This document shows positions 1 to 55,257 of a stretch of 55,257 nt of DNA, in pieces (position 1 is the first letter of the stretch; each line of letters starts with the position of its first letter). Made by a program: the position numbers and the translations under genes. The stretch is from positions 1 through 55,257 of IMG/VR virus record IMGVR_UViG_3300025325_000026. One strand, given 5' to 3'. The stretch is from a virus. The notes below the pieces were generated by a model. The model was not told where the DNA came from and did no database searches. It saw only the letters and a program-made list of their open reading frames with translations.

Positions 1-52
1 ATCACTTTTTTCCACGGCCGAAATTTTAGACCCCCCTTTAAAAATATTTAAA

Positions 53-81
53 TTACATTATAAAAATTTATTAATTATATT
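53..81 (+). promoter_or_regulatory. Promoter of the leaderless class
   Basis: TTACAT (53-58), 17 bases, then TATATT (76-81); six bases later comes the ATG of the first gene. The same TATATT-N6-ATG geometry recurs before the genes at 35413, 51402 and 52881, so transcription probably starts at or next to the start codon. Confidence 0.55.
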
Positions 82-87
82 TAAAAT

Positions 88-237
88 ATGGAAAAAACGG
101 TATCCATCAAAATGTCTGAAGTCGAACACGCCAAGTTTGTTGCTGCTTGTAAAAAATTTGGAGTATTACGCAATAATTTCGCCAAAAAAGCTATTTTAGA
201 CAAGATAAACGAGTCGGGAGGTAAAGAAATTGAATAA
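88..237 (+). CDS. Small ribbon-helix-helix-like protein (49 aa)
   Basis: A 49-residue protein beginning MEKTVSIKM. A short N-terminal strand (VSIKM) followed by two predicted helices (roughly residues 10-23 and 27-43) is the layout of Arc/MetJ-type DNA-binding proteins. There is no Shine-Dalgarno sequence; the ATG lies six bases after a TATATT -10 box, so the message is probably leaderless. Its 3' end overlaps the next gene by 8 bases, so the two are likely co-translated. A role as transcription regulator is inferred from fold layout only. Confidence 0.55.
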   Translation: MEKTVSIKMSEVEHAKFVAACKKFGVLRNNFAKKAILDKINESGGKEIE

Positions 238-823
238 TTCATTGCCAGAAATCAAAATGGTCCCACTGGATTCAATCCATAAAAACCCGAAGAACCCCCG
301 CATAATCAAGGATGAAAAGTTTAAGAAACTGGTCAACTCTATCATTTTTTTTCCTAAAATGTCATCAAAACGTCAGGTGATATATGACGAAACTGGTATG
401 ATCTTGGGCGGCAATATGCGGTATGAAGCCATGCTTGATATATCCAAAAAAGGCAGATCAAAGATTGAATCTATACTCAAAGAGAAATCGACCGCAACCA
501 AAGATCTGTCCGGTAATATCGATATCCTTGAGCCGCTGTTTCGTGGGATATTTCCTGAAGGATGGGCGATTTGTGCCGACGATTTTACCGAAGATGAAAA
601 ACAGGAATTTGTTATCAAGGATAACATTTCGGGCGGTTCGTGGAATTGGGAAAGCCTTGCAGGTGGTTTTGAATTAAATGATTTGATTGAATGGGGTTTT
701 GATGAATGGGAACTTGGACTCTCTCCAAAACCAGAAGTAGAAGTTCCCGAAGAAAAAAAACCAGACAAGAACACAATAAAGAAATGCATCTGTCCGGAGT
801 GCGGCCATGAATTTGAGCCTTAA
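230..823 (+). CDS. ParB-like N-terminal domain protein
   Basis: 197 residues. The N-terminus (VPLDSIHKNPKNPR, then LILGGNMRYEAM-like residues around 63-70) matches the ParB/Srx fold used by plasmid partition proteins and many phage-encoded ParB-like nucleases. A C-terminal zinc-ribbon half (CICPECG, about residues 187-193) follows an acidic, proline-rich linker. The start is TTG at 230, chosen because GGAGG lies 9 bases upstream. The gene overlaps the next one, a PAPS-reductase-like enzyme, by 17 bases; this pairing is common in phages and suggests one DNA- or nucleotide-modifying unit, whose chemistry is unknown. Confidence 0.75.
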   Translation: MNNSLPEIKMVPLDSIHKNPKNPRIIKDEKFKKLVNSIIFFPKMSSKRQVIYDETGMILGGNMRYEAMLDISKKGRSKIESILKEKSTATKDLSGNIDILEPLFRGIFPEGWAICADDFTEDEKQEFVIKDNISGGSWNWESLAGGFELNDLIEWGFDEWELGLSPKPEVEVPEEKKPDKNTIKKCICPECGHEFEP

Positions 824-1691
824 AGAATGCATGTTCTGCAAGGAAAGAAAACCGATTTCGATGTTTAACAAAAACACCAAAGCGCCGGATGGTCATTGGG
901 CGTGGTGTAAGGTTTGTGAGAAGAGGTCTGGTTTTTACGAGAAGAAAAGAGAGATTGAAAATGATGCTATGCGAATAGTTTCTTTTTCTGGGGGCAAAGA
1001 TTCTACCGCAATGCTTCTAAAGCTTATCGAAGAAAAAAGAAGGGTGGACAAGGTAATATATTTTGACTGTGGTTCTTTTGAATGGCCTCAAATGGCAGAG
1101 CATATAAACCTTGTAGAAAAAAATACTGGTATTAAAATACAAAGAGTTAAGCATAAGGTAGATTTTTATGATATGGCCAAAACATTGCAGCCAAACAACA
1201 AAGAAATTAATGGGTGGCCAACACCGATGATGCGTTGGTGTACGCTGCTTAAATTATTAACAATCAGGCAGGCGTTAAGAGAATACAGGCCATATATTTT
1301 TTATTTTGGGTTTGCAGTTGATGAACCAAAACGAGTAATTAAGGCAGCACAAAAGGGATTCCATGTAACGCACGATCATTTCCAGTCAAACGAATACCCG
1401 CTGGTTGAATGGGGCATGACTGAAAAGGATTGCCTAAAATACTGTTTTGACCGAGGTTATAGATGGTCAGGACTATACGATCATTTTAGTCGGGTGTCGT
1501 GCTGGTGTTGTCCACTTCAAAATCAAACAGACCTTGCAAAACTTTGTAAATATTATCCTGATATGTGGAAAAAATTAAAAGCATGGAATGAAGAAATGCC
1601 AAAACCGTACAAAAACGATCCTGGCATTTTTGATAAAATGGAAAGAAGGGTTTATTTTCCTGCGGTTTCTTCGGAAGGTGGAAAACCTTGA
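807..1691 (+). CDS. PAPS-reductase/DndC-like PP-loop enzyme
   Basis: 294 residues. An N-terminal zinc-finger-like stretch (CMFCKERK ... WCKVCEK, residues 7-35) precedes a PP-loop (FSGGKDSTAML, about residue 57), the nucleotide-binding motif of PAPS reductases, DndC and ATP pyrophosphatases. Later Cys pairs (CTLLK; SCWCCPLQ) are typical of the family. These enzymes adenylate or sulfur-activate substrates; phage copies near ParB-like genes are widespread and functionally unresolved. A second, diverged PP-loop enzyme is encoded at 52881. Its 3' end converges with a reverse-strand HTH gene, overlapping it by 40 bases. Confidence 0.8.
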   Translation: MNLSLKECMFCKERKPISMFNKNTKAPDGHWAWCKVCEKRSGFYEKKREIENDAMRIVSFSGGKDSTAMLLKLIEEKRRVDKVIYFDCGSFEWPQMAEHINLVEKNTGIKIQRVKHKVDFYDMAKTLQPNNKEINGWPTPMMRWCTLLKLLTIRQALREYRPYIFYFGFAVDEPKRVIKAAQKGFHVTHDHFQSNEYPLVEWGMTEKDCLKYCFDRGYRWSGLYDHFSRVSCWCCPLQNQTDLAKLCKYYPDMWKKLKAWNEEMPKPYKNDPGIFDKMERRVYFPAVSSEGGKP

Positions 1692-1816
1692 GGAAAGTAT
1701 TTTTTGCGCATGTGAATAACAGCCTGTTTCGACACACCACAAGCCGTGGCAATTTCTTTTATGCCCCAACCTTTTTTTTTTGCTGTTATGAAATGTTCTC
1801 TTGTTACCTTGGCCAT
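1652..1816 (-). CDS. Small HTH protein on the reverse strand
   Basis: 54 residues beginning MAKVTREHF. A helix-turn-helix is visible (GIKEIATACGVSKQAVIHM, residues 17-35), like the Trp-repressor/Xre-type 'IAxACGVSxQAV' pattern. AGGAGG at 1823-1828 sits 6 bases before the ATG, which fixes the start. It runs against its neighbours and overlaps the end of the PP-loop gene. It is probably a small regulator of this end of the genome. Its promoter should lie in 1830-2010. Confidence 0.7.
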   Translation of the reverse strand: MAKVTREHFITAKKKGWGIKEIATACGVSKQAVIHMRKKYFPQGFPPSEETAGK

Positions 1817-2010
1817 ACAAAACCTCCTGTTAAAGAAATTAAACTGATACTGTTGAAAGAGACACCTCAAAACCCCCCAGTGCGGAGAGTTTTGAAAAGT
1901 CGATCTGACACCGCAGTTTTCGACACGAAACCGATGACCCCTAACATGATTTCCAAGTTTGTGGACTTGCTCAAGCCTATTTGTCTTTACCTAATCCGGT
2001 TTGAGATACA

Positions 2011-2087
2011 AATAAAAAAGCCCGTATTTAATCAGACTTTCCCTTCCCCCCCTACCACGAAAGGGAATGGTGCGATTAAATACGGGC
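2011..2087 (-). terminator. Long hairpin with U-run on the reverse strand
   Basis: A perfect 14-bp inverted repeat (2020-2033 with 2074-2087) encloses a second perfect 7-bp stem (2039-2045 with 2061-2067). Read on the - strand it ends in TTTTTT, so it looks like a rho-independent terminator for leftward transcription. The rest of the 425-bp gap 1817-2241 holds no convincing gene. Confidence 0.6.
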
Positions 2088-2203
2088 ATAATAGTCGTGC
2101 GCGTATTGTGAGATGTGGTAGGATACTTAAAAAGAACTAAGAAAAAATTATAATTAAATATAGCTATAAACCATTAAAAAATCAACCTGTTTTTAATAAA
2201 AAT

Positions 2204-2226
2204 ATGTATTTTGAGTTAGAATACAT
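2204..2226. promoter_or_regulatory. Palindromic operator-like site before the terminase
   Basis: ATGTATT and AATACAT form a perfect 7-bp dyad with a 9-base centre, 16 bases before the small terminase start. It could be an operator for one of the HTH proteins encoded nearby. The binding partner is unknown. Confidence 0.3.
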
Positions 2227-2241
2227 CGCGGAATTGATGAT

Positions 2242-2760
2242 ATGACCGCAGGCCGAAAACGAAAACCGACACAATTCCACGTCATAAACGGCACAGACCG
2301 CCCCTGCCGCCGCAACGAAAATGAACCTATACCAGAAATAGATAGTGAAATACCACTACCACCAGCGCATTTGACGGATCACGCAAAAGTCGAATGGTTG
2401 AGAATGTCGAAAGTTTTATATAATAACGGATTGTTGACACAATTAGACTACGCAGAATTTGAAATCTATTGTCAGGCATGGGGTGTTCTCAGAGAAGCCG
2501 ACGAACTAATGAAGAAAACGTTTATATCTATGAAAACTTCCGATGGAACCAGCATTAAAACCGGCCTTATAATGGTAACGAAAAACGGCAATGTGATAAA
2601 TTCTCCATTTCTAAATATAGCGAATACGGCGAGAAGGGATTGTCATAAATTTTTAAGCGAGTTTGGGATGACGCCATCAAGCAGAACAAAAACTAAAGAT
2701 GTAAATTCACAGCGTAAACAAAATAAATTTTACAACAACGTAAATGTTCAGGCTTGTTGA
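2242..2760 (+). CDS. terS: Phage terminase small subunit, P27 family
   Basis: 172 residues. The opening GRKRKPTQFHVINGT and the following proline-rich stretch (PLPPAHLTDHAKVEW) are typical of P27-family small terminases. The central region (residues 55-95) is the helical DNA-recognition part, and the C-terminus (NTARRDCHKFLSEFGMTPSSR) is the usual family ending. It selects the packaging site and recruits the large subunit. The stop codon overlaps the large-subunit start (TGATG), indicating coupled translation. Confidence 0.85.
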   Translation: MTAGRKRKPTQFHVINGTDRPCRRNENEPIPEIDSEIPLPPAHLTDHAKVEWLRMSKVLYNNGLLTQLDYAEFEIYCQAWGVLREADELMKKTFISMKTSDGTSIKTGLIMVTKNGNVINSPFLNIANTARRDCHKFLSEFGMTPSSRTKTKDVNSQRKQNKFYNNVNVQAC

Positions 2761-4496
2761 TGAAAGATTACGCATCCATAGCTATAGAATACGCTAAAGC
2801 TGCCATTGCCGATAAAAAAAATAAGCGGCATGGCCGATGGATACGATTAGCGGCACAGCGGTTCATTGATGACCTAAAGAGATCGAAAGCGAAAGAATGT
2901 AACTTTAAGTTTGATAAATGGAACGGCGATAATACCTGTGATTTTATAGAAAAACTGCCACACGTTGAGGGTAAATGGGATTCTCCAACAATCATACTTA
3001 TCCCGGCACAGTGTTTTTTTATTGTTCAACTATTCGGATTCCGTGATAAAAAGACAGGTTATAGGCGTTTTACTTCTGCATTGTTTGCAACAGCAAGAAA
3101 AAGTGCCAAATCAACTATTTCAGCGGCAATAATGCTTTATTGTAAATGCTGCGAAGAAGAGCCAGGGGCGCAACTATTGAGCGCGGCAACTACCTTTCCA
3201 CAGGCTGCAATAATATTTACAATAGCAAAAAAGATGGTGGAAAAAACCCCTGATTTAAGAGAGGCATTCGGGCTTGAAGTATGGTCAAAGGCGATTACAA
3301 GGATTGAAACAGGAAGTAGCTTTAAGCCGATCCATGCAAAGGCAAGCACTCAAGACGGGCTTAACCCTTCCCATACCGCGCTTGATGAAATCCACGCCCA
3401 CAAAACGGCAGACCTATTAAACGTATTGACATCGGCGGCAGGAGCGCGGTCTAATCCGCTGTGGCTTTATACCACCACAGAGGGATACACTTCGCCGGGA
3501 CCGTGGGGGGAACTGCGCGATTTCGCAAAAAAATTACTTCTTGGCGTTTTCGGTAATGACGCCGATCATTTTCTCGCTTTGTTCTGGGCTGTTGACGATG
3601 AAGACAAGTCGGCCGGAATAAAAGCCGATGACGACTTCGATGAATCCGTATGGGTAAAAGCCAATCCGTTGATTGAATCGAATCCTAATCTTCTGACGGC
3701 GATACGTAAAGAAGCGATCGAAGCAAAGCAGATGCCGTCAAAGCTTGCAGAATTTAAGATTAAAAGACTTAACCGTCAAGCTTCTACCGCTGGAGGATGG
3801 ATTGATCTTATCAAATGGCGGGCCTGTTCGTCAGAAATTGACCTTGAGTTTCTAAAGGGTTATCCATGTTATGGTGGTCTCGATTTGGCAAGTACAATGG
3901 ATTTAGCGGCATTCAGGCTACTATGGGATGTGGAGGGGATGTATTATACTCACGGCTGGCGCTGGTGTCCTGAAGATGCAATAAAGTACCGCACCGAGCG
4001 CGGGACCGTTCCGTATGCTGCATGGGTAAACACTGGATTGATCAAGCGGACAGAAGGGAACGTAATTGATTACGAAGTAGTAGAAAACGACATAAAAGAA
4101 CTTGATTCGAGGTTTAAAATACAGAAAATAGCCTTCGATACGTGGAATGCGGCAGGGACGGCAAATAATTTAACAAAGAGCGGAATGAAATTGGTAGAGT
4201 TCATCCAAGGCACGAAAAGCTTTCACCCGGCGATGAAAAAACTTGAAGAGCTATACGTATCTGGTAAGATAAAGCACGGCGGCGACCCGGTATTAAATTG
4301 GTGCGCGTCGAACATCGTTGCCCGTAGAGATGTAAATCTTAATATGGCACCCGATCGAAAAAAATCTGTAGATAAAATAGATGATATGGTTGCACTGCTT
4401 ATGGCTATAGGAATTACAATTGAAAATCAAGATCCTGTAAAATCAGTTTATGAGGAAATGGAATACAATGAGATTGTCAATAGGATGTCTTTGTAA
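2760..4496 (+). CDS. terL: Phage terminase large subunit
   Basis: 578 residues from the ATG at 2760, which overlaps the small-subunit stop by one base. The N-terminal ATPase shows a deviant Walker A (TARKSAKST, about residues 110-118), as in HK97-type terminases, and Walker B (ALDEIHAH, about 207-214). The C-terminal RNase-H-like nuclease shows metal-binding aspartates in GGLDLAST (about 372) and DKIDDMVAL near the end. It translocates DNA into the prohead and cuts the concatemer. Length and order match Terminase_1 proteins. Confidence 0.93.
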   Translation: MKDYASIAIEYAKAAIADKKNKRHGRWIRLAAQRFIDDLKRSKAKECNFKFDKWNGDNTCDFIEKLPHVEGKWDSPTIILIPAQCFFIVQLFGFRDKKTGYRRFTSALFATARKSAKSTISAAIMLYCKCCEEEPGAQLLSAATTFPQAAIIFTIAKKMVEKTPDLREAFGLEVWSKAITRIETGSSFKPIHAKASTQDGLNPSHTALDEIHAHKTADLLNVLTSAAGARSNPLWLYTTTEGYTSPGPWGELRDFAKKLLLGVFGNDADHFLALFWAVDDEDKSAGIKADDDFDESVWVKANPLIESNPNLLTAIRKEAIEAKQMPSKLAEFKIKRLNRQASTAGGWIDLIKWRACSSEIDLEFLKGYPCYGGLDLASTMDLAAFRLLWDVEGMYYTHGWRWCPEDAIKYRTERGTVPYAAWVNTGLIKRTEGNVIDYEVVENDIKELDSRFKIQKIAFDTWNAAGTANNLTKSGMKLVEFIQGTKSFHPAMKKLEELYVSGKIKHGGDPVLNWCASNIVARRDVNLNMAPDRKKSVDKIDDMVALLMAIGITIENQDPVKSVYEEMEYNEIVNRMSL

Positions 4497-4513
4497 TAAA
4501 AACAGGAGGAATA

Positions 4514-4792
4514 ATGTCACGACCAAAAGGTAGTAAAAATAAGTCTGATGAAGTTATTACAGAATACGGAAAAGACGAAATAGAACAGGATATGCAACCT
4601 GATACTCAGACAATAGAACCAGAGCCGGAAGAGGACAAGTGGATTTCTCAATTCGAAGCGGCAGAACACTTTAGAACGTCAGAGTCAACGATAAAAATGT
4701 GGATTGATCACGGCCATTTAGAGGAACGAAACGGACGTATCCCGATGAGGTCGATTACAATGTGTAAATTTAATTCGAGGCGGGTGGTATGA
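4514..4792 (+). CDS. Excisionase/MerR-like HTH protein A
   Basis: 92 residues with an acidic N-terminal linker (residues 10-42) and a C-terminal winged-helix-like HTH: ISQFEAAEHFRTSESTIKMWIDHGHL. GGAGG sits 9 bases before the ATG. It is a paralogue of the next gene (shared W-I-x-H-G-H-L and a basic -CxF- ending), so the pair arose by tandem duplication. Excisionase-type DNA binding is inferred; no recombinase is seen nearby. Confidence 0.65.
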   Translation: MSRPKGSKNKSDEVITEYGKDEIEQDMQPDTQTIEPEPEEDKWISQFEAAEHFRTSESTIKMWIDHGHLEERNGRIPMRSITMCKFNSRRVV

Positions 4793-4992
4793 TTGACGAA
4801 AAAGACGACTCGTCTTTGCCTAAAAAAAGCTTATTTAATGTTTGCGAAGTGGCGGAATATTTCGGGGTTACTGATAGAACCGTAAGGTTGTGGATTGAAC
4901 ACGGGCACTTAACGAGTGAAAAAATAGTAGGATCGGTTCGGGTTTCTCGGGAGTCTATTATTCAGTGTCGGTTTAGGGAGGGTAAAAATTAA
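4789..4992 (+). CDS. Excisionase/MerR-like HTH protein B
   Basis: 67 residues with the HTH VCEVAEYFGVTDRTVRLWIEHGHL, the same architecture as the preceding gene without its acidic linker. The start ATG overlaps the upstream TGA (ATGA), so translation is coupled. The two proteins may act as a pair on adjacent half-sites. Their position just before the CRISPR locus makes them candidate regulators of it, which is inference. Confidence 0.65.
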   Translation: MIDEKDDSSLPKKSLFNVCEVAEYFGVTDRTVRLWIEHGHLTSEKIVGSVRVSRESIIQCRFREGKN

Positions 4993-4993
4993 A

Positions 4994-5188
4994 ATGAGCA
5001 TAAAAAGATTAACGACATTAAGGTATAACAAAGAATTGCATCGCAAAATAAAGAAATTTGGTAAAGCAGGACTGAATTACGTTGAGTCAATTCTTGCCTC
5101 ATACTGTGTCATGAAAATTATATATGGGAATGTTGATTTGAATAAGAGATATCCGCACGGCGAAGCGCCGATAGGTTTATTGCATTAA
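4994..5188 (+). CDS. Hypothetical basic protein (64 aa)
   Basis: 64 residues, basic in the first half (SIKRLTTLRYNKELHRKIKKFG), with no recognised domain. It follows the HTH pair after one base and ends 112 bases before the Cas12-like gene. The spacing suggests it is the last gene of the terminase/HTH transcript. Function unknown. Confidence 0.5.
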   Translation: MSIKRLTTLRYNKELHRKIKKFGKAGLNYVESILASYCVMKIIYGNVDLNKRYPHGEAPIGLLH

Positions 5189-5242
5189 TACTATCTGAAA
5201 TATACCAATTTTCGACTAATTTTCATAATTTCAACAAAAACA

Positions 5243-5271
5243 TACCATTTTATTATTTTTTTTATTATATT
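5243..5271 (+). promoter_or_regulatory. Candidate promoter of the Cas12-like gene
   Basis: TACCAT (5243-5248), 17 bases, TATATT (5266-5271), in a very AT-rich 112-bp gap. The -10 box matches the phage promoter class seen at 76, 35401, 51390 and 51653. It would give a short leader carrying AAAGAGG before the ATG at 5301. Confidence 0.4.
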
Positions 5272-5300
5272 TATTAATATTGGTTATTAAAGAGGAAAAT

Positions 5301-6419
5301 ATGATAAGAAATTTAAAAATTGAATGCTTTGTTAGGGACAATGATCTTCATGCAAAAATAAGGGCGTCGGTACGGCTGTACCGGGCTTGTCTTCGAGCGG
5401 CGTTTTCGTATTGCGCATTGGCCGAGACTGCCGGGGCTGAAATTGTAGCAGAAAATGGCAATGTCACTGTTAAGCCAAATGATGAAAAGGCGCGAGAAAT
5501 ATTATCGGCCTGTGTCGGACATTCTGGGAAAATAAAGTATTACGAAATGTACCATTGGATGAAAGAGCTTTATCCATCCCTCATATCAAATTGCTATTCC
5601 AAAATACAGTATATCATCGGCAAAATGATGACCATGAAGGATCAGGATATAAAGAAGTGCCAGAAAAAATTTCTTATCGTTAATGGCAAAAGGGCTTTCG
5701 CGCAATTCAACCGCTCTGGAATTCCCATTAAGAGCGGCATGGCAAAAATAGACGGGCACTTGTTAAAATGCCGGTGGGATAAAGATATCGGAGAAGTAGA
5801 GTTCACGACGAATAAGATGGACTCGTCAACCTATTACGCTTTTTCTTCTCTCCGGGAAGGCTGGGAAGGTTGGAGTATAAAAGATTCGTACCTGTCTTTC
5901 GATGAGGATAAAAATAAGATCGTAGTCATCCTGTCATACGAAAGACCGGATACTCCGACAAATATTGAGCCTGAAAAAGTAATGCATGTTGAATTCACCG
6001 ACGACAAAGAGATGTTTATCACTTGTTATACTGATGATAAATGGTCTGCAAGGCCGTTTTCGGCAGCCGGTATAATTGGATATCTTGAAGAGATGGAGCA
6101 AATTTATAGCCGTTACTGGTCTGAATTCAAAAGTTATGAACGCAGGGAACGGAAACAGCGTAACCATGTCAAAGAAAAACTTAACAGGTATACTGAACGC
6201 CGGGCTAATGCAGAGAAGAACAACAATCATTTATGGAGCAAGAGGATAGTTGATTTTGCGCGGCAGCAATGCGCCGGTAAGCTCGTTGTTGTTAATCTTC
6301 CAGAAAAAACCTTATTTGATTTGCCTTATGGATGGTTCGATTTTAAAACAAAGCTTGATTACAAGATGAAGGAAATCGGCGGTACGGTAAGTTTCGTAAC
6401 TGTCGATAAAGACAAATAG
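5301..6419 (+). CDS. Cas12/TnpB-like protein, RuvC-substituted and C-terminally truncated
   Basis: 372 residues from the ATG at 5301 (AAAGAGG upstream). The N-terminal part (RLYRACLRAAFSYCALAE, then AGAEI, residues 25-48) and the central beta-rich part resemble the recognition and wedge regions of compact type V effectors. The C-terminal third has the TnpB/Cas12 order: RuvC-I-like strand (HVEFTDD, 229-235), a long basic helix (276-310), the bridge-like SKRIVDFARQQ, RuvC-II-like LVVVNLP (329-334), then WFDFKTKLDYKMKEIGGTV. Known active members have Asp in RuvC-I and Glu in RuvC-II; here Glu231 and Val331 stand there. RuvC-III and the zinc finger are absent. I infer a guide-RNA-directed DNA binder without nuclease activity. 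A tracr-like RNA and a CRISPR array follow within 900 bp. Alternative: a decaying TnpB relic. Confidence 0.72.
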   Translation: MIRNLKIECFVRDNDLHAKIRASVRLYRACLRAAFSYCALAETAGAEIVAENGNVTVKPNDEKAREILSACVGHSGKIKYYEMYHWMKELYPSLISNCYSKIQYIIGKMMTMKDQDIKKCQKKFLIVNGKRAFAQFNRSGIPIKSGMAKIDGHLLKCRWDKDIGEVEFTTNKMDSSTYYAFSSLREGWEGWSIKDSYLSFDEDKNKIVVILSYERPDTPTNIEPEKVMHVEFTDDKEMFITCYTDDKWSARPFSAAGIIGYLEEMEQIYSRYWSEFKSYERRERKQRNHVKEKLNRYTERRANAEKNNNHLWSKRIVDFARQQCAGKLVVVNLPEKTLFDLPYGWFDFKTKLDYKMKEIGGTVSFVTVDKDK

Positions 6420-6420
6420 G

Positions 6421-6582
6421 ATGGGGCATGGGACACCAAAAACAGCGGCTACCGTTTGTCGCACATGTTGGAAAGCTTAACATAATGTACTGTTTTGTAC
6501 ACCACTACGCAATATATTGGTGTCTCACCCGTGCGCGTGTGGAAACGGGTGGAGGGAAATAATAATAAATGACAAGATGTAG
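6421..6582 (+). pseudogene. Remnant of the RuvC zinc-finger end of the Cas12-like gene
   Basis: In the +1 frame directly after the Cas12-like stop, an ATG opens GTPKTAATVCRTCWKA before TAA (6478-6480). The T-x-K-T...CxxC pattern is what follows the last RuvC helix in TnpB and Cas12 proteins. Beyond the stop, the same frame gives a second half-knuckle, PCACGNGW. I read this as the eroded C-terminus removed by a single-base frameshift at about 6417. The match is short, so chance similarity is possible. Confidence 0.4.
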
Positions 6583-6793
6583 CAATTGTCAAAAACCATT
6601 TAAGCCGGTAAACGCAAGAAATAAGTATTGCAGCCGTTGCCGGAAGAATGGGTGTCGTGGAATACGGTTCTATCACTCAAAACAGGGTGACGGAATAAAT
6701 ATAGGTATTAAGGCCTCGTGCCTAAAAAAACGTTCAACACTTTTACGAAAGGCGGTTCAAAATGGAACTGAAGAAACTAGAACAGCACAGTGA
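6569..6793 (+). CDS. Small zinc-ribbon protein of the CRISPR locus
   Basis: 74 residues. MTRCSNCQKPFKPVNAR followed by YCSRCRKNGC gives two CxxC knuckles 13 residues apart, a treble-clef/zinc-ribbon pattern common in phage DNA-binding peptides. GGAGGG lies 12 bases before the ATG. It sits between the Cas12-like gene and the tracr-like RNA. It is in a different frame and order from the missing Cas12 zinc finger, so it is not simply the detached domain, although it could supply a similar function. Confidence 0.55.
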   Translation: MTRCSNCQKPFKPVNARNKYCSRCRKNGCRGIRFYHSKQGDGINIGIKASCLKKRSTLLRKAVQNGTEETRTAQ

Positions 6794-6962
6794 CAATTCG
6801 CTCGAAAGACTTGACAAGGCAGCAGATGAGCACTTTGACGGAAAACGCGAAGATAAATCAGCGATGGTTCAGGCAGGCTTGTCGAATGCAACGGCGCGTC
6901 AGATCGGAGCGAACCTGAACATAAGAAAAACAAAGATTCGTGAAGCTCTTGCAGTAGCATAA
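6762..6962 (+). CDS. Small hypothetical protein with HTH-like C-terminus
   Basis: 66 residues; ATG at 6762 with AAAGGCGG upstream, overlapping the zinc-ribbon gene by 32 bases. Charged N-terminal half, then SAMVQAGLSNATARQIGANLNI, which has the spacing of a helix-turn-helix. It is the last gene before the tracr-like RNA. Regulation of the CRISPR locus is possible but unproven. Confidence 0.5.
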   Translation: MELKKLEQHSDNSLERLDKAADEHFDGKREDKSAMVQAGLSNATARQIGANLNIRKTKIREALAVA

Positions 6963-7030
6963 TTATGGAGATGGTCGCCACATATACGAAAACAGGGGGA
7001 TCACAACTCCCACGACGTAGTATTTTTACG

Positions 7031-7165
7031 TCAACCGACTGTTCTGTCGGCCCATACCCGCACTATATGAGTGTATGCGGCGGCTCTCCTTTTTTATCGT
7101 ATTTAGTGCGCGAACCTTCGGCGAACATAAAAAGCCGGACTGTTCGCGCAGGGATGAAACATAAT
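7031..7165 (+). ncRNA. Putative tracrRNA with a split anti-repeat
   Basis: No convincing gene occupies 6963-7287. The segment contains three strong hairpins: 7035-7050 (5 bp), 7058-7080 (9 bp, one bulge) and 7107-7150 (outer 9 bp perfect, inner 6 bp). Two pieces are complementary to the CRISPR repeat: CCATACCCGC (7052-7061) pairs perfectly with repeat bases 15-24, and GGGATGAAAC (7151-7160) pairs with bases 1-10 (one G-U). Their order is right for one antiparallel duplex, with the 7107-7150 hairpin looped out between. If that hairpin opens, pairing extends through 7141-7160 to repeat bases 1-21 with one bulge. Such anti-repeats define tracrRNAs of type II and several type V systems. No clear promoter was seen. 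Confidence 0.7.
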
Positions 7166-7287
7166 GATTTTAAGCACCTTACAACTACAGAGCGCATTAA
7201 ATGTAAACTTTATGAGGTTAAAAATGAGTGTGTTCGCGCAATTGGTGGTTTAACGAGCTGTTTTTTTAATTGGTTGCAATCGATACT

Positions 7288-7584
7288 GTTTCATCTCGTG
7301 CGCGGGTATGGTTTGTGAGGTACCGCGCCACTTCCCGCCGTTGCATCGGCCTTGTTTCATCTCGTGCGCGGGTATGGTTTGTGAGGGAAAATCGATCTTC
7401 TTTTCTGCCGAAGATGTCGAGTTTCATCTCGTGCGCGGGTATGGTTTGTGAGCTATTACTTTTACATGCACACGCGCGTATAGAAGGTTTCATCTCGTGC
7501 GCGGGTATGGTTTGTGAGAGCTTTCCAACCTGGCGAACCAGTTTCATCTCGTGTTTCATCTCGTGCGCTGGTACGGGTTGTGAG
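7288..7584 (+). CRISPR. Mini CRISPR array: five 32-bp repeats, four spacers
   Basis: Repeats at 7288-7319, 7354-7385, 7421-7452 and 7487-7518 are identical (start GTTTCATCTCG, end GGTTTGTGAG). The fifth, 7553-7584, is degenerate (GCTGGTACGG in its middle). Spacers are 34, 35, 34 and 34 bases and unrelated. The degenerate repeat marks the far end, so the leader should be 7166-7287 and transcription rightward, the strand on which the tracr-like RNA can pair. The last spacer contains a 12-base copy of the repeat start (7541-7552), so its true unique part is 22 bases. No adaptation genes are present; the array is either static or filled by host proteins. Confidence 0.92.
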
Positions 7585-7614
7585 TATATGAGTAGCATAA
7601 AAAAAGGATAAACA

Positions 7615-7797
7615 ATGTGTAAAATGAAGCAACTAAAAAAACGTATCGATAAATCAGGCATAAAGCGCAAGGATCTCGCAAAAAAACTTGGGGTATCTTA
7701 CCAGTATCTCAATTTATGGCTAAATGATTTTGCTGATATGCCTGAAGAATACGAGAAAAAAATAAACGAGATACTGGATAGTGCAGCAAAAAATTAG
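7615..7797 (+). CDS. Cro/CI-like HTH protein beside the CRISPR array
   Basis: 60 residues with a lambda-repressor-type helix-turn-helix: IKRKDLAKKLGVSYQYLNLWL (residues 17-37). AAAAGG lies just before the ATG at 7615. It begins 30 bases after the last CRISPR repeat and is followed by a terminator, so it may be co-transcribed with the array. It could regulate the array or the structural genes through the palindrome at 7964-7979. Confidence 0.7.
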   Translation: MCKMKQLKKRIDKSGIKRKDLAKKLGVSYQYLNLWLNDFADMPEEYEKKINEILDSAAKN

Positions 7798-7830
7798 CTA
7801 AATATCTAACCGTAATCATGCCATTTCAGT

Positions 7831-7860
7831 CAGGTAAATTAACTTTTACCGGCCTTTTTT
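7831..7860 (+). terminator. Rho-independent terminator
   Basis: GGTAAA (7833-7838) pairs with TTTACC (7845-7850), followed by GGCC and TTTTTT (7855-7860). It closes the CRISPR/Cro-like transcript. Downstream, TTTCCTAAAA is repeated in tandem (about 7868-7889). Confidence 0.65.
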
Positions 7861-7963
7861 ATTTCCAAATTTCCTAAAATTTCCTAAAATTTCACAGTTT
7901 TTATACATGAGTGTATTGAATTATCCTTAATTTGTACACTTTAAAGTATGTTTATTGTTAAAT

Positions 7964-7979
7964 TGACCGATTAAGGTCA
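7964..7979. promoter_or_regulatory. Palindromic operator candidate upstream of the portal gene
   Basis: TGACC-N6-GGTCA, a perfect dyad 23 bases before the portal start. Size and symmetry suit a Cro/CI-like dimer such as the product of 7615. The link is inferred from position only. Confidence 0.4.
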
Positions 7980-8001
7980 TTTTAATCATTGAGCGTACTT
8001 A

Positions 8002-9327
8002 ATGGGATTTTTTGGAAATATTAAAAAGCTGTTCAAAAACGATATTGCCCTTAATGATCCGAAGGCGTGGAGTTCTGCGTTTTGGAATACCTTCGGATCA
8101 CAAACCCCTGCCGGTGAAAATGTAGACGAATACAACGCGATGACATACAGCGCGGTTTGGAACGCTGTATACCAAATTTCATCTACTTCTGGCAGTTTGC
8201 CACTCCATTTACGACAACACAAGGCAAGAAAGACGCGATACGCTACTGAAAATAGTCTCTATCGCGTGATGCATACTCAATTCAATCCGTTTATGACCGC
8301 AAAAATAGGACGTGAATGCCTGATGTCACATGTACTTACATGGGGCAATGGGTATGCTGAAAAGGTCACAAACGGGGTTGGTGATATTGTCGAGCTTTGG
8401 CCTATCACCCCAAATAGAGTATCTCCAAAGATGAAAAATGGAGAAATTGTATACGTTGTCAGGGTTGGAAATGAGGATGTGCCGTTAAAAAGGGATAAAA
8501 TACTGCATATTGCCGGGTTTGGCTTTGACGGACTTGTCGGATACTCACCTATTTCCATGGCGCGTAAAAATATCGGATGGGGAATGGCGATGGAGACGTA
8601 CTCTTCTAATTTTTTTGGAAAGGGCACCCATCCAGGGGTTGTGGTATCGCATCCGGGTCCGGCAATGTCGCCTCAGGCACACGACAACTTAAAAAGGTCG
8701 CTGACAGAATCGTATAGCGGTTTAGGCAACTCTCATAAGTTAATGCTGCTTGAAGAGGCCATGGAGATAAAAAGCCTTGGTTTTTCCCCTGAAGATTCGC
8801 AGTTTTTAGAATCAAAACAGCACCATATCACCGATATTGCGCGTTGGTTTAATATTCCACCGCATAAGTTAAAAGACATGTCGAAATCGTCTTTCAACAA
8901 TATCGAGGCAGAAAATGCATCCTACGTGATCGATACTATTTTGCCTTGGGCGATACATCTTGAACAAATATACGACACTCAACTTTTAAGCAGAAGGCAA
9001 TATGAATCGGGTCTGTATTTTAAGCATGTCTTAGAAGGGCTTTTAAGGGCAAACTCCAAAGAACGGGCAGAATTCTATAAAATTATGATCGGTAATACGA
9101 TGATGACCCCTAATGAGGCAAGGGAAAAAGAGGATATGAATCCGAGTGATGATCCACTTGCCGATGAACTATGGGCACCTACCGGCAATATACCATTAAG
9201 CAAGTTTTCTGAATATCTAAGCAAAAATCAAAATACTTCATCGGTAAAAACAGAAAAAGAAACCGACGATATCGATGATAATTCGGTAACTAAAAACGGT
9301 AAAAAAATGAGACTTTTTGCAACATAA
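8002..9327 (+). CDS. Portal protein, HK97 family
   Basis: 441 residues. Features of HK97-family portals: an N-terminal AVWNAVYQISSTSGSLPLHL segment, the VLTWGNGYAEK strand, LWPITPNRV, the KILHIAGFGFDGLVGYSPI turn, and the C-terminal crown ending with PNEAREKEDMNP. It forms the dodecameric ring at one capsid vertex through which DNA is packaged. It follows a terminator and an operator-like palindrome, so it probably opens a new structural transcript that runs through the protease and capsid genes. Confidence 0.92.
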   Translation: MGFFGNIKKLFKNDIALNDPKAWSSAFWNTFGSQTPAGENVDEYNAMTYSAVWNAVYQISSTSGSLPLHLRQHKARKTRYATENSLYRVMHTQFNPFMTAKIGRECLMSHVLTWGNGYAEKVTNGVGDIVELWPITPNRVSPKMKNGEIVYVVRVGNEDVPLKRDKILHIAGFGFDGLVGYSPISMARKNIGWGMAMETYSSNFFGKGTHPGVVVSHPGPAMSPQAHDNLKRSLTESYSGLGNSHKLMLLEEAMEIKSLGFSPEDSQFLESKQHHITDIARWFNIPPHKLKDMSKSSFNNIEAENASYVIDTILPWAIHLEQIYDTQLLSRRQYESGLYFKHVLEGLLRANSKERAEFYKIMIGNTMMTPNEAREKEDMNPSDDPLADELWAPTGNIPLSKFSEYLSKNQNTSSVKTEKETDDIDDNSVTKNGKKMRLFAT

Positions 9328-9341
9328 AAAAGGACTTCAAA

Positions 9342-10319
9342 ATGATTACAATGCGAAAAATGGCATCGAGAAAAATTGACAACAAGATAAACGTGCAGAA
9401 CAAAGATGATGAGGCAACCATTTACTTGTATGGTGACATCGGAGGATGGTTTGGGATTGATTCGACTGAGTTTATCAAGGAGTTAAACGGAATTACCGCA
9501 AAAACCATCCATCTTCGCGTTGATTCTGGCGGCGGCGACATTTTTACGGCGCGGGCAATGAAAACAGCTATAATGCAGCATAAATCGAAGGTAATCGCGC
9601 ACGTTGACGGTCTCGCAGCTTCTGCGGCATCATTTCTCATTATGGGTGCCGATGAGGTTGAAATTGTTGATGGCGGATTTTTGATGATTCACAATGCACT
9701 ATCGTTTCTCGACCTGTTAGGTTATTTCAACATTGATGACCTTAATAAAATTGCAGAAACAATTAGCAAGGAAATAGATCTTCACGGAAAAATAAATCAG
9801 TCAATAGCCAACGATTACGCAAAAAAGACCGGAAAAGAAGCCTCCGAGTTTCTTGATTATATGAACAAAGAAACATGGTTTACCGCTCAGGAGGCGCTTG
9901 ATATTGGCCTTGTGGATCGAGTATACGATGGCGATCCGGTCGAAAACAAATACGACCTTTCGATATATAATAACGTGCCGGAAATCATGCGAGCGCGAAG
10001 TAAGGTGAATTCAGGTGATGAAAAAGAGATTAACGAGCGCGATTTAGAGAAAGACCTGCGAGATGCCGGTTATTCCCGTAATCGAGCTAAAAATATAGTG
10101 GCAAAGGTTTTTCGTGACGAGCGAGACGCCCGAAGCGAACCGGAAACTCATGATGTGCGAGATGCACAAACTGAGGCCGGTGCCGATCAGCGAGATGCTG
10201 GTGAGCAGCCACAAGCAGAAGTGGTGGACGAGGTTGACCATATCGAACAGGCGAAAAAATTGGTCGATCCAGTTGTCGAATTACTGGAAAAAACAAAACA
10301 AATCACAAAAAAGGAGTAA
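9342..10319 (+). CDS. Prohead maturation protease, ClpP-like (S14)
   Basis: 325 residues. The ClpP fold shows YLYGDIGGWFG, the oxyanion strand RVDSGGGDIFTA, the catalytic serine in GLAASAASF (about residue 94) and histidine in MIHNA (about 118). The C-terminal 110 residues are charged, with repeated RDA motifs, and probably act as an internal scaffold or delta-like region cleaved during maturation. It lies 15 bases after the portal gene and 6 bases before the capsid gene, the classical HK97 order. Confidence 0.9.
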   Translation: MITMRKMASRKIDNKINVQNKDDEATIYLYGDIGGWFGIDSTEFIKELNGITAKTIHLRVDSGGGDIFTARAMKTAIMQHKSKVIAHVDGLAASAASFLIMGADEVEIVDGGFLMIHNALSFLDLLGYFNIDDLNKIAETISKEIDLHGKINQSIANDYAKKTGKEASEFLDYMNKETWFTAQEALDIGLVDRVYDGDPVENKYDLSIYNNVPEIMRARSKVNSGDEKEINERDLEKDLRDAGYSRNRAKNIVAKVFRDERDARSEPETHDVRDAQTEAGADQRDAGEQPQAEVVDEVDHIEQAKKLVDPVVELLEKTKQITKKE

Positions 10320-10324
10320 GCTGT

Positions 10325-11635
10325 ATGAAAACTATTACTCAGCTTAAGGACGAATTGAAGCAACTGTTAAAGGCTTCGGCGGATATCGATGCAAAAGCAA
10401 CTGCTGAAAATCGCGGTCTTTTGGAGGCTGAAAAGTCTCTTAAAAATCAACTTCTCGATAAAGTTGAAGAGATCCAGGACGAAATCAAGGTGCGTGAGCG
10501 CGAAATCCGTATCGCCGATGCAATCAATCAACCCGGCGATGCAATGACTGTTCCGAAAACGGAGCGTGTGGATATGGGTCGAGACAGCCGGTCGAAAGAC
10601 AAGTTCGGTTCACTTGGTGAAAACGTCGCCGCGATGATCAATGCAAGCCGTCCCGGTGGAACATTTGATCCGAGACTTCACAACGCCGCTACAGGAATGG
10701 GCGAAACCGTTCCGAGTGATGGTGGTTACCTGTTGCAGAAAGATTATGCCGACAAGTTGACCGAAAATCTTTTTGACAACAGCCTGATACTCGGCAAGTG
10801 CGAAAGAATTCCTATTTCTGCGAATTCAAACTCCATCACGATCAACGGCTATGACGAAACCAGCAGGGCGTCGAACACGTTCGGCGGAATCACCATTTAC
10901 AACAACGATGAGGCAGACGAGAAAACCGCGTCGAAGCCAAAGTTCCGGCAGGTTGAACTGAAGCTGAAAAAATACATCGGTCTCGTGTACCTTACCGATG
11001 AGCTTCGCCTTGACGTTCCCGCAATGGAAGCCCGCATATCAAACGCTTTCGGATCGGCGTACGATTTCAAAGTTCAGGGCGATCTTGTTAACGGAACAGG
11101 CGCAAACAACATGCTCGGCGTCATGAATGCCGGGAGTCTTGTTCCAGTTCCAAAAGAAGCCGGACAGAATGCCGATACGATTCATGCCGAAAATATCGTC
11201 AAGATGTATTCGCGTCGGTTCGCTGCACAAACAGCAAATTACGCATGGTATTACAATCAGGACATCGAGCCGCAGCTGTTTACCATGACAATCGCAGCTG
11301 GTACCGCCGGAATCCCTGTTTTCATGCCTGCTGGCGGCCTTAACAACGCCCCGTATAACACGATACTCGGTCGTCCGGCATATGCCATTGAGCAGTGTTC
11401 GACGCTCGGCGACAAGGGCGACATCATCCTTGCAAACTTCAAGGATGGGTACATTGTCGCTGAAAAGGGCGGAATGCAGAGTGATGTTTCAATACATGTA
11501 AAATTTGTCAACGACGAAACGGTACTTCGGTTTGTACTTCGTCTCGACGGTCAGCCGTGGCGCGCAACTCCGCTCACCCCGCATAAGGGTAGCAATACGT
11601 TGTCACATTTCATCACTCTCGACGCAAGGGCGTAA
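10325..11635 (+). CDS. Major capsid protein, HK97 fold
   Basis: 436 residues. The first 75 residues are a charged coiled coil (TQLKDELKQLLKAS ... VEEIQDEIKVRERE), the delta-domain scaffold normally removed by the prohead protease. The remainder has HK97-fold landmarks: VPSDGGYLLQKDYAD, the FRQVELKLKKYIGLVYLTDEL strand and helix, and the WRATPL ending. Start at ATG 10325. Codon choice is visibly more GC-rich than the flanking small genes, as expected for a highly expressed protein. Confidence 0.92.
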   Translation: MKTITQLKDELKQLLKASADIDAKATAENRGLLEAEKSLKNQLLDKVEEIQDEIKVREREIRIADAINQPGDAMTVPKTERVDMGRDSRSKDKFGSLGENVAAMINASRPGGTFDPRLHNAATGMGETVPSDGGYLLQKDYADKLTENLFDNSLILGKCERIPISANSNSITINGYDETSRASNTFGGITIYNNDEADEKTASKPKFRQVELKLKKYIGLVYLTDELRLDVPAMEARISNAFGSAYDFKVQGDLVNGTGANNMLGVMNAGSLVPVPKEAGQNADTIHAENIVKMYSRRFAAQTANYAWYYNQDIEPQLFTMTIAAGTAGIPVFMPAGGLNNAPYNTILGRPAYAIEQCSTLGDKGDIILANFKDGYIVAEKGGMQSDVSIHVKFVNDETVLRFVLRLDGQPWRATPLTPHKGSNTLSHFITLDARA

Positions 11636-11691
11636 TTAATAATCAGGGGGAAACCCCGGATATTTCAAACAAAATAAAAAGGAGCCTTAGA

Positions 11692-12165
11692 ATGTTCTCT
11701 GAAAAACTTAAAATCGTTCCCATTCTCAACAGCGCAAACGTGAGTACCGGGACCGATTGCGACAGCATCAATATGGCAAATTATCACAGAGCGACGCTTA
11801 TTTTTACCTTCGGCGCTGTGACAACTGACATTACCATCACCCCGACGTGCGGAGCGACGGAAGCCGCAAAAACAACCGCAGTGCCGTTGCAGTACGCAAA
11901 GGGTGGGGCCGCAATAGGTACGGCAGTGCTAGGCAGCGCGTCATCGTGCGATGTTCTCGCTGCGTGGACTGCTCACGCTTCTGCGGCTTCGATTACCGCC
12001 GCAAGCAATCTCATGGCCGTCGTTGAAATCAGCGCTTCGGCAATGGCAGCAAGCAAACCGTGGCTTACCGTTACGGTTGCAGCAGGATCGTCCGGCATTT
12101 GTCACTGCGTTGCAGTTCTTGAACCTCGCTATACCGGCAACCGTTCCGTAACTGCTCTGAAGTAG
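11692..12165 (+). CDS. Putative capsid decoration or head-associated protein
   Basis: 157 residues, rich in Ala, Thr and Ser and predicted all-beta (TLIFTFGAVTTDITITPT). No family recognised. Its position directly after the capsid gene, good AAGGAG ribosome site and capsid-like codon use suggest an abundant structural protein such as a head decoration protein. Confidence 0.5.
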   Translation: MFSEKLKIVPILNSANVSTGTDCDSINMANYHRATLIFTFGAVTTDITITPTCGATEAAKTTAVPLQYAKGGAAIGTAVLGSASSCDVLAAWTAHASAASITAASNLMAVVEISASAMAASKPWLTVTVAAGSSGICHCVAVLEPRYTGNRSVTALK

Positions 12166-12212
12166 TTTAACTTGCGGGAGTAACATCCCGCATACTTTTT
12201 GGAGGATATAAA

Positions 12213-12332
12213 ATGTTAGACGCAACCGATCTCGAAAGAATCAGGGATATCGTAAAAGAGGAGATTAACAAAAGCAAAGAATCTTCTTCACCAAAAAAAG
12301 CCGACAAGAAAGAGGTAAAAAGTGAACTATAA
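12213..12332 (+). CDS. Small charged protein (39 aa)
   Basis: 39 residues beginning MLDATDLERIRDIVKEEI and ending in a Lys/Ser-rich tail. GGAGG lies 7 bases before the ATG. The reading frame overlaps the GTG start of the next gene by 11 bases. It looks like a single amphipathic helix. Function unknown; possibly a head-assembly peptide. Confidence 0.55.
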   Translation: MLDATDLERIRDIVKEEINKSKESSSPKKADKKEVKSEL

Positions 12333-12861
12333 TCAATCCACAAGAGACAGGATAGCGGACATGATTTTAGGTCTGCGTGTTTCAACAACCAACAGCGGGT
12401 TGGTTGCCGCTAACTTCGCCACTGGCGGAGTAAATACCAGTCTGTTTAATATTTACGGACGCATTGCAGTAAAACAGCTTTTTATAGAGCTTACGGCCGC
12501 TGCCGATGCTAACGCTACACAAGTATTGTTTTATGCGACATTTACAACCCCAGTCATCACCCTAAATGCCATGTGTGGCAAATGTGCAAGTATTGCAAAC
12601 CTTGGGGCATATGGAAGAATCGTTTTAGCTGGTGGCGCTGTTGCAACTGCTGCCGTAATTACTGATTCGGCAGGGCTGTCGGATGTTGAAACGGCAGGGA
12701 AAATACACATTCTTGGTGGAATAACATCAGCAGGAGCAAATACGGTCGGGGTTATAGGTATGCAATCAAGTGATGCCTCTCAGGCTGCAACAATAACAGC
12801 CACTGCGCACCTGTTTTATGTGCCTATGTCAACAGGTGCCTATGCGGAAGCAGCAGTATAA
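12322..12861 (+). CDS. Structural protein of unknown role (head region)
   Basis: 179 residues from GTG at 12322 with AGAGG upstream. Ala/Thr/Gly-rich and predicted beta-rich, similar in composition to the protein at 11692. Small hydrophobic runs (TITATAHLFYVPMSTG) near the end suggest a beta-sandwich. Placed between capsid and connector genes, so probably a virion head protein. Confidence 0.5.
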   Translation: MNYNQSTRDRIADMILGLRVSTTNSGLVAANFATGGVNTSLFNIYGRIAVKQLFIELTAAADANATQVLFYATFTTPVITLNAMCGKCASIANLGAYGRIVLAGGAVATAAVITDSAGLSDVETAGKIHILGGITSAGANTVGVIGMQSSDASQAATITATAHLFYVPMSTGAYAEAAV

Positions 12862-12864
12862 CAT

Positions 12865-13473
12865 ATGGTGCTTGTCATCGAAACAGCGCCGGGATTAGAA
12901 CCCGTATCGGTAGCAGAGTTGGCTGCTCATTTACGCATAGATGAGTACGATTCTGATTCCGGCGCTGAACTTTTAGCTATAATAGAGGCTGCAAGGGAAA
13001 TTGTAGAAGACATAACTTCGCGTAAGCTGTTTACTCAAACGTGGAATTACTTTATTGATGCCTTTCCAAGTAGCGATTATGTAAAAATACCTTTTGGAAA
13101 CCTTCAAAGTGTTGCCCACGTAAAATATACCGATTCGGCTGGAACCGTAACGACTATGACCGCAGGAACCGATTACATTGTCGAGACGAATGGTGATCAG
13201 TGTGGTAAAATAGTTTTGCCACATGGCGCCACATGGCCGTCATTTACCGAGTATCCGTCAAATCCGATCGAAATACGGTTTGTCTGCGGGTGGGAATACG
13301 ATAGCGACGAAGTATCGTCGATTCCAAAAAAATACAAACAGGCCATTAAATTAATTTGTGGCGACTTGTATGCAAACAGAGAGGGCCAAGTTTTAAAGAG
13401 CGAAGACTATAAAATAAACAAAACAGTGTCGAATCTTTTATCAAGCTGTATTCTGCGTGATACTTTTTTGTGA
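12865..13473 (+). CDS. Head-tail connector protein, gp6-like
   Basis: 202 residues. The N-terminus (EPVSVAELAAHLRIDEYDSDSGAELLAIIEAAREIVEDITSR-type sequence) is the hallmark of the HK97 gp6/phage_gp6-like DNA-packaging connector family, which stacks under the portal. A beta-rich middle and a C-terminal helix (YKQAIKLICGDLYANRE) complete the fold. A non-structural four-gene insertion follows before the next connector gene. Confidence 0.8.
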   Translation: MVLVIETAPGLEPVSVAELAAHLRIDEYDSDSGAELLAIIEAAREIVEDITSRKLFTQTWNYFIDAFPSSDYVKIPFGNLQSVAHVKYTDSAGTVTTMTAGTDYIVETNGDQCGKIVLPHGATWPSFTEYPSNPIEIRFVCGWEYDSDEVSSIPKKYKQAIKLICGDLYANREGQVLKSEDYKINKTVSNLLSSCILRDTFL

Positions 13474-13505
13474 TTAGTAATTTATTGAACTAAGGCAGAT
13501 ATACC

Positions 13506-14048
13506 GTGATTGATCTTTTTTGCATAGCATCGGGTCCGAGCTTAACAGCCTCAGATTGTGAGCTTGTTAAAAAAAGCGGAATAAAAACCGTTGCTGTAAA
13601 TAATTCATGGGAAATGGCGCAGTCTTGCACCTACCTATATGCCGGTGACGCTAAATGGTGGAAAGCAAATTTTTCAAAAATAAATATACCAGCCGAAAAG
13701 TGGACGTGCTCCGACAGAGCCGCTAACACATATAAATTGCACTACCACATTGCCGCAGGACCGTACAATTCTGGAATGCGGGCGATACAATTCGGGATGT
13801 CAAAGGGCTTTAAATCAATTGCGCTTCTCGGGTACGATTGTTCTATTAAAAACGGCATTCATTGGCACGGTGCGCACACTGAACCGGTTTTGAGGAATCC
13901 GACAGTATCGAAAATTGAGAAATGGCACGATCAATTTAAGCGTGTTTCTGATATAGCAAAAAAGCAAGGAATAAAAATTTATAATTGTAGCAGATATACT
14001 GAGCTTAGTTGTTTTGAACAAGCAAACCTTGAAGAGATGCTTGTATGA
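13506..14048 (+). CDS. ASGPS-motif putative glycosyltransferase-like protein A
   Basis: 180 residues, GTG start. The opening FCIASGPSLTASD resembles the nucleotide-sugar loop (GxGPSL) of sialyltransferase-like and DUF115-type enzymes. A second motif, LLGYDCSIKNGIHWHGAHTEP, is shared with the paralogue at 14616. It is the first gene of a cassette inserted between head-tail connector genes. Transfer of a sugar to a virion protein is a reasonable guess; the exact family is not certain. Confidence 0.5.
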   Translation: MIDLFCIASGPSLTASDCELVKKSGIKTVAVNNSWEMAQSCTYLYAGDAKWWKANFSKINIPAEKWTCSDRAANTYKLHYHIAAGPYNSGMRAIQFGMSKGFKSIALLGYDCSIKNGIHWHGAHTEPVLRNPTVSKIEKWHDQFKRVSDIAKKQGIKIYNCSRYTELSCFEQANLEEMLV

Positions 14049-14629
14049 ACAAAATGCCAATTGATAGCATTCGCGGACGAATACGGTGGTGGATTGAGAG
14101 GTTCTCATCTGAACTTGGCGATAATGTTCTCGAAGTTGGCAGTAGGCTTCATAATCCTGATTGCTGGTGGATAAATAATCATGATTTAGCAACAGGAAAT
14201 TGGACCGGAATTGATATGCAGGAAGGGCATGGTGTTGATGTTGTTGCCGACACCCATTCGCTTCCTGTCGATTGGTCAAATAAATTTACAGGTATATTAT
14301 GCTCTGAGGTTTTGGAGCACGTCAAAAGACCGTGGATTGCAATTCCAGAGATGTTCCGAGTTCTTCAGCCCGGCGGAACAATAATTATTACCACTCTGTT
14401 CTGCTTTCATGTTCATGGCTACCCAGATGATTATTACAGGTATACTGATTCAGGTTTAAAAACGCTGCTTTCAGATGCAGGATTTGTTGACATAAATACA
14501 AAATATGGTGGAAACGAAGTTCTTCATTTAAAGAATCATGATGATACTATTTTTTTAAAAAATGCTCCGCATCAAATTTTTGCAGTAGCCAAAAAGCCTG
14601 ATAGGAATTTTTGCAATGATAAAATTTGA
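14045..14629 (+). CDS. SAM-dependent methyltransferase, class I
   Basis: 194 residues. Class I landmarks: NVLEVGSR (motif I), GIDMQEG (acidic end of strand 2), ILCSEVLEHVKRPW (motif IV region) and FRVLQPGGTIIITT (motif VI). The HVHGYPDDYYRYT sequence is typical of sugar or cell-surface methyltransferases of the Methyltransf_11 type. It is translationally coupled to both ASGPS neighbours (ATGA at 14045 and a 14-base overlap at 14616), so it likely modifies the same glycan. Confidence 0.75.
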   Translation: MNKMPIDSIRGRIRWWIERFSSELGDNVLEVGSRLHNPDCWWINNHDLATGNWTGIDMQEGHGVDVVADTHSLPVDWSNKFTGILCSEVLEHVKRPWIAIPEMFRVLQPGGTIIITTLFCFHVHGYPDDYYRYTDSGLKTLLSDAGFVDINTKYGGNEVLHLKNHDDTIFLKNAPHQIFAVAKKPDRNFCNDKI

Positions 14630-15230
14630 TCGTAAATATTGGAAGCGATGGAGAGGCGAGACGGTTGTATGCATGGCAAGCGGGCCAAGCATGACAAGCG
14701 AGGACGCTGAGTATTGTAGATATAAAGCAAAGGTTATTACTGTAAATTCAACGTACAGGCTAGCTCCATGGGCCAATGTTCATTACTCAAGCGATCACGA
14801 CTGGTGGAATGTTCATTTTCGAGATATAATGAACACATGTAAAGGTGAGCTATGGACAGGGTATAGTGAGTACATAAACGACTATATTCATCATTGTCCG
14901 TACAATAAAAAAATTAAAGGTTTGAGCAATAAGCCAGGTATTATTTCTTGGGGTGGAAACTCTGGTTTTTGCGCTGTAGGGTTGGCACATCAATTCGGTG
15001 CAAAAAAAATAATACTGCTTGGCTACGATATGAACGATAAATACGGGACGGCCCATTGGCACGGTGCGCACGAAGATCCACTCAGAAAGGATTTTAATTT
15101 TCCGAAATGGATTGATCATTTTACTGCCGCATATAGTGATTTTAAAAGACTTGGAGTTATGGTAATCAATTGTTCGCGTGAAACATCTTTACCACTGTAC
15201 TACCGCGCTGAATTAAAGGACGTATTGTAA
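14616..15230 (+). CDS. ASGPS-motif putative glycosyltransferase-like protein B
   Basis: 204 residues, a paralogue of the gene at 13506: VCMASGPSMTSED at the start, LLGYDMNDKYGTAHWHGAHEDP near the end and NCSRETSLPLYYRAELKDVL as the tail. The GPS loop and the conserved HWHGAHxxP suggest a metal- or sugar-nucleotide site. Two copies around one methyltransferase look like successive transferases building a short modified glycan. Confidence 0.5.
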   Translation: MIKFDRKYWKRWRGETVVCMASGPSMTSEDAEYCRYKAKVITVNSTYRLAPWANVHYSSDHDWWNVHFRDIMNTCKGELWTGYSEYINDYIHHCPYNKKIKGLSNKPGIISWGGNSGFCAVGLAHQFGAKKIILLGYDMNDKYGTAHWHGAHEDPLRKDFNFPKWIDHFTAAYSDFKRLGVMVINCSRETSLPLYYRAELKDVL

Positions 15231-15940
15231 TGGAAGATTTGACACTGTTGACAACCACAGGGGAACGTCCAGAAGCGTGGTCTATTTGTGAATCTCTGAT
15301 GTTTAGACAGACGTTTACAGGATCAGTACGATGGATTGTTGTCGATGACGGTACAATCGAACAACCAATTACATTTTTAAGACAAGGATGGACCATAGAG
15401 TCAGTTCGGCCTAAACCGTTTTGGAAAACCGGATCAAATACACAGGCGAGAAATATTCTTGCGTGTTTAGGACTTGTTAAAAACGAAAACAGGCTGGTTG
15501 TTATTGAAGATGACGACTGGTATTCGCCGGAATATTTAAGCGTAGTTTATGAAAATATTTTAAATTTTGACCTTGTTGGTGAATCTCCGGCTGCTTATTA
15601 TAACGTTAGCACTGGACGTGGTAGATTGTGCGATAATGATATCCATTCAGGGCTTTGCCGTACCGCTATGAAGGGTAATGCGATAAATTGTTTTAAAGGT
15701 ATGGCAAAAATCAACCATAAATTTATTGACATACATTTATGGAGAATGTTCAAGGGGAGTAAAAAAATTATAAAAAATACCCGCATGGTTGTTGGTATAA
15801 AAGGGTTGCCCGGCAGGAAGGGTATAGGGGTAGGACATCGAGATACATTCGGCGATCCAATGGATTTAAGATCTTGGATTGGAAATGATATTGATATTTA
15901 TAAAAAATGGATTATCAGCGGAGTGAACGTTGCCGCTTGA
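15230..15940 (+). CDS. GT-A-type glycosyltransferase
   Basis: 236 residues. It shows a GT-A layout: WIVVDDG near residue 36, then VIEDDDWYSPEYL (about 87-99), where the acidic DDD resembles the metal- and nucleotide-binding DxD motif. RGRLCDND and the HRDTFGDPMDL segment may be acceptor-side elements. Coupled to the preceding gene (TAATG) and overlapping the next connector gene by 11 bases, so the cassette is fully embedded in the structural operon. Confidence 0.65.
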   Translation: MEDLTLLTTTGERPEAWSICESLMFRQTFTGSVRWIVVDDGTIEQPITFLRQGWTIESVRPKPFWKTGSNTQARNILACLGLVKNENRLVVIEDDDWYSPEYLSVVYENILNFDLVGESPAAYYNVSTGRGRLCDNDIHSGLCRTAMKGNAINCFKGMAKINHKFIDIHLWRMFKGSKKIIKNTRMVVGIKGLPGRKGIGVGHRDTFGDPMDLRSWIGNDIDIYKKWIISGVNVAA

Positions 15941-16268
15941 AGCAGGAAAATTAAGGCATCGTTTAACGATACTTGAACTGGATCAGGAGCAGGATTCAGA
16001 TACTGGCGATATGGAAACAGTATGGTCGGAACTTGCGATTGTGTGGGGATCGTTTGAGCCGTATTCAACAAAGGAGTTTATTGCAGCATCGAGTAATCAG
16101 AGTCAAACGTCGGTACGCTCCGTTATTCGTTACCGTTCTGACGTAACCGCTGCAATGCGTATTTCTTTCCGAAGTAAATTGTATGAGATAGTCGGGCCAC
16201 CGCTGCCGGATAAGGAATCCGGGCTTGAATATTTAACGCTGATGCTTGCAGAGGTGACAGATGAATAA
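15930..16268 (+). CDS. Head closure / head-tail adaptor
   Basis: 112 residues, TTG start with GGAGTGAA upstream. EAGKLRHRLTILEL followed by WSELAIVWGSFEP matches the SPP1 gp16/phage head-closure family. It caps the connector and prepares for tail joining. The long overlap with the glycosyltransferase gene shows the inserted cassette is tightly co-translated with virion genes. Confidence 0.8.
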   Translation: MPLEAGKLRHRLTILELDQEQDSDTGDMETVWSELAIVWGSFEPYSTKEFIAASSNQSQTSVRSVIRYRSDVTAAMRISFRSKLYEIVGPPLPDKESGLEYLTLMLAEVTDE

Positions 16269-16737
16269 AACAGAATTCGGGCTGCAAGGAATCGATGAAT
16301 TATTAGGCAGGTTTGCATCGATAACAAACGATGTTAAATATAAGGGTGGAAGATTTGCACTCAGGAGAGCGGCAAACGTTGTTGCCAAGGCAGCAAAGCA
16401 AGGTGCGGAAAGAATCGATGATCCGAAAACAGGCAGAAGTATTTCCGACAATATCGCCGTAAGATTTAGCAATCGGACCTTCAAGCGAAACGGAAATCTT
16501 ATGTTTCGCGTAGGAGTAAAGCACGGGTCACTTTTGAAGGATGGTGGAGATGTTTCGCCGAACGCACCAACTCCGCACTGGCGACTATTGGAATTCGGAA
16601 CTGAAAAAATGCCAGCAGATCCGTTTATGAGGCCAGCGCTTGAAAGTAATATTTCTTCGGCTACCGGCGAATTTGTCGAACAGTACAAAAAATCAATCGA
16701 CCGCGCAATAAAAAAAGCGGCAAAGGTGGCGGCGTAA
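16261..16737 (+). CDS. HK97 gp10-like tail-joining protein
   Basis: 158 residues. GIDELLGRFASI ... ALRRAANVVAKAAKQGA and the C-terminal HWRLLEFGTEKMPADPFMRPALE are diagnostic of the HK97 gp10/minor tail family. It overlaps both neighbours (ATGA-type junctions), consistent with stoichiometric expression at the neck. Confidence 0.85.
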   Translation: MNKTEFGLQGIDELLGRFASITNDVKYKGGRFALRRAANVVAKAAKQGAERIDDPKTGRSISDNIAVRFSNRTFKRNGNLMFRVGVKHGSLLKDGGDVSPNAPTPHWRLLEFGTEKMPADPFMRPALESNISSATGEFVEQYKKSIDRAIKKAAKVAA

Positions 16738-17102
16738 TGTATCCGCCACTGTTTGCAATAGTATCAATTGACGGCGATGTTCAGACATCGTTCGGGACAA
16801 GTCCGGTAAGGGTTTTTCCATTCGGGGGGGCACCAGAAATGACGGTGCTTCCGTATGCTGTTTGGCAGGTCGTAGGCGGTACCCCTGAAAACTATATGGG
16901 TAACTCTCCCGACATGGATACGTATTTGGTTCAGGTTGACGTGTACGGAAAAACGGCGGCTTCGGCAAGAAATTCTGCGGAAACATTACGCGACGCCATT
17001 GAACCTAATGCGCATGTAGTTTCTTGGCGCGGAGAAAGTAAAGACGCTGAAACTCAGCACTATAGATACTCTTTCGATGTAAACTTTTTAACAGCCAGAT
17101 AA
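16737..17102 (+). CDS. Tail terminator/completion protein, DUF3168-like
   Basis: 121 residues. The ending SAETLRDAIEPNAHVVSWRGE and the central LPYAVWQVVGGTPENYMG are typical of DUF3168 tail-completion proteins, which form the ring at the top of the tail tube. Overlaps the gp10-like gene by one base. Confidence 0.8.
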   Translation: MYPPLFAIVSIDGDVQTSFGTSPVRVFPFGGAPEMTVLPYAVWQVVGGTPENYMGNSPDMDTYLVQVDVYGKTAASARNSAETLRDAIEPNAHVVSWRGESKDAETQHYRYSFDVNFLTAR

Positions 17103-17114
17103 GGAGAAACCATC

Positions 17115-17579
17115 ATGGCTATCAAGACGCAGGGAACTCAGGTCTATTTCATTGAGCCGGTCGATGATTCCGTTGTCGAAGTTACCGGAGTAACCAATTT
17201 TAATCCTGGCGGCGCACCTTTTGATGAAATTGAAACCACCTCGCTTACGGATACCGACAAGACTTATTTACCGGGATTAAGGTCGCCAACGGAAGCTACG
17301 ATAGAGTTGAACTTCGATCCGACAAACGCAAGCCACGTAAGGATATTTGAGCTGTTTACGGCTGGTACTGTTGTCGATTGGGCCGCAGGATGGTCTGACG
17401 ATACAACTGCTCCGACCGCAGATTCTGATGGCTTTGTTTTGCCGTCAACAAGGACTTGGTACACCCTTTCAGGTTTCGTAAAGGACTGCCCATTTGACTT
17501 TGCTGTTAACACCAAAGTCGTGTCAACGGTAACGATTCGCAAATCAGGGGTTTCGAACTTCGTTGCATCAAGCACGTAA
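17115..17579 (+). CDS. Major tail tube protein
   Basis: 154 residues. The tube-protein pattern is visible: EVTGVTNFNPGGAPFDEIETTSL (strand and loop), STVTIRKSG near the end, and ARTWYTLSGFVKDCPFD-type strands. This subunit polymerises around the tape measure to form the tail. Good AAGGAG site; capsid-like codon use. Confidence 0.85.
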   Translation: MAIKTQGTQVYFIEPVDDSVVEVTGVTNFNPGGAPFDEIETTSLTDTDKTYLPGLRSPTEATIELNFDPTNASHVRIFELFTAGTVVDWAAGWSDDTTAPTADSDGFVLPSTRTWYTLSGFVKDCPFDFAVNTKVVSTVTIRKSGVSNFVASST

Positions 17580-17590
17580 GGAGAACGGCA

Positions 17591-17986
17591 ATGGAATTGA
17601 ATCTTAATTCTCTTCAGGCAGCCGGAGCGTTCACTGGTTGCCCCGTTGAGAAAGAAATAAAATGGAATAAGGACGGAAAAGAGCTTTCTGCGACTGCCTA
17701 CGTTCGGAAGTTGTCGTACAAAAGCGCCGTTTCCGATGTAAAGCAATTCGGAAAGGACGTGATTGCGGGACGCATTGCGGCGTGTATTTGCGATAAGGGA
17801 GGAATTCCGGTATTTTCCGTTGAGGACATTACCGGGTACGTTGTCGAATCGGAAAAAGATACCGAAGCAGAAAAGAAAAGGAAAATAGCGATAATTGAGC
17901 GCGGCCCGCTCGATCACAATCTTACCATTGCACTGCTTAGCGCTATTGCAGAGGTCAATTCAATATCGGGGGAAGTGAAGACCTGA
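17591..17986 (+). CDS. Tail assembly chaperone (gpG-like)
   Basis: 131 residues, in the position of lambda gpG between tube and tape measure. The protein ends SGEVKT just before TGA. A second reading frame continues in the -1 frame (see 17968-18279), as expected for the gpG/gpGT pair that coats the tape measure during tail assembly. No sequence motif beyond position and layout was relied on. Confidence 0.75.
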   Translation: MELNLNSLQAAGAFTGCPVEKEIKWNKDGKELSATAYVRKLSYKSAVSDVKQFGKDVIAGRIAACICDKGGIPVFSVEDITGYVVESEKDTEAEKKRKIAIIERGPLDHNLTIALLSAIAEVNSISGEVKT

Positions 17987-18279
17987 CGGAAATCGACGAA
18001 GTATGGCATGAGCTTGTTTTGTGTGGAATCGGTGGCAGGACAATCGATGAAGCACAACGCAATATCAGCTATGAAGAGTTTGTCCGTTGGGTCAAGTATC
18101 GAAATATGCGTGGAAGTTTTAATTTTGGGTTAAGAATGGAGCACGATATAGCCATGTTTGCAAGCATGTTTGCTAATAGATACCGTAAAGACGGGTCTAC
18201 ACCTTTCAAGATTTACGACTTTGCCCCTCATCTTGATGCGCCAGAAGTGACACTTGATGATTGGAGAAAAGCGGTATAG
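17968..18279 (+). CDS. Tail chaperone frameshift extension (gpT-like)
   Basis: Open in the -1 frame from 17941 to TAG at 18277, encoding a region with EIDEVWHELVLCGIGGRTIDEAQ and ending LDAPEVTLDDWRKAV. The only in-frame start after the upstream stop is a TTG at 18019 with no ribosome site. A run of five G followed by AA (17968-17974) lies 10 bases before the zero-frame stop; a peptidyl tRNA on GGG can re-pair with GGG one base back. I infer programmed -1 frameshifting producing a gpGT-like fusion, as in lambda. Confidence 0.65.
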   Translation, partial: GGSEDLTEIDEVWHELVLCGIGGRTIDEAQRNISYEEFVRWVKYRNMRGSFNFGLRMEHDIAMFASMFANRYRKDGSTPFKIYDFAPHLDAPEVTLDDWRKAV

Positions 18280-18280
18280 T

Positions 18281-20410
18281 ATGTCGAATCTCGGAACCCT
18301 TACTATCAATCTTGTAGCGAAGACTGGCAGCTTTGTCGGTCCGCTCGATAAGGCTGGTCGTCAGGCGAAAAAGACGTCAAAAGACGTAAGTGATTCGTTT
18401 TCTGATTCTTTGAAATCGGTAACAAAATGGGGCTTTGGTTTAGGTGTTGTCGCAACCGGGACGGTGGTGGCATTTGCCAAAAAAAGCATTGAAGCCGCAT
18501 CAGCAATAAATGACGTTGCAAAAGCTGCAGGCATGTCTACCGATACGTTGCAGGAGATGAGACACGCGGCAAGCCTATCCGGAATATCTTTTGATGAACT
18601 TGACGGAAGCCTACTGAAATTCAACAAGAGCGTAGGCGAAGCCCGTGCCGGATCTGGTTCGCTGTATTCATATCTCAAAAAGGTTGATCAGGGGCTTTTG
18701 GATCAAGTCAGAAGCGCTAATTCAACCGATGATGCATTGAATCTGATATTCAAATCGATGAAAAATGTATCGAACGAATCTGAGCGAGCGGCCCTTGCCG
18801 CCGCCGCCTTTGGTCGCTCTGGTGTTAAACTTTCTGTTCTTGCCGACGATTACGAAACACTGAGAAAAGAAGCGCAATCGCTCGGGATTGTAATAGATTC
18901 ACAATTAATAAAAAATGCCGATGAAGCTGGCGATAAGCTTGAGACGTTGTCAAGGGTTATAGGCGCTCAGTTAACAACGGCAGTTCTTAATTTTGCCCCT
19001 ACAATCCAGAAGGTGGCCGAACAAATATTGAAGTTGTCAGAAAGCACCGCTAAGTTTTTTGGTGGCGGTCATGTGAGCGAAATTGATATTGAAATTGCGG
19101 CGCTTGAAGAATTGAGATACGAATTCAAGCAGACAGAAGAAACCTTCACTGCAATGCAGGCGCAAAAAGGGTATCTGCTTCCGGGTGAGCTTGATCAATT
19201 AGTGCAAGCTAAAAACAATGTTGAGACATTGACAGAAAGTATTAATCAACTTAATGTTGCAAAAAATGGCGGGCCGTCCAAGCCTTCAACACCGCCGTTA
19301 TCTTTGGAAAAACCCCAAGATACTTCATGGGATGATTTGAAAAAAATAATCGAGGCAACATCGGAAACAAACAAGCAGAGACTCGAAATAATCAAGTCGT
19401 CGAACCTTGCAATCAGGGCTGAAAACGACAGGCAGCTACAAGCAGATATCGCCAAGGATGCAGAGTATCGCCAACTCGTTGACCAAGCGAATTTGGCCGA
19501 ACTTAACAACATAACTGACAACGTTGAAAGGGAATTAGCCCTTCACGAATACAAATACGAAAAATTAAAACAGTTGTACGAAGAAGGTTCTGCTGAACTT
19601 ACCGAAATAGAAAGGGCGCAAGCCGCCGAACGTGCTGCGATAGTGGCCAACAGTGATTATTGGTCTGGCTATTCAGAGTCACTTGAAAGTAGTATAGTAA
19701 GCATGGATGAAATTGTTGGTGGATCGCTTGATGATTTGACTTCTAAGTTTGGAAATTTTTTATCTGATGTAATAATTGGAAACGAAGAAGCTGGGGAGGC
19801 ATTCAAAAAATTGGCTACCGAAATGGCGTCATCTATGCTTTCGGCTATAGGAAAAATGATAGCCCAATGGATAGTTTACGAAGTTACAAAAACTGCTGTT
19901 GATAAATCAGTTCAGGCCGCAGCAATTCCATCGTTAATAGCAAACGCCCAGGCCGGAGCCCTGCTTGCAGGAATAAACGCATATGCGTCAGCGGCAGCTA
20001 TTCCATATACAGGATGGGTACTGGCTCCAGGAGCAATGGCGGCAGCATTGGCGGCAACTGAGCCTATGGCTGCTGCCGTTTCTGGACTTGCACTTGCCGG
20101 TCTTGCCCACGATGGTATCGACAGTATTCCTGAAACCGGTACGTGGCTTTTGAAAAAAGGTGAAAGGGTTGTTGCTGGAGAAACATCAAAAAAGCTTGAC
20201 AATACTCTTAGTAGAATAAATTACGGAATTGGCAGTACCAGCTCAAGCAATGGATCAATAATTGGTGGACAGCGCGGGTATTCGGAACCACATTTTCACC
20301 AGCATTTTGACGGTCCTGTATTTTTAAATAGGTCACACATCAAGGATGTAACAAGAATGTTTATGGATGAATTTGAAAGAGAAAGAACGCGGGTGGGAGC
20401 GGTAAGATAA
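18281..20410 (+). CDS. Tail tape measure protein
   Basis: 709 residues from ATG at 18281 (GGAGAAAAG upstream). Typical opening SNLGTLTINLVAKTGSFVGPL, long helical stretches, a Gly/Ala-rich hydrophobic segment (about 545-620) and ending SEPHFHQHFDGPVFLNRSHI. At about 0.15 nm per residue, a family rule of thumb, the tail would be near 105 nm. Length and two hydrophobic patches suit a siphovirus. It overlaps the next gene by one base. Confidence 0.88.
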   Translation: MSNLGTLTINLVAKTGSFVGPLDKAGRQAKKTSKDVSDSFSDSLKSVTKWGFGLGVVATGTVVAFAKKSIEAASAINDVAKAAGMSTDTLQEMRHAASLSGISFDELDGSLLKFNKSVGEARAGSGSLYSYLKKVDQGLLDQVRSANSTDDALNLIFKSMKNVSNESERAALAAAAFGRSGVKLSVLADDYETLRKEAQSLGIVIDSQLIKNADEAGDKLETLSRVIGAQLTTAVLNFAPTIQKVAEQILKLSESTAKFFGGGHVSEIDIEIAALEELRYEFKQTEETFTAMQAQKGYLLPGELDQLVQAKNNVETLTESINQLNVAKNGGPSKPSTPPLSLEKPQDTSWDDLKKIIEATSETNKQRLEIIKSSNLAIRAENDRQLQADIAKDAEYRQLVDQANLAELNNITDNVERELALHEYKYEKLKQLYEEGSAELTEIERAQAAERAAIVANSDYWSGYSESLESSIVSMDEIVGGSLDDLTSKFGNFLSDVIIGNEEAGEAFKKLATEMASSMLSAIGKMIAQWIVYEVTKTAVDKSVQAAAIPSLIANAQAGALLAGINAYASAAAIPYTGWVLAPGAMAAALAATEPMAAAVSGLALAGLAHDGIDSIPETGTWLLKKGERVVAGETSKKLDNTLSRINYGIGSTSSSNGSIIGGQRGYSEPHFHQHFDGPVFLNRSHIKDVTRMFMDEFERERTRVGAVR

Positions 20411-20799
20411 TGGCCGAAGGCGATATTTATATCGGGATAGACAGCGACGAGGATCTTATCTCTACTCACGCCAAGGAGGTGTTGCGTGAGTTTGAAGAGA
20501 TAGGTAGGTCTGGTCGAACTGCAAGCGGAAGACTTGTCAAAGACATAGTTTCAAGAAAATATAAATTTAGCATTCTTTACGAATATATTAATCAGTCAGT
20601 TTTCGATATAATAATGGAAAAGTATGGGTTTGATGAGGGTCTTAATTTGAGGATGTACATTTCAGGATCAAATTACTTTACAAATTTCGACGGAAACTGC
20701 CCTATAGTAAGGATCAACCCGTTTGGTTCAACAGATTTTATGCCGGGACGTAGCACAAAGATATACAAGGGATCGACAATAGTTTTCGAGGAAGTGTAA
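20410..20799 (+). CDS. Distal tail region protein
   Basis: 129 residues, no firm family. It follows the tape measure by ATG overlap and precedes the large hub-like protein, the place of distal tail (Dit-like or minor tail) proteins. Predicted alpha/beta with a C-terminal strand KGSTIVFEEV. Confidence 0.6.
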   Translation: MAEGDIYIGIDSDEDLISTHAKEVLREFEEIGRSGRTASGRLVKDIVSRKYKFSILYEYINQSVFDIIMEKYGFDEGLNLRMYISGSNYFTNFDGNCPIVRINPFGSTDFMPGRSTKIYKGSTIVFEEV

Positions 20800-22796
20800 T
20801 GATAGCAGTATCTCAAGAATTTACCGAACAGGTTACAGTGGAAACGCGAATCCCACGGGTTAAAATTGACGTGCTATGGACTGACCCTTTTATTAATTCG
20901 GGTATGGTTGTAACGTCAAATGATTACAATAGGATGGGCGATTTAGGGCAAGATTACTACGTTCCTGGCTCATGGCACGATCCTCACTTGGTTGACACAA
21001 AAAGATCGACTCCACATAAATACTTGTCTACTGACGGAACGTGCTCTAGTGATGGAACGTTTTTTACCGTTCCTTCTTCGGTCGCCGGACAACAAAATAA
21101 TCAGGTTGGATGGTATACTGCGTCTGTGGGGGATTCTGATGGTGACTTTTCGGAGCCATATCCGGAGGCAACTGTTTCGTTTGCAGAGGCGAGGGCAATA
21201 CGACGCATAGTTGTTTGCGGAGAACCAACACGCGAAGAATATCCTGAAGTTTTTGAGGTGACAATTTACGACGGCGACGACATCGAAATTTTTAACCATC
21301 AATATTCAGGTAGTTCGGTTGAAACGATTATAGATCTTACTTCTGAAAATATAAACGCATCCGGAAGCATGAAGCTTACCATTATTAAATGGTCTTCCGG
21401 CGGAACAATGGCTAAAATAGTTGAATTTTACGGAACAATAAGCGATGTGTTTTATACCGATGATATCGTTTCGTTAAATATTTTGGAGGAAAGAGAAGTT
21501 GAAAACGGCACCGTTCCAACGGGAAACGTGTCTTGCAACGAATGTGATGTTGAGCTTCAAAATATTTCAATAATACGTGAAAATGGCGAATCGTTTATTG
21601 ATCCGTTCTTTCCGAATAATTCAGGTTCATACGTTGCCAATTCTTTAACACCAAACGTCAGGATCACTCCATATATAGGTTTTCAATTGCCAAATTCAGA
21701 TCAGGAAATTGAATATGTAAAAATGGGCGTCTTCTGGACTAATGACTGGACAACCGAAGAAAAGAATTTCAGCGTTCAAGTGTCTTGTCGTGACAGATTG
21801 GAGTTATTGCGGGAAGTTGAATTTAGAGCCGACGAGGTATTGTTAAATGTTACCTTGTATACATACGCTGAATTTATTCTTAACCATGCAAAGCAAAATA
21901 TTCCTATGAACGACCTCGTATGGAGTATTGACACATCATTACTAGATTTTATTATACCCTATGCATGGCTTGGAAAAACTACATATATGGATGCTCTTGC
22001 AAAAATATCCGCTGCTTGCATGGGATATATTTACATGGATCGTAACGATGTATTGATTATAAAATCTTATACTGCAAATGAAGCAAAAATTCCTGATTAT
22101 GCAATAACAAGAGACAATTATTTTAATCGTAGCCAAAAATCAAAAAGTGAGGGCCTGAAAAACAGGGTAATAGTTCCAGTTGCCGAAACTATCCCTGAGA
22201 TCGAGGCATCAGAAATTTCAACGACTGAAGTATCAATGGCTGAAGGCATTGACGATACAACAGTAACTATCGAATGGGGAGACGAAGTAGTTCTTGATGG
22301 TGTTGCAGCAATTCAGAACCAAGCCGACATAACAGTGTACAAGACATATGAGATATTTTACCCATGGGGATGCACGATATCTTTCCACAAGGCAACTGGA
22401 ACTTCTGGAACATTTGAAGTCTTGGTTACCGGAAAAAAATTGCAGACAGAATCTATATCAGAAGTAACCGAATCGGATCAAGACTCTATTGCGCTATATG
22501 GGTTGCGTGAGTACAAGTACAATATTAATCCGCTCCTTCAAAACGCAGCGTTGTCTTTAGTTGTTGCGCTGGTGCTCCTTGATACATATAAGAATTTGCG
22601 GCGTGACGTTGAGGTTGAATGGAGAGGAAATCCGGCTGCTGAAATTGGAGATTGCGTAACCGTCCCAGTATACACTCCAAGCAGTACCGGGATTAGTGTT
22701 ACAGATAGTTTTTTATCTTACAGGCAGCAATTTTCCTTTGAAGACAGGTTACGGTGCAGGCTAACAGCGAGAAAGGCGGTTGACATACAATCATGA
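20799..22796 (+). CDS. Tail hub / Tal-like protein
   Basis: 665 residues. The N-terminal part binds-to-structure type (EQVTVETRIPRVKIDVLWTD), a discoidin-like beta-sandwich follows (about 85-215), and the centre (NILEEREVENGTVPTGNVS, then RDRLELLREVEF) resembles gp27-like hub domains of siphovirus baseplates. It probably caps the tail tip and contacts the host surface. No peptidase or lysozyme motif was seen. Confidence 0.65.
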   Translation: MIAVSQEFTEQVTVETRIPRVKIDVLWTDPFINSGMVVTSNDYNRMGDLGQDYYVPGSWHDPHLVDTKRSTPHKYLSTDGTCSSDGTFFTVPSSVAGQQNNQVGWYTASVGDSDGDFSEPYPEATVSFAEARAIRRIVVCGEPTREEYPEVFEVTIYDGDDIEIFNHQYSGSSVETIIDLTSENINASGSMKLTIIKWSSGGTMAKIVEFYGTISDVFYTDDIVSLNILEEREVENGTVPTGNVSCNECDVELQNISIIRENGESFIDPFFPNNSGSYVANSLTPNVRITPYIGFQLPNSDQEIEYVKMGVFWTNDWTTEEKNFSVQVSCRDRLELLREVEFRADEVLLNVTLYTYAEFILNHAKQNIPMNDLVWSIDTSLLDFIIPYAWLGKTTYMDALAKISAACMGYIYMDRNDVLIIKSYTANEAKIPDYAITRDNYFNRSQKSKSEGLKNRVIVPVAETIPEIEASEISTTEVSMAEGIDDTTVTIEWGDEVVLDGVAAIQNQADITVYKTYEIFYPWGCTISFHKATGTSGTFEVLVTGKKLQTESISEVTESDQDSIALYGLREYKYNINPLLQNAALSLVVALVLLDTYKNLRRDVEVEWRGNPAAEIGDCVTVPVYTPSSTGISVTDSFLSYRQQFSFEDRLRCRLTARKAVDIQS

Positions 22797-23248
22797 GTTA
22801 TATTACACCAAAAACTAATTGGGATAGCGAGAACGTAGGGGACGGTGATTTGATAAGAATCGAAGAAAATATACGAATACAGCATCAGGGGGGTGGTATT
22901 GCCGATGGAGGTTCGTTAACTGAGCCTACACCAGATTCAGATTATGAGCTTGATATAGGATCAGAATACGACACCTTCCTTTTTGATCCCCCCGTATACG
23001 ATCCAGAAAACCCGGAAGCTGGAGGGCTTATAACCATCCACGCAATCAGTACTACTGGAAGAAGCGCGTCAAATAAAATAGTTTTGATAAATATTGGCTC
23101 TGGAATAGTTGTATTAAGCATAAACGAAGCGCCGTCCTCCGGATATGCTGCAATAAAATATAGCTCATCGACCTACAGCATTGCTGCCAACGAATCTGCA
23201 ATGCTTGTCTATTCTGGAAACTATTGGTATATCGTAAATAATGCGTAA
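22793..23248 (+). CDS. Tail tip protein
   Basis: 151 residues, overlapping the hub gene by 4 bases. Starts SYITPKTNWDSENVGDGDLIRIEENI, a layout often seen at the N-terminus of short tail-fibre or tip proteins. The C-terminal half (LINIGSGIVVLSINEAPSSG, SMLVYSGNYWYIVNNA-like strands) is beta-rich. Likely attaches host-binding proteins to the tip. Confidence 0.5.
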   Translation: MSYITPKTNWDSENVGDGDLIRIEENIRIQHQGGGIADGGSLTEPTPDSDYELDIGSEYDTFLFDPPVYDPENPEAGGLITIHAISTTGRSASNKIVLINIGSGIVVLSINEAPSSGYAAIKYSSSTYSIAANESAMLVYSGNYWYIVNNA

Positions 23249-23257
23249 AATAGAACC

Positions 23258-23539
23258 ATGAAATACCAGAGAAAAACAACGGGGAGCCCATCAACCGACA
23301 AGGTCATTAACGACATCTATCGCATATTGGAATTGCTTGATATGGGTGTGGTTATGGTGTCTGATCAATCGGTTTATGGGACACCTGTCTACTTAAATCA
23401 TTCGCTCGTACCGATTCCTCCGACAGGGTATGTTAAAGAGTATTATATTTATAATGACTACCATTTCAAATACATGTTGTGGCCGGACGGGTCGCGACAC
23501 AACAGGCGATTGCCGCTTAATTTTGAGGTAGACGAATGA
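23258..23539 (+). CDS. Small tail-associated protein
   Basis: 93 residues (starts MKYQRKTTGSPSTDKVINDI). Short helix followed by beta strands. The stop codon overlaps the next start (ATGA), tying it to the secreted fibre-like gene. Function unknown; a connector between tip and fibre is plausible. Confidence 0.5.
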   Translation: MKYQRKTTGSPSTDKVINDIYRILELLDMGVVMVSDQSVYGTPVYLNHSLVPIPPTGYVKEYYIYNDYHFKYMLWPDGSRHNRRLPLNFEVDE

Positions 23540-25038
23540 GGTCAATGTTTTTAATTTTGGTTATGGCGGCATCTGCCTTTTCTGCATATGTTACCAATAC
23601 GGCAAGTGGAAGATTTCGAGACTCTTTGAAGGTTGACAGTCTAAGAAATGCAATGGTTGTAGGAACCGATGCGGCTGGAAAATTTCAAAAGCGCGATTCA
23701 GTACGCGCTGCCCACGTTGCAGATACTGCGCTTCATGTGCCTACCTCCGATTCCGTCCCGTATGCCGATACCGCCGGGTATGCCCTTACCGCAGGTAATG
23801 CTATGACTTACTCAACAACATCCGATTGCGACACGTTCGTTATGTGGCGTAACGATTCAATGTTTACAATCTCGCGATGCGACTCAATGTTTCCTACCGT
23901 TAATCCATCATATCATTTACATACATCAACAACACTACCCGATAGCCTAAACCACCACGTAACAGCTTTAAGAATTCCAGTGTCGCTCGGAGGTAGGTTA
24001 TGGAGAACTACCAACATGAGGTACGACACTGCATACGGAGATGTTTTCTTTCCGCGCAATTTTTATTTAGGTGATACTACTACAGGGGTTATATCTCTTT
24101 ACATGGGTGCGCTTGGCACTTATTCTGATGTAAATTTAGATCGTACTGCACTATATATAAGTACTTACGGTGGGGGTGTTTCAAGTCGCGGGTCGTACTT
24201 GCTTTTAGACGGTTGTGAAGGGGCATCAAAGGGGACTGCTATTTTACAATCGAGCGACAGCGCCGATGCAATAATAGCCTCAACGTGGAGAACTAAAACC
24301 GTGGTGTCTGGTGGTGCTGTGGACCTAAATTTGTCTTACGAGGGTGGCACCTCTTCCGATGATGGGTTGCGTCTTTATTGGAATAACGTTTCCCATGATG
24401 GCTTTCATTTATTTTCAAGAGACACTTTGAAATACTTGAGGATATCTCAGGCTTTTACTACCGGATCAGATATACAAATAGGGAGAACGCTACTTCTTTT
24501 TTCTGCTGATACCGGGTCATTCAATTACGACCACCTAGTAAACAATACTCCACTATCTGTATTTAATGGGCACATTAGTTCTTATCGGGTTTTTCAAGAT
24601 TCAATCTGGCACGCATACGGGGGTTTCCGAGATAGTTCCGTTACTATATCAATTACATCTGCAAACGATTGGCAACAGGTAACCAATGCGGCGCATACTC
24701 TTTGGGGTGGAGAAGAGCATGACGGAATTTTTTTAAGTGGTGATACGATGATATTCGCACACGGCGGGGTTTATCACGGCACTGCAAAGATTTGTTACTC
24801 TGCATTAGATGGGAAAGATTTTTCAATTCGTTTTTACAACGTTACGCAATCCGATTCTGTTGGCCAAGATAATATACCATCAACTACCGGAGTAGGCAAC
24901 ATTCAATGTGTTACTCAGCCTATATATTTAGAAATTACAACAGGCGATATGGTATTAATGCAAATAACCTGTAACACCGACGGGACTGACCCGGTAATAA
25001 AAAGTGCAAGATTTGAATTGAGCTATCTACATGACTAA
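23536..25038 (+). CDS. Fibre-like protein with an N-terminal signal peptide
   Basis: 500 residues. MRSMFLILVMAASAFSA is a clear Sec signal peptide with an A-x-A-type cleavage site. The next 100 residues repeat DS/AD/DT elements (ADTALH, DSVPYADTAGYA), as in trimeric fibre stalks and surface proteins. The last 130 residues form a predicted jelly-roll (DGIFLSGDTMIFAHGG ... ARFELSYLHD), resembling C1q/TNF-like receptor-binding heads. A signal peptide is unusual for a virion fibre, which assembles in the cytoplasm. It may be exported and displayed, or the leader may be retained as an anchor. Confidence 0.6.
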   Translation: MRSMFLILVMAASAFSAYVTNTASGRFRDSLKVDSLRNAMVVGTDAAGKFQKRDSVRAAHVADTALHVPTSDSVPYADTAGYALTAGNAMTYSTTSDCDTFVMWRNDSMFTISRCDSMFPTVNPSYHLHTSTTLPDSLNHHVTALRIPVSLGGRLWRTTNMRYDTAYGDVFFPRNFYLGDTTTGVISLYMGALGTYSDVNLDRTALYISTYGGGVSSRGSYLLLDGCEGASKGTAILQSSDSADAIIASTWRTKTVVSGGAVDLNLSYEGGTSSDDGLRLYWNNVSHDGFHLFSRDTLKYLRISQAFTTGSDIQIGRTLLLFSADTGSFNYDHLVNNTPLSVFNGHISSYRVFQDSIWHAYGGFRDSSVTISITSANDWQQVTNAAHTLWGGEEHDGIFLSGDTMIFAHGGVYHGTAKICYSALDGKDFSIRFYNVTQSDSVGQDNIPSTTGVGNIQCVTQPIYLEITTGDMVLMQITCNTDGTDPVIKSARFELSYLHD

Positions 25039-26143
25039 GTCAATTTACATTTTAATTAGCATCCTTGCGATAGTCGGGGTGGGGTGGGGACAGGGTGAGG
25101 TGTGGGTTGACCTTGGCCAAATAGCAACAGACGCTATTTATACTATTGAGGATGTTGGCGGCGGAATAGTTATTGCTGGCGATGGCGATGGCCACATCTT
25201 TAGATCAATTGACTATGGAGCCAACTGGACTGACTTAGGTGCGCAACATTTAGATGTTGTATTTAGTATCACCAACGCGGGTAGTGGAATTGTTGTTGCG
25301 TCTGGTAAGAATTGGATAACCTTCTACGACACAACCATAATTAGGTCAACCGATTACGGTGCAACGTGGGGGTACGCAGTCAGACCATACGGGCAAAGTA
25401 TTGTTTACTCGGTAGAATCGTTGGGCGACAGCATAGTTCTTGCTGGAACTTATTCGAGTGGATTTATACTCAGGTCCATTGATTACGGAGTGACATGGGA
25501 TAGCATCGGGCGACCGTATAATATGGGTGCTCAACCTGAAATTAGGTCGTTATGTAATGTTGGAAACGGGGTAGCTTTGGCCGGTCCTTATGTTACCGCA
25601 ACCGGTTACGATGCATATATTTGTAGATCCGTTGATTACGGAGTGACATGGGATAGCATCGGAAACTCGCTTGGTTTACTTGCAGTCATGTCGTTTGAGA
25701 CATTAGGTAACGGAGTGGTGCTTGCTGGTAGTGCTAATAGTGGAGTCATTTTAAGGTCAACCGACTCGGGTTCAACGTGGTCAAGTCTTGGACAGCAATA
25801 TTCACAAAACTTTATCTATTCAATTGCAAACATGGGTGGAGGAATAGTTGTAGCTGGAACATCAAGAACGGTATCCAACGGCCAGATATTAAGGTCGACC
25901 GACTATGGGGTTACTTGGGATAGCCTTGGGCAGCAGTTTGGCCAAACAAGTATTCGTTCTGTAAAATATTTAGGGAATGGAATAGCTGTTGCCGGAACAA
26001 GCGGGGGAAGGATATTGAGGAGTGTGTACTCAGTTCCTCAATGTGACACTCTCACCATCGGAATCTTAAACGATGCTTGTGGAGGTGTACCGATTACCGT
26101 AGGAACAGTTGACGATCATTGCGGAACATTTTTGACATACTGA
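25031..26143 (+). CDS. Secreted beta-propeller protein with BNR/Ycf48-like repeats
   Basis: 370 residues with a signal peptide (SIYILISILAIVGVGWG). At least six repeats follow the pattern ILRSTDYGVTWDSLG ... GGIVVAG, each about 48 residues, with the S-x-D-x-G-x-T-W core of BNR/sialidase and Ycf48-like blades. A six- or seven-bladed propeller is predicted. A short Cys-containing tail (CDTLTIGILNDACGG) ends the protein. No sialidase catalytic Arg triad could be assigned; binding of surface glycans is more likely than cleavage. Confidence 0.7.
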   Translation: MTKSIYILISILAIVGVGWGQGEVWVDLGQIATDAIYTIEDVGGGIVIAGDGDGHIFRSIDYGANWTDLGAQHLDVVFSITNAGSGIVVASGKNWITFYDTTIIRSTDYGATWGYAVRPYGQSIVYSVESLGDSIVLAGTYSSGFILRSIDYGVTWDSIGRPYNMGAQPEIRSLCNVGNGVALAGPYVTATGYDAYICRSVDYGVTWDSIGNSLGLLAVMSFETLGNGVVLAGSANSGVILRSTDSGSTWSSLGQQYSQNFIYSIANMGGGIVVAGTSRTVSNGQILRSTDYGVTWDSLGQQFGQTSIRSVKYLGNGIAVAGTSGGRILRSVYSVPQCDTLTIGILNDACGGVPITVGTVDDHCGTFLTY

Positions 26144-26266
26144 CCCCCGGCACATAAAAGCCTCACGCCGACAGGGGTTCAATTCGAGGCACGCTCCCGG
26201 ATACGGAGCAAAACGATAAGCGAGGGATAAGTGTGCATCAGACTTCGAAGGTCGGGAGGCAAGGTT
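26144..26266 (+). other. Structured gap before the lysis genes
   Basis: A GC-rich 123-bp gap. GCCTC/GAGGC (26160-26190) and GCTCC/GGAGC (26193-26209) form two hairpins, and a GGTTCAATTC stretch resembles a tRNA T-loop, but no tRNA fold closes. GGGAGGCAAGG at its end is the ribosome site of the next gene. Possibly an RNA processing or regulatory element. Confidence 0.35.
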
Positions 26267-26602
26267 GTGGGAATAGAACTTAATTTTAAGCGCACCGTTT
26301 ACACGCTAATAACCGTTGCCGCGGTAATAGCGGCAGTCGGAGCCATTAAAGTGCAGTGCAATAGCGGGATAGTGTACGCACAAGAAAAATTTGTTCGTGG
26401 AACTGCCTCCGATGTTTTTGATTCTCTTCACCGACCATTTGAAGGAAAGGTATGCGCCCTATACGATACTGTGAACAATATGCGTGAGGAATCAAAAATA
26501 ATTATTGAAATGATAAAAATAGCAAATGCCGACAAGCCTGATCTTTATCGGAATGCGAAAAACGCAGTGAGGAATGCCGGGAGGTTTCCAGTTGATAACT
26601 GA
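26267..26602 (+). CDS. Membrane-anchored protein of the lysis region
   Basis: 111 residues from GTG at 26267, chosen for GGAGG 7 bases upstream. One N-terminal membrane span (VYTLITVAAVIAAVGAI) is followed by a charged periplasmic-type domain. This topology suits an i-spanin or a regulator of the holin. No family was recognised. Confidence 0.5.
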   Translation: MGIELNFKRTVYTLITVAAVIAAVGAIKVQCNSGIVYAQEKFVRGTASDVFDSLHRPFEGKVCALYDTVNNMREESKIIIEMIKIANADKPDLYRNAKNAVRNAGRFPVDN

Positions 26603-26687
26603 AATAGACGCATCTGTGTGGTGCCTGCTGATACCGATCGTGATGGTGGTTGTTGTGGCAGCGTTGGCGATAATGGGGTATATTTGA
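26592..26687 (+). CDS. Single-span membrane peptide (31 aa)
   Basis: 31 residues, TTG start with GGGAGG 7 bases upstream, overlapping the preceding gene by 11 bases. Almost the whole peptide is one hydrophobic helix (WCLLIPIVMVVVVAALAIM). Could be a small holin, antiholin or o-spanin partner. Confidence 0.5.
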   Translation: MITEIDASVWCLLIPIVMVVVVAALAIMGYI

Positions 26688-26691
26688 GAGT

Positions 26692-26922
26692 ATGGGCAAA
26701 CGAGTATCATACGAAGCAAAAATGGACGCCTACAATAACGCCATAGCCATGTTGTGCGAGGGTGGCATGGAGTGTGCATATGATGATGAGGGGGACTATG
26801 CGGCTGGGCGCATATGGCTGGCAAAACGGTTAGAGGGGCAGATTGACAAAATTATTAGAGATGAGAAGCTGCGCAAAATATCGGCATTGGTTAAAAATGC
26901 TGTAAAATCAGTGGACGATTAG
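26692..26922 (+). CDS. Hypothetical protein (76 aa)
   Basis: 76 residues, helical and charged (starts MGKRVSYEAKMDAYNNAIAM), with an acidic turn DDEGDY. Follows the membrane peptide by 4 bases. No recognised family. Confidence 0.45.
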   Translation: MGKRVSYEAKMDAYNNAIAMLCEGGMECAYDDEGDYAAGRIWLAKRLEGQIDKIIRDEKLRKISALVKNAVKSVDD

Positions 26923-26969
26923 GGGTATATTTAGGGGGTGGAAATTGTTCGTTTCGAACGGAGTGGCGC

Positions 26970-27119
26970 ATGAGTAAATCTATGTTGCCGGCAGGAAAAA
27001 CAGCAATACAGTTGTTAAGTGAATTAAGGCCAATAGATGACGAAATTATTCATGAGGCTCTTGAGATAGCGGACGACGCATTTTCGTTTCCGCCCGTCTC
27101 TACGGGTGATGCAGTATGA
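26970..27119 (+). CDS. Hypothetical protein (49 aa)
   Basis: 49 residues (MSKSMLPAGKTAIQLLSELR ...). The ending overlaps the next start as ATGA, which supports it being translated. Only one helix is predicted. Function unknown. Confidence 0.45.
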   Translation: MSKSMLPAGKTAIQLLSELRPIDDEIIHEALEIADDAFSFPPVSTGDAV

Positions 27120-27316
27120 AATCATCAAGTCGGCACGTCGCTGTTGCAATAATGACGGATATATCCACGATGCAAAAGCAGATGATATGTGAGCACAAGT
27201 GGAAAAAGGATGGGCATGGCTATACCTGTCAAAATCCCGAGTGCCAATACTACACCGGGACGAATGACGAACTGAACGGAATAATCGAGAAAGAATTGAG
27301 GAGGAAAAAGCGGTGA
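27116..27316 (+). CDS. Small zinc-ribbon protein
   Basis: 66 residues. CEHKWKKDGHGYTCQNPECQYY contains a C-x-H...C-x4-C arrangement typical of phage mini zinc ribbons. Starts and ends with overlaps to both neighbours. Unknown partner. Confidence 0.5.
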   Translation: MKSSSRHVAVAIMTDISTMQKQMICEHKWKKDGHGYTCQNPECQYYTGTNDELNGIIEKELRRKKR

Positions 27317-27429
27317 TCACCGGCACAGTAATAAAGGCGAATTCTATCGACGGGGAGATAACAATCTCCCTGCACGACACTGGAGATTTTAGCGATGCCA
27401 CTGTTGGTGATTTTGTGAGGAAACTATGA
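27313..27429 (+). CDS. Hypothetical beta-rich peptide (38 aa)
   Basis: 38 residues from GTG at 27313, overlapping the zinc-ribbon gene by 4 bases and the lipase-like gene by 4 (ATGA). Sequence begins ITGTVIKANSIDGEITISL, two predicted strands. Function unknown; the double overlap supports coding. Confidence 0.45.
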   Translation: MITGTVIKANSIDGEITISLHDTGDFSDATVGDFVRKL

Positions 27430-28292
27430 GCGAAAAAAAACTACCGCCAATCAGTCGTACTGCGGCTACTGCGGCAGCGTTTGCCTTTCTATCTTATCGA
27501 ACCGATGACATGCTTGAAAAAATTATCGGTATTCGCGGAGGCGAAGCAAGTTATTTTAGATGTAAATTTGAGTCGCGTGAGAACGGAGCACTTAAATTCG
27601 GTTACGTGATTGACGAGATTTACAAAATATGCTACCTTATTGGTAGGGGAACGGCTGGCGATACAAAATCGGCGAATGCAAAATCATGGCTTAAATATGA
27701 CTTAAACTTGGTTTGCGGTGAAGACGGGGAGCATAACGGGTTTCAGAATGCTGGAAATCAATTTTTCGAGTGGCTAAAATCAGAGGGTGTTTTAGAACAA
27801 TACCAAGTATTCGTTACCGGGTCGCACTCGCAGGGCTCTGGATATATGCAGCGGGTCCTTTTGCTGCTTTCCAGACACTACCCTACACGCAAGGTAGAGG
27901 CAAATCTATTTGCGTGTCCGCCATATTTTAAGCGCGGACATGAATTGGAGCTTTCTGGCTTTCTTCAATCTTCGCACTGCCCGATGACTGTGACTCGATT
28001 TGAGCAGCCTGGAGATCCCATAACTACCGACTTACTGCGCGATGACAACAGTCCATTCGGTTGGCGCAACGGGGTTGATATTGGTAACAAGTACGAGCTA
28101 CCGGATCTTGCTCTTCAAAAACTTGGACCGGCGGAAGCGATAAACCATTCCTGCCGATTCCAGGTTGCGTCAATGATTGTTGATACGTCAATTAGGGCCG
28201 ATGAGTATTACCGTGCGAGCGATGGATCCACGGGTGAATATTTAGTGGTTCGCAATGCTTTGAACTATGCATTTGATAACTGTATAAATTGA
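27426..28292 (+). CDS. Lipase class 3-like alpha/beta hydrolase, putative lysis enzyme
   Basis: 288 residues. The order of motifs matches fungal-type class 3 lipases: IGRGTAGDTKSANAKSWLKYDL (oxyanion strand and 'D-W-x-x-D' region), EHNGFQNAGNQFFEWL, then VFVTGSHSQGSGYMQ, in which SHSQG is the nucleophile elbow (usually GHSxG). Possible acid Asp in QPGDPI and His in NHSCRF complete a triad. No signal peptide. A predicted holin follows after 24 bases. I infer it attacks membrane lipid at lysis, like mycobacteriophage LysB in logic, or is a degenerate esterase. No peptidoglycan endolysin was found nearby. Confidence 0.65.
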   Translation: MSEKKLPPISRTAATAAAFAFLSYRTDDMLEKIIGIRGGEASYFRCKFESRENGALKFGYVIDEIYKICYLIGRGTAGDTKSANAKSWLKYDLNLVCGEDGEHNGFQNAGNQFFEWLKSEGVLEQYQVFVTGSHSQGSGYMQRVLLLLSRHYPTRKVEANLFACPPYFKRGHELELSGFLQSSHCPMTVTRFEQPGDPITTDLLRDDNSPFGWRNGVDIGNKYELPDLALQKLGPAEAINHSCRFQVASMIVDTSIRADEYYRASDGSTGEYLVVRNALNYAFDNCIN

Positions 28293-28316
28293 GTATTACC
28301 AAGAACTGAGGAGATA

Positions 28317-28556
28317 ATGGAACGATCAAAATTTCTTACGGTTGGGTTTAGAGATATGATGCATTCTCTTTCTGTCATTGGAATTTTCATGCTGATCGAG
28401 GTTGCGCCATCCATTACGCCTGTATTATCGACAGGAGTTTTTCCGACAACGGCGCAGTGGATAAGCTATGGCGCGTTCTCTCTAAAGGCAGGAATTGCGT
28501 ACTTGATAAAAAGTGCGCTTACAAATAAGTCTGGTGGGTTCGGACCGGAGAAATAG
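28317..28556 (+). CDS. Putative holin
   Basis: 79 residues with two hydrophobic helices (SVIGIFMLIEVAPSITPVL and ISYGAFSLKAGIAYLI) and a charged tail. Size, topology and position directly after the lipase-like gene and before a terminator fit a class II holin. Ribosome site GAGGAGA precedes the ATG. Confidence 0.65.
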   Translation: MERSKFLTVGFRDMMHSLSVIGIFMLIEVAPSITPVLSTGVFPTTAQWISYGAFSLKAGIAYLIKSALTNKSGGFGPEK

Positions 28557-28613
28557 TAGAGTAAGAATTTTCGGGCGATAATCGGCTTTAGCGGGCCGGT
28601 GATCGTAAGATTT

Positions 28614-28659
28614 AAAAGGGGCAGTACGGTGCCGTAACCATCGTATTTGTCCCTTTTTT
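28614..28659 (+). terminator. Terminator after the holin
   Basis: AAAAGGGGCA (28614-28623) pairs with TGTCCCTTTT (28648-28657), enclosing a small TACGG/CCGTA hairpin, with a T-run to 28659. A wider repeat, TCGGGC (28571-28576) with GCCCGA (28663-28668), surrounds it. It separates the lysis genes from the giant adhesin. Confidence 0.65.
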
Positions 28660-28680
28660 ATTGCCCGACAGGAGATAAAA

Positions 28681-31600
28681 ATGAATAAGTTTCTGACATT
28701 AATGATACTGCTGTTCACTTTTTCTTCCGCTGCAATCCTCACCACCGGTAGCGGCGGTACGTATGCCACTATTAATCTAGCCGAAGCGGCGGCGTCGGCC
28801 GGCGATACGATTCAGCTCGTGTCAGACATATCTCATACTGCCATGGTAATATTTGATCGAAATAGAATTCTGGTTCGTTCGGCCCCGGGTAATACCTATA
28901 GTTGCACGCTAAATACCCTTACAGGCATAATTAATTTTTATGCCTACGAAGCGGATACCATACGGTTTCAAAACGTAAACATTCTATACGCGTCCGGGGA
29001 AGCATCAGGTGCCAATTATATCTTTCGAACCGCCCTGGAAGGGTGGGGTGGCCATAGGTTTGACAATGTGCGCTTCATACACCTTGGAGATGGTATCAAC
29101 GAGAATAAGCGTGGGTGCTTCTTAACCCGTGCTAATGGATCAACCGTAATCGAACCAACAAATTTTTATGGCTGCTACTTTCAGCGCATTTATCAAGGTA
29201 TTAGAGGCAATGTAGATTCATCGGAAACTGCGACAAATGTAACAGTAAAAAAATGCGTATTTGATTCCACGTCTGTGAATATGGGGCAGGCGTGGAAGTT
29301 CGATTCGTGCGTATTTATTGCTGGTGGATACGAGAATACTGCAATGGTATATGCGGGAAAGATAAAATTTTCAAACTGTTGGTTTGACCAAACCGTGTCG
29401 TCTGCGTCCGGCGAGTTTATTACCTGGGACGGTACGGATGTTTATAGTCATAACGATACCGTTATTAATTGTACGTTTGTCAATATGGGGCACGTATTTA
29501 TCTGCCCCGATGGATGGCATGACGGTATCATAGATGGCGTGACCATGTGGGACACTCTACATGGGTCGTCATCGGGAAACGTTTACATACATCAGAATGA
29601 AACCGGTGCGGACACGTCCATACATAATTTAACAATCAGAAACACTTCTTTTAGTGGTCGTAACGATATTTATATGCTCAATGTCGCAAATAACGCAAAC
29701 GACGACTCGTCTTGGAATATAAATATTGAAAAATGCCTTTTCTTGGATTCTGGAGATATCGGAATATGGAAAACGCATGGAGCGACTATTGATTCGTCGT
29801 TGACAGAATTTAATACTGCTTTTGATACTACCGTTAATTTAGGAATTGTTTTTACCGATACCTTCTATAACAGGGGGTCGTCGTTCTTGCTTGACGACGG
29901 GATCTGGAACTACCACAAAGGCAATTCTACATTCGCAAACATAGGATCAAAAAAGTATCTCTCCAATCTTGGAGACACTTCTGGGATTACCGAAAACGGA
30001 TTTTCTGTTGCCTGTTCAATAGCCGTTAGTTTTCGACACAATAACAGCAACTATACGCCGAGTTTTCTTTCTCTGAATAGTTGGTTCACAGGGGATACAG
30101 CGAAGGTACGGCTTATGGTAACTGCGGACACGCTGTCTGCATGGTCCGTTGCCGATAGCGACACTGTCGTTGCCGGAGAAAATAAGACAATGGCAGCTGC
30201 CTCACTCACCGCGGGAACAAAATATTGGTATAAGACAATAACTGATGGATTGAGCAACGGGACCACGACCCTGCACGATACGACGCTGATGGATACAGTT
30301 CGTACGGCCGGGGGCGGTGCCTCCCTTGATACGCCTGTTGTCGCCCGGGCAGCGTGGTTATGCAGCCCAACTGGCGGGGGGCCAAGGATTGACTTGATAG
30401 GTGCAAAATTTAAAGCAGCACAAGGGGACGGATACGTATTAGTCGATGGTGCTGCAGTAACTGAGTATTGGTGGTCGGACGAAGTGGTCGGATTTATTGC
30501 CCCCGCTCATGCGGCCGGCGCGGTGAACGTCATCATCGAAAATAGCGATGGTATGCGGGATACTTTGGCAAGCGCTTTTACGTATTATGCTGCCGAGACA
30601 ATTGACACGATATATGCAGATAGCTCAATAACCGATAGCTGCGCAACATATAATCCCGCGACGAGATCGTGCTCTGGCGGGTCGGAACAATGTTACCGGC
30701 GCATTCAGTGGGCTGTTAATAAGATGGCCGTTGGGGATCATATCTTGGTTCGAGGGGGAACGTATTTTGAGAAAGTGACGTTGCCTTCTGCAAAAAACGG
30801 AACCGCCTGGATTGACGGAAATTACAATTTGCTGAAATCTTATTCCGGTGAATGGGCAACTGTAAACGGAGGAGACACCGGACAGAAAATCGGAGCCATT
30901 ACTGATGGTCAGGACAGCACTTACGATATAGTAAGGATTGCATTCTGGAAACTCGATTCTCTTGGAATAACTGGCGGGGCAGAGGTTGACAATATCGACG
31001 CCGCTGGAATAAGTTTGGACATTGGTCCATTCAAGTTTTCTCATCTAAGAATATTTAATAATCTAAGTGAATCGGACGGAGAGAACCCTGCTGGGATTCG
31101 AGGGTATCTGTACGACTCATGTGTAATTGAGTACTGTATGTTTGACTCAAATGGGTGTTTGCCTCCTATTGATGACATTAACTCAGGTCATATTCTCATA
31201 TTTGGTGACTATCGAGAGCATTCGCTTTATGACACAGGCTTTACGTATACCGGTCCGGGTTGTTCACGTGTGAGAAACACGATCAGGTACAATTACTTCG
31301 GCTACGCTTTAAACGGAGACCATGATAAGAATGAAGGCATTCTATGTGGTCGCGATCAGGCTGATGAAGGGTACGAAGATGACTATAAATATTATGGTGT
31401 AAATATCCATCATAATTATTGGACGACTTATTATAGGGCGCTCAATGTGCGCACTGACTTCGCCCAGGTGCACCACAATATTTTTAAGGCCTGTTCTATG
31501 GCAATAATCGGTTCGGCCGCCGATGAAGCTACAAATTATCGTCAGTGTTTTTATAACAACACTGTGAATCATGCGCGATGGGTGGTTATTCAGGTTCACA

Positions 31601-34600
31601 ATACCAACGACCACGTCTCTGACGTGACAACACCGGAGACTTTATCGTATGTATACATGTACAACAATATTTCAGATTCCTCCTGCAATCTGGACAATTG
31701 GGATAAAGAAGAATTTTCCATAACCCGTCCAGTTGCCGGAAGTGATGCAAGATACGACTCTGTATACCTCGGAAACAACTACACGTACCGATACATAACG
31801 TGTGGAGAAGATCCCTCAGGAGACAAGGTTTTTTATCTTGGTTACTCGGGCGATGACGGTAATAGGCTTACGCTTGCGGAATACAACACCAAATATTCCA
31901 GATCGATATCGCACTTTAGGCAAGCGTATGATGCTGGAAATTTGCTGTATACCAACAGTGACCTAAAAACTCGAAACACTCATACCGTTAACGGTTCGTT
32001 GACTATTGCAAATGGAGGTATTGGAGGAAATCATCCCTATCTTGACGGAGTGACAATTCCAAGTTACATCGGTGCCACCGGTGGAGATACATTATGGGTG
32101 GACACCGTACTTGCTTTGATATCGCTTGGGGATGAAGAGGAAGCACCATTAACGCAATTTGTAATTGATTCCACCGTTACCGGGGGACATCCGGACAGTA
32201 TAGTTTTTTCTCATTACGGACTTACCGATTCGGGAACAACGCTGACCGTTACAATTAATAATGTCGCGGGACGCCATTGCACTGTTTCTGGCGATACCTC
32301 CGGGATATTGACTGGATTTACGGATGTGATTGATGAAGCTAAAACGTATAATTTTACATTTTCGGCTGAATATCAGCTTACGACCTCAGCAACCGGAAGT
32401 GGATCGGTTGATCCGGCCGGGACGACGGTTCATGATAGCGGTACAGGGTTTGAACTGACGGCAACACCGGGCTTCGGCCACCATTTTTCGAAATGGTCGG
32501 TACTGTCAGGAACGATAGGTATTGCTGATACCCTTGACGCATCAACGAGTTGCACACTGCATACATCAGGATCAGTCAGAGCAACTTTTATAAATCACGC
32601 ATTTACACTTTTCGACACCTCGGTAGATAGTACCGGAACGGCATCGCATCATTGGAATGCCGACACAGCGGGAGGTTTGTACACCGATATAATTGGATCG
32701 AGACACGCAACCCCCGGAGCCGGGGTTACTCGTCGCGTCGGAATGCAGGGGTACACTGTGAATTGTAGTACCGGAACATCAACAAATCTCAATTGTGGCG
32801 ACGTTCAGCTTACATCGAAAATGACAATATGCGGGATTAGTCGTCTTGACGACCGATCTGTGCAGTGCTGTTTTTGGGGGAAGAGACTTAACAATGGGTA
32901 TAACATTGTAATGTTATACACGGCCGCTCAAGCGGTCGGGGTATGGGTAAATAGCACCCCAACCTACGGATCAATGTATACGTCAGTAAATGGAAACGGT
33001 GCGTTTCCAACAGGGGAAGAGGTTTTTTGGGCGGTATGTCTCGACCTTACTCAAGCTGTTGATAGCAACAAAATAAAGTTATTTTTGAAAGATAAGTTTT
33101 GGCCTCTGACCGTATCTGGAACTATTGCTTCGGCAATACCGACCGGGCTCGGCGGACGAGATTTTTATATCGGGTATGACGATGGGTATGATTTTAATGG
33201 CACCATTGATGAGATTACTATATTTCCCGATCAGACATTTAATTCGTCCCAATTGTTGAGGTTGTCTTTATACGCCAGAAATAAGTTGGTTGACACGTTA
33301 CCGTTTTATTTTTCGGTGGCAACGAATGACACCTTTACAATACCGCAAAACAGCGGATATGCTTATGATTTCTATGTAAATTGGGGCGATTCTATTTTGT
33401 CGAAAGTTACGACAAATAGCGGTGTTACCCACGTTTACAGTGCTCCTGGAACGTACAATATTTCTGTGGTAGAAAACACCTATGGTGGATTTCCGACGGT
33501 ATATTTCAACAATTCTGGTGACAGACTGAAATTGACAAATATAATAAAGTGGGGAAGAAACTGTTGGAAAACGATGCTTGGATCGTTTTATGGGTGTAAG
33601 AATATGATTATTTCGGCCCGAGACGGCCTCGGTGCCGTGACCGATTCGGTAACTGATTACCGTAATACGTTCCACACCAGTGGAGCAGATACGGTAATTT
33701 TAAAGACCGCAAATGGGATTGACTTTACAAATCACTTTTATGCAGATTCGGGATTGCGGTATATAAACGAAGATTGGAGAAAAGCCACAACATTAGTAAG
33801 CACTTGTGCATTTGATACCGGGCTTAAGATTGTTGACGTAAAGGGTCTTGACGCGGCTGTAAACATGGGATCATGCTTTGCATTCTCAGGCATCGATACG
33901 AACAGCCTGAGTGATGCCTACAACACCCCCCACCTGCGGAATACCTCTTTTATGTTCCGATGGTGCCGATTGCAGCATCTACCGGAATGGGATTGGGATA
34001 GCGTCTACAACGCAATGGAAAAGTGCGTGGAGATGCATTATCTCAAAAAAGTCCATTTGTCTATGCCATTATGTACGACTATAGCATATGGATTTCTAAA
34101 TAACTGGTCGCTCGACACACTCATAATCGAAGGTAATAATATCAAAAATGCATATGCTGCATTTTTGAGGCTTGAATCAATTGACAGCATATCTATCAAT
34201 CTTAATCAAATGACTAATGGGGAGTTAGCGTTTGATAGTACTCGACTTACCCCGGCGAGATATTCAATGATGCTGGATACTCTTGCTTTGTACAACTTAA
34301 ACGAAGATGTTGTTTTTAATGGCGGTTGGAGTAAATATTTATCTGCGTCGAAGCCATCTCGTGATACCCTCGTAGCTCACGGGTGGACTATTACGGATAG
34401 TGGGCCAGCCGACGTGATTTATACCGCAGATACAGTATACGCCGCGCACGGTCTCATTACAGCACTCGACGGGCTTACGGCTGATTCTGGAGCGTCGTTA
34501 CGGTTTGTAGCGACCGTAGACGCCGGATACGTCGGATCGTGGCCGGGAGGTACGGTTGTAGCTGGGGTGCCGGATACACTTGCAGTGGTAATGACCAAGG

Positions 34601-34941
34601 ACACCACGATAACTCTGACCGTTTCGGAAATTCCGGTTATTGACAGTATCCGTAATGCCCTGCTGCGCGATTCGGTATACCTACAGGCCGGGCGCGTAGG
34701 CGACATTATGACAATATACGGGCATGGGTTCGGTGAGCAGGGGGACAGCTCAAAAGCCTATCAGAGCAGCACTGGCAATACAGTATTTTTGGTGATATCG
34801 TGGAGCGACACGCTGATTGTTGCAAACCCTTCACCGCTGTCTGTTCGCGGGTTTCATCGGTCTTGGATTCGTCGGGGGGATATGATTTCGGGAACTCCGA
34901 AGAGCCGGGCTTATTTGCACAAAATTTACTACGGAGAATAA
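28681..34941 (+). CDS. Giant secreted mosaic adhesin (2086 aa)
   Basis: MNKFLTLMILLFTFSSA is a Sec signal peptide. Domains in order, by eye: a right-handed beta-helix (about 25-450), an Ig-like IPT/TIG domain near 555-645, a second beta-helix (650-1150), an InlB/Listeria-type repeat (GSGSVDPAGTTVHDSGTGF, about 1235-1300), a LamG-like jelly-roll (1310-1530), a PKD-like strand set (WGDSILSKVTTNSGVTHVYSAPG), a BspA/DUF285-like leucine-rich solenoid (1610-1890), and final InlB-like and IPT domains. All are extracellular binding folds. It probably binds host or environmental polysaccharide; cleavage cannot be excluded. At 6.3 kb it takes over 11 percent of the window. Confidence 0.75.
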   Translation: MNKFLTLMILLFTFSSAAILTTGSGGTYATINLAEAAASAGDTIQLVSDISHTAMVIFDRNRILVRSAPGNTYSCTLNTLTGIINFYAYEADTIRFQNVNILYASGEASGANYIFRTALEGWGGHRFDNVRFIHLGDGINENKRGCFLTRANGSTVIEPTNFYGCYFQRIYQGIRGNVDSSETATNVTVKKCVFDSTSVNMGQAWKFDSCVFIAGGYENTAMVYAGKIKFSNCWFDQTVSSASGEFITWDGTDVYSHNDTVINCTFVNMGHVFICPDGWHDGIIDGVTMWDTLHGSSSGNVYIHQNETGADTSIHNLTIRNTSFSGRNDIYMLNVANNANDDSSWNINIEKCLFLDSGDIGIWKTHGATIDSSLTEFNTAFDTTVNLGIVFTDTFYNRGSSFLLDDGIWNYHKGNSTFANIGSKKYLSNLGDTSGITENGFSVACSIAVSFRHNNSNYTPSFLSLNSWFTGDTAKVRLMVTADTLSAWSVADSDTVVAGENKTMAAASLTAGTKYWYKTITDGLSNGTTTLHDTTLMDTVRTAGGGASLDTPVVARAAWLCSPTGGGPRIDLIGAKFKAAQGDGYVLVDGAAVTEYWWSDEVVGFIAPAHAAGAVNVIIENSDGMRDTLASAFTYYAAETIDTIYADSSITDSCATYNPATRSCSGGSEQCYRRIQWAVNKMAVGDHILVRGGTYFEKVTLPSAKNGTAWIDGNYNLLKSYSGEWATVNGGDTGQKIGAITDGQDSTYDIVRIAFWKLDSLGITGGAEVDNIDAAGISLDIGPFKFSHLRIFNNLSESDGENPAGIRGYLYDSCVIEYCMFDSNGCLPPIDDINSGHILIFGDYREHSLYDTGFTYTGPGCSRVRNTIRYNYFGYALNGDHDKNEGILCGRDQADEGYEDDYKYYGVNIHHNYWTTYYRALNVRTDFAQVHHNIFKACSMAIIGSAADEATNYRQCFYNNTVNHARWVVIQVHNTNDHVSDVTTPETLSYVYMYNNISDSSCNLDNWDKEEFSITRPVAGSDARYDSVYLGNNYTYRYITCGEDPSGDKVFYLGYSGDDGNRLTLAEYNTKYSRSISHFRQAYDAGNLLYTNSDLKTRNTHTVNGSLTIANGGIGGNHPYLDGVTIPSYIGATGGDTLWVDTVLALISLGDEEEAPLTQFVIDSTVTGGHPDSIVFSHYGLTDSGTTLTVTINNVAGRHCTVSGDTSGILTGFTDVIDEAKTYNFTFSAEYQLTTSATGSGSVDPAGTTVHDSGTGFELTATPGFGHHFSKWSVLSGTIGIADTLDASTSCTLHTSGSVRATFINHAFTLFDTSVDSTGTASHHWNADTAGGLYTDIIGSRHATPGAGVTRRVGMQGYTVNCSTGTSTNLNCGDVQLTSKMTICGISRLDDRSVQCCFWGKRLNNGYNIVMLYTAAQAVGVWVNSTPTYGSMYTSVNGNGAFPTGEEVFWAVCLDLTQAVDSNKIKLFLKDKFWPLTVSGTIASAIPTGLGGRDFYIGYDDGYDFNGTIDEITIFPDQTFNSSQLLRLSLYARNKLVDTLPFYFSVATNDTFTIPQNSGYAYDFYVNWGDSILSKVTTNSGVTHVYSAPGTYNISVVENTYGGFPTVYFNNSGDRLKLTNIIKWGRNCWKTMLGSFYGCKNMIISARDGLGAVTDSVTDYRNTFHTSGADTVILKTANGIDFTNHFYADSGLRYINEDWRKATTLVSTCAFDTGLKIVDVKGLDAAVNMGSCFAFSGIDTNSLSDAYNTPHLRNTSFMFRWCRLQHLPEWDWDSVYNAMEKCVEMHYLKKVHLSMPLCTTIAYGFLNNWSLDTLIIEGNNIKNAYAAFLRLESIDSISINLNQMTNGELAFDSTRLTPARYSMMLDTLALYNLNEDVVFNGGWSKYLSASKPSRDTLVAHGWTITDSGPADVIYTADTVYAAHGLITALDGLTADSGASLRFVATVDAGYVGSWPGGTVVAGVPDTLAVVMTKDTTITLTVSEIPVIDSIRNALLRDSVYLQAGRVGDIMTIYGHGFGEQGDSSKAYQSSTGNTVFLVISWSDTLIVANPSPLSVRGFHRSWIRRGDMISGTPKSRAYLHKIYYGE

Positions 34942-34943
34942 AG

Positions 34944-35333
34944 ATGCCGAACGTAACTCTTACAAGAAACGTGACGATCAGACCGACCAATCAGGCGACG
35001 ATATGGGGCATAGGCAGCTGGCTTGTGTATCGGATTGTAAATTCGGTTGAAGAAGGAACTCCGATCGGATTGCATACCGTTACTCCGACTGTTGTCGAAG
35101 GAACAGACCCGGAGGCCGAAGAGGATCTTGATTATTTTTTCTCGTACACCGTTACACCGGGAGCCGGCAGAACTGTCGGGGAAGTGGTGCAATACCGCTT
35201 CGAACCAACCGGGACTGAGGCACCGCTTGCCGCGTCACATGACTGGTTGTCAAGTGAATATACCATCGTTGCAGCGTCGTCAGTTGCCACGCAGGGTAGC
35301 AGCATGAGCATGGCCATCGCGTTGTCGCTTTAA
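34944..35333 (+). CDS. Hypothetical virion-region protein (129 aa)
   Basis: 129 residues from ATG at 34944, 2 bases after the adhesin stop, with ACGGAG upstream. Predicted beta-rich, no signal peptide (starts MPNVTLTRNVTIRPTNQATI). Ala/Ser-rich ending. Probably structural, tied to the adhesin by operon position. Confidence 0.5.
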   Translation: MPNVTLTRNVTIRPTNQATIWGIGSWLVYRIVNSVEEGTPIGLHTVTPTVVEGTDPEAEEDLDYFFSYTVTPGAGRTVGEVVQYRFEPTGTEAPLAASHDWLSSEYTIVAASSVATQGSSMSMAIALSL

Positions 35334-35377
35334 TTTTAATCTCACCCACCAATGCGACATCAATGTCGTAAAATAAT

Positions 35378-35406
35378 TTGCATTCCAGCATTTTATTAGC
35401 TATATT
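35378..35406 (+). promoter_or_regulatory. Promoter of the leaderless class
   Basis: TTGCAT (35378-35383), exactly 17 bases, TATATT (35401-35406), then six bases to the ATG at 35413. It follows a CGACAT/ATGTCG hairpin (35355-35368) that may end the structural transcript. It starts the early-type gene region. Confidence 0.65.
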
Positions 35407-35412
35407 ATCATC

Positions 35413-35610
35413 ATGATAAAGAAAATTACAGTATGGCTATGCACCTGTTTTAAGTGCGAAAACAGTTGGAAAGCCCGAGTTGATAATCCAAAGGTGTGCC
35501 CATTTTGCCATTCTCGAAAATGGAACGATGATGTTGAAAACAATCCCCGTATCGGAAAATGCCCACCGAACAATAAAAAAGTGGTGCAGGGCAAAAGGGA
35601 TGACGTTTGA
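35413..35610 (+). CDS. Small zinc-ribbon protein
   Basis: 65 residues: LCTCFKCENSWKAR ... VCPFCHSRKW gives two knuckles (CxxC and CxxC) as in rubredoxin-like phage peptides. The ATG lies six bases after a TATATT box, without a ribosome site. Its 3' half overlaps another reading frame that is also plausibly coding. Confidence 0.6.
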   Translation: MIKKITVWLCTCFKCENSWKARVDNPKVCPFCHSRKWNDDVENNPRIGKCPPNNKKVVQGKRDDV

Positions 35611-35749
35611 GCAGTTCTTTGATTCATGGATCGAGCATGTTGCGAATAAAAAACAGCAGCAATTTTATGACTCGCTGCCAGATCCGCGTAAGCTTAAAAA
35701 CGTTAAGCCGTTGGAAAATGTTAAGATAGATAAGTTTTATAAAAAGTAA
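35528..35749 (+). CDS. Small RHH-like protein
   Basis: 73 residues from ATG at 35528, overlapping the zinc-ribbon gene out of frame. MLKTIPVSENAHRTIKKWCRAKGMTFEQFF-type sequence gives strand-helix-helix, like ribbon-helix-helix regulators. The ending is Lys-rich. It lies just upstream of the first cassette junction. Confidence 0.5.
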   Translation: MMLKTIPVSENAHRTIKKWCRAKGMTFEQFFDSWIEHVANKKQQQFYDSLPDPRKLKNVKPLENVKIDKFYKK

Positions 35750-35825
35750 CAGTTCACCATTGAGGTAGTTAGCCAAAATAAACCGCGCTGAGATCATAGT
35801 TCGGCGCAAAAAGAAAGGTACAATT

Positions 35826-36140
35826 GTGATTAACGAAAAAGTATTGCAGCATGTTACAGCGTTCAATTCTGCAAAGGGATACTCTGCCGACGAAGCCACA
35901 ATCATCGAATCCATACGTGAGGCAAAGCAAGTATGGCGCGTCAACGAATCAAAGCGGCGCTGGTGGATTGATTATACTGCCGTCGTGGAATTAAACGGTA
36001 TGCTCATTGGGTATCGTGATGCTGAAACAACCGGCGATATGTCGGCAGAAGAAACGGGCTTTAAGTTCGATACCGGAAGCATTTGCGAGTACGAGGCAAA
36101 AGAACAGGTCGTAACGGTGTATGCGCCGAAAGGCAATTAG
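35826..36140 (+). CDS. Cassette 1 gene, unknown function
   Basis: 104 residues, GTG start with AAAGG upstream. MINEKVLQHVTAFNSAKGYS, then an alpha/beta protein with two Trp-rich strands (RRWWIDYTAVVELNGMLIGY), somewhat like immunity or small ligand-binding proteins. Not recognised. It lies between the junction GTTAGCC (35768) and attC-like site 1. Confidence 0.6.
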   Translation: MINEKVLQHVTAFNSAKGYSADEATIIESIREAKQVWRVNESKRRWWIDYTAVVELNGMLIGYRDAETTGDMSAEETGFKFDTGSICEYEAKEQVVTVYAPKGN

Positions 36141-36157
36141 GATGCGCGGTTTACATC

Positions 36158-36221
36158 GGCTAACACGTAAAGCATGTCATGCCCAAAGCGGCACGAACAT
36201 GCGTTTACGGGAACGTTGTAT
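36158..36221 (+). repeat. attC-like site 1
   Basis: R'' GGCTAAC (36158-36164) and R' GTTGTAT (36215-36221). The arms 36166-36177 and 36197-36209 pair over 12 bases with one extrahelical G, the asymmetry integrases read in attC. The centre ATGCCCAAAGCGGCAC (36179-36194) is identical in site 2. A wider GGTTTACA/TGTAAACC repeat (36149-36237 region) surrounds it. Confidence 0.65.
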
Positions 36222-36256
36222 AACACTTTGTAAACCTTTTGAATTGTAGGCGGCGC

Positions 36257-37141
36257 ATGAAGATTGCGAGAGTATTCCCACGAAAGACACGGTTGTCACC
36301 CACCGATAGTCTTGCGTATTACGATGTCCCCGGTTGCTTCGACGAGGCCGACGAGGTACACGTATCTACTCTGTTTACGTGGGATATGGGTCGCGCTGAT
36401 TATCTTGCGGAGCAGTGGCGACACGTCGCGCCTATTAAATTCGGAGGTCCAGCTTATAATCAACCGGGCGCAGTATTCGTGCCTGGAATGTACGTTCGTG
36501 AAGGTGCGGTAATAACGTCTCGCGGGTGTCCGAATCGGTGCTGGTTTTGCTCCGTGTGGCAGCGTGAACCCGGCCTTTTAGAGCTGCCCATTGTGGATGG
36601 TACGAACGTTCTCGATGATAACATCCTGGCCTGTTCTGAGCGGCATATACGCGGGGTTTTTGATATGCTCATGAGGCAGCGCGGGCGTGTGGAATTTACT
36701 GGCGGATTAGAGGCAAAGCGGCTTCTGACTTGGCACGTAGATCTACTATCTAAGTTGCGGCCCGCTCAGATGTTTTTCGCGTTTGATACGCCCGACGACG
36801 AGGAGCCGCTCAGAACCGCTTCTACGATGCTTAGGTCGGCCGGGTTCACTCGTCAAAGTATGCGGGTGTATTGCCTTATCGGATTTCCGCGAGACACCTT
36901 CGAAGCGGCAGAAGTGCGACTGCGCCTTTGCGTAGAATTAGGTTTTTTCCCTATGGCGATGCTCTGGCGCGACGTGAAGAACACTGTTGACCCAACGTGG
37001 CAGAAGATTCAACGCGAGTGGGCGCGACCCGCGATTATATACCGAAAATGCGCCGCTGAAAATCAAGGTAGTTTACAAAGCGTCATACAACAGCGCAAGC
37101 CAGCAATGCCCAAAGCGGCACTACTGGCGGGTTGCGCGTGA
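36257..37141 (+). CDS. Cassette 2 gene: radical SAM protein
   Basis: 294 residues from ATG at 36257 (AGGCGG upstream). SRGCPNRCWFCSVW (about residues 89-102) carries the CxxxCxxC motif that binds the 4Fe-4S cluster and SAM. The barrel continues with VEFTGGLEAKRL, AFDTPDDEEPL and YCLIGFPRDTFE. It resembles a phage-associated radical SAM family of unknown substrate. Its last 19 codons are encoded by attC-like site 2, so the cassette end forms the protein tail. It is the only obvious enzyme in the cassette row. Confidence 0.8.
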   Translation: MKIARVFPRKTRLSPTDSLAYYDVPGCFDEADEVHVSTLFTWDMGRADYLAEQWRHVAPIKFGGPAYNQPGAVFVPGMYVREGAVITSRGCPNRCWFCSVWQREPGLLELPIVDGTNVLDDNILACSERHIRGVFDMLMRQRGRVEFTGGLEAKRLLTWHVDLLSKLRPAQMFFAFDTPDDEEPLRTASTMLRSAGFTRQSMRVYCLIGFPRDTFEAAEVRLRLCVELGFFPMAMLWRDVKNTVDPTWQKIQREWARPAIIYRKCAAENQGSLQSVIQQRKPAMPKAALLAGCA

Positions 37142-37149
37142 CGTTGTAC
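37085..37149 (+). repeat. attC-like site 2
   Basis: R'' ATACAAC (37085-37091) and R' GTTGTAC (37143-37149). Arms GCGCAA/TTGCGC and GCCAG/CTGGC pair with three extra bases on the right side. The 16-base centre is identical to that of site 1 (37106-37121). R'' is the exact reverse complement of the R' box of site 1, as expected for one cassette. Confidence 0.7.
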
Positions 37150-37202
37150 GAAATTTTTGCGCCTGGAGAAAATAGTTCTGGCGCTTGCTTTTGAGGTGTT
37201 AA

Positions 37203-37490
37203 GTGGATTTAGTTGAAAAAATAAACGAAGTTTCATTGAGTGCCTTAAATAACCCGTTTTGTGAAATACTTGTTCGCAACGGGTGGTCGCAGATACATCG
37301 TTTCGTAAAGGGGCATCCAACCAAAGGCGAATCGTTTGGCGTTCCTACGTTACAGACATCCCCCATCACAAATTACGAAACAGGGGTAATAGTAGAGCAG
37401 TTTATTGACAGTATGTTTGAATTAACCGCGCCAGAAAGAGAATTAAGGACGGCGCAAAAACTTCGTACAACAGCCGCAGGTGTCAATTGA
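37203..37490 (+). CDS. Cassette 3 gene, unknown function
   Basis: 95 residues, GTG start with GAGGTG upstream. Starts MDLVEKINEVSLSALNNPFC; mixed alpha/beta, no known domain. Its C-terminal codons run into attC-like site 3, as with cassette 2. Confidence 0.55.
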   Translation: MDLVEKINEVSLSALNNPFCEILVRNGWSQIHRFVKGHPTKGESFGVPTLQTSPITNYETGVIVEQFIDSMFELTAPERELRTAQKLRTTAAGVN

Positions 37491-37520
37491 AACGTGCCGC
37501 TATGCCGCGAACCGTTATGC
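37465..37520 (+). repeat. attC-like site 3
   Basis: R'' GTACAAC (37465-37471), the exact reverse complement of the R' box of site 2. R' is probably GTTATGC (37514-37520). The inner arms CGC-A-GG (37475-37480) and CCGCG (37505-37509) pair with one extrahelical A. Shorter than the others, about 56 bases. Confidence 0.55.
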
Positions 37521-37565
37521 GAAATGCCCGTTTTGAAAACAATTTATTATAGGCGGCGCAAGAAA

Positions 37566-37826
37566 ATGAAGACAGAAAAACCAGAAGAATGCGAAGCATG
37601 CAGATTTGAAACCGACGATCTTACTTTTTACGATCACGGGCCGGGATATCCAGAAGGTGCTGGACATTGGATTTGTAAAGTATGCGCTTGCACTATGTCA
37701 GGCAATGCTCATCGAAGTCCTGGATGCTACAAAGAGTATGAAGTTTTGCATATGTTGTCATATTGCACCAATTTGATTTTGGATGCACTAAAAAAGAAAG
37801 AAGCGCCGCAAGGTATTAAGGAATAA
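37566..37826 (+). CDS. Cassette 4 gene: small Cys-rich zinc-binding protein
   Basis: 86 residues. ECEACRF, then WICKVCAC, a paired-knuckle zinc-binding layout, and a C-terminal helix. The ribosome-site context TAGGCGGCGCA is shared word for word with cassette 2. Function unknown. Confidence 0.55.
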   Translation: MKTEKPEECEACRFETDDLTFYDHGPGYPEGAGHWICKVCACTMSGNAHRSPGCYKEYEVLHMLSYCTNLILDALKKKEAPQGIKE

Positions 37827-37838
37827 AATTTTTACATC

Positions 37839-37973
37839 AACCAACAGCCAAAGGAAAGCCATGCCGATTACCAGTCGCGCGACTTCTGGCCGTACCAAAA
37901 TGTCGATAGCCAGCAGCAAACGGGGACGCCCTTAGTATGGGTCGGCATGGCTTCCGTTTGGCAAACGTTGCAC
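37839..37973 (+). repeat. attC-like site 4 (long form)
   Basis: R'' AACCAAC (37839-37845), R' GTTGCAC (37967-37973). The arms 37848-37867 and 37942-37961 are complementary at 18 of 20 positions, with a 74-base loop between, like the long attC sites of some integrons. Here R'' does not mirror the upstream junction, so a deletion or mis-set boundary is possible. Confidence 0.55.
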
Positions 37974-38004
37974 GCAATTGGCAATTCACAATATTGGAGG
38001 TTTT

Positions 38005-38193
38005 ATGCTTAACATAGATATTCTATGGGTGAGTTATTATCTGCAAAAACAGGGTGCTGCGAATAAAATTCTCGATTCATTCGAACGCATAAAAAGGTTC
38101 GTTGAGGAGACGCAAAAAACGCCCACCAACAAACGCAGTGCGGCTCCGAAGACTTCACCCAAACCGGCGAAGCGCCGACTTCGCGCTACGTAA
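38005..38193 (+). CDS. Cassette 5 gene, small basic protein
   Basis: 62 residues from ATG at 38005 (TGGAGG upstream). N-terminal helix (VSYYLQKQGAANKILDSFERI), then a Lys/Pro-rich tail (SPKPAKRRLRAT) encoded by attC-like site 5. It resembles small nucleic-acid-binding peptides. Function unknown. Confidence 0.5.
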   Translation: MLNIDILWVSYYLQKQGAANKILDSFERIKRFVEETQKTPTNKRSAAPKTSPKPAKRRLRAT

Positions 38194-38202
38194 ACGTTGT
38201 AG
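38124..38202 (+). repeat. attC-like site 5
   Basis: R'' CACCAAC (38124-38130), R' GTTGTAG (38196-38202). Stems CGAAG/CTTCG, GCG/CGC and ACG/CGT are separated by small bulges. R'' does not match the upstream R'. The R' box also serves as a -35 element (TTGTAG) for the promoter that follows. Confidence 0.4.
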
Positions 38203-38226
38203 GCAATAAATTTGTTATTTTATATT
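38197..38226 (+). promoter_or_regulatory. Promoter after the cassette row
   Basis: TTGTAG (38197-38202), 18 bases, TATATT (38221-38226). It would start a leader of about 145 bases before the gene at 38380. Confidence 0.5.
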
Positions 38227-38300
38227 ATAGTTGGAGCGTTATGGTGTGGGCCTCCCAGGTTAACAATGGTCCAAGCTGTCTTGCGAGTAAAATCCCTGTT

Positions 38301-38327
38301 AAGCGGAATCTCCTGGGGCGCTTTTTT
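38301..38327 (+). terminator. Attenuator-like hairpin in the leader
   Basis: AAGCG (38301-38305) pairs with CGCTT (38319-38323), followed by a run of T to 38327. It stands between the promoter and the gene at 38380, so it may reduce read-through. The stem is short. Confidence 0.35.
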
Positions 38328-38379
38328 AATTGTCGTTTTTACGAAAAGTAACGCAACTTCCCTAAGAGGGAGTGTTAAA

Positions 38380-38757
38380 ATGATACAGTACACAACATGC
38401 GAAAAATCAGGCCTCAAAGTAGCCGAATCTGTCGCCAAGTGCGATAAGTGCGGAAACGGACTCGCGTGGGGGCCGGGTAAATGTAGGGGCACACCAAAAG
38501 GGGATTTATTGCGTAAGTTATTAAAAAATGAGGGTTGGTCCATCAAAAAGAAACATTTGTGCCCAATATGCGCCGCGCAAAACATAAAGAAAAAACATGA
38601 CCTTCGGCAAGAGCTGTCTTGGAATTGTGACGGGCTTGACTGGAGGACGGCAACACGCGACCAAATTACAGATAATATATATAAAGGCGTCTCTCACGAT
38701 CCGCCGCTTAGACGGACAAGCGCACAAATTGAATGCAAAATACAGGAGGAAAAATGA
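38380..38757 (+). CDS. Zinc-ribbon protein, duplicated at 49626
   Basis: 125 residues from ATG at 38380 (AGAGGGAG upstream). Knuckles CDKCGN and CPICAAQ bracket a basic helix (GDLLRKLLKNEGW), so it is a split zinc ribbon. The core (residues 21-61) is encoded by a 126-bp stretch that is identical, inverted, at 49663-49788, where it forms part of another gene. The C-terminal half differs. Function unknown; DNA or RNA binding is likely. Confidence 0.65.
   Translation: MIQYTTCEKSGLKVAESVAKCDKCGNGLAWGPGKCRGTPKGDLLRKLLKNEGWSIKKKHLCPICAAQNIKKKHDLRQELSWNCDGLDWRTATRDQITDNIYKGVSHDPPLRRTSAQIECKIQEEK
38439..38564 (+). repeat. 126-bp perfect inverted duplication, copy 1
   Basis: Identical, base for base, to the reverse complement of 49663-49788. 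It encodes the zinc-ribbon core in both genes. The two copies flank 11.1 kb of replication and recombination genes, so homologous recombination could invert that segment. Confidence 0.9.
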
Positions 38758-39068
38758 CAGAAGAACATTACAAGGCATCCGTAAATATGATTGAGAACGA
38801 TTATAGGGCCAAGCTTTTAGATCTCCACAGAAGGTTTGCAATTGATGCGACCAATATCGGCATTGGCGACATAATTCACGATGAGCCGTGCAATTTTTTT
38901 ATGTTGGTCGAGCAAATAAAAATACGACAACCGAGATGTAATCAAGAATTTCCAATTTGCACATTTTACGGAGAAAGACTTAGAAAGAATTTAACCCCGA
39001 CATCAAAATTATCACGTGAATATTCGGATGTGTCGCGCTGTAAATTAATCAGGAAGAAATTTATCTAA
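38754..39068 (+). CDS. Hypothetical protein (104 aa)
   Basis: 104 residues from ATG at 38754, with AGGAGG 5 bases upstream. Helical N-terminus (YKASVNMIENDYRAKLLDLHRRF), then a Cys-containing basic tail. Overlaps the zinc-ribbon gene by 4 bases. Not recognised. Confidence 0.55.
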   Translation: MTEEHYKASVNMIENDYRAKLLDLHRRFAIDATNIGIGDIIHDEPCNFFMLVEQIKIRQPRCNQEFPICTFYGERLRKNLTPTSKLSREYSDVSRCKLIRKKFI

Positions 39069-39213
39069 AATATATTTAACAACTAATAAATACTAATTGG
39101 TTTATAAATTAGTAGCAAAATCAACGCTATTTAAAAATCAACAACTTAAGCCCAAATTTTGCAAATAAATATTTTTCGATCACCAAATAATTAACCATTC
39201 GAAGAGGTAAGAA

Positions 39214-39342
39214 ATGTTGGTATGGATACGATTTACAGGAACCTTAAGGGTGATGACAGGTAAATCAAAACATTTTCAAAACCTTGATGATAGGTTGTGG
39301 TGCGGTGAATCCTTCTACGGATATTTTTATTTCGGATACTAA
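39214..39342 (+). CDS. Small aromatic-rich peptide (42 aa)
   Basis: 42 residues with a good GAAGAGG ribosome site. The end is rich in Tyr, Phe and Trp (LWCGESFYGYFYFGY). It sits alone in a 458-bp AT-rich gap. Function unknown. Confidence 0.45.
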   Translation: MLVWIRFTGTLRVMTGKSKHFQNLDDRLWCGESFYGYFYFGY

Positions 39343-39526
39343 CTAATTTTTAGAATCAAGAAAAAATACTGTGTTTTTACGTAGGGAATAGGTATATTTA
39401 TAGTTATGTTCCGCAACATAGAATCGAAAACTAACTCCGGGCTTTAGCATTGCCATACTCTATGGCTTTCCCCGAACGTCGGCGCGGAACCTGACAAGTA
39501 GGGGCCGGTATTTATATTGGATCATC
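39343..39526 (+). other. AT-rich gap with palindrome before the replication initiator
   Basis: No gene seen. TATGTT-CCGC-AACATA (39405-39420) is a perfect 6-bp dyad. With the very AT-rich 39069-39200 it lies just before the DnaD-like and helicase-loader genes, a usual place for a phage replication origin or its operator. No iterons were seen. Confidence 0.3.
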
Positions 39527-40204
39527 ATGGGCTTTACAAAGCTTGACGATGGAATTTCAATGTCATCTATCATGTCTGAAGATGACTCCGTTTTTAAAGT
39601 GTGGATTTTAATTTTATCTCTTACCAAGCAAGATGGAATAGCTCCTATAAGTGCAATTGTTTTAGGTAAACTATCGTCTAAAAGTATGGATGAAATTGAT
39701 AGGTGCATCGATGTTCTATCTTCACCTGATAAATATTCAAGGACAAAAGATTTTGAAGGAAGAAGAATTGAAATAGTAAACGGTGGAATCAAGGTACTTA
39801 ATTATTTAAAATACCGAGAATTTTCATATTCTTCTAATCCTGAATCAGAGAGAAAAAGAGAATATAGAAAAAGAAAAAATACGGGACATGTCCCGGAATG
39901 TCCCGGACACTCTGCTTCTGCTTCTGCTTCTGCTTCTGCTTCTGCTTCTGCTTCTGGAACCAATATACCTCCAAGTCAAAACGAAGTTTTGTTGTATTGT
40001 AAAGAAAAGAACAACGAGGTTGATCCTGTAAAATTTTTCTCTTTTTACGAGTCAAAGGGGTGGATGGTAGGTAAAAATAAAATGAAAAACTGGCACATGT
40101 CGGTAGCTACATGGGTTAAGTCTGAACAAGAACAAAAAAAAGGTCAATATGCCGAACCTAAAAAACCACTTCCAATTTTAGATATTTTCGGAGATAAAAA
40201 ATAA
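39527..40204 (+). CDS. Replication initiator-like protein with Ser-Ala linker
   Basis: 225 residues. The N-terminal domain (FKVWILILSLTKQDGIAPISAIVLG ... GIKVLNYLKYREF) is a winged-helix of the kind found in phage replisome organisers; the C-terminal domain (EVDPVKFFSFYESKGWMVGKNKMKNWHMSVATWVK) matches the DnaD/DnaB-like tail that binds DNA and loader. A (Ser-Ala)7 linker separates them and is encoded by a hexanucleotide repeat. It abuts the helicase-loader gene, overlapping its start by one base. Confidence 0.75.
   Translation: MGFTKLDDGISMSSIMSEDDSVFKVWILILSLTKQDGIAPISAIVLGKLSSKSMDEIDRCIDVLSSPDKYSRTKDFEGRRIEIVNGGIKVLNYLKYREFSYSSNPESERKREYRKRKNTGHVPECPGHSASASASASASASASGTNIPPSQNEVLLYCKEKNNEVDPVKFFSFYESKGWMVGKNKMKNWHMSVATWVKSEQEQKKGQYAEPKKPLPILDIFGDKK
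39911..39956 (+). repeat. Hexanucleotide microsatellite TCTGCT x7
   Basis: Seven perfect copies of TCTGCT plus a partial one. Copy number changes alter the linker length of the replication protein by two residues at a time without shifting the frame. Confidence 0.9.
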
Positions 40205-40749
40205 TGGGGAAAGAAGAATATAAAAATTCTGGAGTACCCGAACGGCATAAATCATTTCGACCGGTCACAGATAATAAAAATGAAAAATGGGGAAAAGTAT
40301 ACGATGCAATTAAAGAAAAAATACCTACAGGTGCAATTTTTGCCATTGTAGGTACTCGCGGAGCCGGTAAAACGCAGCTCGGGGCTTCGCTAGTTGGTTA
40401 CGTGGCTATGATACTTGATCGTGGTGTAATGTACCGCAAGGCGTTCGATGTTTTTTTAAGAATTCGCGAAGCAATGCACGAAAAAGGAGATTCTGAACAG
40501 GCTGCAGTAAAAGAATTTTCCAGACAATTTTTTTTAGTGATTGATGCATATGAGGTACGCGGAGAAACTGAATTTGAAAACAGAATCATGGACCACATTA
40601 TTGATTTAAGGTATGATGCAGTAAAGCCAACCCTAATAATTTCAAATGAAACACCAGAAAAATTTTCTAGTTCTGTGGGGCCGTCTATCATTGACAGAAT
40701 AAAAGAAACTGGTGGAATAATAGAAATGGACTGGGAATCTTTTAGATAG
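40204..40749 (+). CDS. DnaC/IstB-like helicase loader ATPase
   Basis: 181 residues. Walker A GTRGAGKTQL (about 51-60), Walker B FFLVIDAYEVR (about 110-120) and a sensor-1-like IISNET (about 147-152) followed by an arginine in SIIDRIKE. These are the marks of DnaC-type AAA+ loaders that place the replicative helicase on DNA. It pairs with the upstream initiator. No replicative helicase was found in the window, so the host helicase is probably recruited. Confidence 0.8.
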   Translation: MGKEEYKNSGVPERHKSFRPVTDNKNEKWGKVYDAIKEKIPTGAIFAIVGTRGAGKTQLGASLVGYVAMILDRGVMYRKAFDVFLRIREAMHEKGDSEQAAVKEFSRQFFLVIDAYEVRGETEFENRIMDHIIDLRYDAVKPTLIISNETPEKFSSSVGPSIIDRIKETGGIIEMDWESFR

Positions 40750-40786
40750 CAACCGATCAATACAATTGTTTTAGAGGGGGCGAGTG

Positions 40787-41047
40787 ATGAGAATTGGTGA
40801 AGTTAATAAATTAAGGTCCAAATTCGACAACCTTGGAAGGGTAGGAATATCAGAACGCGCAATTAAACTGATGAAAGATTTTGTTGAAAAAACACCTGAC
40901 GACGGCAGAGAGGCTTGCCATATTATCGGTAGGATGTATACTCTTTACACTTGTATTCCTAAGTTGGAATACTGGTGTGAAGTTGCTGATCGCGGAGTGA
41001 GTGCAGAATATGACAACATTGTTTACAATAAAGACCATGTGATATGA
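40787..41047 (+). CDS. Hypothetical protein (86 aa)
   Basis: 86 residues from ATG at 40787 (GAGGGGG upstream); a GTG three bases earlier is an alternative. Helical, starts MRIGEVNKLRSKFDNLGRVG. Overlaps the next gene as ATGA. Not recognised. Confidence 0.5.
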   Translation: MRIGEVNKLRSKFDNLGRVGISERAIKLMKDFVEKTPDDGREACHIIGRMYTLYTCIPKLEYWCEVADRGVSAEYDNIVYNKDHVI

Positions 41048-41214
41048 ACCCACAATTCCAAGTCGAAAAATGGCTGAAAAGTGGAAACCGGATCACAGTG
41101 TTGTTATGTCTGCGTATTTTCAAAACTACCGAATTGCGCCGGATAATATCGAGGATGCCGTTTAAGGTGAATTCGGTTTGGATGGAAGAAAACGGGAAAA
41201 GGTTTAAGGTTTAA
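41044..41214 (+). CDS. Small winged-helix-like protein (56 aa)
   Basis: 56 residues: QFQVEKWLKSGNRITVLLCL, then TTELRRIISRM and VWMEENGKRFKV, the helix-turn-wing order of very small phage DNA-binding proteins. Coupled to the preceding gene by ATGA. Confidence 0.5.
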   Translation: MNPQFQVEKWLKSGNRITVLLCLRIFKTTELRRIISRMPFKVNSVWMEENGKRFKV

Positions 41215-41232
41215 TTTTTATAAAGGATTGTT

Positions 41233-41586
41233 ATGCCAGTATTTAAGCGAACAAAACATTTTTACACATGTTTTTTCAAATGCGGTAACAAGTCGCTGGA
41301 ATTTTCATCTATGGAACAACACGAAAAAATATGTTTTTGTAACCCAGAATCAAAAGCGTGTAGGACGTGCAAAAACTTAGAGCTTGGAGAAAACGAAGAA
41401 CGGTATATTTCCTGCGAAAAGGTCGGTCTTTTTTGTAACTTCGGAAATAAAAACGAGGTGTTTTCAATAGAAACAAACTCCATTACTTGGAATAGAATAG
41501 CACCTAAAGATCTATTTGAATATGAGGAAAGACCATTCCCCAAAAGGAATTGTGAGCTATACGAACAATCAGAAAAAAGATTTTAG
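41233..41586 (+). CDS. Cys-rich zinc-binding protein
   Basis: 117 residues with Cys pairs CFFKCGN, CFCN, CRTCKNL and two more Cys near SCEKVGLFCNF. Likely binds two zinc ions. It is one of several such peptides in 41.2-43.6 kb. Function unknown. Confidence 0.55.
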   Translation: MPVFKRTKHFYTCFFKCGNKSLEFSSMEQHEKICFCNPESKACRTCKNLELGENEERYISCEKVGLFCNFGNKNEVFSIETNSITWNRIAPKDLFEYEERPFPKRNCELYEQSEKRF

Positions 41587-41619
41587 GTTTACTTTTTGTA
41601 GAATAGTAGGAATGTTTTT

Positions 41620-41796
41620 ATGGTTACCACATACTCTGATAGGCAAGAATGCCCGAAGCGATTTTTTAGTATCAGCGGCAGGGTTATAAAATATGGTACG
41701 GTTGCTTGCGCAGCGATGAAATACATAAGCGACCTATGCAAAGATTGTGAAATAAAAAAAATAGAGGAATTAGAACGAAGGATTATTCGTAATTAA
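41620..41796 (+). CDS. Small Cys-containing protein (58 aa)
   Basis: 58 residues: ECPKRF, then CAAMKYISDLCKDCEIKKI, Cys spacing compatible with one zinc site. The ribosome site is weak. Function unknown. Confidence 0.45.
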   Translation: MVTTYSDRQECPKRFFSISGRVIKYGTVACAAMKYISDLCKDCEIKKIEELERRIIRN

Positions 41797-41908
41797 AACA
41801 TTGTCAACTAAAACCGTTACCACGAAAGTGTAAAAGGGTTTGAGTCATCAACTGGAGATAAATGGGAAGACGCTGTTGCTGCTCACGAAAAAGTCAGAAA
41901 GATGATAT

Positions 41909-42241
41909 ATGAAAAAATCAATTCGTGATGCTGTATATAATAAATATGGTGGCAGGTGCGCATATTGTGGTGTTGAGATCGATATTGTAAATATGCAGGT
42001 TGATCATATAAAATCAAGGCGCGGATATCCTGAAGAGTCTGAAGATCTTGACAACATGAATCCCGCTTGCCCCATTTGTAACAACTGGAAGCACTCTGAC
42101 AATATTGAATCGTTTAGAAAAAGCCTACAATCGCAAGTCAGGAAGTGCCGGGATTATTCAAGAAATTTTAGAATGGCCGAAAGGTATAGTTTGGTCGTAG
42201 AAACCTACAAGCCAATTGTGTTTTATTTCGAAACGATTTAA
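41909..42241 (+). CDS. HNH endonuclease
   Basis: 110 residues. Knuckle CAYCGVEI, then MQVDHIKSRRGY (the catalytic DH pair), PACPICNNWK with the HNH asparagine, giving the full Cys-bracketed HNH fold. Probably a free-standing nuclease or homing-type enzyme inserted among zinc-ribbon genes. A second, unrelated HNH gene lies at 54802. Confidence 0.85.
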   Translation: MKKSIRDAVYNKYGGRCAYCGVEIDIVNMQVDHIKSRRGYPEESEDLDNMNPACPICNNWKHSDNIESFRKSLQSQVRKCRDYSRNFRMAERYSLVVETYKPIVFYFETI

Positions 42242-42243
42242 AA

Positions 42244-42441
42244 ATGTACGAATATGAAAATTTGAGGCGCGTAGTATACGAAGGTGGAGCTACATTCGTT
42301 CCGGTGTGTCCTAACTGCGGAAGGTTTGTAAAAGCTGACAAGGTAATAATTACTAATGAAAAGGTCGGTTTAATCGACAAATTAAACGCAACTTGTAAAA
42401 AATGCGGCAGAGTCGAAATGCCGTTCGAGGGGTTTTTGTGA
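42244..42441 (+). CDS. Small zinc-ribbon protein
   Basis: 65 residues: VPVCPNCGRFVKA ... NATCKKCGRVEM, a canonical CxxC-x25-CxxC zinc ribbon. Overlaps the next gene by 4 bases. Partner unknown. Confidence 0.6.
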   Translation: MYEYENLRRVVYEGGATFVPVCPNCGRFVKADKVIITNEKVGLIDKLNATCKKCGRVEMPFEGFL

Positions 42442-42653
42442 AAGATAAATTAAGAGCCGGCCAGAATGTTATTCTTACAAAAGAACATACCGGTGTACAA
42501 TTTGAACGCAAAATAAAGAGAGTCGGAAGGTCGTATTTTTATGTGGACAATCCAGAACATCCAAATAAATGTGAGATACAAGTAAGGATAAAAGATTTAA
42601 GTTGCTGCAATATACAGTTTTGGGAAAAGTATAAAGTGTCAGTAATCGAATAG
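42438..42653 (+). CDS. Hypothetical SH3-like protein (71 aa)
   Basis: 71 residues, GTG start overlapping the upstream stop. Basic beta-rich sequence (KLRAGQNVILTKEHTGVQFERKI and a VDNPEH turn), as in small SH3-like barrels. Function unknown. Confidence 0.5.
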   Translation: MKDKLRAGQNVILTKEHTGVQFERKIKRVGRSYFYVDNPEHPNKCEIQVRIKDLSCCNIQFWEKYKVSVIE

Positions 42654-42674
42654 GAGTAACTTTGAGGTATTTTT

Positions 42675-42941
42675 ATGACTAAAAAACAGATTGAAAAAAT
42701 GGCAAGGCGAATACAAAAGGACTATTCCAGGATACCGTTTGAATTGTTTTCCGTACGGCTAAAGACACTTTTTGTTTTCTTCGCCGCTTGGCATATTAAG
42801 AACACTGCGAAAAAGAAAAAGGTAAAGTCTATTGACCACTCACATTTTTGCGGCCAGTGGGTAGGTTGCGATAAAATAAATTGTGGAAAATGCGAACGTA
42901 TTTTTGATGCCATAATAAAATTCATCAAAGAACAGGAATAA
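42675..42941 (+). CDS. Hypothetical zinc-binding protein (88 aa)
   Basis: 88 residues; basic helical start and a C-terminal DHSHFCGQWVGCDKINCGKC cluster that could bind zinc through His and Cys. Function unknown. Confidence 0.5.
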   Translation: MTKKQIEKMARRIQKDYSRIPFELFSVRLKTLFVFFAAWHIKNTAKKKKVKSIDHSHFCGQWVGCDKINCGKCERIFDAIIKFIKEQE

Positions 42942-42943
42942 GA

Positions 42944-43243
42944 ATGCACGAAGTAATAATAGTAATAAGCAAGGCCGCGAATGCTATACGCGAGGCAATT
43001 GGAACCATTGAGCGCGGGGTTGCAACAGGAAAGATTTGCCCGACATGCGGAGGATCTGTTCGAGTTGTTGGTGATGAAACAAAGCATTATAATGCTGTTG
43101 ACTGCGTCGTGATTCCTCTTGAGATTCCAGGGTCTTGTGAAAACTGCTTTTTAAGTGCTGCCTGTCCTAAAAATTTTAATACCTGCGGATGTGATACGTG
43201 TAAAGTAATATGGAACAAAATAATCGATCACTACAAAAAATGA
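42944..43243 (+). CDS. Cys-rich protein with two zinc knuckles
   Basis: 99 residues: ICPTCGGSVRVVGDE, then CENCFLSAACPKNFNTCGCDTCK, similar in layout to the phage 'C4-type' ribbons and to the gene at 42675. Overlaps the next gene by 34 bases. Confidence 0.5.
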   Translation: MHEVIIVISKAANAIREAIGTIERGVATGKICPTCGGSVRVVGDETKHYNAVDCVVIPLEIPGSCENCFLSAACPKNFNTCGCDTCKVIWNKIIDHYKK

Positions 43244-43407
43244 CACCGGAACGAATATCTGACTGGAAAAAAATTCTCTCAATGTATACCGATGATCACA
43301 TTGAGAAAATAAAATATTTAAAACTTATCGAAAGGTTTGAAAATGACAAGTGTCGTAAAACAGATAAGTGTCGTAAAACAGATTCAAGTTTGCATAATGC
43401 CAAATGA
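43210..43407 (+). CDS. Hypothetical protein with tandem repeat (65 aa)
   Basis: 65 residues. The C-terminal part contains DKCRKT twice, from an 18-bp tandem repeat (43345-43380) that is also read in the next frame. No domain recognised. Confidence 0.4.
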   Translation: MEQNNRSLQKMTPERISDWKKILSMYTDDHIEKIKYLKLIERFENDKCRKTDKCRKTDSSLHNAK

Positions 43408-43564
43408 GTGTCCAGCGGCGTGTGGTTTTTTTTCTGAAAATTCTATATACTATAATCCTGACAACAAATACGAAATTTTTCAGTGCACTCAGCCAGAGGT
43501 ATGTACTTGTCCATTTTTAAAACCGGCAATACTCAAAATAGAATTCGAGGAAAATATAAAATAA
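43343..43564 (+). CDS. Small Cys-rich protein (73 aa)
   Basis: 73 residues from ATG at 43343 (GAAAGG upstream). Begins with a tandem SVVKQI repeat, then CPAACGFFS and CTCPFLKP, likely zinc-binding. It overlaps the preceding gene out of frame by 65 bases; an internal ATG at 43400 is an alternative start. Confidence 0.45.
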   Translation: MTSVVKQISVVKQIQVCIMPNECPAACGFFSENSIYYNPDNKYEIFQCTQPEVCTCPFLKPAILKIEFEENIK

Positions 43565-43595
43565 TTTGCGCTTTTGATTTGAAATATCGTATATT
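43565..43595 (+). promoter_or_regulatory. Promoter of the leader RNA
   Basis: TATATT at 43590-43595 with a poor -35 (TTGCGC, 43565-43570, spacing 19). A start near 43602 would place the first switch segment at the 5' end of the transcript. Confidence 0.4.
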
Positions 43596-43601
43596 ATTAT
43601 T

Positions 43602-43735
43602 ACGTTTGAAAACTTGAGACAATCAAAAAAGTAAAATCCGGTTCCCGGTTGCACCACCTCCACTTAAGGCGTTTCCCTCAAGTTTTCGCCAGATGGACGG
43701 TGCCGCCGGGGATCTTTAACTTGAGGAAGTATTGT
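43602..43735 (+). ncRNA. Candidate RNA switch hiding the ribosome site
   Basis: CTCAAGTTTT (43677-43686) can pair with AAAACTTGAG (43609-43618, 10 bp perfect) or with AACTTGAG (43718-43725, 8 bp perfect). The second partner includes the start of the GAGGAAG ribosome site. GCACC/GGTGC (43651-43703) adds an inner helix. The two pairings exclude each other, the hallmark of translational riboswitches and attenuators. No known riboswitch class was recognised. Confidence 0.5.
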
Positions 43736-44077
43736 ATGAGCGGATGGGGTTACGGCGATATATATCCAGAATACAACCCTGGCGCTATTTCGAACCACAC
43801 CCACCCGAACGACCCGGCATCATCGGAATCGCCTTACTGCTTGGGTTGCCAAGAAAACCTATCTGAAAGCAACGTAACCGAACTATCGGCAAAAGAAAAT
43901 CTTTGTGTTGATTGCTACCCGTTGCACGTCGATTGCTGCCCGGATATTCTCAAACCTTTTTTTGATGAGATAAGATCGAATCTTATTAATATGCCGCCTG
44001 GGAATAAGGATTCGATCTTGATCCGGTTAAGGGCTATTGAAGATTACATGAAGGAAAATTGTTTTTCGTCACAATAA
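43736..44077 (+). CDS. Zinc-binding protein controlled by the leader
   Basis: 113 residues from ATG at 43736. CLGCQENL, then CVDCYPLHVDCCPD gives a zinc-ribbon layout with an extra CC pair. The C-terminal half is helical (DILKPFFDEIRSNLI). It is the first gene after the candidate switch, and downstream genes encode recombination proteins. Function unknown. Confidence 0.55.
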   Translation: MSGWGYGDIYPEYNPGAISNHTHPNDPASSESPYCLGCQENLSESNVTELSAKENLCVDCYPLHVDCCPDILKPFFDEIRSNLINMPPGNKDSILIRLRAIEDYMKENCFSSQ

Positions 44078-44095
44078 ATTTTATGGAGTATCAGT

Positions 44096-44530
44096 ATGGG
44101 ATGTTTAAAGTGCGGTGGAGATTGGGGTCAAAATTATGAATACTGTGCCCCAAATCAAAGCGAGGAAAAAATAGAATACCCGTTATATCCAGAATTGTCA
44201 AATGGCGCAAAAATAGAAGCAGAAGCACTCATTGCTGATTTCAAGAAAAAACTTTCAAAGGCGGCAGACGAAGCGATAGGAAAATTGTACTGCAACATTG
44301 TCCCATTTATTGAATCGGATTCGTGGAGTAATTTTAGAAACCAGATCATGGATGGATTCAAAAATTACGACAACAGAAAAATACAGGGCGAATATGATTT
44401 TTCTGAGATAAGGAAACAAATTTTTATTCAGTTCCGGGAGGAAATAATTTCAGAACTTAATCAAGACCTTGTTGACGAAAATAACAAGTTAAAAAACAGA
44501 ATTGAAGAACTTTTGAAATGTAAATTTTAA
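44096..44530 (+). CDS. Zinc-knuckle coiled-coil protein
   Basis: 144 residues. CLKCGGDWGQNYEYC at the N-terminus, then a long helical part ending DLVDENNKLKNRIEELL, a classical coiled coil. Could act as an adaptor for the following exonuclease. Not recognised. Confidence 0.5.
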   Translation: MGCLKCGGDWGQNYEYCAPNQSEEKIEYPLYPELSNGAKIEAEALIADFKKKLSKAADEAIGKLYCNIVPFIESDSWSNFRNQIMDGFKNYDNRKIQGEYDFSEIRKQIFIQFREEIISELNQDLVDENNKLKNRIEELLKCKF

Positions 44531-44544
44531 CGAAGGGGAATGTT

Positions 44545-45405
44545 GTGGAAGTAAAATCTTTAGAAATAGAGCACAAGGTAGGAATTTTTACAGACGAATC
44601 AGAAGAAATGATTCGATATGTAAAAGCGTGGTCAAAGTCTTCTCTCGATCATGTAAACCGCTCTATGATGCACTATTTCCATAACAAAAATAATCCCAAA
44701 CCTCAAACCGATTCAATGATTTTAGGTTCGGCCTTTCATTGCTTATCGCTTACTCCAGACAAGTTTAAAGATAAATTTGCGATAGCCCCGAAGGTTGATA
44801 GAAGAACAAACGCTGGTAAGGCAACATGGGAAGGTTTTATTACTGAAAATAAAGGCAAAACAATTCTCACTGAAGAAGACGGCGCAAGGTCTGAAGCCAT
44901 GTCCAAGGCTCTATTAACACACCCTGACGCCTTAGAAATATTGTCATGCGGAGAGCCCGAAGTGGCAATGTTTTGGATTAATAAACAGACGGGCCTTAAG
45001 TGTAAGGGTAAAGTTGACTACCTAAGAAACGACCATGTTATTGTAGAACTCAAAAAAACATCGGATGCATCGTACCATGAATTTCAAAGAAAAATTAACG
45101 AATATAGATACCATGTTCAAGGGGCTTTTTATCTTGATGGGTATTATGAAGCAACAGGAAAATACATAACAGATTTTTATATAATTGTTCAAGAAGATAA
45201 CGCCCCATACGCAACGGCAATATACAAACTCGGGCCGAAATCACTTGATGCAGGACGAAGAGAATACGAAGCCGATCTAAAGCGCATTGTGGATTATGAA
45301 TTATTATCTGAAGAGGATAAGTGGTCTGGCTATCCAAGGGGGGCAACAGTTATTGAAATGCCGTATTGGGCAATGCAAAAAACATTGCACGGAAACAATT
45401 TTTAA
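44545..45405 (+). CDS. RecE/exonuclease VIII-like PD-(D/E)XK nuclease
   Basis: 286 residues. MILGSAFHCLSLTPDKF (motif with the conserved GxxxH), then GKVDYL and VIVELKKTSDAS form the D...ExK catalytic core of the PDDEXK family used by phage 5'-3' exonucleases. YRYHVQGAFYLDGYYEATG is the usual Q-x-x-x-Y motif of RecB/YqaJ-type nucleases. It would resect DNA ends for annealing-type recombination together with the next two genes. Confidence 0.85.
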   Translation: MEVKSLEIEHKVGIFTDESEEMIRYVKAWSKSSLDHVNRSMMHYFHNKNNPKPQTDSMILGSAFHCLSLTPDKFKDKFAIAPKVDRRTNAGKATWEGFITENKGKTILTEEDGARSEAMSKALLTHPDALEILSCGEPEVAMFWINKQTGLKCKGKVDYLRNDHVIVELKKTSDASYHEFQRKINEYRYHVQGAFYLDGYYEATGKYITDFYIIVQEDNAPYATAIYKLGPKSLDAGRREYEADLKRIVDYELLSEEDKWSGYPRGATVIEMPYWAMQKTLHGNNF

Positions 45406-45417
45406 TAAGGGGAAAAC

Positions 45418-46083
45418 ATGGCAACAACAGTAATGATTCAAGGTGATAGTGGCACAGGAAAGAGCGCGTCATTAAGAAGTCTCGAAAAAGAAAAAACGGT
45501 ATTAATAAACGTGCTCGGGAAGCCGCTTCCATTCAAAGGCGGCAATTCCATAGATTCGATAACTACTGACGAACCAAAAAAAATAGATGACGCCCTACTA
45601 AAAATAAGCAACAGCGAAAAAAGAAAAGAAAAGCAAATAATAATCGTTGACGATTTTCAATACATAATGGCAAATATGTACATGAAAAGCCTGCTTGACC
45701 CGAAGACAAAAGATAGTGAATTCCAAAAGTATAAAGAAATTGGACATGCTGCATGGAATAACATACGAACTGCACAATCATTGCGTGATGATATTGTTGT
45801 GTTCTTTCTTACGCATACCGAAATAGACGCCAACGGAAAAACGAAGTGCAAGACCATCGGCAAAATGCTTGATGAAAAAATAGTCCTTGAGGGAATGTTT
45901 ACAATTGTTCTTAACACTGTAATTCATCCCGACAAACATGGCGACGAAAGGTATTGCTTCCAGACGCAAAACAACGGAAACAACACAACCAAAAGCCCTA
46001 TGGGTATGTTCGAAACAGAAGAAATTATAAACGATCTACAAATAGTAGTCAATTCAATCAAATCTTATTACGGAGGTGTTTAA
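45418..46083 (+). CDS. Sak4-like RecA-fold ATPase
   Basis: 221 residues. Walker A IQGDSGTGKSASL (8-20), Walker B KQIIIVDDFQYIM (72-84) and a motif-3-like VVFFLTHTEID. This is the AAA_24/Sak4 family of phage single-strand annealing and recombination ATPases, which usually lie beside an exonuclease and an SSB. Its stop overlaps the SSB-like gene's start. Confidence 0.8.
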   Translation: MATTVMIQGDSGTGKSASLRSLEKEKTVLINVLGKPLPFKGGNSIDSITTDEPKKIDDALLKISNSEKRKEKQIIIVDDFQYIMANMYMKSLLDPKTKDSEFQKYKEIGHAAWNNIRTAQSLRDDIVVFFLTHTEIDANGKTKCKTIGKMLDEKIVLEGMFTIVLNTVIHPDKHGDERYCFQTQNNGNNTTKSPMGMFETEEIINDLQIVVNSIKSYYGGV

Positions 46084-46646
46084 TGGGTTACACGTTTGAC
46101 GAAAATCGGGCGCTCAAGGCGGATGACGGTGGCTACATTTCTACAGGGGGTATTTATGTTGGACACATATCTGAAATGGTTGCATTCAACCTTGATTCCG
46201 GCGCTGGTGGTGTTGAGTTATCATTCGAATCCATCGGAGGAGAGCGATGTAGCTTTGTAACCGTTTACACCAAAAACAAAAACGGTTCGGAAAACTTCGC
46301 AAAAGGAAAGATTGATTCCATGATTGGAATACTTGGTCTTTCAGAAGTTCCGCATGTCAAAAATGGCGAAAAAATAACCTTTCCTTCGGTTTGCAATAAA
46401 CCTATCGCATTTGCTCTTCAGCGAGAGGATTATATCAAACAGGATCAGACAATTGGATGGAAAATGAACCTCCTTCATTTTTTCTATGCCGACACCCTTC
46501 AAACATTCAAAGAAAGAAAAGAAAACAAACCGGCTTCGGTATCAAAAAGAGAAATAAAGGACGCCTTAATAAATACCGAATCAAAACAGACAAGTAATGC
46601 AGCCAAAGCGTTCGTATTGCAAGACAATGACGATTTACCGTTCTAA
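46083..46646 (+). CDS. SSB-like protein with acidic tail (DUF669-like)
   Basis: 187 residues from ATG at 46083. A single OB-fold-like beta domain (about 1-140), a flexible linker and the tail DNDDLPF, which mirrors the acidic DDDLPF tail of bacterial SSB that recruits repair proteins. With the exonuclease and Sak4 it completes a recombination module. It resembles phage DUF669/single-strand-binding analogues. Confidence 0.7.
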   Translation: MGYTFDENRALKADDGGYISTGGIYVGHISEMVAFNLDSGAGGVELSFESIGGERCSFVTVYTKNKNGSENFAKGKIDSMIGILGLSEVPHVKNGEKITFPSVCNKPIAFALQREDYIKQDQTIGWKMNLLHFFYADTLQTFKERKENKPASVSKREIKDALINTESKQTSNAAKAFVLQDNDDLPF

Positions 46647-46760
46647 TAAACAACCCCCACCCTTTCCGGAACCACATTGGCAGTCAGTGTGATTGACATT
46701 CCCCTGTCTCCGGGTAGGGATGGGGGAATTTAATATAACACATCAAACGAAAGGATATTT

Positions 46761-47141
46761 TTGCCTACTCCAAATCCAAAAAAAAGACTCCTGTTTCATC
46801 AGGTGTGCGAGGGCGATTTCACCCGCGACGCTCAAATGGAGTTCGAAAAGATGCAGCAGCTTTTCGACAGGACAAATCAAAAGGTAACGATGACCATGAA
46901 GATTTCCCTTCTTCCGGTCAGCGTAAAAAAGGGAATGCCTGACCAGTTCAAGGAGATCGATTACGAAATTACTCCGGCAATTGTCAAACGGGTATCCGAA
47001 AAATATGTTGTCGAAGTCAACAGCGACGGCGTAATAATCGGGGATGGAAAAACAATCAGCGACATTCTTCAGGAAGAACTCTGTGATGAGGATACCGGAG
47101 AGAGTGTCATTGCATTCGCAAAGAAAGCGGGAGGTCAATAA
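46761..47141 (+). CDS. Hypothetical protein (126 aa)
   Basis: 126 residues, TTG start with GAAAGGA upstream. Beta-rich with an ISLLPVSVKK strand and an acidic end (ELCDEDTGE). The 113-bp gap before it contains ATTCCCC/GGGGAAT (46708-46736 region), an attenuator-like hairpin. Coupled to the following gene by a one-base overlap. Confidence 0.5.
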   Translation: MPTPNPKKRLLFHQVCEGDFTRDAQMEFEKMQQLFDRTNQKVTMTMKISLLPVSVKKGMPDQFKEIDYEITPAIVKRVSEKYVVEVNSDGVIIGDGKTISDILQEELCDEDTGESVIAFAKKAGGQ

Positions 47142-47902
47142 TGGCAGAGGTTGAAAAAGTAACCGTCATAGCAAAAGATGGAAACGCAACAGTGCTTACC
47201 GGAAAACGGCACGTCGAACTTATCGACAAGTCGTTCGCACGGTTCACCACAAAGCGCCTTGGGTCGTTCACGAAATACCTGAATGACAACAAGGATGTAC
47301 CGGGAAACGTGTTTGTCGGGGAGTTGTCGGCGGATGCCTTGGAAGGCTCTGTCAACCGCGATACGGTTCCGTTCGCCAAATTTGAAACCAGCCACACGAA
47401 ATTTATTTCCATTCTTTCCCGGCTTGGTTCAGGTGATCCAGTTTCAATTGAATCGCTTGAATCGACCCTGTTCTCGATTCTCGAATACGGCGACGTCGAA
47501 GTTGTGAAGCTGTATAACTTCACACGCAACTGCAACATCAAAGCGTTGTCAGAAATCAACAGAACGATATCCGACAACGGCGACTTTAATGTTGTGTACA
47601 AGCGCGAAGGGCAGGGCGACAAAACGGTTCGCCCGGTTGAAAAGATCACCTTTACCGTTCCCGTTCTTGAACTTCACAACGAAACGGTATCGTTCGCCTT
47701 TAAGGTGTCGATGGATTACAAGACCGATAACGGAATCAAGGTTTCGTTCAAGATTACCAACTACCAGTTTTCCGAGGAGGTTGAACGGGCTGTGTCCGGC
47801 ATCATCGAAAAACATCTCGGTGAAATTGTCGGGAGGGAAGTCTATTATGGCCAGAAGTCGGTTGTCGTAAAAGATGACTCGTGGAAGTACAAGGTATTGT
47901 AA
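47141..47902 (+). CDS. DUF2303-like protein
   Basis: 253 residues, well translated (codons GC-richer than neighbours). Sequence order (SFARFTTKRLGSFTKYLND ... KFISILSRLGSG ... VRPVEKITFTVPVL) recalls the DUF2303/YfdQ family of phage proteins of unknown role near recombination genes. The assignment is tentative. Confidence 0.4.
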   Translation: MAEVEKVTVIAKDGNATVLTGKRHVELIDKSFARFTTKRLGSFTKYLNDNKDVPGNVFVGELSADALEGSVNRDTVPFAKFETSHTKFISILSRLGSGDPVSIESLESTLFSILEYGDVEVVKLYNFTRNCNIKALSEINRTISDNGDFNVVYKREGQGDKTVRPVEKITFTVPVLELHNETVSFAFKVSMDYKTDNGIKVSFKITNYQFSEEVERAVSGIIEKHLGEIVGREVYYGQKSVVVKDDSWKYKVL

Positions 47903-47944
47903 AAACATCTCCGTCCAAGTTCGAAATAAGCATGGAGCGAAGTT

Positions 47945-47975
47945 CCCCGGTACGGACGGGCCGGGGAGTTTTTTT
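47945..47975 (+). terminator. Rho-independent terminator
   Basis: CCCCGG (47945-47950) pairs with CCGGGG (47961-47966), then a T-run (47969-47975). Upstream, CCGTCC (about 47911) can pair with GGACGG in the loop, which may modulate it. Confidence 0.75.
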
Positions 47976-47986
47976 GAGGTGAAAAT

Positions 47987-48382
47987 ATGAGTGAAATTAA
48001 AAAATACATCTGCCTTGGCACCGAAAAGGTTCGAGAAATAATCAATGCAGAAAAAACAATATCGATCGATATCGATGCAAGTGGAATATCTCTTGGTGAT
48101 ATCATAGGCGTTCGCGAAGGGTGGGCGCCGTTTTATTATGGAGGCGAATACACATCAGTTGTTTACTCTGCCGACAAGATTGACAATACAAAAACAGATA
48201 TGTACTACAGAAAGTTGATTATGGTTTCGATTCCAGAGTCTAAAAGAAAAAAAATAACAGGAACCTTAGCTAATAACAACGAGGTTTTTTCACCTGAAAC
48301 TCTGCCTGATGAGCTAGTGAGAATATTCCTAAGAGTTATATATGTAGGCGGTAGGATAGAAGCAGTAAGGGTAAATCAATAA
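47987..48382 (+). CDS. ASCH-like domain protein
   Basis: 131 residues. GDIIGVREGWAPFYYGG followed by YRKLIMVSIPESK and LPDELVRIFLRVIYV has the order of ASCH-fold phage proteins ('WVRETWAP ... MPRWASRI'), which bind RNA or modified nucleotides. The basic RKKITGT loop may be part of the site. Assignment by layout only. Confidence 0.45.
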   Translation: MSEIKKYICLGTEKVREIINAEKTISIDIDASGISLGDIIGVREGWAPFYYGGEYTSVVYSADKIDNTKTDMYYRKLIMVSIPESKRKKITGTLANNNEVFSPETLPDELVRIFLRVIYVGGRIEAVRVNQ

Positions 48383-48442
48383 GTGGCTTGTTTTGGTGGT
48401 GATCAAACCAATTGCGGAACTTATAACAAAGGATAAAACTGC

Positions 48443-48544
48443 ATGCCTTTAAAAAAGTCTAATGGAAATATGTATCCGTGGGTTACGCACACACCAAAGA
48501 ATTTAATAGTGAAAACGACGGTAAAAAGAAAATTGATATTTTAG
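48443..48544 (+). pseudogene. N-terminal remnant of a phage radical SAM gene
   Basis: The frame encodes MPLKKSNGNMYPWVTHT, strongly like the start of phage radical SAM proteins of the Gp37/Gp68-like type ('KSKGNMYxWVTHT', from memory), then unrelated residues and TAG. The iron-sulfur motif is missing. A deletion joined it to the next gene. Confidence 0.4.
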
Positions 48545-48672
48545 ATAGGCGCGAAGTTCTTCTTAAAAAAATAAACTACCACAACAATGAGTGGATGTTG
48601 ATTAATAAAAAATACGAAGAGGGGCAACGAATATATAATATGGCGATGGAAATGCAGAAAAATGGCAAGTAA
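48478..48672 (+). CDS. Small coiled-coil protein (64 aa)
   Basis: 64 residues, GTG start inside the radical SAM remnant. Charged helical sequence (DRREVLLKKINYHNNEW ... YEEGQRIYNMAMEM). The start lacks a clear ribosome site; a later start is possible. Function unknown. Confidence 0.45.
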   Translation: MGYAHTKEFNSENDGKKKIDILDRREVLLKKINYHNNEWMLINKKYEEGQRIYNMAMEMQKNGK

Positions 48673-48820
48673 GATAGATTATGCGGGAATAGCTCATGAA
48701 ATATGGGCAGCTTCACAGCTTGCACAAGATGAAGGAATAGAAGATAGTGTTGGTAGGATAGAGGAGATTTTGAGAAGGGAATTTGATAATGAAGCGAAAG
48801 GCACTGTTCGAAAGACTTGA
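48662..48820 (+). CDS. Hypothetical protein (52 aa)
   Basis: 52 residues (MASKIDYAGIAHEIWAASQL ...), helical, acidic in the middle. Overlaps both neighbours out of frame by 11 and 32 bases. Such short overlapping genes are common in this region. Confidence 0.45.
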   Translation: MASKIDYAGIAHEIWAASQLAQDEGIEDSVGRIEEILRREFDNEAKGTVRKT

Positions 48821-49028
48821 AGACAAGTTCAAACAAGAGGAAAAAAATATTAATGAGTGCGCAAGAATTATATATTCTGGAATTGGATATCATGTTGAAG
48901 AAGGGTATGATTTTTCAACTGCAAACCACCCACAAGAAAAAGCGTGCTACGCACTCGCGATAAAAACATTTAACTTTTGGCAGGGCAAGTTAATGGTCAA
49001 CGGCAAAAAAAAGGATAACGGCCGTTGA
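48789..49028 (+). CDS. Hypothetical protein (79 aa)
   Basis: 79 residues from ATG at 48789. Charged helix (FERLEDKFKQEEKNINECA), then HPQEKACYALAIKTFNFW. Ends by overlapping the next gene's TTG start. Not recognised. Confidence 0.45.
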   Translation: MKRKALFERLEDKFKQEEKNINECARIIYSGIGYHVEEGYDFSTANHPQEKACYALAIKTFNFWQGKLMVNGKKKDNGR

Positions 49029-49405
49029 GTATAAAATCTCTTGCAGACATAGAAAATACCGGATACCCTGAATACATCAAGGAGCAGCTGCGCTGTGGAT
49101 TCTCAGAAAAAAAGAGTCGAAATAGAGCTTCCGATACCACTTCCGACGTGGAACTTCCTTTTTGCCGCAAATCCGTTTGTAAGAATGCGAGTGCGACATT
49201 TAATACATCTGTTCGTATCGATATATATTCTACCAGAAAACGAAAGACCGACATTGACAACATTTCAGGGAAAGCTGCACTCGATGGAATCATTGAAAGC
49301 GGTTTACTTATCGATGATTCGCCCGACCAGATCGAAAGCTACCAAGTTCACAAGCCGAAAATATCGAACAAAGAAAAAACGTTAATAGTAATCGAACAAA
49401 TATGA
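49025..49405 (+). CDS. Fused frame: small protein joined to the RusA C-terminus
   Basis: 126 residues from TTG at 49025. Residues 1-30 (SIKSLADIENTGYPEYIKEQ) look like an independent small phage protein. From about residue 62 the frame carries the RusA catalytic part: TSVRIDIYSTRKRKTDIDN ... IIESGLLIDDSPDQ, with the conserved Asp residues that bind metal in Holliday-junction resolvases. The RusA N-terminus is in another frame (49095). Confidence 0.55.
   Translation: MSIKSLADIENTGYPEYIKEQLRCGFSEKKSRNRASDTTSDVELPFCRKSVCKNASATFNTSVRIDIYSTRKRKTDIDNISGKAALDGIIESGLLIDDSPDQIESYQVHKPKISNKEKTLIVIEQI
49095..49405 (+). pseudogene. RusA-like Holliday-junction resolvase split by a frameshift
   Basis: From GTG at 49095 (AAGGAG 11 bases upstream), one frame reads VEIELPIPLPTWN ... 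NPFVRMRVRHLIHLF, the usual RusA start. The catalytic D-x-D-N segment continues only in the -1 frame after about 49205. No convincing slippery site is seen, so an indel is more likely than programmed frameshifting. Confidence 0.55.
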
Positions 49406-49625
49406 AGCGAATACTGTTCTATAATTGACAGATGCAGGTATTAAATTGCAAACATTTCTTTTACGCGATCTATTTTTATTTTTCTACGGCGCGATTTTAT
49501 CAAGACCCGTTAGTACATCTTTAGCTATAAAAAATAAACAATTTTTGTCGTGCACAACAGGTAAACTACGACCGTATCTTACCGAGAAGGGCAATCTATT
49601 TACTATGTACACGCGCCACTCCAAT

Positions 49626-49847
49626 TCAAAAGCCGGTTTCATTTCCGGCAGCGGCACACTTGGGGCACAAATGTTTCTTTTTGATGGACCAACCCTCATT
49701 TTTTAATAACTTACGCAATAAATCCCCTTTTGGTGTGCCCCTACATTTACCCGGCCCCCACGCGAGTCCGTTTCCGCACTTATCGCACCTTAAAACAGAT
49801 TCAGCCGATTTAACCCCAAATGTCTCACGTATGGTATACTCTATCAT
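49626..49847 (-). CDS. Zinc-ribbon protein, inverted paralogue of 38380
   Basis: 73 residues on the reverse strand: MIEYTIRETFGVKSAESV, then CDKCGNGLAWGPGKCRG and CPKCAAAG. The core is the 126-bp perfect inverted copy of 38439-38564; both ends differ. It is the last gene of the reverse-strand operon. The 220 bases to its left (49406-49625) hold nothing I could assign. Confidence 0.65.
   Translation of the reverse strand: MIEYTIRETFGVKSAESVLRCDKCGNGLAWGPGKCRGTPKGDLLRKLLKNEGWSIKKKHLCPKCAAAGNETGF
49663..49788 (-). repeat. 126-bp perfect inverted duplication, copy 2
   Basis: Reverse complement identical to 38439-38564. Perfect identity over 126 bp within divergent flanks indicates recent gene conversion or duplication. 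Confidence 0.9.
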
Positions 49848-49894
49848 TTGTTGCCCCTTATCCGCACCTCTAATATCAATATGATTGTATAATA

Positions 49895-49996
49895 AACAAC
49901 CTCTCCCGGCCGCAATGACCCGCGAAGATTATGCATCGATTTGGGAATCGATTGCCGGGAGAGATTAAGGTTTCGTGACTTCGCGGGTCAGTTGTT
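49895..49996. ncRNA. Candidate H-type pseudoknot RNA
   Basis: Four perfect complementary pairs: AACAAC (49895-49900) with GTTGTT (49991-49996); CTCTCCCGGC (49901-49910) with GCCGGGAGAG (49954-49963); TGACCCGCGAAG (49916-49927) with CTTCGCGGGTCA (49979-49990); ATCGATT (49935-49941) with AATCGAT (49946-49952). The second and third interlock, so the whole forms a pseudoknot with 35 Watson-Crick pairs in 102 bases. It lies between reverse-strand genes, so the RNA probably runs leftward. No known ribozyme or riboswitch consensus was recognised. Confidence 0.65.
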
Positions 49997-50014
49997 AAAT
50001 ATAATAAAATGTTT

Positions 50015-50158
50015 TTACCGTGTCAAATAATTCCATAAAAAAGATACGACGAAAACAAATACTCCGATAAACGTTAGAGTTACCAGTATTAAACGCAACG
50101 AAATGTCAACTATTTCGCGGAGAAGTAACCTGAAGAATTGGCTTGTGGTCGGCGTCAT
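50015..50158 (-). CDS. Single-span membrane protein (47 aa)
   Basis: 47 residues: a basic amphipathic start (SQFFRLLLREIVDISLRL) and one membrane span (LVTLTFIGVFVFVVSFLW). ATG at 50158 with AGGA upstream. Possibly an exclusion or anti-host membrane peptide. The fold alone supports the call. Confidence 0.5.
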   Translation of the reverse strand: MTPTTSQFFRLLLREIVDISLRLILVTLTFIGVFVFVVSFLWNYLTR

Positions 50159-50183
50159 TATGATTCAATCCTGTTGTTGTTTT

Positions 50184-50276
50184 TTAACAGTTTAATATTG
50201 ATAGTACTCCTGCAATTATTATTAATATAGTTGACACTAAGAGATGTTGGTATTGGTATTGCCACGGCGTTTTCAT
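50184..50276 (-). CDS. Tiny membrane peptide (30 aa)
   Basis: 30 residues (MKTPWQYQYQHLLVSTILII ...), one predicted span. Its ATG overlaps the upstream stop as ATGA, which argues for translation. Function unknown. Confidence 0.45.
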   Translation of the reverse strand: MKTPWQYQYQHLLVSTILIIIAGVLSILNC

Positions 50277-50467
50277 GCTGCAACCAGCTCCGGTTTATGA
50301 TTTTTTCTTGCCGACCTGATTCTCATGCAAGTAGTTCGTGTTGTCGCCTTGCATAAATTGCATGGCTGCGATTCTGGTATTCCTTTGAACAGGTCAAGGC
50401 ATTCGTTGTAATGATTTATTTCAGATCCAGTGATTTCGTGCATGGTTTCGGTTAGTGTAGATTTCAT
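50273..50467 (-). CDS. Small Cys-containing protein (64 aa)
   Basis: 64 residues with PCNLCKATTRTTC (three Cys). GGAGAGGGG precedes the ATG. Overlaps neighbours at both ends by ATGA-type junctions in the reverse operon. Function unknown. Confidence 0.5.
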   Translation of the reverse strand: MKSTLTETMHEITGSEINHYNECLDLFKGIPESQPCNLCKATTRTTCMRIRSARKNHKPELVAA

Positions 50468-50559
50468 TTCGTAAACCCCTCTCCGTTAATGGCGTCTAAA
50501 AACAGGGCTTCTTCGCTTTTTTCGAAACCAGTCCTGCCGATGCCAAATTTCGATAGCAC
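50464..50559 (-). CDS. Possible small protein, start uncertain
   Basis: A frame ending ALFLDAINGEGFTK overlaps the next ATG as ATGA. A GTG at 50559 gives 31 residues, but the frame extends upstream with a CAKC motif and no clear start. The overlap suggests coding; alternatively it is noise in the 76-bp gap to 50635. Confidence 0.3.
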   Translation of the reverse strand: MLSKFGIGRTGFEKSEEALFLDAINGEGFTK

Positions 50560-50634
50560 TTCAATCTGGCCAGATTGACATTTCGCACAACTACCTCGAT
50601 GACGAACTCAGCCTGGAGTTCCCAGCTTCGGCCT

Positions 50635-50874
50635 TCAGTTGACCGACGGTTTGGCGTCGTCCGCCTGTTCCGCGAGCTCTGATGACTCTATTGTCAACGA
50701 AACGTCATGGATGCAATGCGGATCTGCGTTGATCCGGTCTATAACGCGGGTCAGTGTGGCTAAAGGGCCGTCGGCGCCGACCGGAAAAATTGCCGTTGGA
50801 AGTGCCTCGTTGTTTCGCGTGTAAACGATAACAACGCGGCCGTCTCGGATTTCGGTTTTGAACGTGCGTATCAT
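50635..50874 (-). CDS. Hypothetical protein (79 aa)
   Basis: 79 residues: beta-rich start (IRTFKTEIRDGRVVIVYTR), helical middle and acidic tail. Coupled to the upstream gene by ATGA. Base composition is GC-richer than the rest of the phage, which suggests a different origin for this operon. Confidence 0.5.
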   Translation of the reverse strand: MIRTFKTEIRDGRVVIVYTRNNEALPTAIFPVGADGPLATLTRVIDRINADPHCIHDVSLTIESSELAEQADDAKPSVN

Positions 50875-51101
50875 ATCAATTCCGTTCTATGCCCGTTGCC
50901 GGGCGGGAGTATAGTCATGTTTTCATGTCCGTTGTTATCGTTAAGCTCTTCAATTCTTTTTCTTATTTCCACGATTTTTTTTTCGTGGAAAGCTATTAAT
51001 TTGCGCCATTTTTCAATGGAGGCGCAGTTTGACGGAACGTATTGCGCCCGGCGATTCGCCTTAATACGTTCCGCCGCGGCAAAAAGTGCCGCACAAAACA
51101 T
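50871..51101 (-). CDS. Small coiled-coil protein (76 aa)
   Basis: 76 residues. IEKWRKLIAFHEKKIVEIRKRIEEL forms a coiled coil. ATG at 51101 inside the preceding gene; overlap of 41 bases. Function unknown. Confidence 0.45.
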   Translation of the reverse strand: MFCAALFAAAERIKANRRAQYVPSNCASIEKWRKLIAFHEKKIVEIRKRIEELNDNNGHENMTILPPGNGHRTELI

Positions 51102-51231
51102 CGTTGTACGCTGCTCTCAGGGCAGACAGGTACGTAGCGACGGCGTTGCATGTGCTGCGATTTTCGGGGACGCGGACAACATGTTTTTCAATCCCCGTTG
51201 ATCTAGACACAATTACTTTTATTGCTTTCAT
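51061..51231 (-). CDS. First gene of the reverse operon (56 aa)
   Basis: 56 residues from ATG at 51231 (AAGGGG upstream). MKAIKVIVSRSTGIEKHVVR, a beta-alpha start, no known family. It is transcribed from the promoter in the left arm of the inverted repeat. Confidence 0.5.
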   Translation of the reverse strand: MKAIKVIVSRSTGIEKHVVRVPENRSTCNAVATYLSALRAAYNDVLCGTFCRGGTY

Positions 51232-51267
51232 TTTATCCCCTTCGTTGATTGTTGTCTCTAACCTATA

Positions 51268-51347
51268 ACTATAATATACATCAATCGTAATACGTTTGCA
51301 ATGCAATTTTGATTTATTTTTAAAAAAGTGTGTTCAAGTTAGAACAC
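51268..51347 (-). repeat. 80-bp perfect inverted repeat, left arm
   Basis: Exact reverse complement of 51584-51663. Each arm carries an outward promoter (TTGCAA-N17-TATATT) and the half or whole of a GTGTTC-N6-GAACAC operator. Confidence 0.95.
51273..51301 (-). promoter_or_regulatory. Leftward promoter of the reverse operon
   Basis: On the - strand: TTGCAA (51301-51296), 17 bases, TATATT (51278-51273). Identical to the rightward promoter in the other arm. Confidence 0.7.
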
Positions 51348-51351
51348 ACTT
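51326..51351. promoter_or_regulatory. Operator, 26-bp palindrome
   Basis: AAGTGTGTTC-N6-GAACACACTT, perfect over 10-bp half-sites. The right arm (51584-51605) keeps the inner GTGTTC-N6-GAACAC core. Likely bound by the RHH-like product of 51402, giving simultaneous control of both outward promoters and its own. Confidence 0.65.
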
Positions 51352-51365
51352 CCCATCGGTAGCTG

Positions 51366-51395
51366 TTGTAAAACGTAATACCAATGATGTATATT
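51366..51395 (+). promoter_or_regulatory. Promoter of the RHH-like gene, leaderless
   Basis: TTGTAA (51366-51371), 18 bases, TATATT (51390-51395), then six bases to ATG at 51402. Confidence 0.55.
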
Positions 51396-51401
51396 TGTGC
51401 T

Positions 51402-51581
51402 ATGGAAAATAAAAATCCAGGAAACAGAACGCCTAGGCGCGGGCACCGAAGTCCCGAGTATGATGTAGCTCAAAAAGTAATTTCCTTTCGCTTTCCAGCA
51501 TTTTTGATCAACTTTTGCAGATCGATCGGGTCTGCAAAAGTCCGCGAAATTATCGAAAAAGCCCAAAAAGAACAAATTTGA
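51402..51581 (+). CDS. RHH-like regulator inside the inverted repeat
   Basis: 59 residues. A basic N-terminal arm (PGNRTPRRGHRSPEYD) precedes QKVISFRFPAFLINF and KVREIIEKAQK, the strand-helix-helix order of ribbon-helix-helix repressors. No ribosome site; leaderless promoter. Its gene is enclosed by the 80-bp arms holding palindromic operators, so autorepression and repression of both flanking transcripts is the natural model. It may set the phage's early or quiescent state. Confidence 0.6.
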   Translation: MENKNPGNRTPRRGHRSPEYDVAQKVISFRFPAFLINFCRSIGSAKVREIIEKAQKEQI

Positions 51582-51583
51582 CC

Positions 51584-51663
51584 GTGTTCTAACTTGAACA
51601 CACTTTTTTAAAAATAAATCAAAATTGCATTGCAAACGTATTACGATTGATGTATATTATAGT
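51584..51663 (+). repeat. 80-bp perfect inverted repeat, right arm
   Basis: Exact reverse complement of 51268-51347; begins 2 bases after the RHH-like gene's stop. Confidence 0.95.
51630..51658 (+). promoter_or_regulatory. Rightward promoter
   Basis: TTGCAA (51630-51635), 17 bases, TATATT (51653-51658). Drives the gene at 51685, which has a normal GAAGGAG ribosome site. Confidence 0.7.
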
Positions 51664-51684
51664 CATACAAGAAGGAGAAATCTT

Positions 51685-51921
51685 ATGAAAATCAACATCC
51701 TACACTCTCTGTACTGCGAGATGTCATCCTACGATACATGTCCAGTGTGCCTGTAGCCGCGTACGCACGAGGCGGCGCAGGGCGGCTGTGAGACCTGCGG
51801 CGACAAGAAAAGGCAACACGTCGCAAAAATACGGGCGATGTGGAAAGCGGCGGCACTCCTCGGGTCGAGAGAGGTGTATTTTCAGGCAAAACACAAGGTT
51901 TCAATCATCGGCTATGATTGA
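51685..51921 (+). pseudogene. Zinc-ribbon gene interrupted by an in-frame amber codon
   Basis: From ATG 51685 the frame reads 23 residues (ending YDTCPVCL), TAG at 51754-51756, then continues in the same frame for 54 residues with GGCETCGDKKRQHVAK to TGA at 51919. The two knuckles CPVC and CETC would form one zinc ribbon only if TAG is read through. Either a recent nonsense mutation, an amber-suppressed gene or a regulated truncation. Confidence 0.6.
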
Positions 51922-51954
51922 CGAGTACGAAAACAATAAAAAATTGGAGGAAAA

Positions 51955-52782
51955 ATGTTGATCGAAATCAGACGTTGGACTGATGGAGTAGGAATTTTTT
52001 CGGGGGATTATGAAAGTGTTCGACAGTGCGTGAGTGATGCTGGTGGAAAAAAAATGAATCTGAGTTCTGCGAATCTGCGTTCTGCGGATCTGCGTTCTGC
52101 GGATCTGCGTTCTGCGGATCTGCGTTCTGCGGATCTGCGTTCTGCGGATCTGAGTTTTGCGGATCTGAGTTCTGCGAATCTGCGTTCTGCGGATCTGAGT
52201 TCTGCGGATCTGAGTTTTGCGGATCTGCGTTTTGCGGATCTGCGTTCTGCGGATCTGCGTTCTGCGAATCTGAGTTTTGCGGATCTGCGTTCTGCGGATC
52301 TGAGTTCTGCGAATCTGAGTTCTGCGAATCTGAGTTCTGCGGATCTGCGTTCTGCGGATCTGAGTTCTGCGAATCTGAGTTCTGCGAATCTGAGTTCTGT
52401 GGATCTGAGTTCTGCGGATCTGCGTTCTGCGGATCTGCGTTTTGCGGATCTGCGTTCTGCGAATCTGAGTTCTGCGAATCTGAGTTCTGCGAATCTGCGT
52501 TCTGCGGATCTTGACAAAAAATATAGATTTGTTTCAATTTTTCCTATCGGTTCAGAGAGCGGATGTTTGTGGGCAATGTTGGATTGTGACGGAATTTTGA
52601 AATACAATCGTGGTTGTTTTTCAGGAACAAAAGAAGAGTTTTTGGCCGCTGTTACCAAAAAACACGCCGGAACAAAATTCGAGAAAATTTATATCAATGC
52701 GGTTAATTTTATTGAGTCGGCTACGGCTGTAGAAATGGAAACAAAACCGGTCGAGGGCCGATCGGATGGTGAGAGGGGGTAG
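51955..52782 (+). CDS. Pentapeptide-repeat protein
   Basis: 275 residues, ATG with TTGGAGG upstream. After a 33-residue cap, about 30 tandem A(D/N)L(R/S)(S/F) units (residues 35-186) fold as a right-handed quadrilateral helix, as in MfpA/Qnr-type proteins that mimic DNA. A globular C-terminal domain (KYRFVSIFPIGSESGCLWAM ...) follows, which is common in phage versions. The 15-bp DNA units are nearly identical, differing at three single bases. Possible roles: inhibitor of a DNA-binding host enzyme such as gyrase, or scaffold. Confidence 0.85.
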   Translation: MLIEIRRWTDGVGIFSGDYESVRQCVSDAGGKKMNLSSANLRSADLRSADLRSADLRSADLRSADLSFADLSSANLRSADLSSADLSFADLRFADLRSADLRSANLSFADLRSADLSSANLSSANLSSADLRSADLSSANLSSANLSSVDLSSADLRSADLRFADLRSANLSSANLSSANLRSADLDKKYRFVSIFPIGSESGCLWAMLDCDGILKYNRGCFSGTKEEFLAAVTKKHAGTKFEKIYINAVNFIESATAVEMETKPVEGRSDGERG

Positions 52783-52880
52783 GTATGCGGAAGTGATATT
52801 CCGTAAGTAATGTATGGCCGATTCGGCAGGGTAGGCCTATTATAATATTCCTATTGCGCCTGCAATATTATATTGCTGTT

Positions 52881-53714
52881 ATGGGAGAATTAACGGTAAC
52901 CGACCTATTCGGTACAAGAAATTTTGTTGATGTGGCAATTGAGCGCTTGCGGGTGCATGAGTGTATTGCAAAAAATATGAGTGATGACGGATACTGGGTA
53001 GGCATTTCAGGTGGAAAGGACTCTTCTGTGATTTATGACCTTGTAAAAAAGTCAGGAGTCAAAGCGACTTTTCACCATTCGCTTACAACGGTGGACGCTC
53101 CGGAAACCGTGCGACATATTAAAAATGATTATCCCAATGTTATTATTCACAGGCCAAAGGTTGCCATGCTCAATAAAATACGACAAGTTCGAACCGCTCC
53201 TCCGTCGCGCAATGGTCGCCGGTGGTGCTGCCGTGACTACAAAGAGCACTTCGGAACCGGCCATATGGTTGTTACCGGGGTTCGTGCTGGCGAATCCGCA
53301 CGGAGGTCGGGATATCGCGTGATAGAGCAATGCATGAGGGTAAAGACAAAAAGATTTATGCATTGCATTATTGATTGGACGGATGGAATGGTATGGGAAT
53401 ACATAAAAATAAACAATCTTCCTATCAATCCATTGTATTTACCGCCGTACAATTTCAATCGTGTCGGATGCGTTCTTTGTCCCCTTGCTCTTCCTGGTGT
53501 CGAAAAGCAAAGTCGTGAATGGCATCCAAAAATTGTAAATGCGTGGGAAAAGTCAATCAAGGCGTGGTTTGTTAGATTTGGAGATGAGTGTTGTAATATT
53601 GCAGGAATAAAAACACCTAGTGATTATTGGAGGTGGTGGCTGACCGGTCAGGCCGGAGCGCTTCCCGATGAAAATCAGGAAACATTAATATTTGACGAAC
53701 CGAAAGGGGTTTGA
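52881..53714 (+). CDS. PAPS-reductase/DndC-like PP-loop enzyme 2
   Basis: 277 residues from ATG at 52881, six bases after TATATT, hence probably leaderless. PP-loop VGISGGKDSSVIYDL (about 38-52), RWCCRDYKEHFG, VTGVRAGESARRSGYR and VGCVLCPLA give the typical PAPS-reductase family signature, with Cys residues suited to an iron-sulfur cluster, as in DndC. Distinct from the enzyme at 807 in length and in having no N-terminal zinc finger. Substrate unknown; DNA thio-modification genes (dndBDE) are absent. Confidence 0.8.
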   Translation: MGELTVTDLFGTRNFVDVAIERLRVHECIAKNMSDDGYWVGISGGKDSSVIYDLVKKSGVKATFHHSLTTVDAPETVRHIKNDYPNVIIHRPKVAMLNKIRQVRTAPPSRNGRRWCCRDYKEHFGTGHMVVTGVRAGESARRSGYRVIEQCMRVKTKRFMHCIIDWTDGMVWEYIKINNLPINPLYLPPYNFNRVGCVLCPLALPGVEKQSREWHPKIVNAWEKSIKAWFVRFGDECCNIAGIKTPSDYWRWWLTGQAGALPDENQETLIFDEPKGV

Positions 53715-53716
53715 TC

Positions 53717-53887
53717 ATGTGCGAACTGATTGTTGTTGACGTTGCGGGTGGCTATGCAATTGAACTGAAGAGTGGAGAACTACCGAACCACGAAAAGAAC
53801 AGCAAGTTTCTTGAGCGTGTTTACAAACACAAGCACGTTGCGGTTGCAAGGGCCAGAGATATTGAAAAAGAGGCTGTTCCGGAATAG
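53717..53887 (+). CDS. Hypothetical protein (56 aa)
   Basis: 56 residues, ATG 3 bases after the PP-loop gene's stop. MCELIVVDVAGGYAIELKSG, then a basic helix. No family recognised; likely in the same transcript, which ends at the following terminator. Confidence 0.5.
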   Translation: MCELIVVDVAGGYAIELKSGELPNHEKNSKFLERVYKHKHVAVARARDIEKEAVPE

Positions 53888-53915
53888 TTTTACTGGGTAG
53901 GTTTAAGCTTTTTTT

Positions 53916-53954
53916 AAAAAGTTCGTTGTGGTTTTATTGCACAACGAACTTTTT
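53916..53954. terminator. Strong bidirectional terminator
   Basis: A perfect 15-bp stem (53916-53930 with 53940-53954) with a 9-base loop; A-run on the left and T-run on the right make it work on both strands. Confidence 0.85.
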
Positions 53955-54065
53955 GTTTTACGGAGCCCTATTATAATATATGAAAAAATGTTGCAGTTTC
54001 TTGCAATGTACACAAAGTGTGTACGATTTCTTTATATTACAAATCAATATCTTATAAATTACATC

Positions 54066-54093
54066 TTGTATCTTAACACGGCGGTTGTATAAT
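54066..54093 (+). promoter_or_regulatory. Promoter before the terminal genes
   Basis: TTGTAT (54066-54071), 16 bases, TATAAT (54088-54093). Gives a leader of about 120 bases. Upstream, GTACAC-N5-GTGTAC (54008-54024 region) is an operator-like dyad. The rest of 53955-54223 holds no gene. Confidence 0.55.
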
Positions 54094-54223
54094 TTATATC
54101 CTACGGTCGCGATTAAATTTTATACCCGCATTCCGTCGCCCCCTCATGTTGATTCTGTTGCGAGGTTGGTGGGTTTTGATTATATTGATTTATAAATATT
54201 TTGTCGTTTAACGAAAGGTTGTT

Positions 54224-54580
54224 ATGGATTACGGTACATTCAAAGAAGGCCCGGCTACTGGTGTAGATCCTCGACCGCTAACTCAGCTTGCGCTCTCTGG
54301 TTTTGCTGATTTCGCCGAAATTGATATAAGTGACTCCAGTTCCGACGAGGATATTTCGCTCGAAGATCTGTTCGGAGCGGACAAGCTTTTTCGCGCTGTC
54401 AAGTCAACCGATTCTTCAGACGGCGTTTTGCTCGTAAGAACACTTAACAATTATTCGGCTGGTTACGTTTCTTATCCGCTTGCGGCGGGTGAAAAAGACG
54501 TTATACTTACCCCGATAACACATATCAAAAAAACAGGCAGCATATCAGGTGTTATTGTTTTTTGGCAGTTGAAGGGATAA
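54224..54580 (+). CDS. Hypothetical acidic protein (118 aa)
   Basis: 118 residues with an acidic cluster (EIDISDSSSDEDISLEDLFG) and a C-terminal hydrophobic strand (SGVIVFWQLKG). AAAGGT precedes the ATG. Beta-rich middle. Perhaps a minor virion or packaging protein; not recognised. Confidence 0.5.
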   Translation: MDYGTFKEGPATGVDPRPLTQLALSGFADFAEIDISDSSSDEDISLEDLFGADKLFRAVKSTDSSDGVLLVRTLNNYSAGYVSYPLAAGEKDVILTPITHIKKTGSISGVIVFWQLKG

Positions 54581-54583
54581 CCA

Positions 54584-54802
54584 TTGACACAAGAACAGGC
54601 AGACAAGATAGTCAAATCAATAAACGATTTGACTATCACAATTAATAGTCTGGTGTTATCGAATCAGGAATTAATTGGCCATGTTTTGAATCCACCTCAC
54701 GACCCAGACGGCAATTCAGAATCAGTTGAAAGCAGTGTCGATTTTGACGATGACGAAAAAGATAAATCTGAATATTATCTTGATGGGACTAAAGTACAGT
54801 AG
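54584..54802 (+). CDS. Hypothetical acidic protein (72 aa)
   Basis: 72 residues, TTG start. Helical first half (QADKIVKSINDLTITINSLV), acidic tail (DFDDDEKDKSEYY). Its stop overlaps the HNH start (TAGTG), so the two are coupled. Confidence 0.5.
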   Translation: MTQEQADKIVKSINDLTITINSLVLSNQELIGHVLNPPHDPDGNSESVESSVDFDDDEKDKSEYYLDGTKVQ

Positions 54803-55152
54803 TGCCTAAAAAATCTGAGACACACAAGCCATACAAGATTCAATCATCCAAAGAAGCCAGCGTTGATAGGTCGGGCAGATTTAACATTCTCTATCAAAAT
54901 CCACGGTGGAGAAAGATACGCGCAAATCAATTGAAAATTGAACCACTTTGCCGAATATGTCTACATGATGGATTGACTACACCAGCTACAATATGTGATC
55001 ACATAGAGCCTCACCGGGGAAACCTTATTAAGTTTTGGAACGGTCCGTTTCAGTCGCTTTGTAAAGTGTGTCACGATTCGAAGAAGCAGACATTAGAGAA
55101 GAGCGGAAGGGTGATAAAAAAAATTGGAGTTGATGGATACCCTATTGATTAA
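54802..55152 (+). CDS. HNH endonuclease beside the genome end
   Basis: 116 residues, GTG start. NILYQNPRWRKIRANQLKIEPLCRICL, then CDHIEPHRG (the DH of HNH) and SLCKVCHDSKKQ, the pattern of HK97 gp74-like packaging HNH proteins, which work with terminase at the cos site. In such phages this gene adjoins cos and the small terminase, which fits if the window ends join or flank a cos site. Confidence 0.85.
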   Translation: MPKKSETHKPYKIQSSKEASVDRSGRFNILYQNPRWRKIRANQLKIEPLCRICLHDGLTTPATICDHIEPHRGNLIKFWNGPFQSLCKVCHDSKKQTLEKSGRVIKKIGVDGYPID

Positions 55153-55184
55153 AAAGAAATAAATTAAAATGCCTTACAATTAGT

Positions 55185-55207
55185 TTTTATATCAAACTGA
55201 TATAAAA
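55185..55207. repeat. Palindrome near the window end
   Basis: TTTTATATCA-AAC-TGATATAAAA, a perfect 10-bp dyad after the HNH gene. No T-run follows, so it is more like a binding or packaging site than a terminator. Confidence 0.45.
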
Positions 55208-55257
55208 TACATCAACCGGGGGCGGTTTTAATCTCTACAACCTAAACATAGTTAACA

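Follow-up and report, generated by a model that had tools for sequence, protein, structure and literature searches.

How did a row of integron-type gene cassettes come to lie in the genome of a tailed phage, and what kind of system moves them? A sequence-only reading had proposed such a row, without an integrase, in the DNA studied here, which we call the window: the full 55,257 bases of the IMG/VR virus record IMGVR_UViG_3300025325_000026. Our analysis leads us to conclude, with a probability of about 0.72, that this is a mobile integron-type gene cassette row in a tailed phage, and that it is part of a phage-associated variety of integron.

The cassette array and its phage setting

Terminase, portal, head protease, capsid and tail genes lie at 2–28 kb of the window, a gene for a 2086-aa protein at 28.7–34.9 kb, and genes for a helicase loader, exonuclease VIII, Sak4 and SSB at 40–47 kb. 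The cassette array sits between these two halves, and the terminase, portal, capsid and tail genes in its surroundings satisfy the criterion for a tailed phage. Five attC-type sites occur within 2.1 kb, at 36158–38202 (Table 1).

Table 1. Coordinates of the cassette array and adjoining features in the window
Feature	Position	Strand	Remarks
Two small overlapping phage ORFs (region 35413..35749)	35413-35610, 35600-35749	+	Upstream of array, outside any cassette
First junction G/TTAGCC, left edge of array	35768..35774	+	No attC hairpin before it
Cassette 1	35769..36215	+	R' GTTAGCC 35768, R'' GGCTAAC 36158-36164
Cassette 1 ORF	35826-36140	+	GTG start, 104 aa, unknown protein
Cassette 1 21-nt terminal inverted repeat, 5' copy	35768..35788	+	
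Cassette 1 21-nt terminal inverted repeat, 3' copy	36144..36164	-	Ends in R'' GGCTAAC
attC 1	36158..36221	+	R'' 36158-36164, R' 36215-36221; R2 E=6e-13
Cassette 2	36216..37143	+	R' GTTGTAT 36215, R'' ATACAAC 37085-37091
Cassette 2 ORF	36257-37141	+	Radical SAM protein, 294 aa, phrog_9298
Cassette 2 21-nt terminal inverted repeat, 5' copy	36215..36235	+	
Cassette 2 21-nt terminal inverted repeat, 3' copy	37071..37091	-	
attC 2	37085..37149	+	R2 E=2.5e-9
Cassette 3	37144..37514	+	R' GTTGTAC 37143, R'' GTACAAC 37465-37471
Cassette 3 ORF	37203-37490	+	GTG start, 95 aa, unknown
Cassette 3 21-nt terminal inverted repeat, 5' copy	37143..37163	+	
Cassette 3 21-nt terminal inverted repeat, 3' copy	37451..37471	-	
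attC 3	37465..37520	+	R2 E=7e-5
Cassette 4, hybrid, own ends mismatched	37515..37967	+	ORF 37566-37826, 86 aa
attC 4, long loop	37839..37973	+	R2 E=0.0065, match 37843-37969
Cassette 5, ends mismatched	37968..38196	+	ORF 38005-38193, 62 aa
attC 5	38124..38202	+	R2 E=0.039
5' leader of truncated sixth cassette, right edge of array	38196..38245	+	GTTGTAGGCAAT...TTATATTATAG

The integron rule, by which R'' is the reverse complement of R' at the cassette start, had been claimed to hold exactly in three cassettes. All three pairs are present, so that the rule is met in 3 of the 5 cassettes with 7 of 7 positions in each; the last two sites, described as fitting in shape without R'' identity, indeed have R'' boxes that mismatch their cassette starts. 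Equally well founded was the claim that attC 1 and attC 2 share a 16-base centre and have extrahelical bases: both contain ATGCCCAAAGCGGCAC, and their bottom strands are predicted to form attC-like hairpins with an R box, a short spacer, a 6-bp L stem, a one-sided bulge and an inner stem (stems were located with a duplex-energy scanner). The right half of attC 3 is degenerate and its stem weak. Several cassette ORFs run into the attC hairpins, and the stop codon of the radical SAM ORF falls inside attC 2. Many cassette leaders have an A/T-rich motif like TTTGAATTRTAG about 25–35 nt from the cassette start and before the ribosome site (in the window, for example, at 35789–35806 and 36236–36250), and cassettes may have their own promoter.

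We infer that the first junction, at 35768, is an attI-like or secondary insertion site. Insertion by IntI at a secondary site, attG, would account for a row of cassettes beginning at a bare G/TT with no attI. The term attG is used in PMC12901181.

A six-frame search of the window found no Phage_integrase domain, as the sequence-only reading had stated. The array therefore meets the criterion for a CALIN (at least two neighbouring attC sites without intI) and not that for a complete integron with intI in cis. The same reading had called integron cassettes in phages very unusual, which needs correction: Qi et al. (2023) had already reported such integrase-free attC clusters in 17 phages and found that 5 of 6 phage attC sites tested recombine with IntI1 (PMC9892861). 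The presence of integron-type cassettes on this phage is supported, and is of a kind already published in 2023.

A covariance-model search had been suggested as a check, and we ran one with models built from phage and from bacterial attC sites. Model R2 was built from the bottom strands of 17 phage attC sites, leaving out the window sites and the G010 copy of attC 2. Run unfiltered over both strands of the whole 55 kb, it gave the five array sites as its top five matches (E values in Table 1); the sixth match had an E value of 0.94. R2 also detects the arrays of L107, L108, L113, G003 and G004, some of which supplied training sites. It had no match in the Omnitrophota IntI arrays, a Vibrio array or the sites of Tetrasphaera phage TJE1, and gave a single weak match (0.005) in Polaribacter phage P12002L. 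Model R1, made from bacterial (Omnitrophota) attC sites and hence limited by taxon, detects the TJE1 sites (E 2e-6) and misses those of the window; this negative is weak because R1 misses the genuine Vibrio array too. Each model misses other lineages, implying that attC models are lineage-bound.

Related arrays and the mobile unit

Using the cassette proteins, the terminase and two attC centres as queries, we found about 15 contigs of varied phages with cassettes of the same type. Nine stand in a row in G010, about 10 in G004 and about 10, in two places, in G022; G003 and G019 also have arrays, and a 213-kb virus contig (L149) has more than 10 cassettes. In L149, nearly the same terminator-like hairpin (AAAGGTTGCCATTAAAACGGCAACCTTTTG) stands immediately before each of two arrays, near 3800 and 10430, as though a single entry site had served for both. 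The DNA of the window array matched nothing in 50,697 phage and 72,556 plasmid records, and the related L113 array had no DNA match among the phage records.

Cassettes 1 and 2 recur at 92–96% identity in phages with unrelated backbones. G010 carries both, cassette 1 over 400 nt at 95.5% and cassette 2 over 943 nt at 94%, with three other cassettes between them, and a tblastn comparison of G010 with the window found no homology beyond these two. The cassette 2 match extends from the left GTT through attC to the next GTT. That of cassette 1 extends from GTT to just past R'': its protein has a 96% identical copy in L021/G010 and a homologue in a third phage-like contig, L195, and the attC centre agrees between G010 and L195 and differs in the window. 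The window copy of cassette 1 has therefore exchanged its attC, which implies that processes besides recombination at G/TT also act. The 5' leader of cassette 4 is common to different genes in G010 and G022, and the G003 array has a site to which the cassette 5 ORF is 42% identical over 60 aa.

Two related arrays contain exact duplications. In L113 (634/4594), two cassette copies are identical over 317 nt from GTT to GTT, with 3 nt in common before; in L022 (3967/4296), a tandem copy has the same GTT limits. The moving unit is therefore the gene plus its downstream attC. Cassette 2 and the duplications meet this definition, with G/TT bounds, and cassette 1 does so only in part. These comparisons show that a complete cassette consists of one small gene and a downstream attC hairpin bounded by G/TT, which moves between phages and duplicates as an exact unit. 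The sequence-only reading would have been refuted by the absence of any covariance-model hit together with the absence of cassette-precise gain or loss in relatives; neither occurred, and its interpretation as integron cassettes is supported.

The terminase relatives G003 and G004 have structural genes in common with the window and carry arrays behind their tail genes, in the opposite orientation and with other cargo than in the window; the placement in G003 assumes a circularly permuted contig. Most array left edges end in TA/GTT without a hairpin. We found no empty site of the same phage.

The window cassettes encode a radical SAM protein, the 104-aa unknown protein and other small unknown proteins. 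In its close relatives (96, 78, 63 and 51% identical) the radical SAM gene has an attC just behind it; the other relatives searched are in phages, without an attC behind the gene. The related arrays carry genes for DNA methylases and for proteins with DUF551, DUF3850/ASCH, acyl carrier or RyR-type domains. Only for the methylases is a role in counter-defence a reasonable guess.

Terminal repeats and hairpin polarity

Beyond what had been noticed from the sequence, the complementarity between cassette ends extends over 21 nt rather than 7. Positions 12–21 pair at 10 of 10 in each of cassettes 1, 2 and 3 (30/30 together). Of the window's GTT...AAC pairs whose R boxes match 7/7, just one more reaches 10/10 at these positions, an unrelated perfect inverted repeat at 51 kb, and in 20 shuffled windows no pair reached 9 or more.

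In 65 cassettes, chosen by their repeats, the R box (1–7) is followed by a spacer of 4 nt, in which mismatches are regular, and by an outer box (12–21) that pairs in 55–63 of the 65; from positions 22–23 on, pairing is at background. This selection accounts in part for a fixed A at position 11 of the 5' copy, which should be read with caution, but not for the G in the other copy. We therefore rely on cassettes chosen by attC hairpins and R boxes only. In these, the phage arrays average 7.1/10 at positions 12–21, with 60% at 8 or more (n=53), compared with 3.3/10 in Omnitrophota IntI integrons (n=29), 2.1/10 in the Vibrio array (n=10) and 1.75/10 in other CALIN phages (n=4); none of the 43 control cassettes reaches 8. 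The bacterial controls represent one phylum and one Vibrio array. The two ends do not match in cassettes 4 and 5, nor in a considerable minority of the cassettes of relatives. Inverted repeats of 21 nt at cassette ends, well past the 7-nt R boxes, appear to be new; a text search of openly available papers turned up none described for integron cassettes, which is weak evidence of absence.

The hairpins differ in a further way. In bacterial attC sites the first extrahelical base lies on the L'' arm of the bottom strand, and when the extrahelical bases of a Vibrio site were inverted, IntI1 activity shifted to the top strand, at the R'' box (PMC2727003). In predicted folds the bulge was on the opposite, 5' arm in 29 of 32 scorable phage sites (29:3), as against 3 of 40 bacterial sites (3:37; p=2e-13). 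In the window, attC 1, 2 and 4 have the first extrahelical base on the 5' arm, and thus do not meet the canonical attC criterion; in the bottom strand, AAC is followed by G, which is also the case in most attC sites. As far as predicted folds can tell, a strand-choosing extrahelical base on the opposite hairpin arm appears to be new.

Reading the arrays in reverse, with attC upstream of the gene, would make the polarity canonical. We rejected this because, in the duplications and in cassette 2, the attC that moves together with the gene is the downstream one, and because most left edges lack an attC. Array sense was set by the 5' box of the repeat, and an ORF of at least 40 aa lies on the strand so defined in 56 of 62 cassettes. 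The exact duplications imply cutting at R' despite the inverted polarity. Either the enzyme reads the hairpin unlike IntI, or these bulges do not act as extrahelical bases.

The sedentary chromosomal integrons with IntI that served as controls (Omnitrophota L171, L174, L176, L177, L183 and L184; Vibrio MK672802) share with the window type the R''/R' rule, G/TT junctions, folded attC sites with L boxes and an extrahelical base, and one gene per cassette. Unlike it, they possess IntI, their end complementarity stops at the R box, and their first extrahelical base is on the 3' arm (37/40). The published phage CALINs (Tetrasphaera phage TJE1, Polaribacter phage P12002L, Pseudoalteromonas phage H101/PH101 and MW202573) likewise have an attC array without an integrase, and cargo that includes DNA methyltransferases. 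However, TJE1 and MW202573 lack the 21-nt terminal repeats, and TJE1 fits the bacterial attC model that misses the window type. The array belongs to a separate type, defined by 21-nt terminal inverted repeats and inverted hairpin polarity; since these differ from every control tested, the array and its relatives stand as a new variant.

Recombinase, hosts and rival explanations

Nearly all the other array contigs that we searched also lacked a tyrosine recombinase. The exception is L108, in which phage replication genes are followed by a 272-aa recombinase (9998–10816) and then by the array. The stop codon of the recombinase is 6 bases before the first junction, G/TTATGC, and the cassette that begins there closes with GCATAAC and the shared attC centre. 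Its best alignments are to archaeal XerA and XerC-type recombinases (NCBIfam recomb_XerA_Arch and XerC-like 4a8e), with IntI second, but it scores below all curated NCBIfam cut-offs. IntI4 residues 177–241 correspond to only 17 of its residues, about 48 fewer between the aligned parts, so that the IntI-specific insertion seems to be absent. Its relatives in viral contigs are itself and one 24% match, and the link to an array rests on this one case. Because inverted polarity and cutting at R' do not fit the known strand rule of IntI, we consider it most likely that the recombinase at work is not a canonical IntI but perhaps an enzyme resembling the XerA-like one of L108; the acting enzyme and its function are inferred.

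On the host side, a scan of 84,980 species with one attC motif returned a single bacterial assembly, an Omnitrophota MAG. Both of its array contigs are phage-like: in one, the array is preceded by the same gene as in phage G004, and the second carries cassette 1 along with tail-fibre-like genes. R2 matched none of the 116 other Omnitrophota genomes that were tested. Bacterial hosts of this array type may exist outside the sampled genomes. As a separate observation, 18 of 384 Omnitrophota genomes have genuine IntI with chromosomal cassette arrays (for example, G144 contig 3); we found no open literature on integron integrases with cassette arrays in this phylum.

We can practically dismiss the idea that the sites are palindromes arisen by chance, or transcription terminators, between small phage genes. 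The hairpins are intergenic, and one related array starts just behind a terminator-like hairpin, but several ORFs extend into the hairpins, and the integron rule, the covariance model, the duplications and the controls are all beyond chance; the model and the duplications refute this explanation. It is quite unlikely, too, that the array is a fossil, captured once by recombination and now moved only by homologous recombination between phages. Such a history would account for the hybrid cassettes 4 and 5, the degenerate attC 3, the swapped attC of cassette 1, the leaders common to different genes and the lack of a recombinase in the window genome. It is at odds with the exact GTT-bounded duplications and precise junctions in relatives, and with the end complementarity that each cassette keeps while sequence varies between cassettes, which needs continuing selection or a mechanism.

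There remains the question of whose cassettes these are. They might be ordinary host integron cassettes taken up by phages from an unsampled bacterial lineage, with host IntI doing all the recombination. IntI1 does recombine other types of phage attC site (PMC9892861), genuine IntI is present in the phylum to which two array contigs were binned, and the G after AAC is that of most attC sites. Nevertheless, we regard this origin as doubtful: the scan of species with one attC motif reached only an assembly whose contigs are phage-like, the 116 other Omnitrophota genomes tested do not match the phage attC model, seven Omnitrophota IntI arrays lack the repeats, six of them tallied as having the opposite bulge side, and the polarity does not fit the IntI rule. 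A bolder possibility, which we consider less likely than not, is a self-standing viral integron: a cassette pool of the phages' own, with 21-nt repeats and attC sites of inverted polarity, moved by a phage-encoded XerA-like recombinase rather than bacterial IntI, through which phages would trade accessory and counter-defence genes singly.

In the mechanism that we infer for the phage-associated cassette row, an attC single strand would fold into a hairpin and a tyrosine recombinase, acting in trans for the window phage, would cut it at G/TT; cassettes would leave as circles and reinsert. The 21-nt repeats would make the attC stem longer once the cassette is a free circle, but not within the array, because the repeats of one cassette pair only with each other and the ends of array neighbors differ; the longer stem would favor reinsertion. 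The cargo would be phage accessory genes, some directed against host defence, and the position behind the tail genes in related phages would mark a variable cargo locus. We have observed neither recombination nor circles nor expression of the cassettes, and these steps are inferred.

Gene exchange between phages is usually ascribed to homologous and illegitimate recombination. If the model is true, the rapid reshuffling of accessory genes would find an explanation in a site-specific cassette system common to unrelated phages. The array type would also offer a natural test of whether the extrahelical base chooses the attC strand that recombines, and would separate the cassette logic of integrons from the IntI enzyme.

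Several features of the window lie outside the array. A search with the gene at 39527–40204, before the helicase loader, found no relatives, and an Rfam search gave nothing. This gene contains a Ser-Ala repeat (SASASASA..., 39900–39980), possibly an unstable microsatellite. A TnpB-like RNA-guided endonuclease gene (5280–6419) lies between terminase and portal, with no transposase found beside it; G003 has a 74% identical copy in the same position, and G004 has no match. Two different genes of the phosphoadenosine phosphosulfate reductase family are present (807–1691 and 52854–53714). Finally, two 84-nt stretches (51264–51347 and 51584–51667), separated by 236 nt and 99% complementary, form an inverted repeat that resembles the termini of a small mobile element or a hairpin locus.
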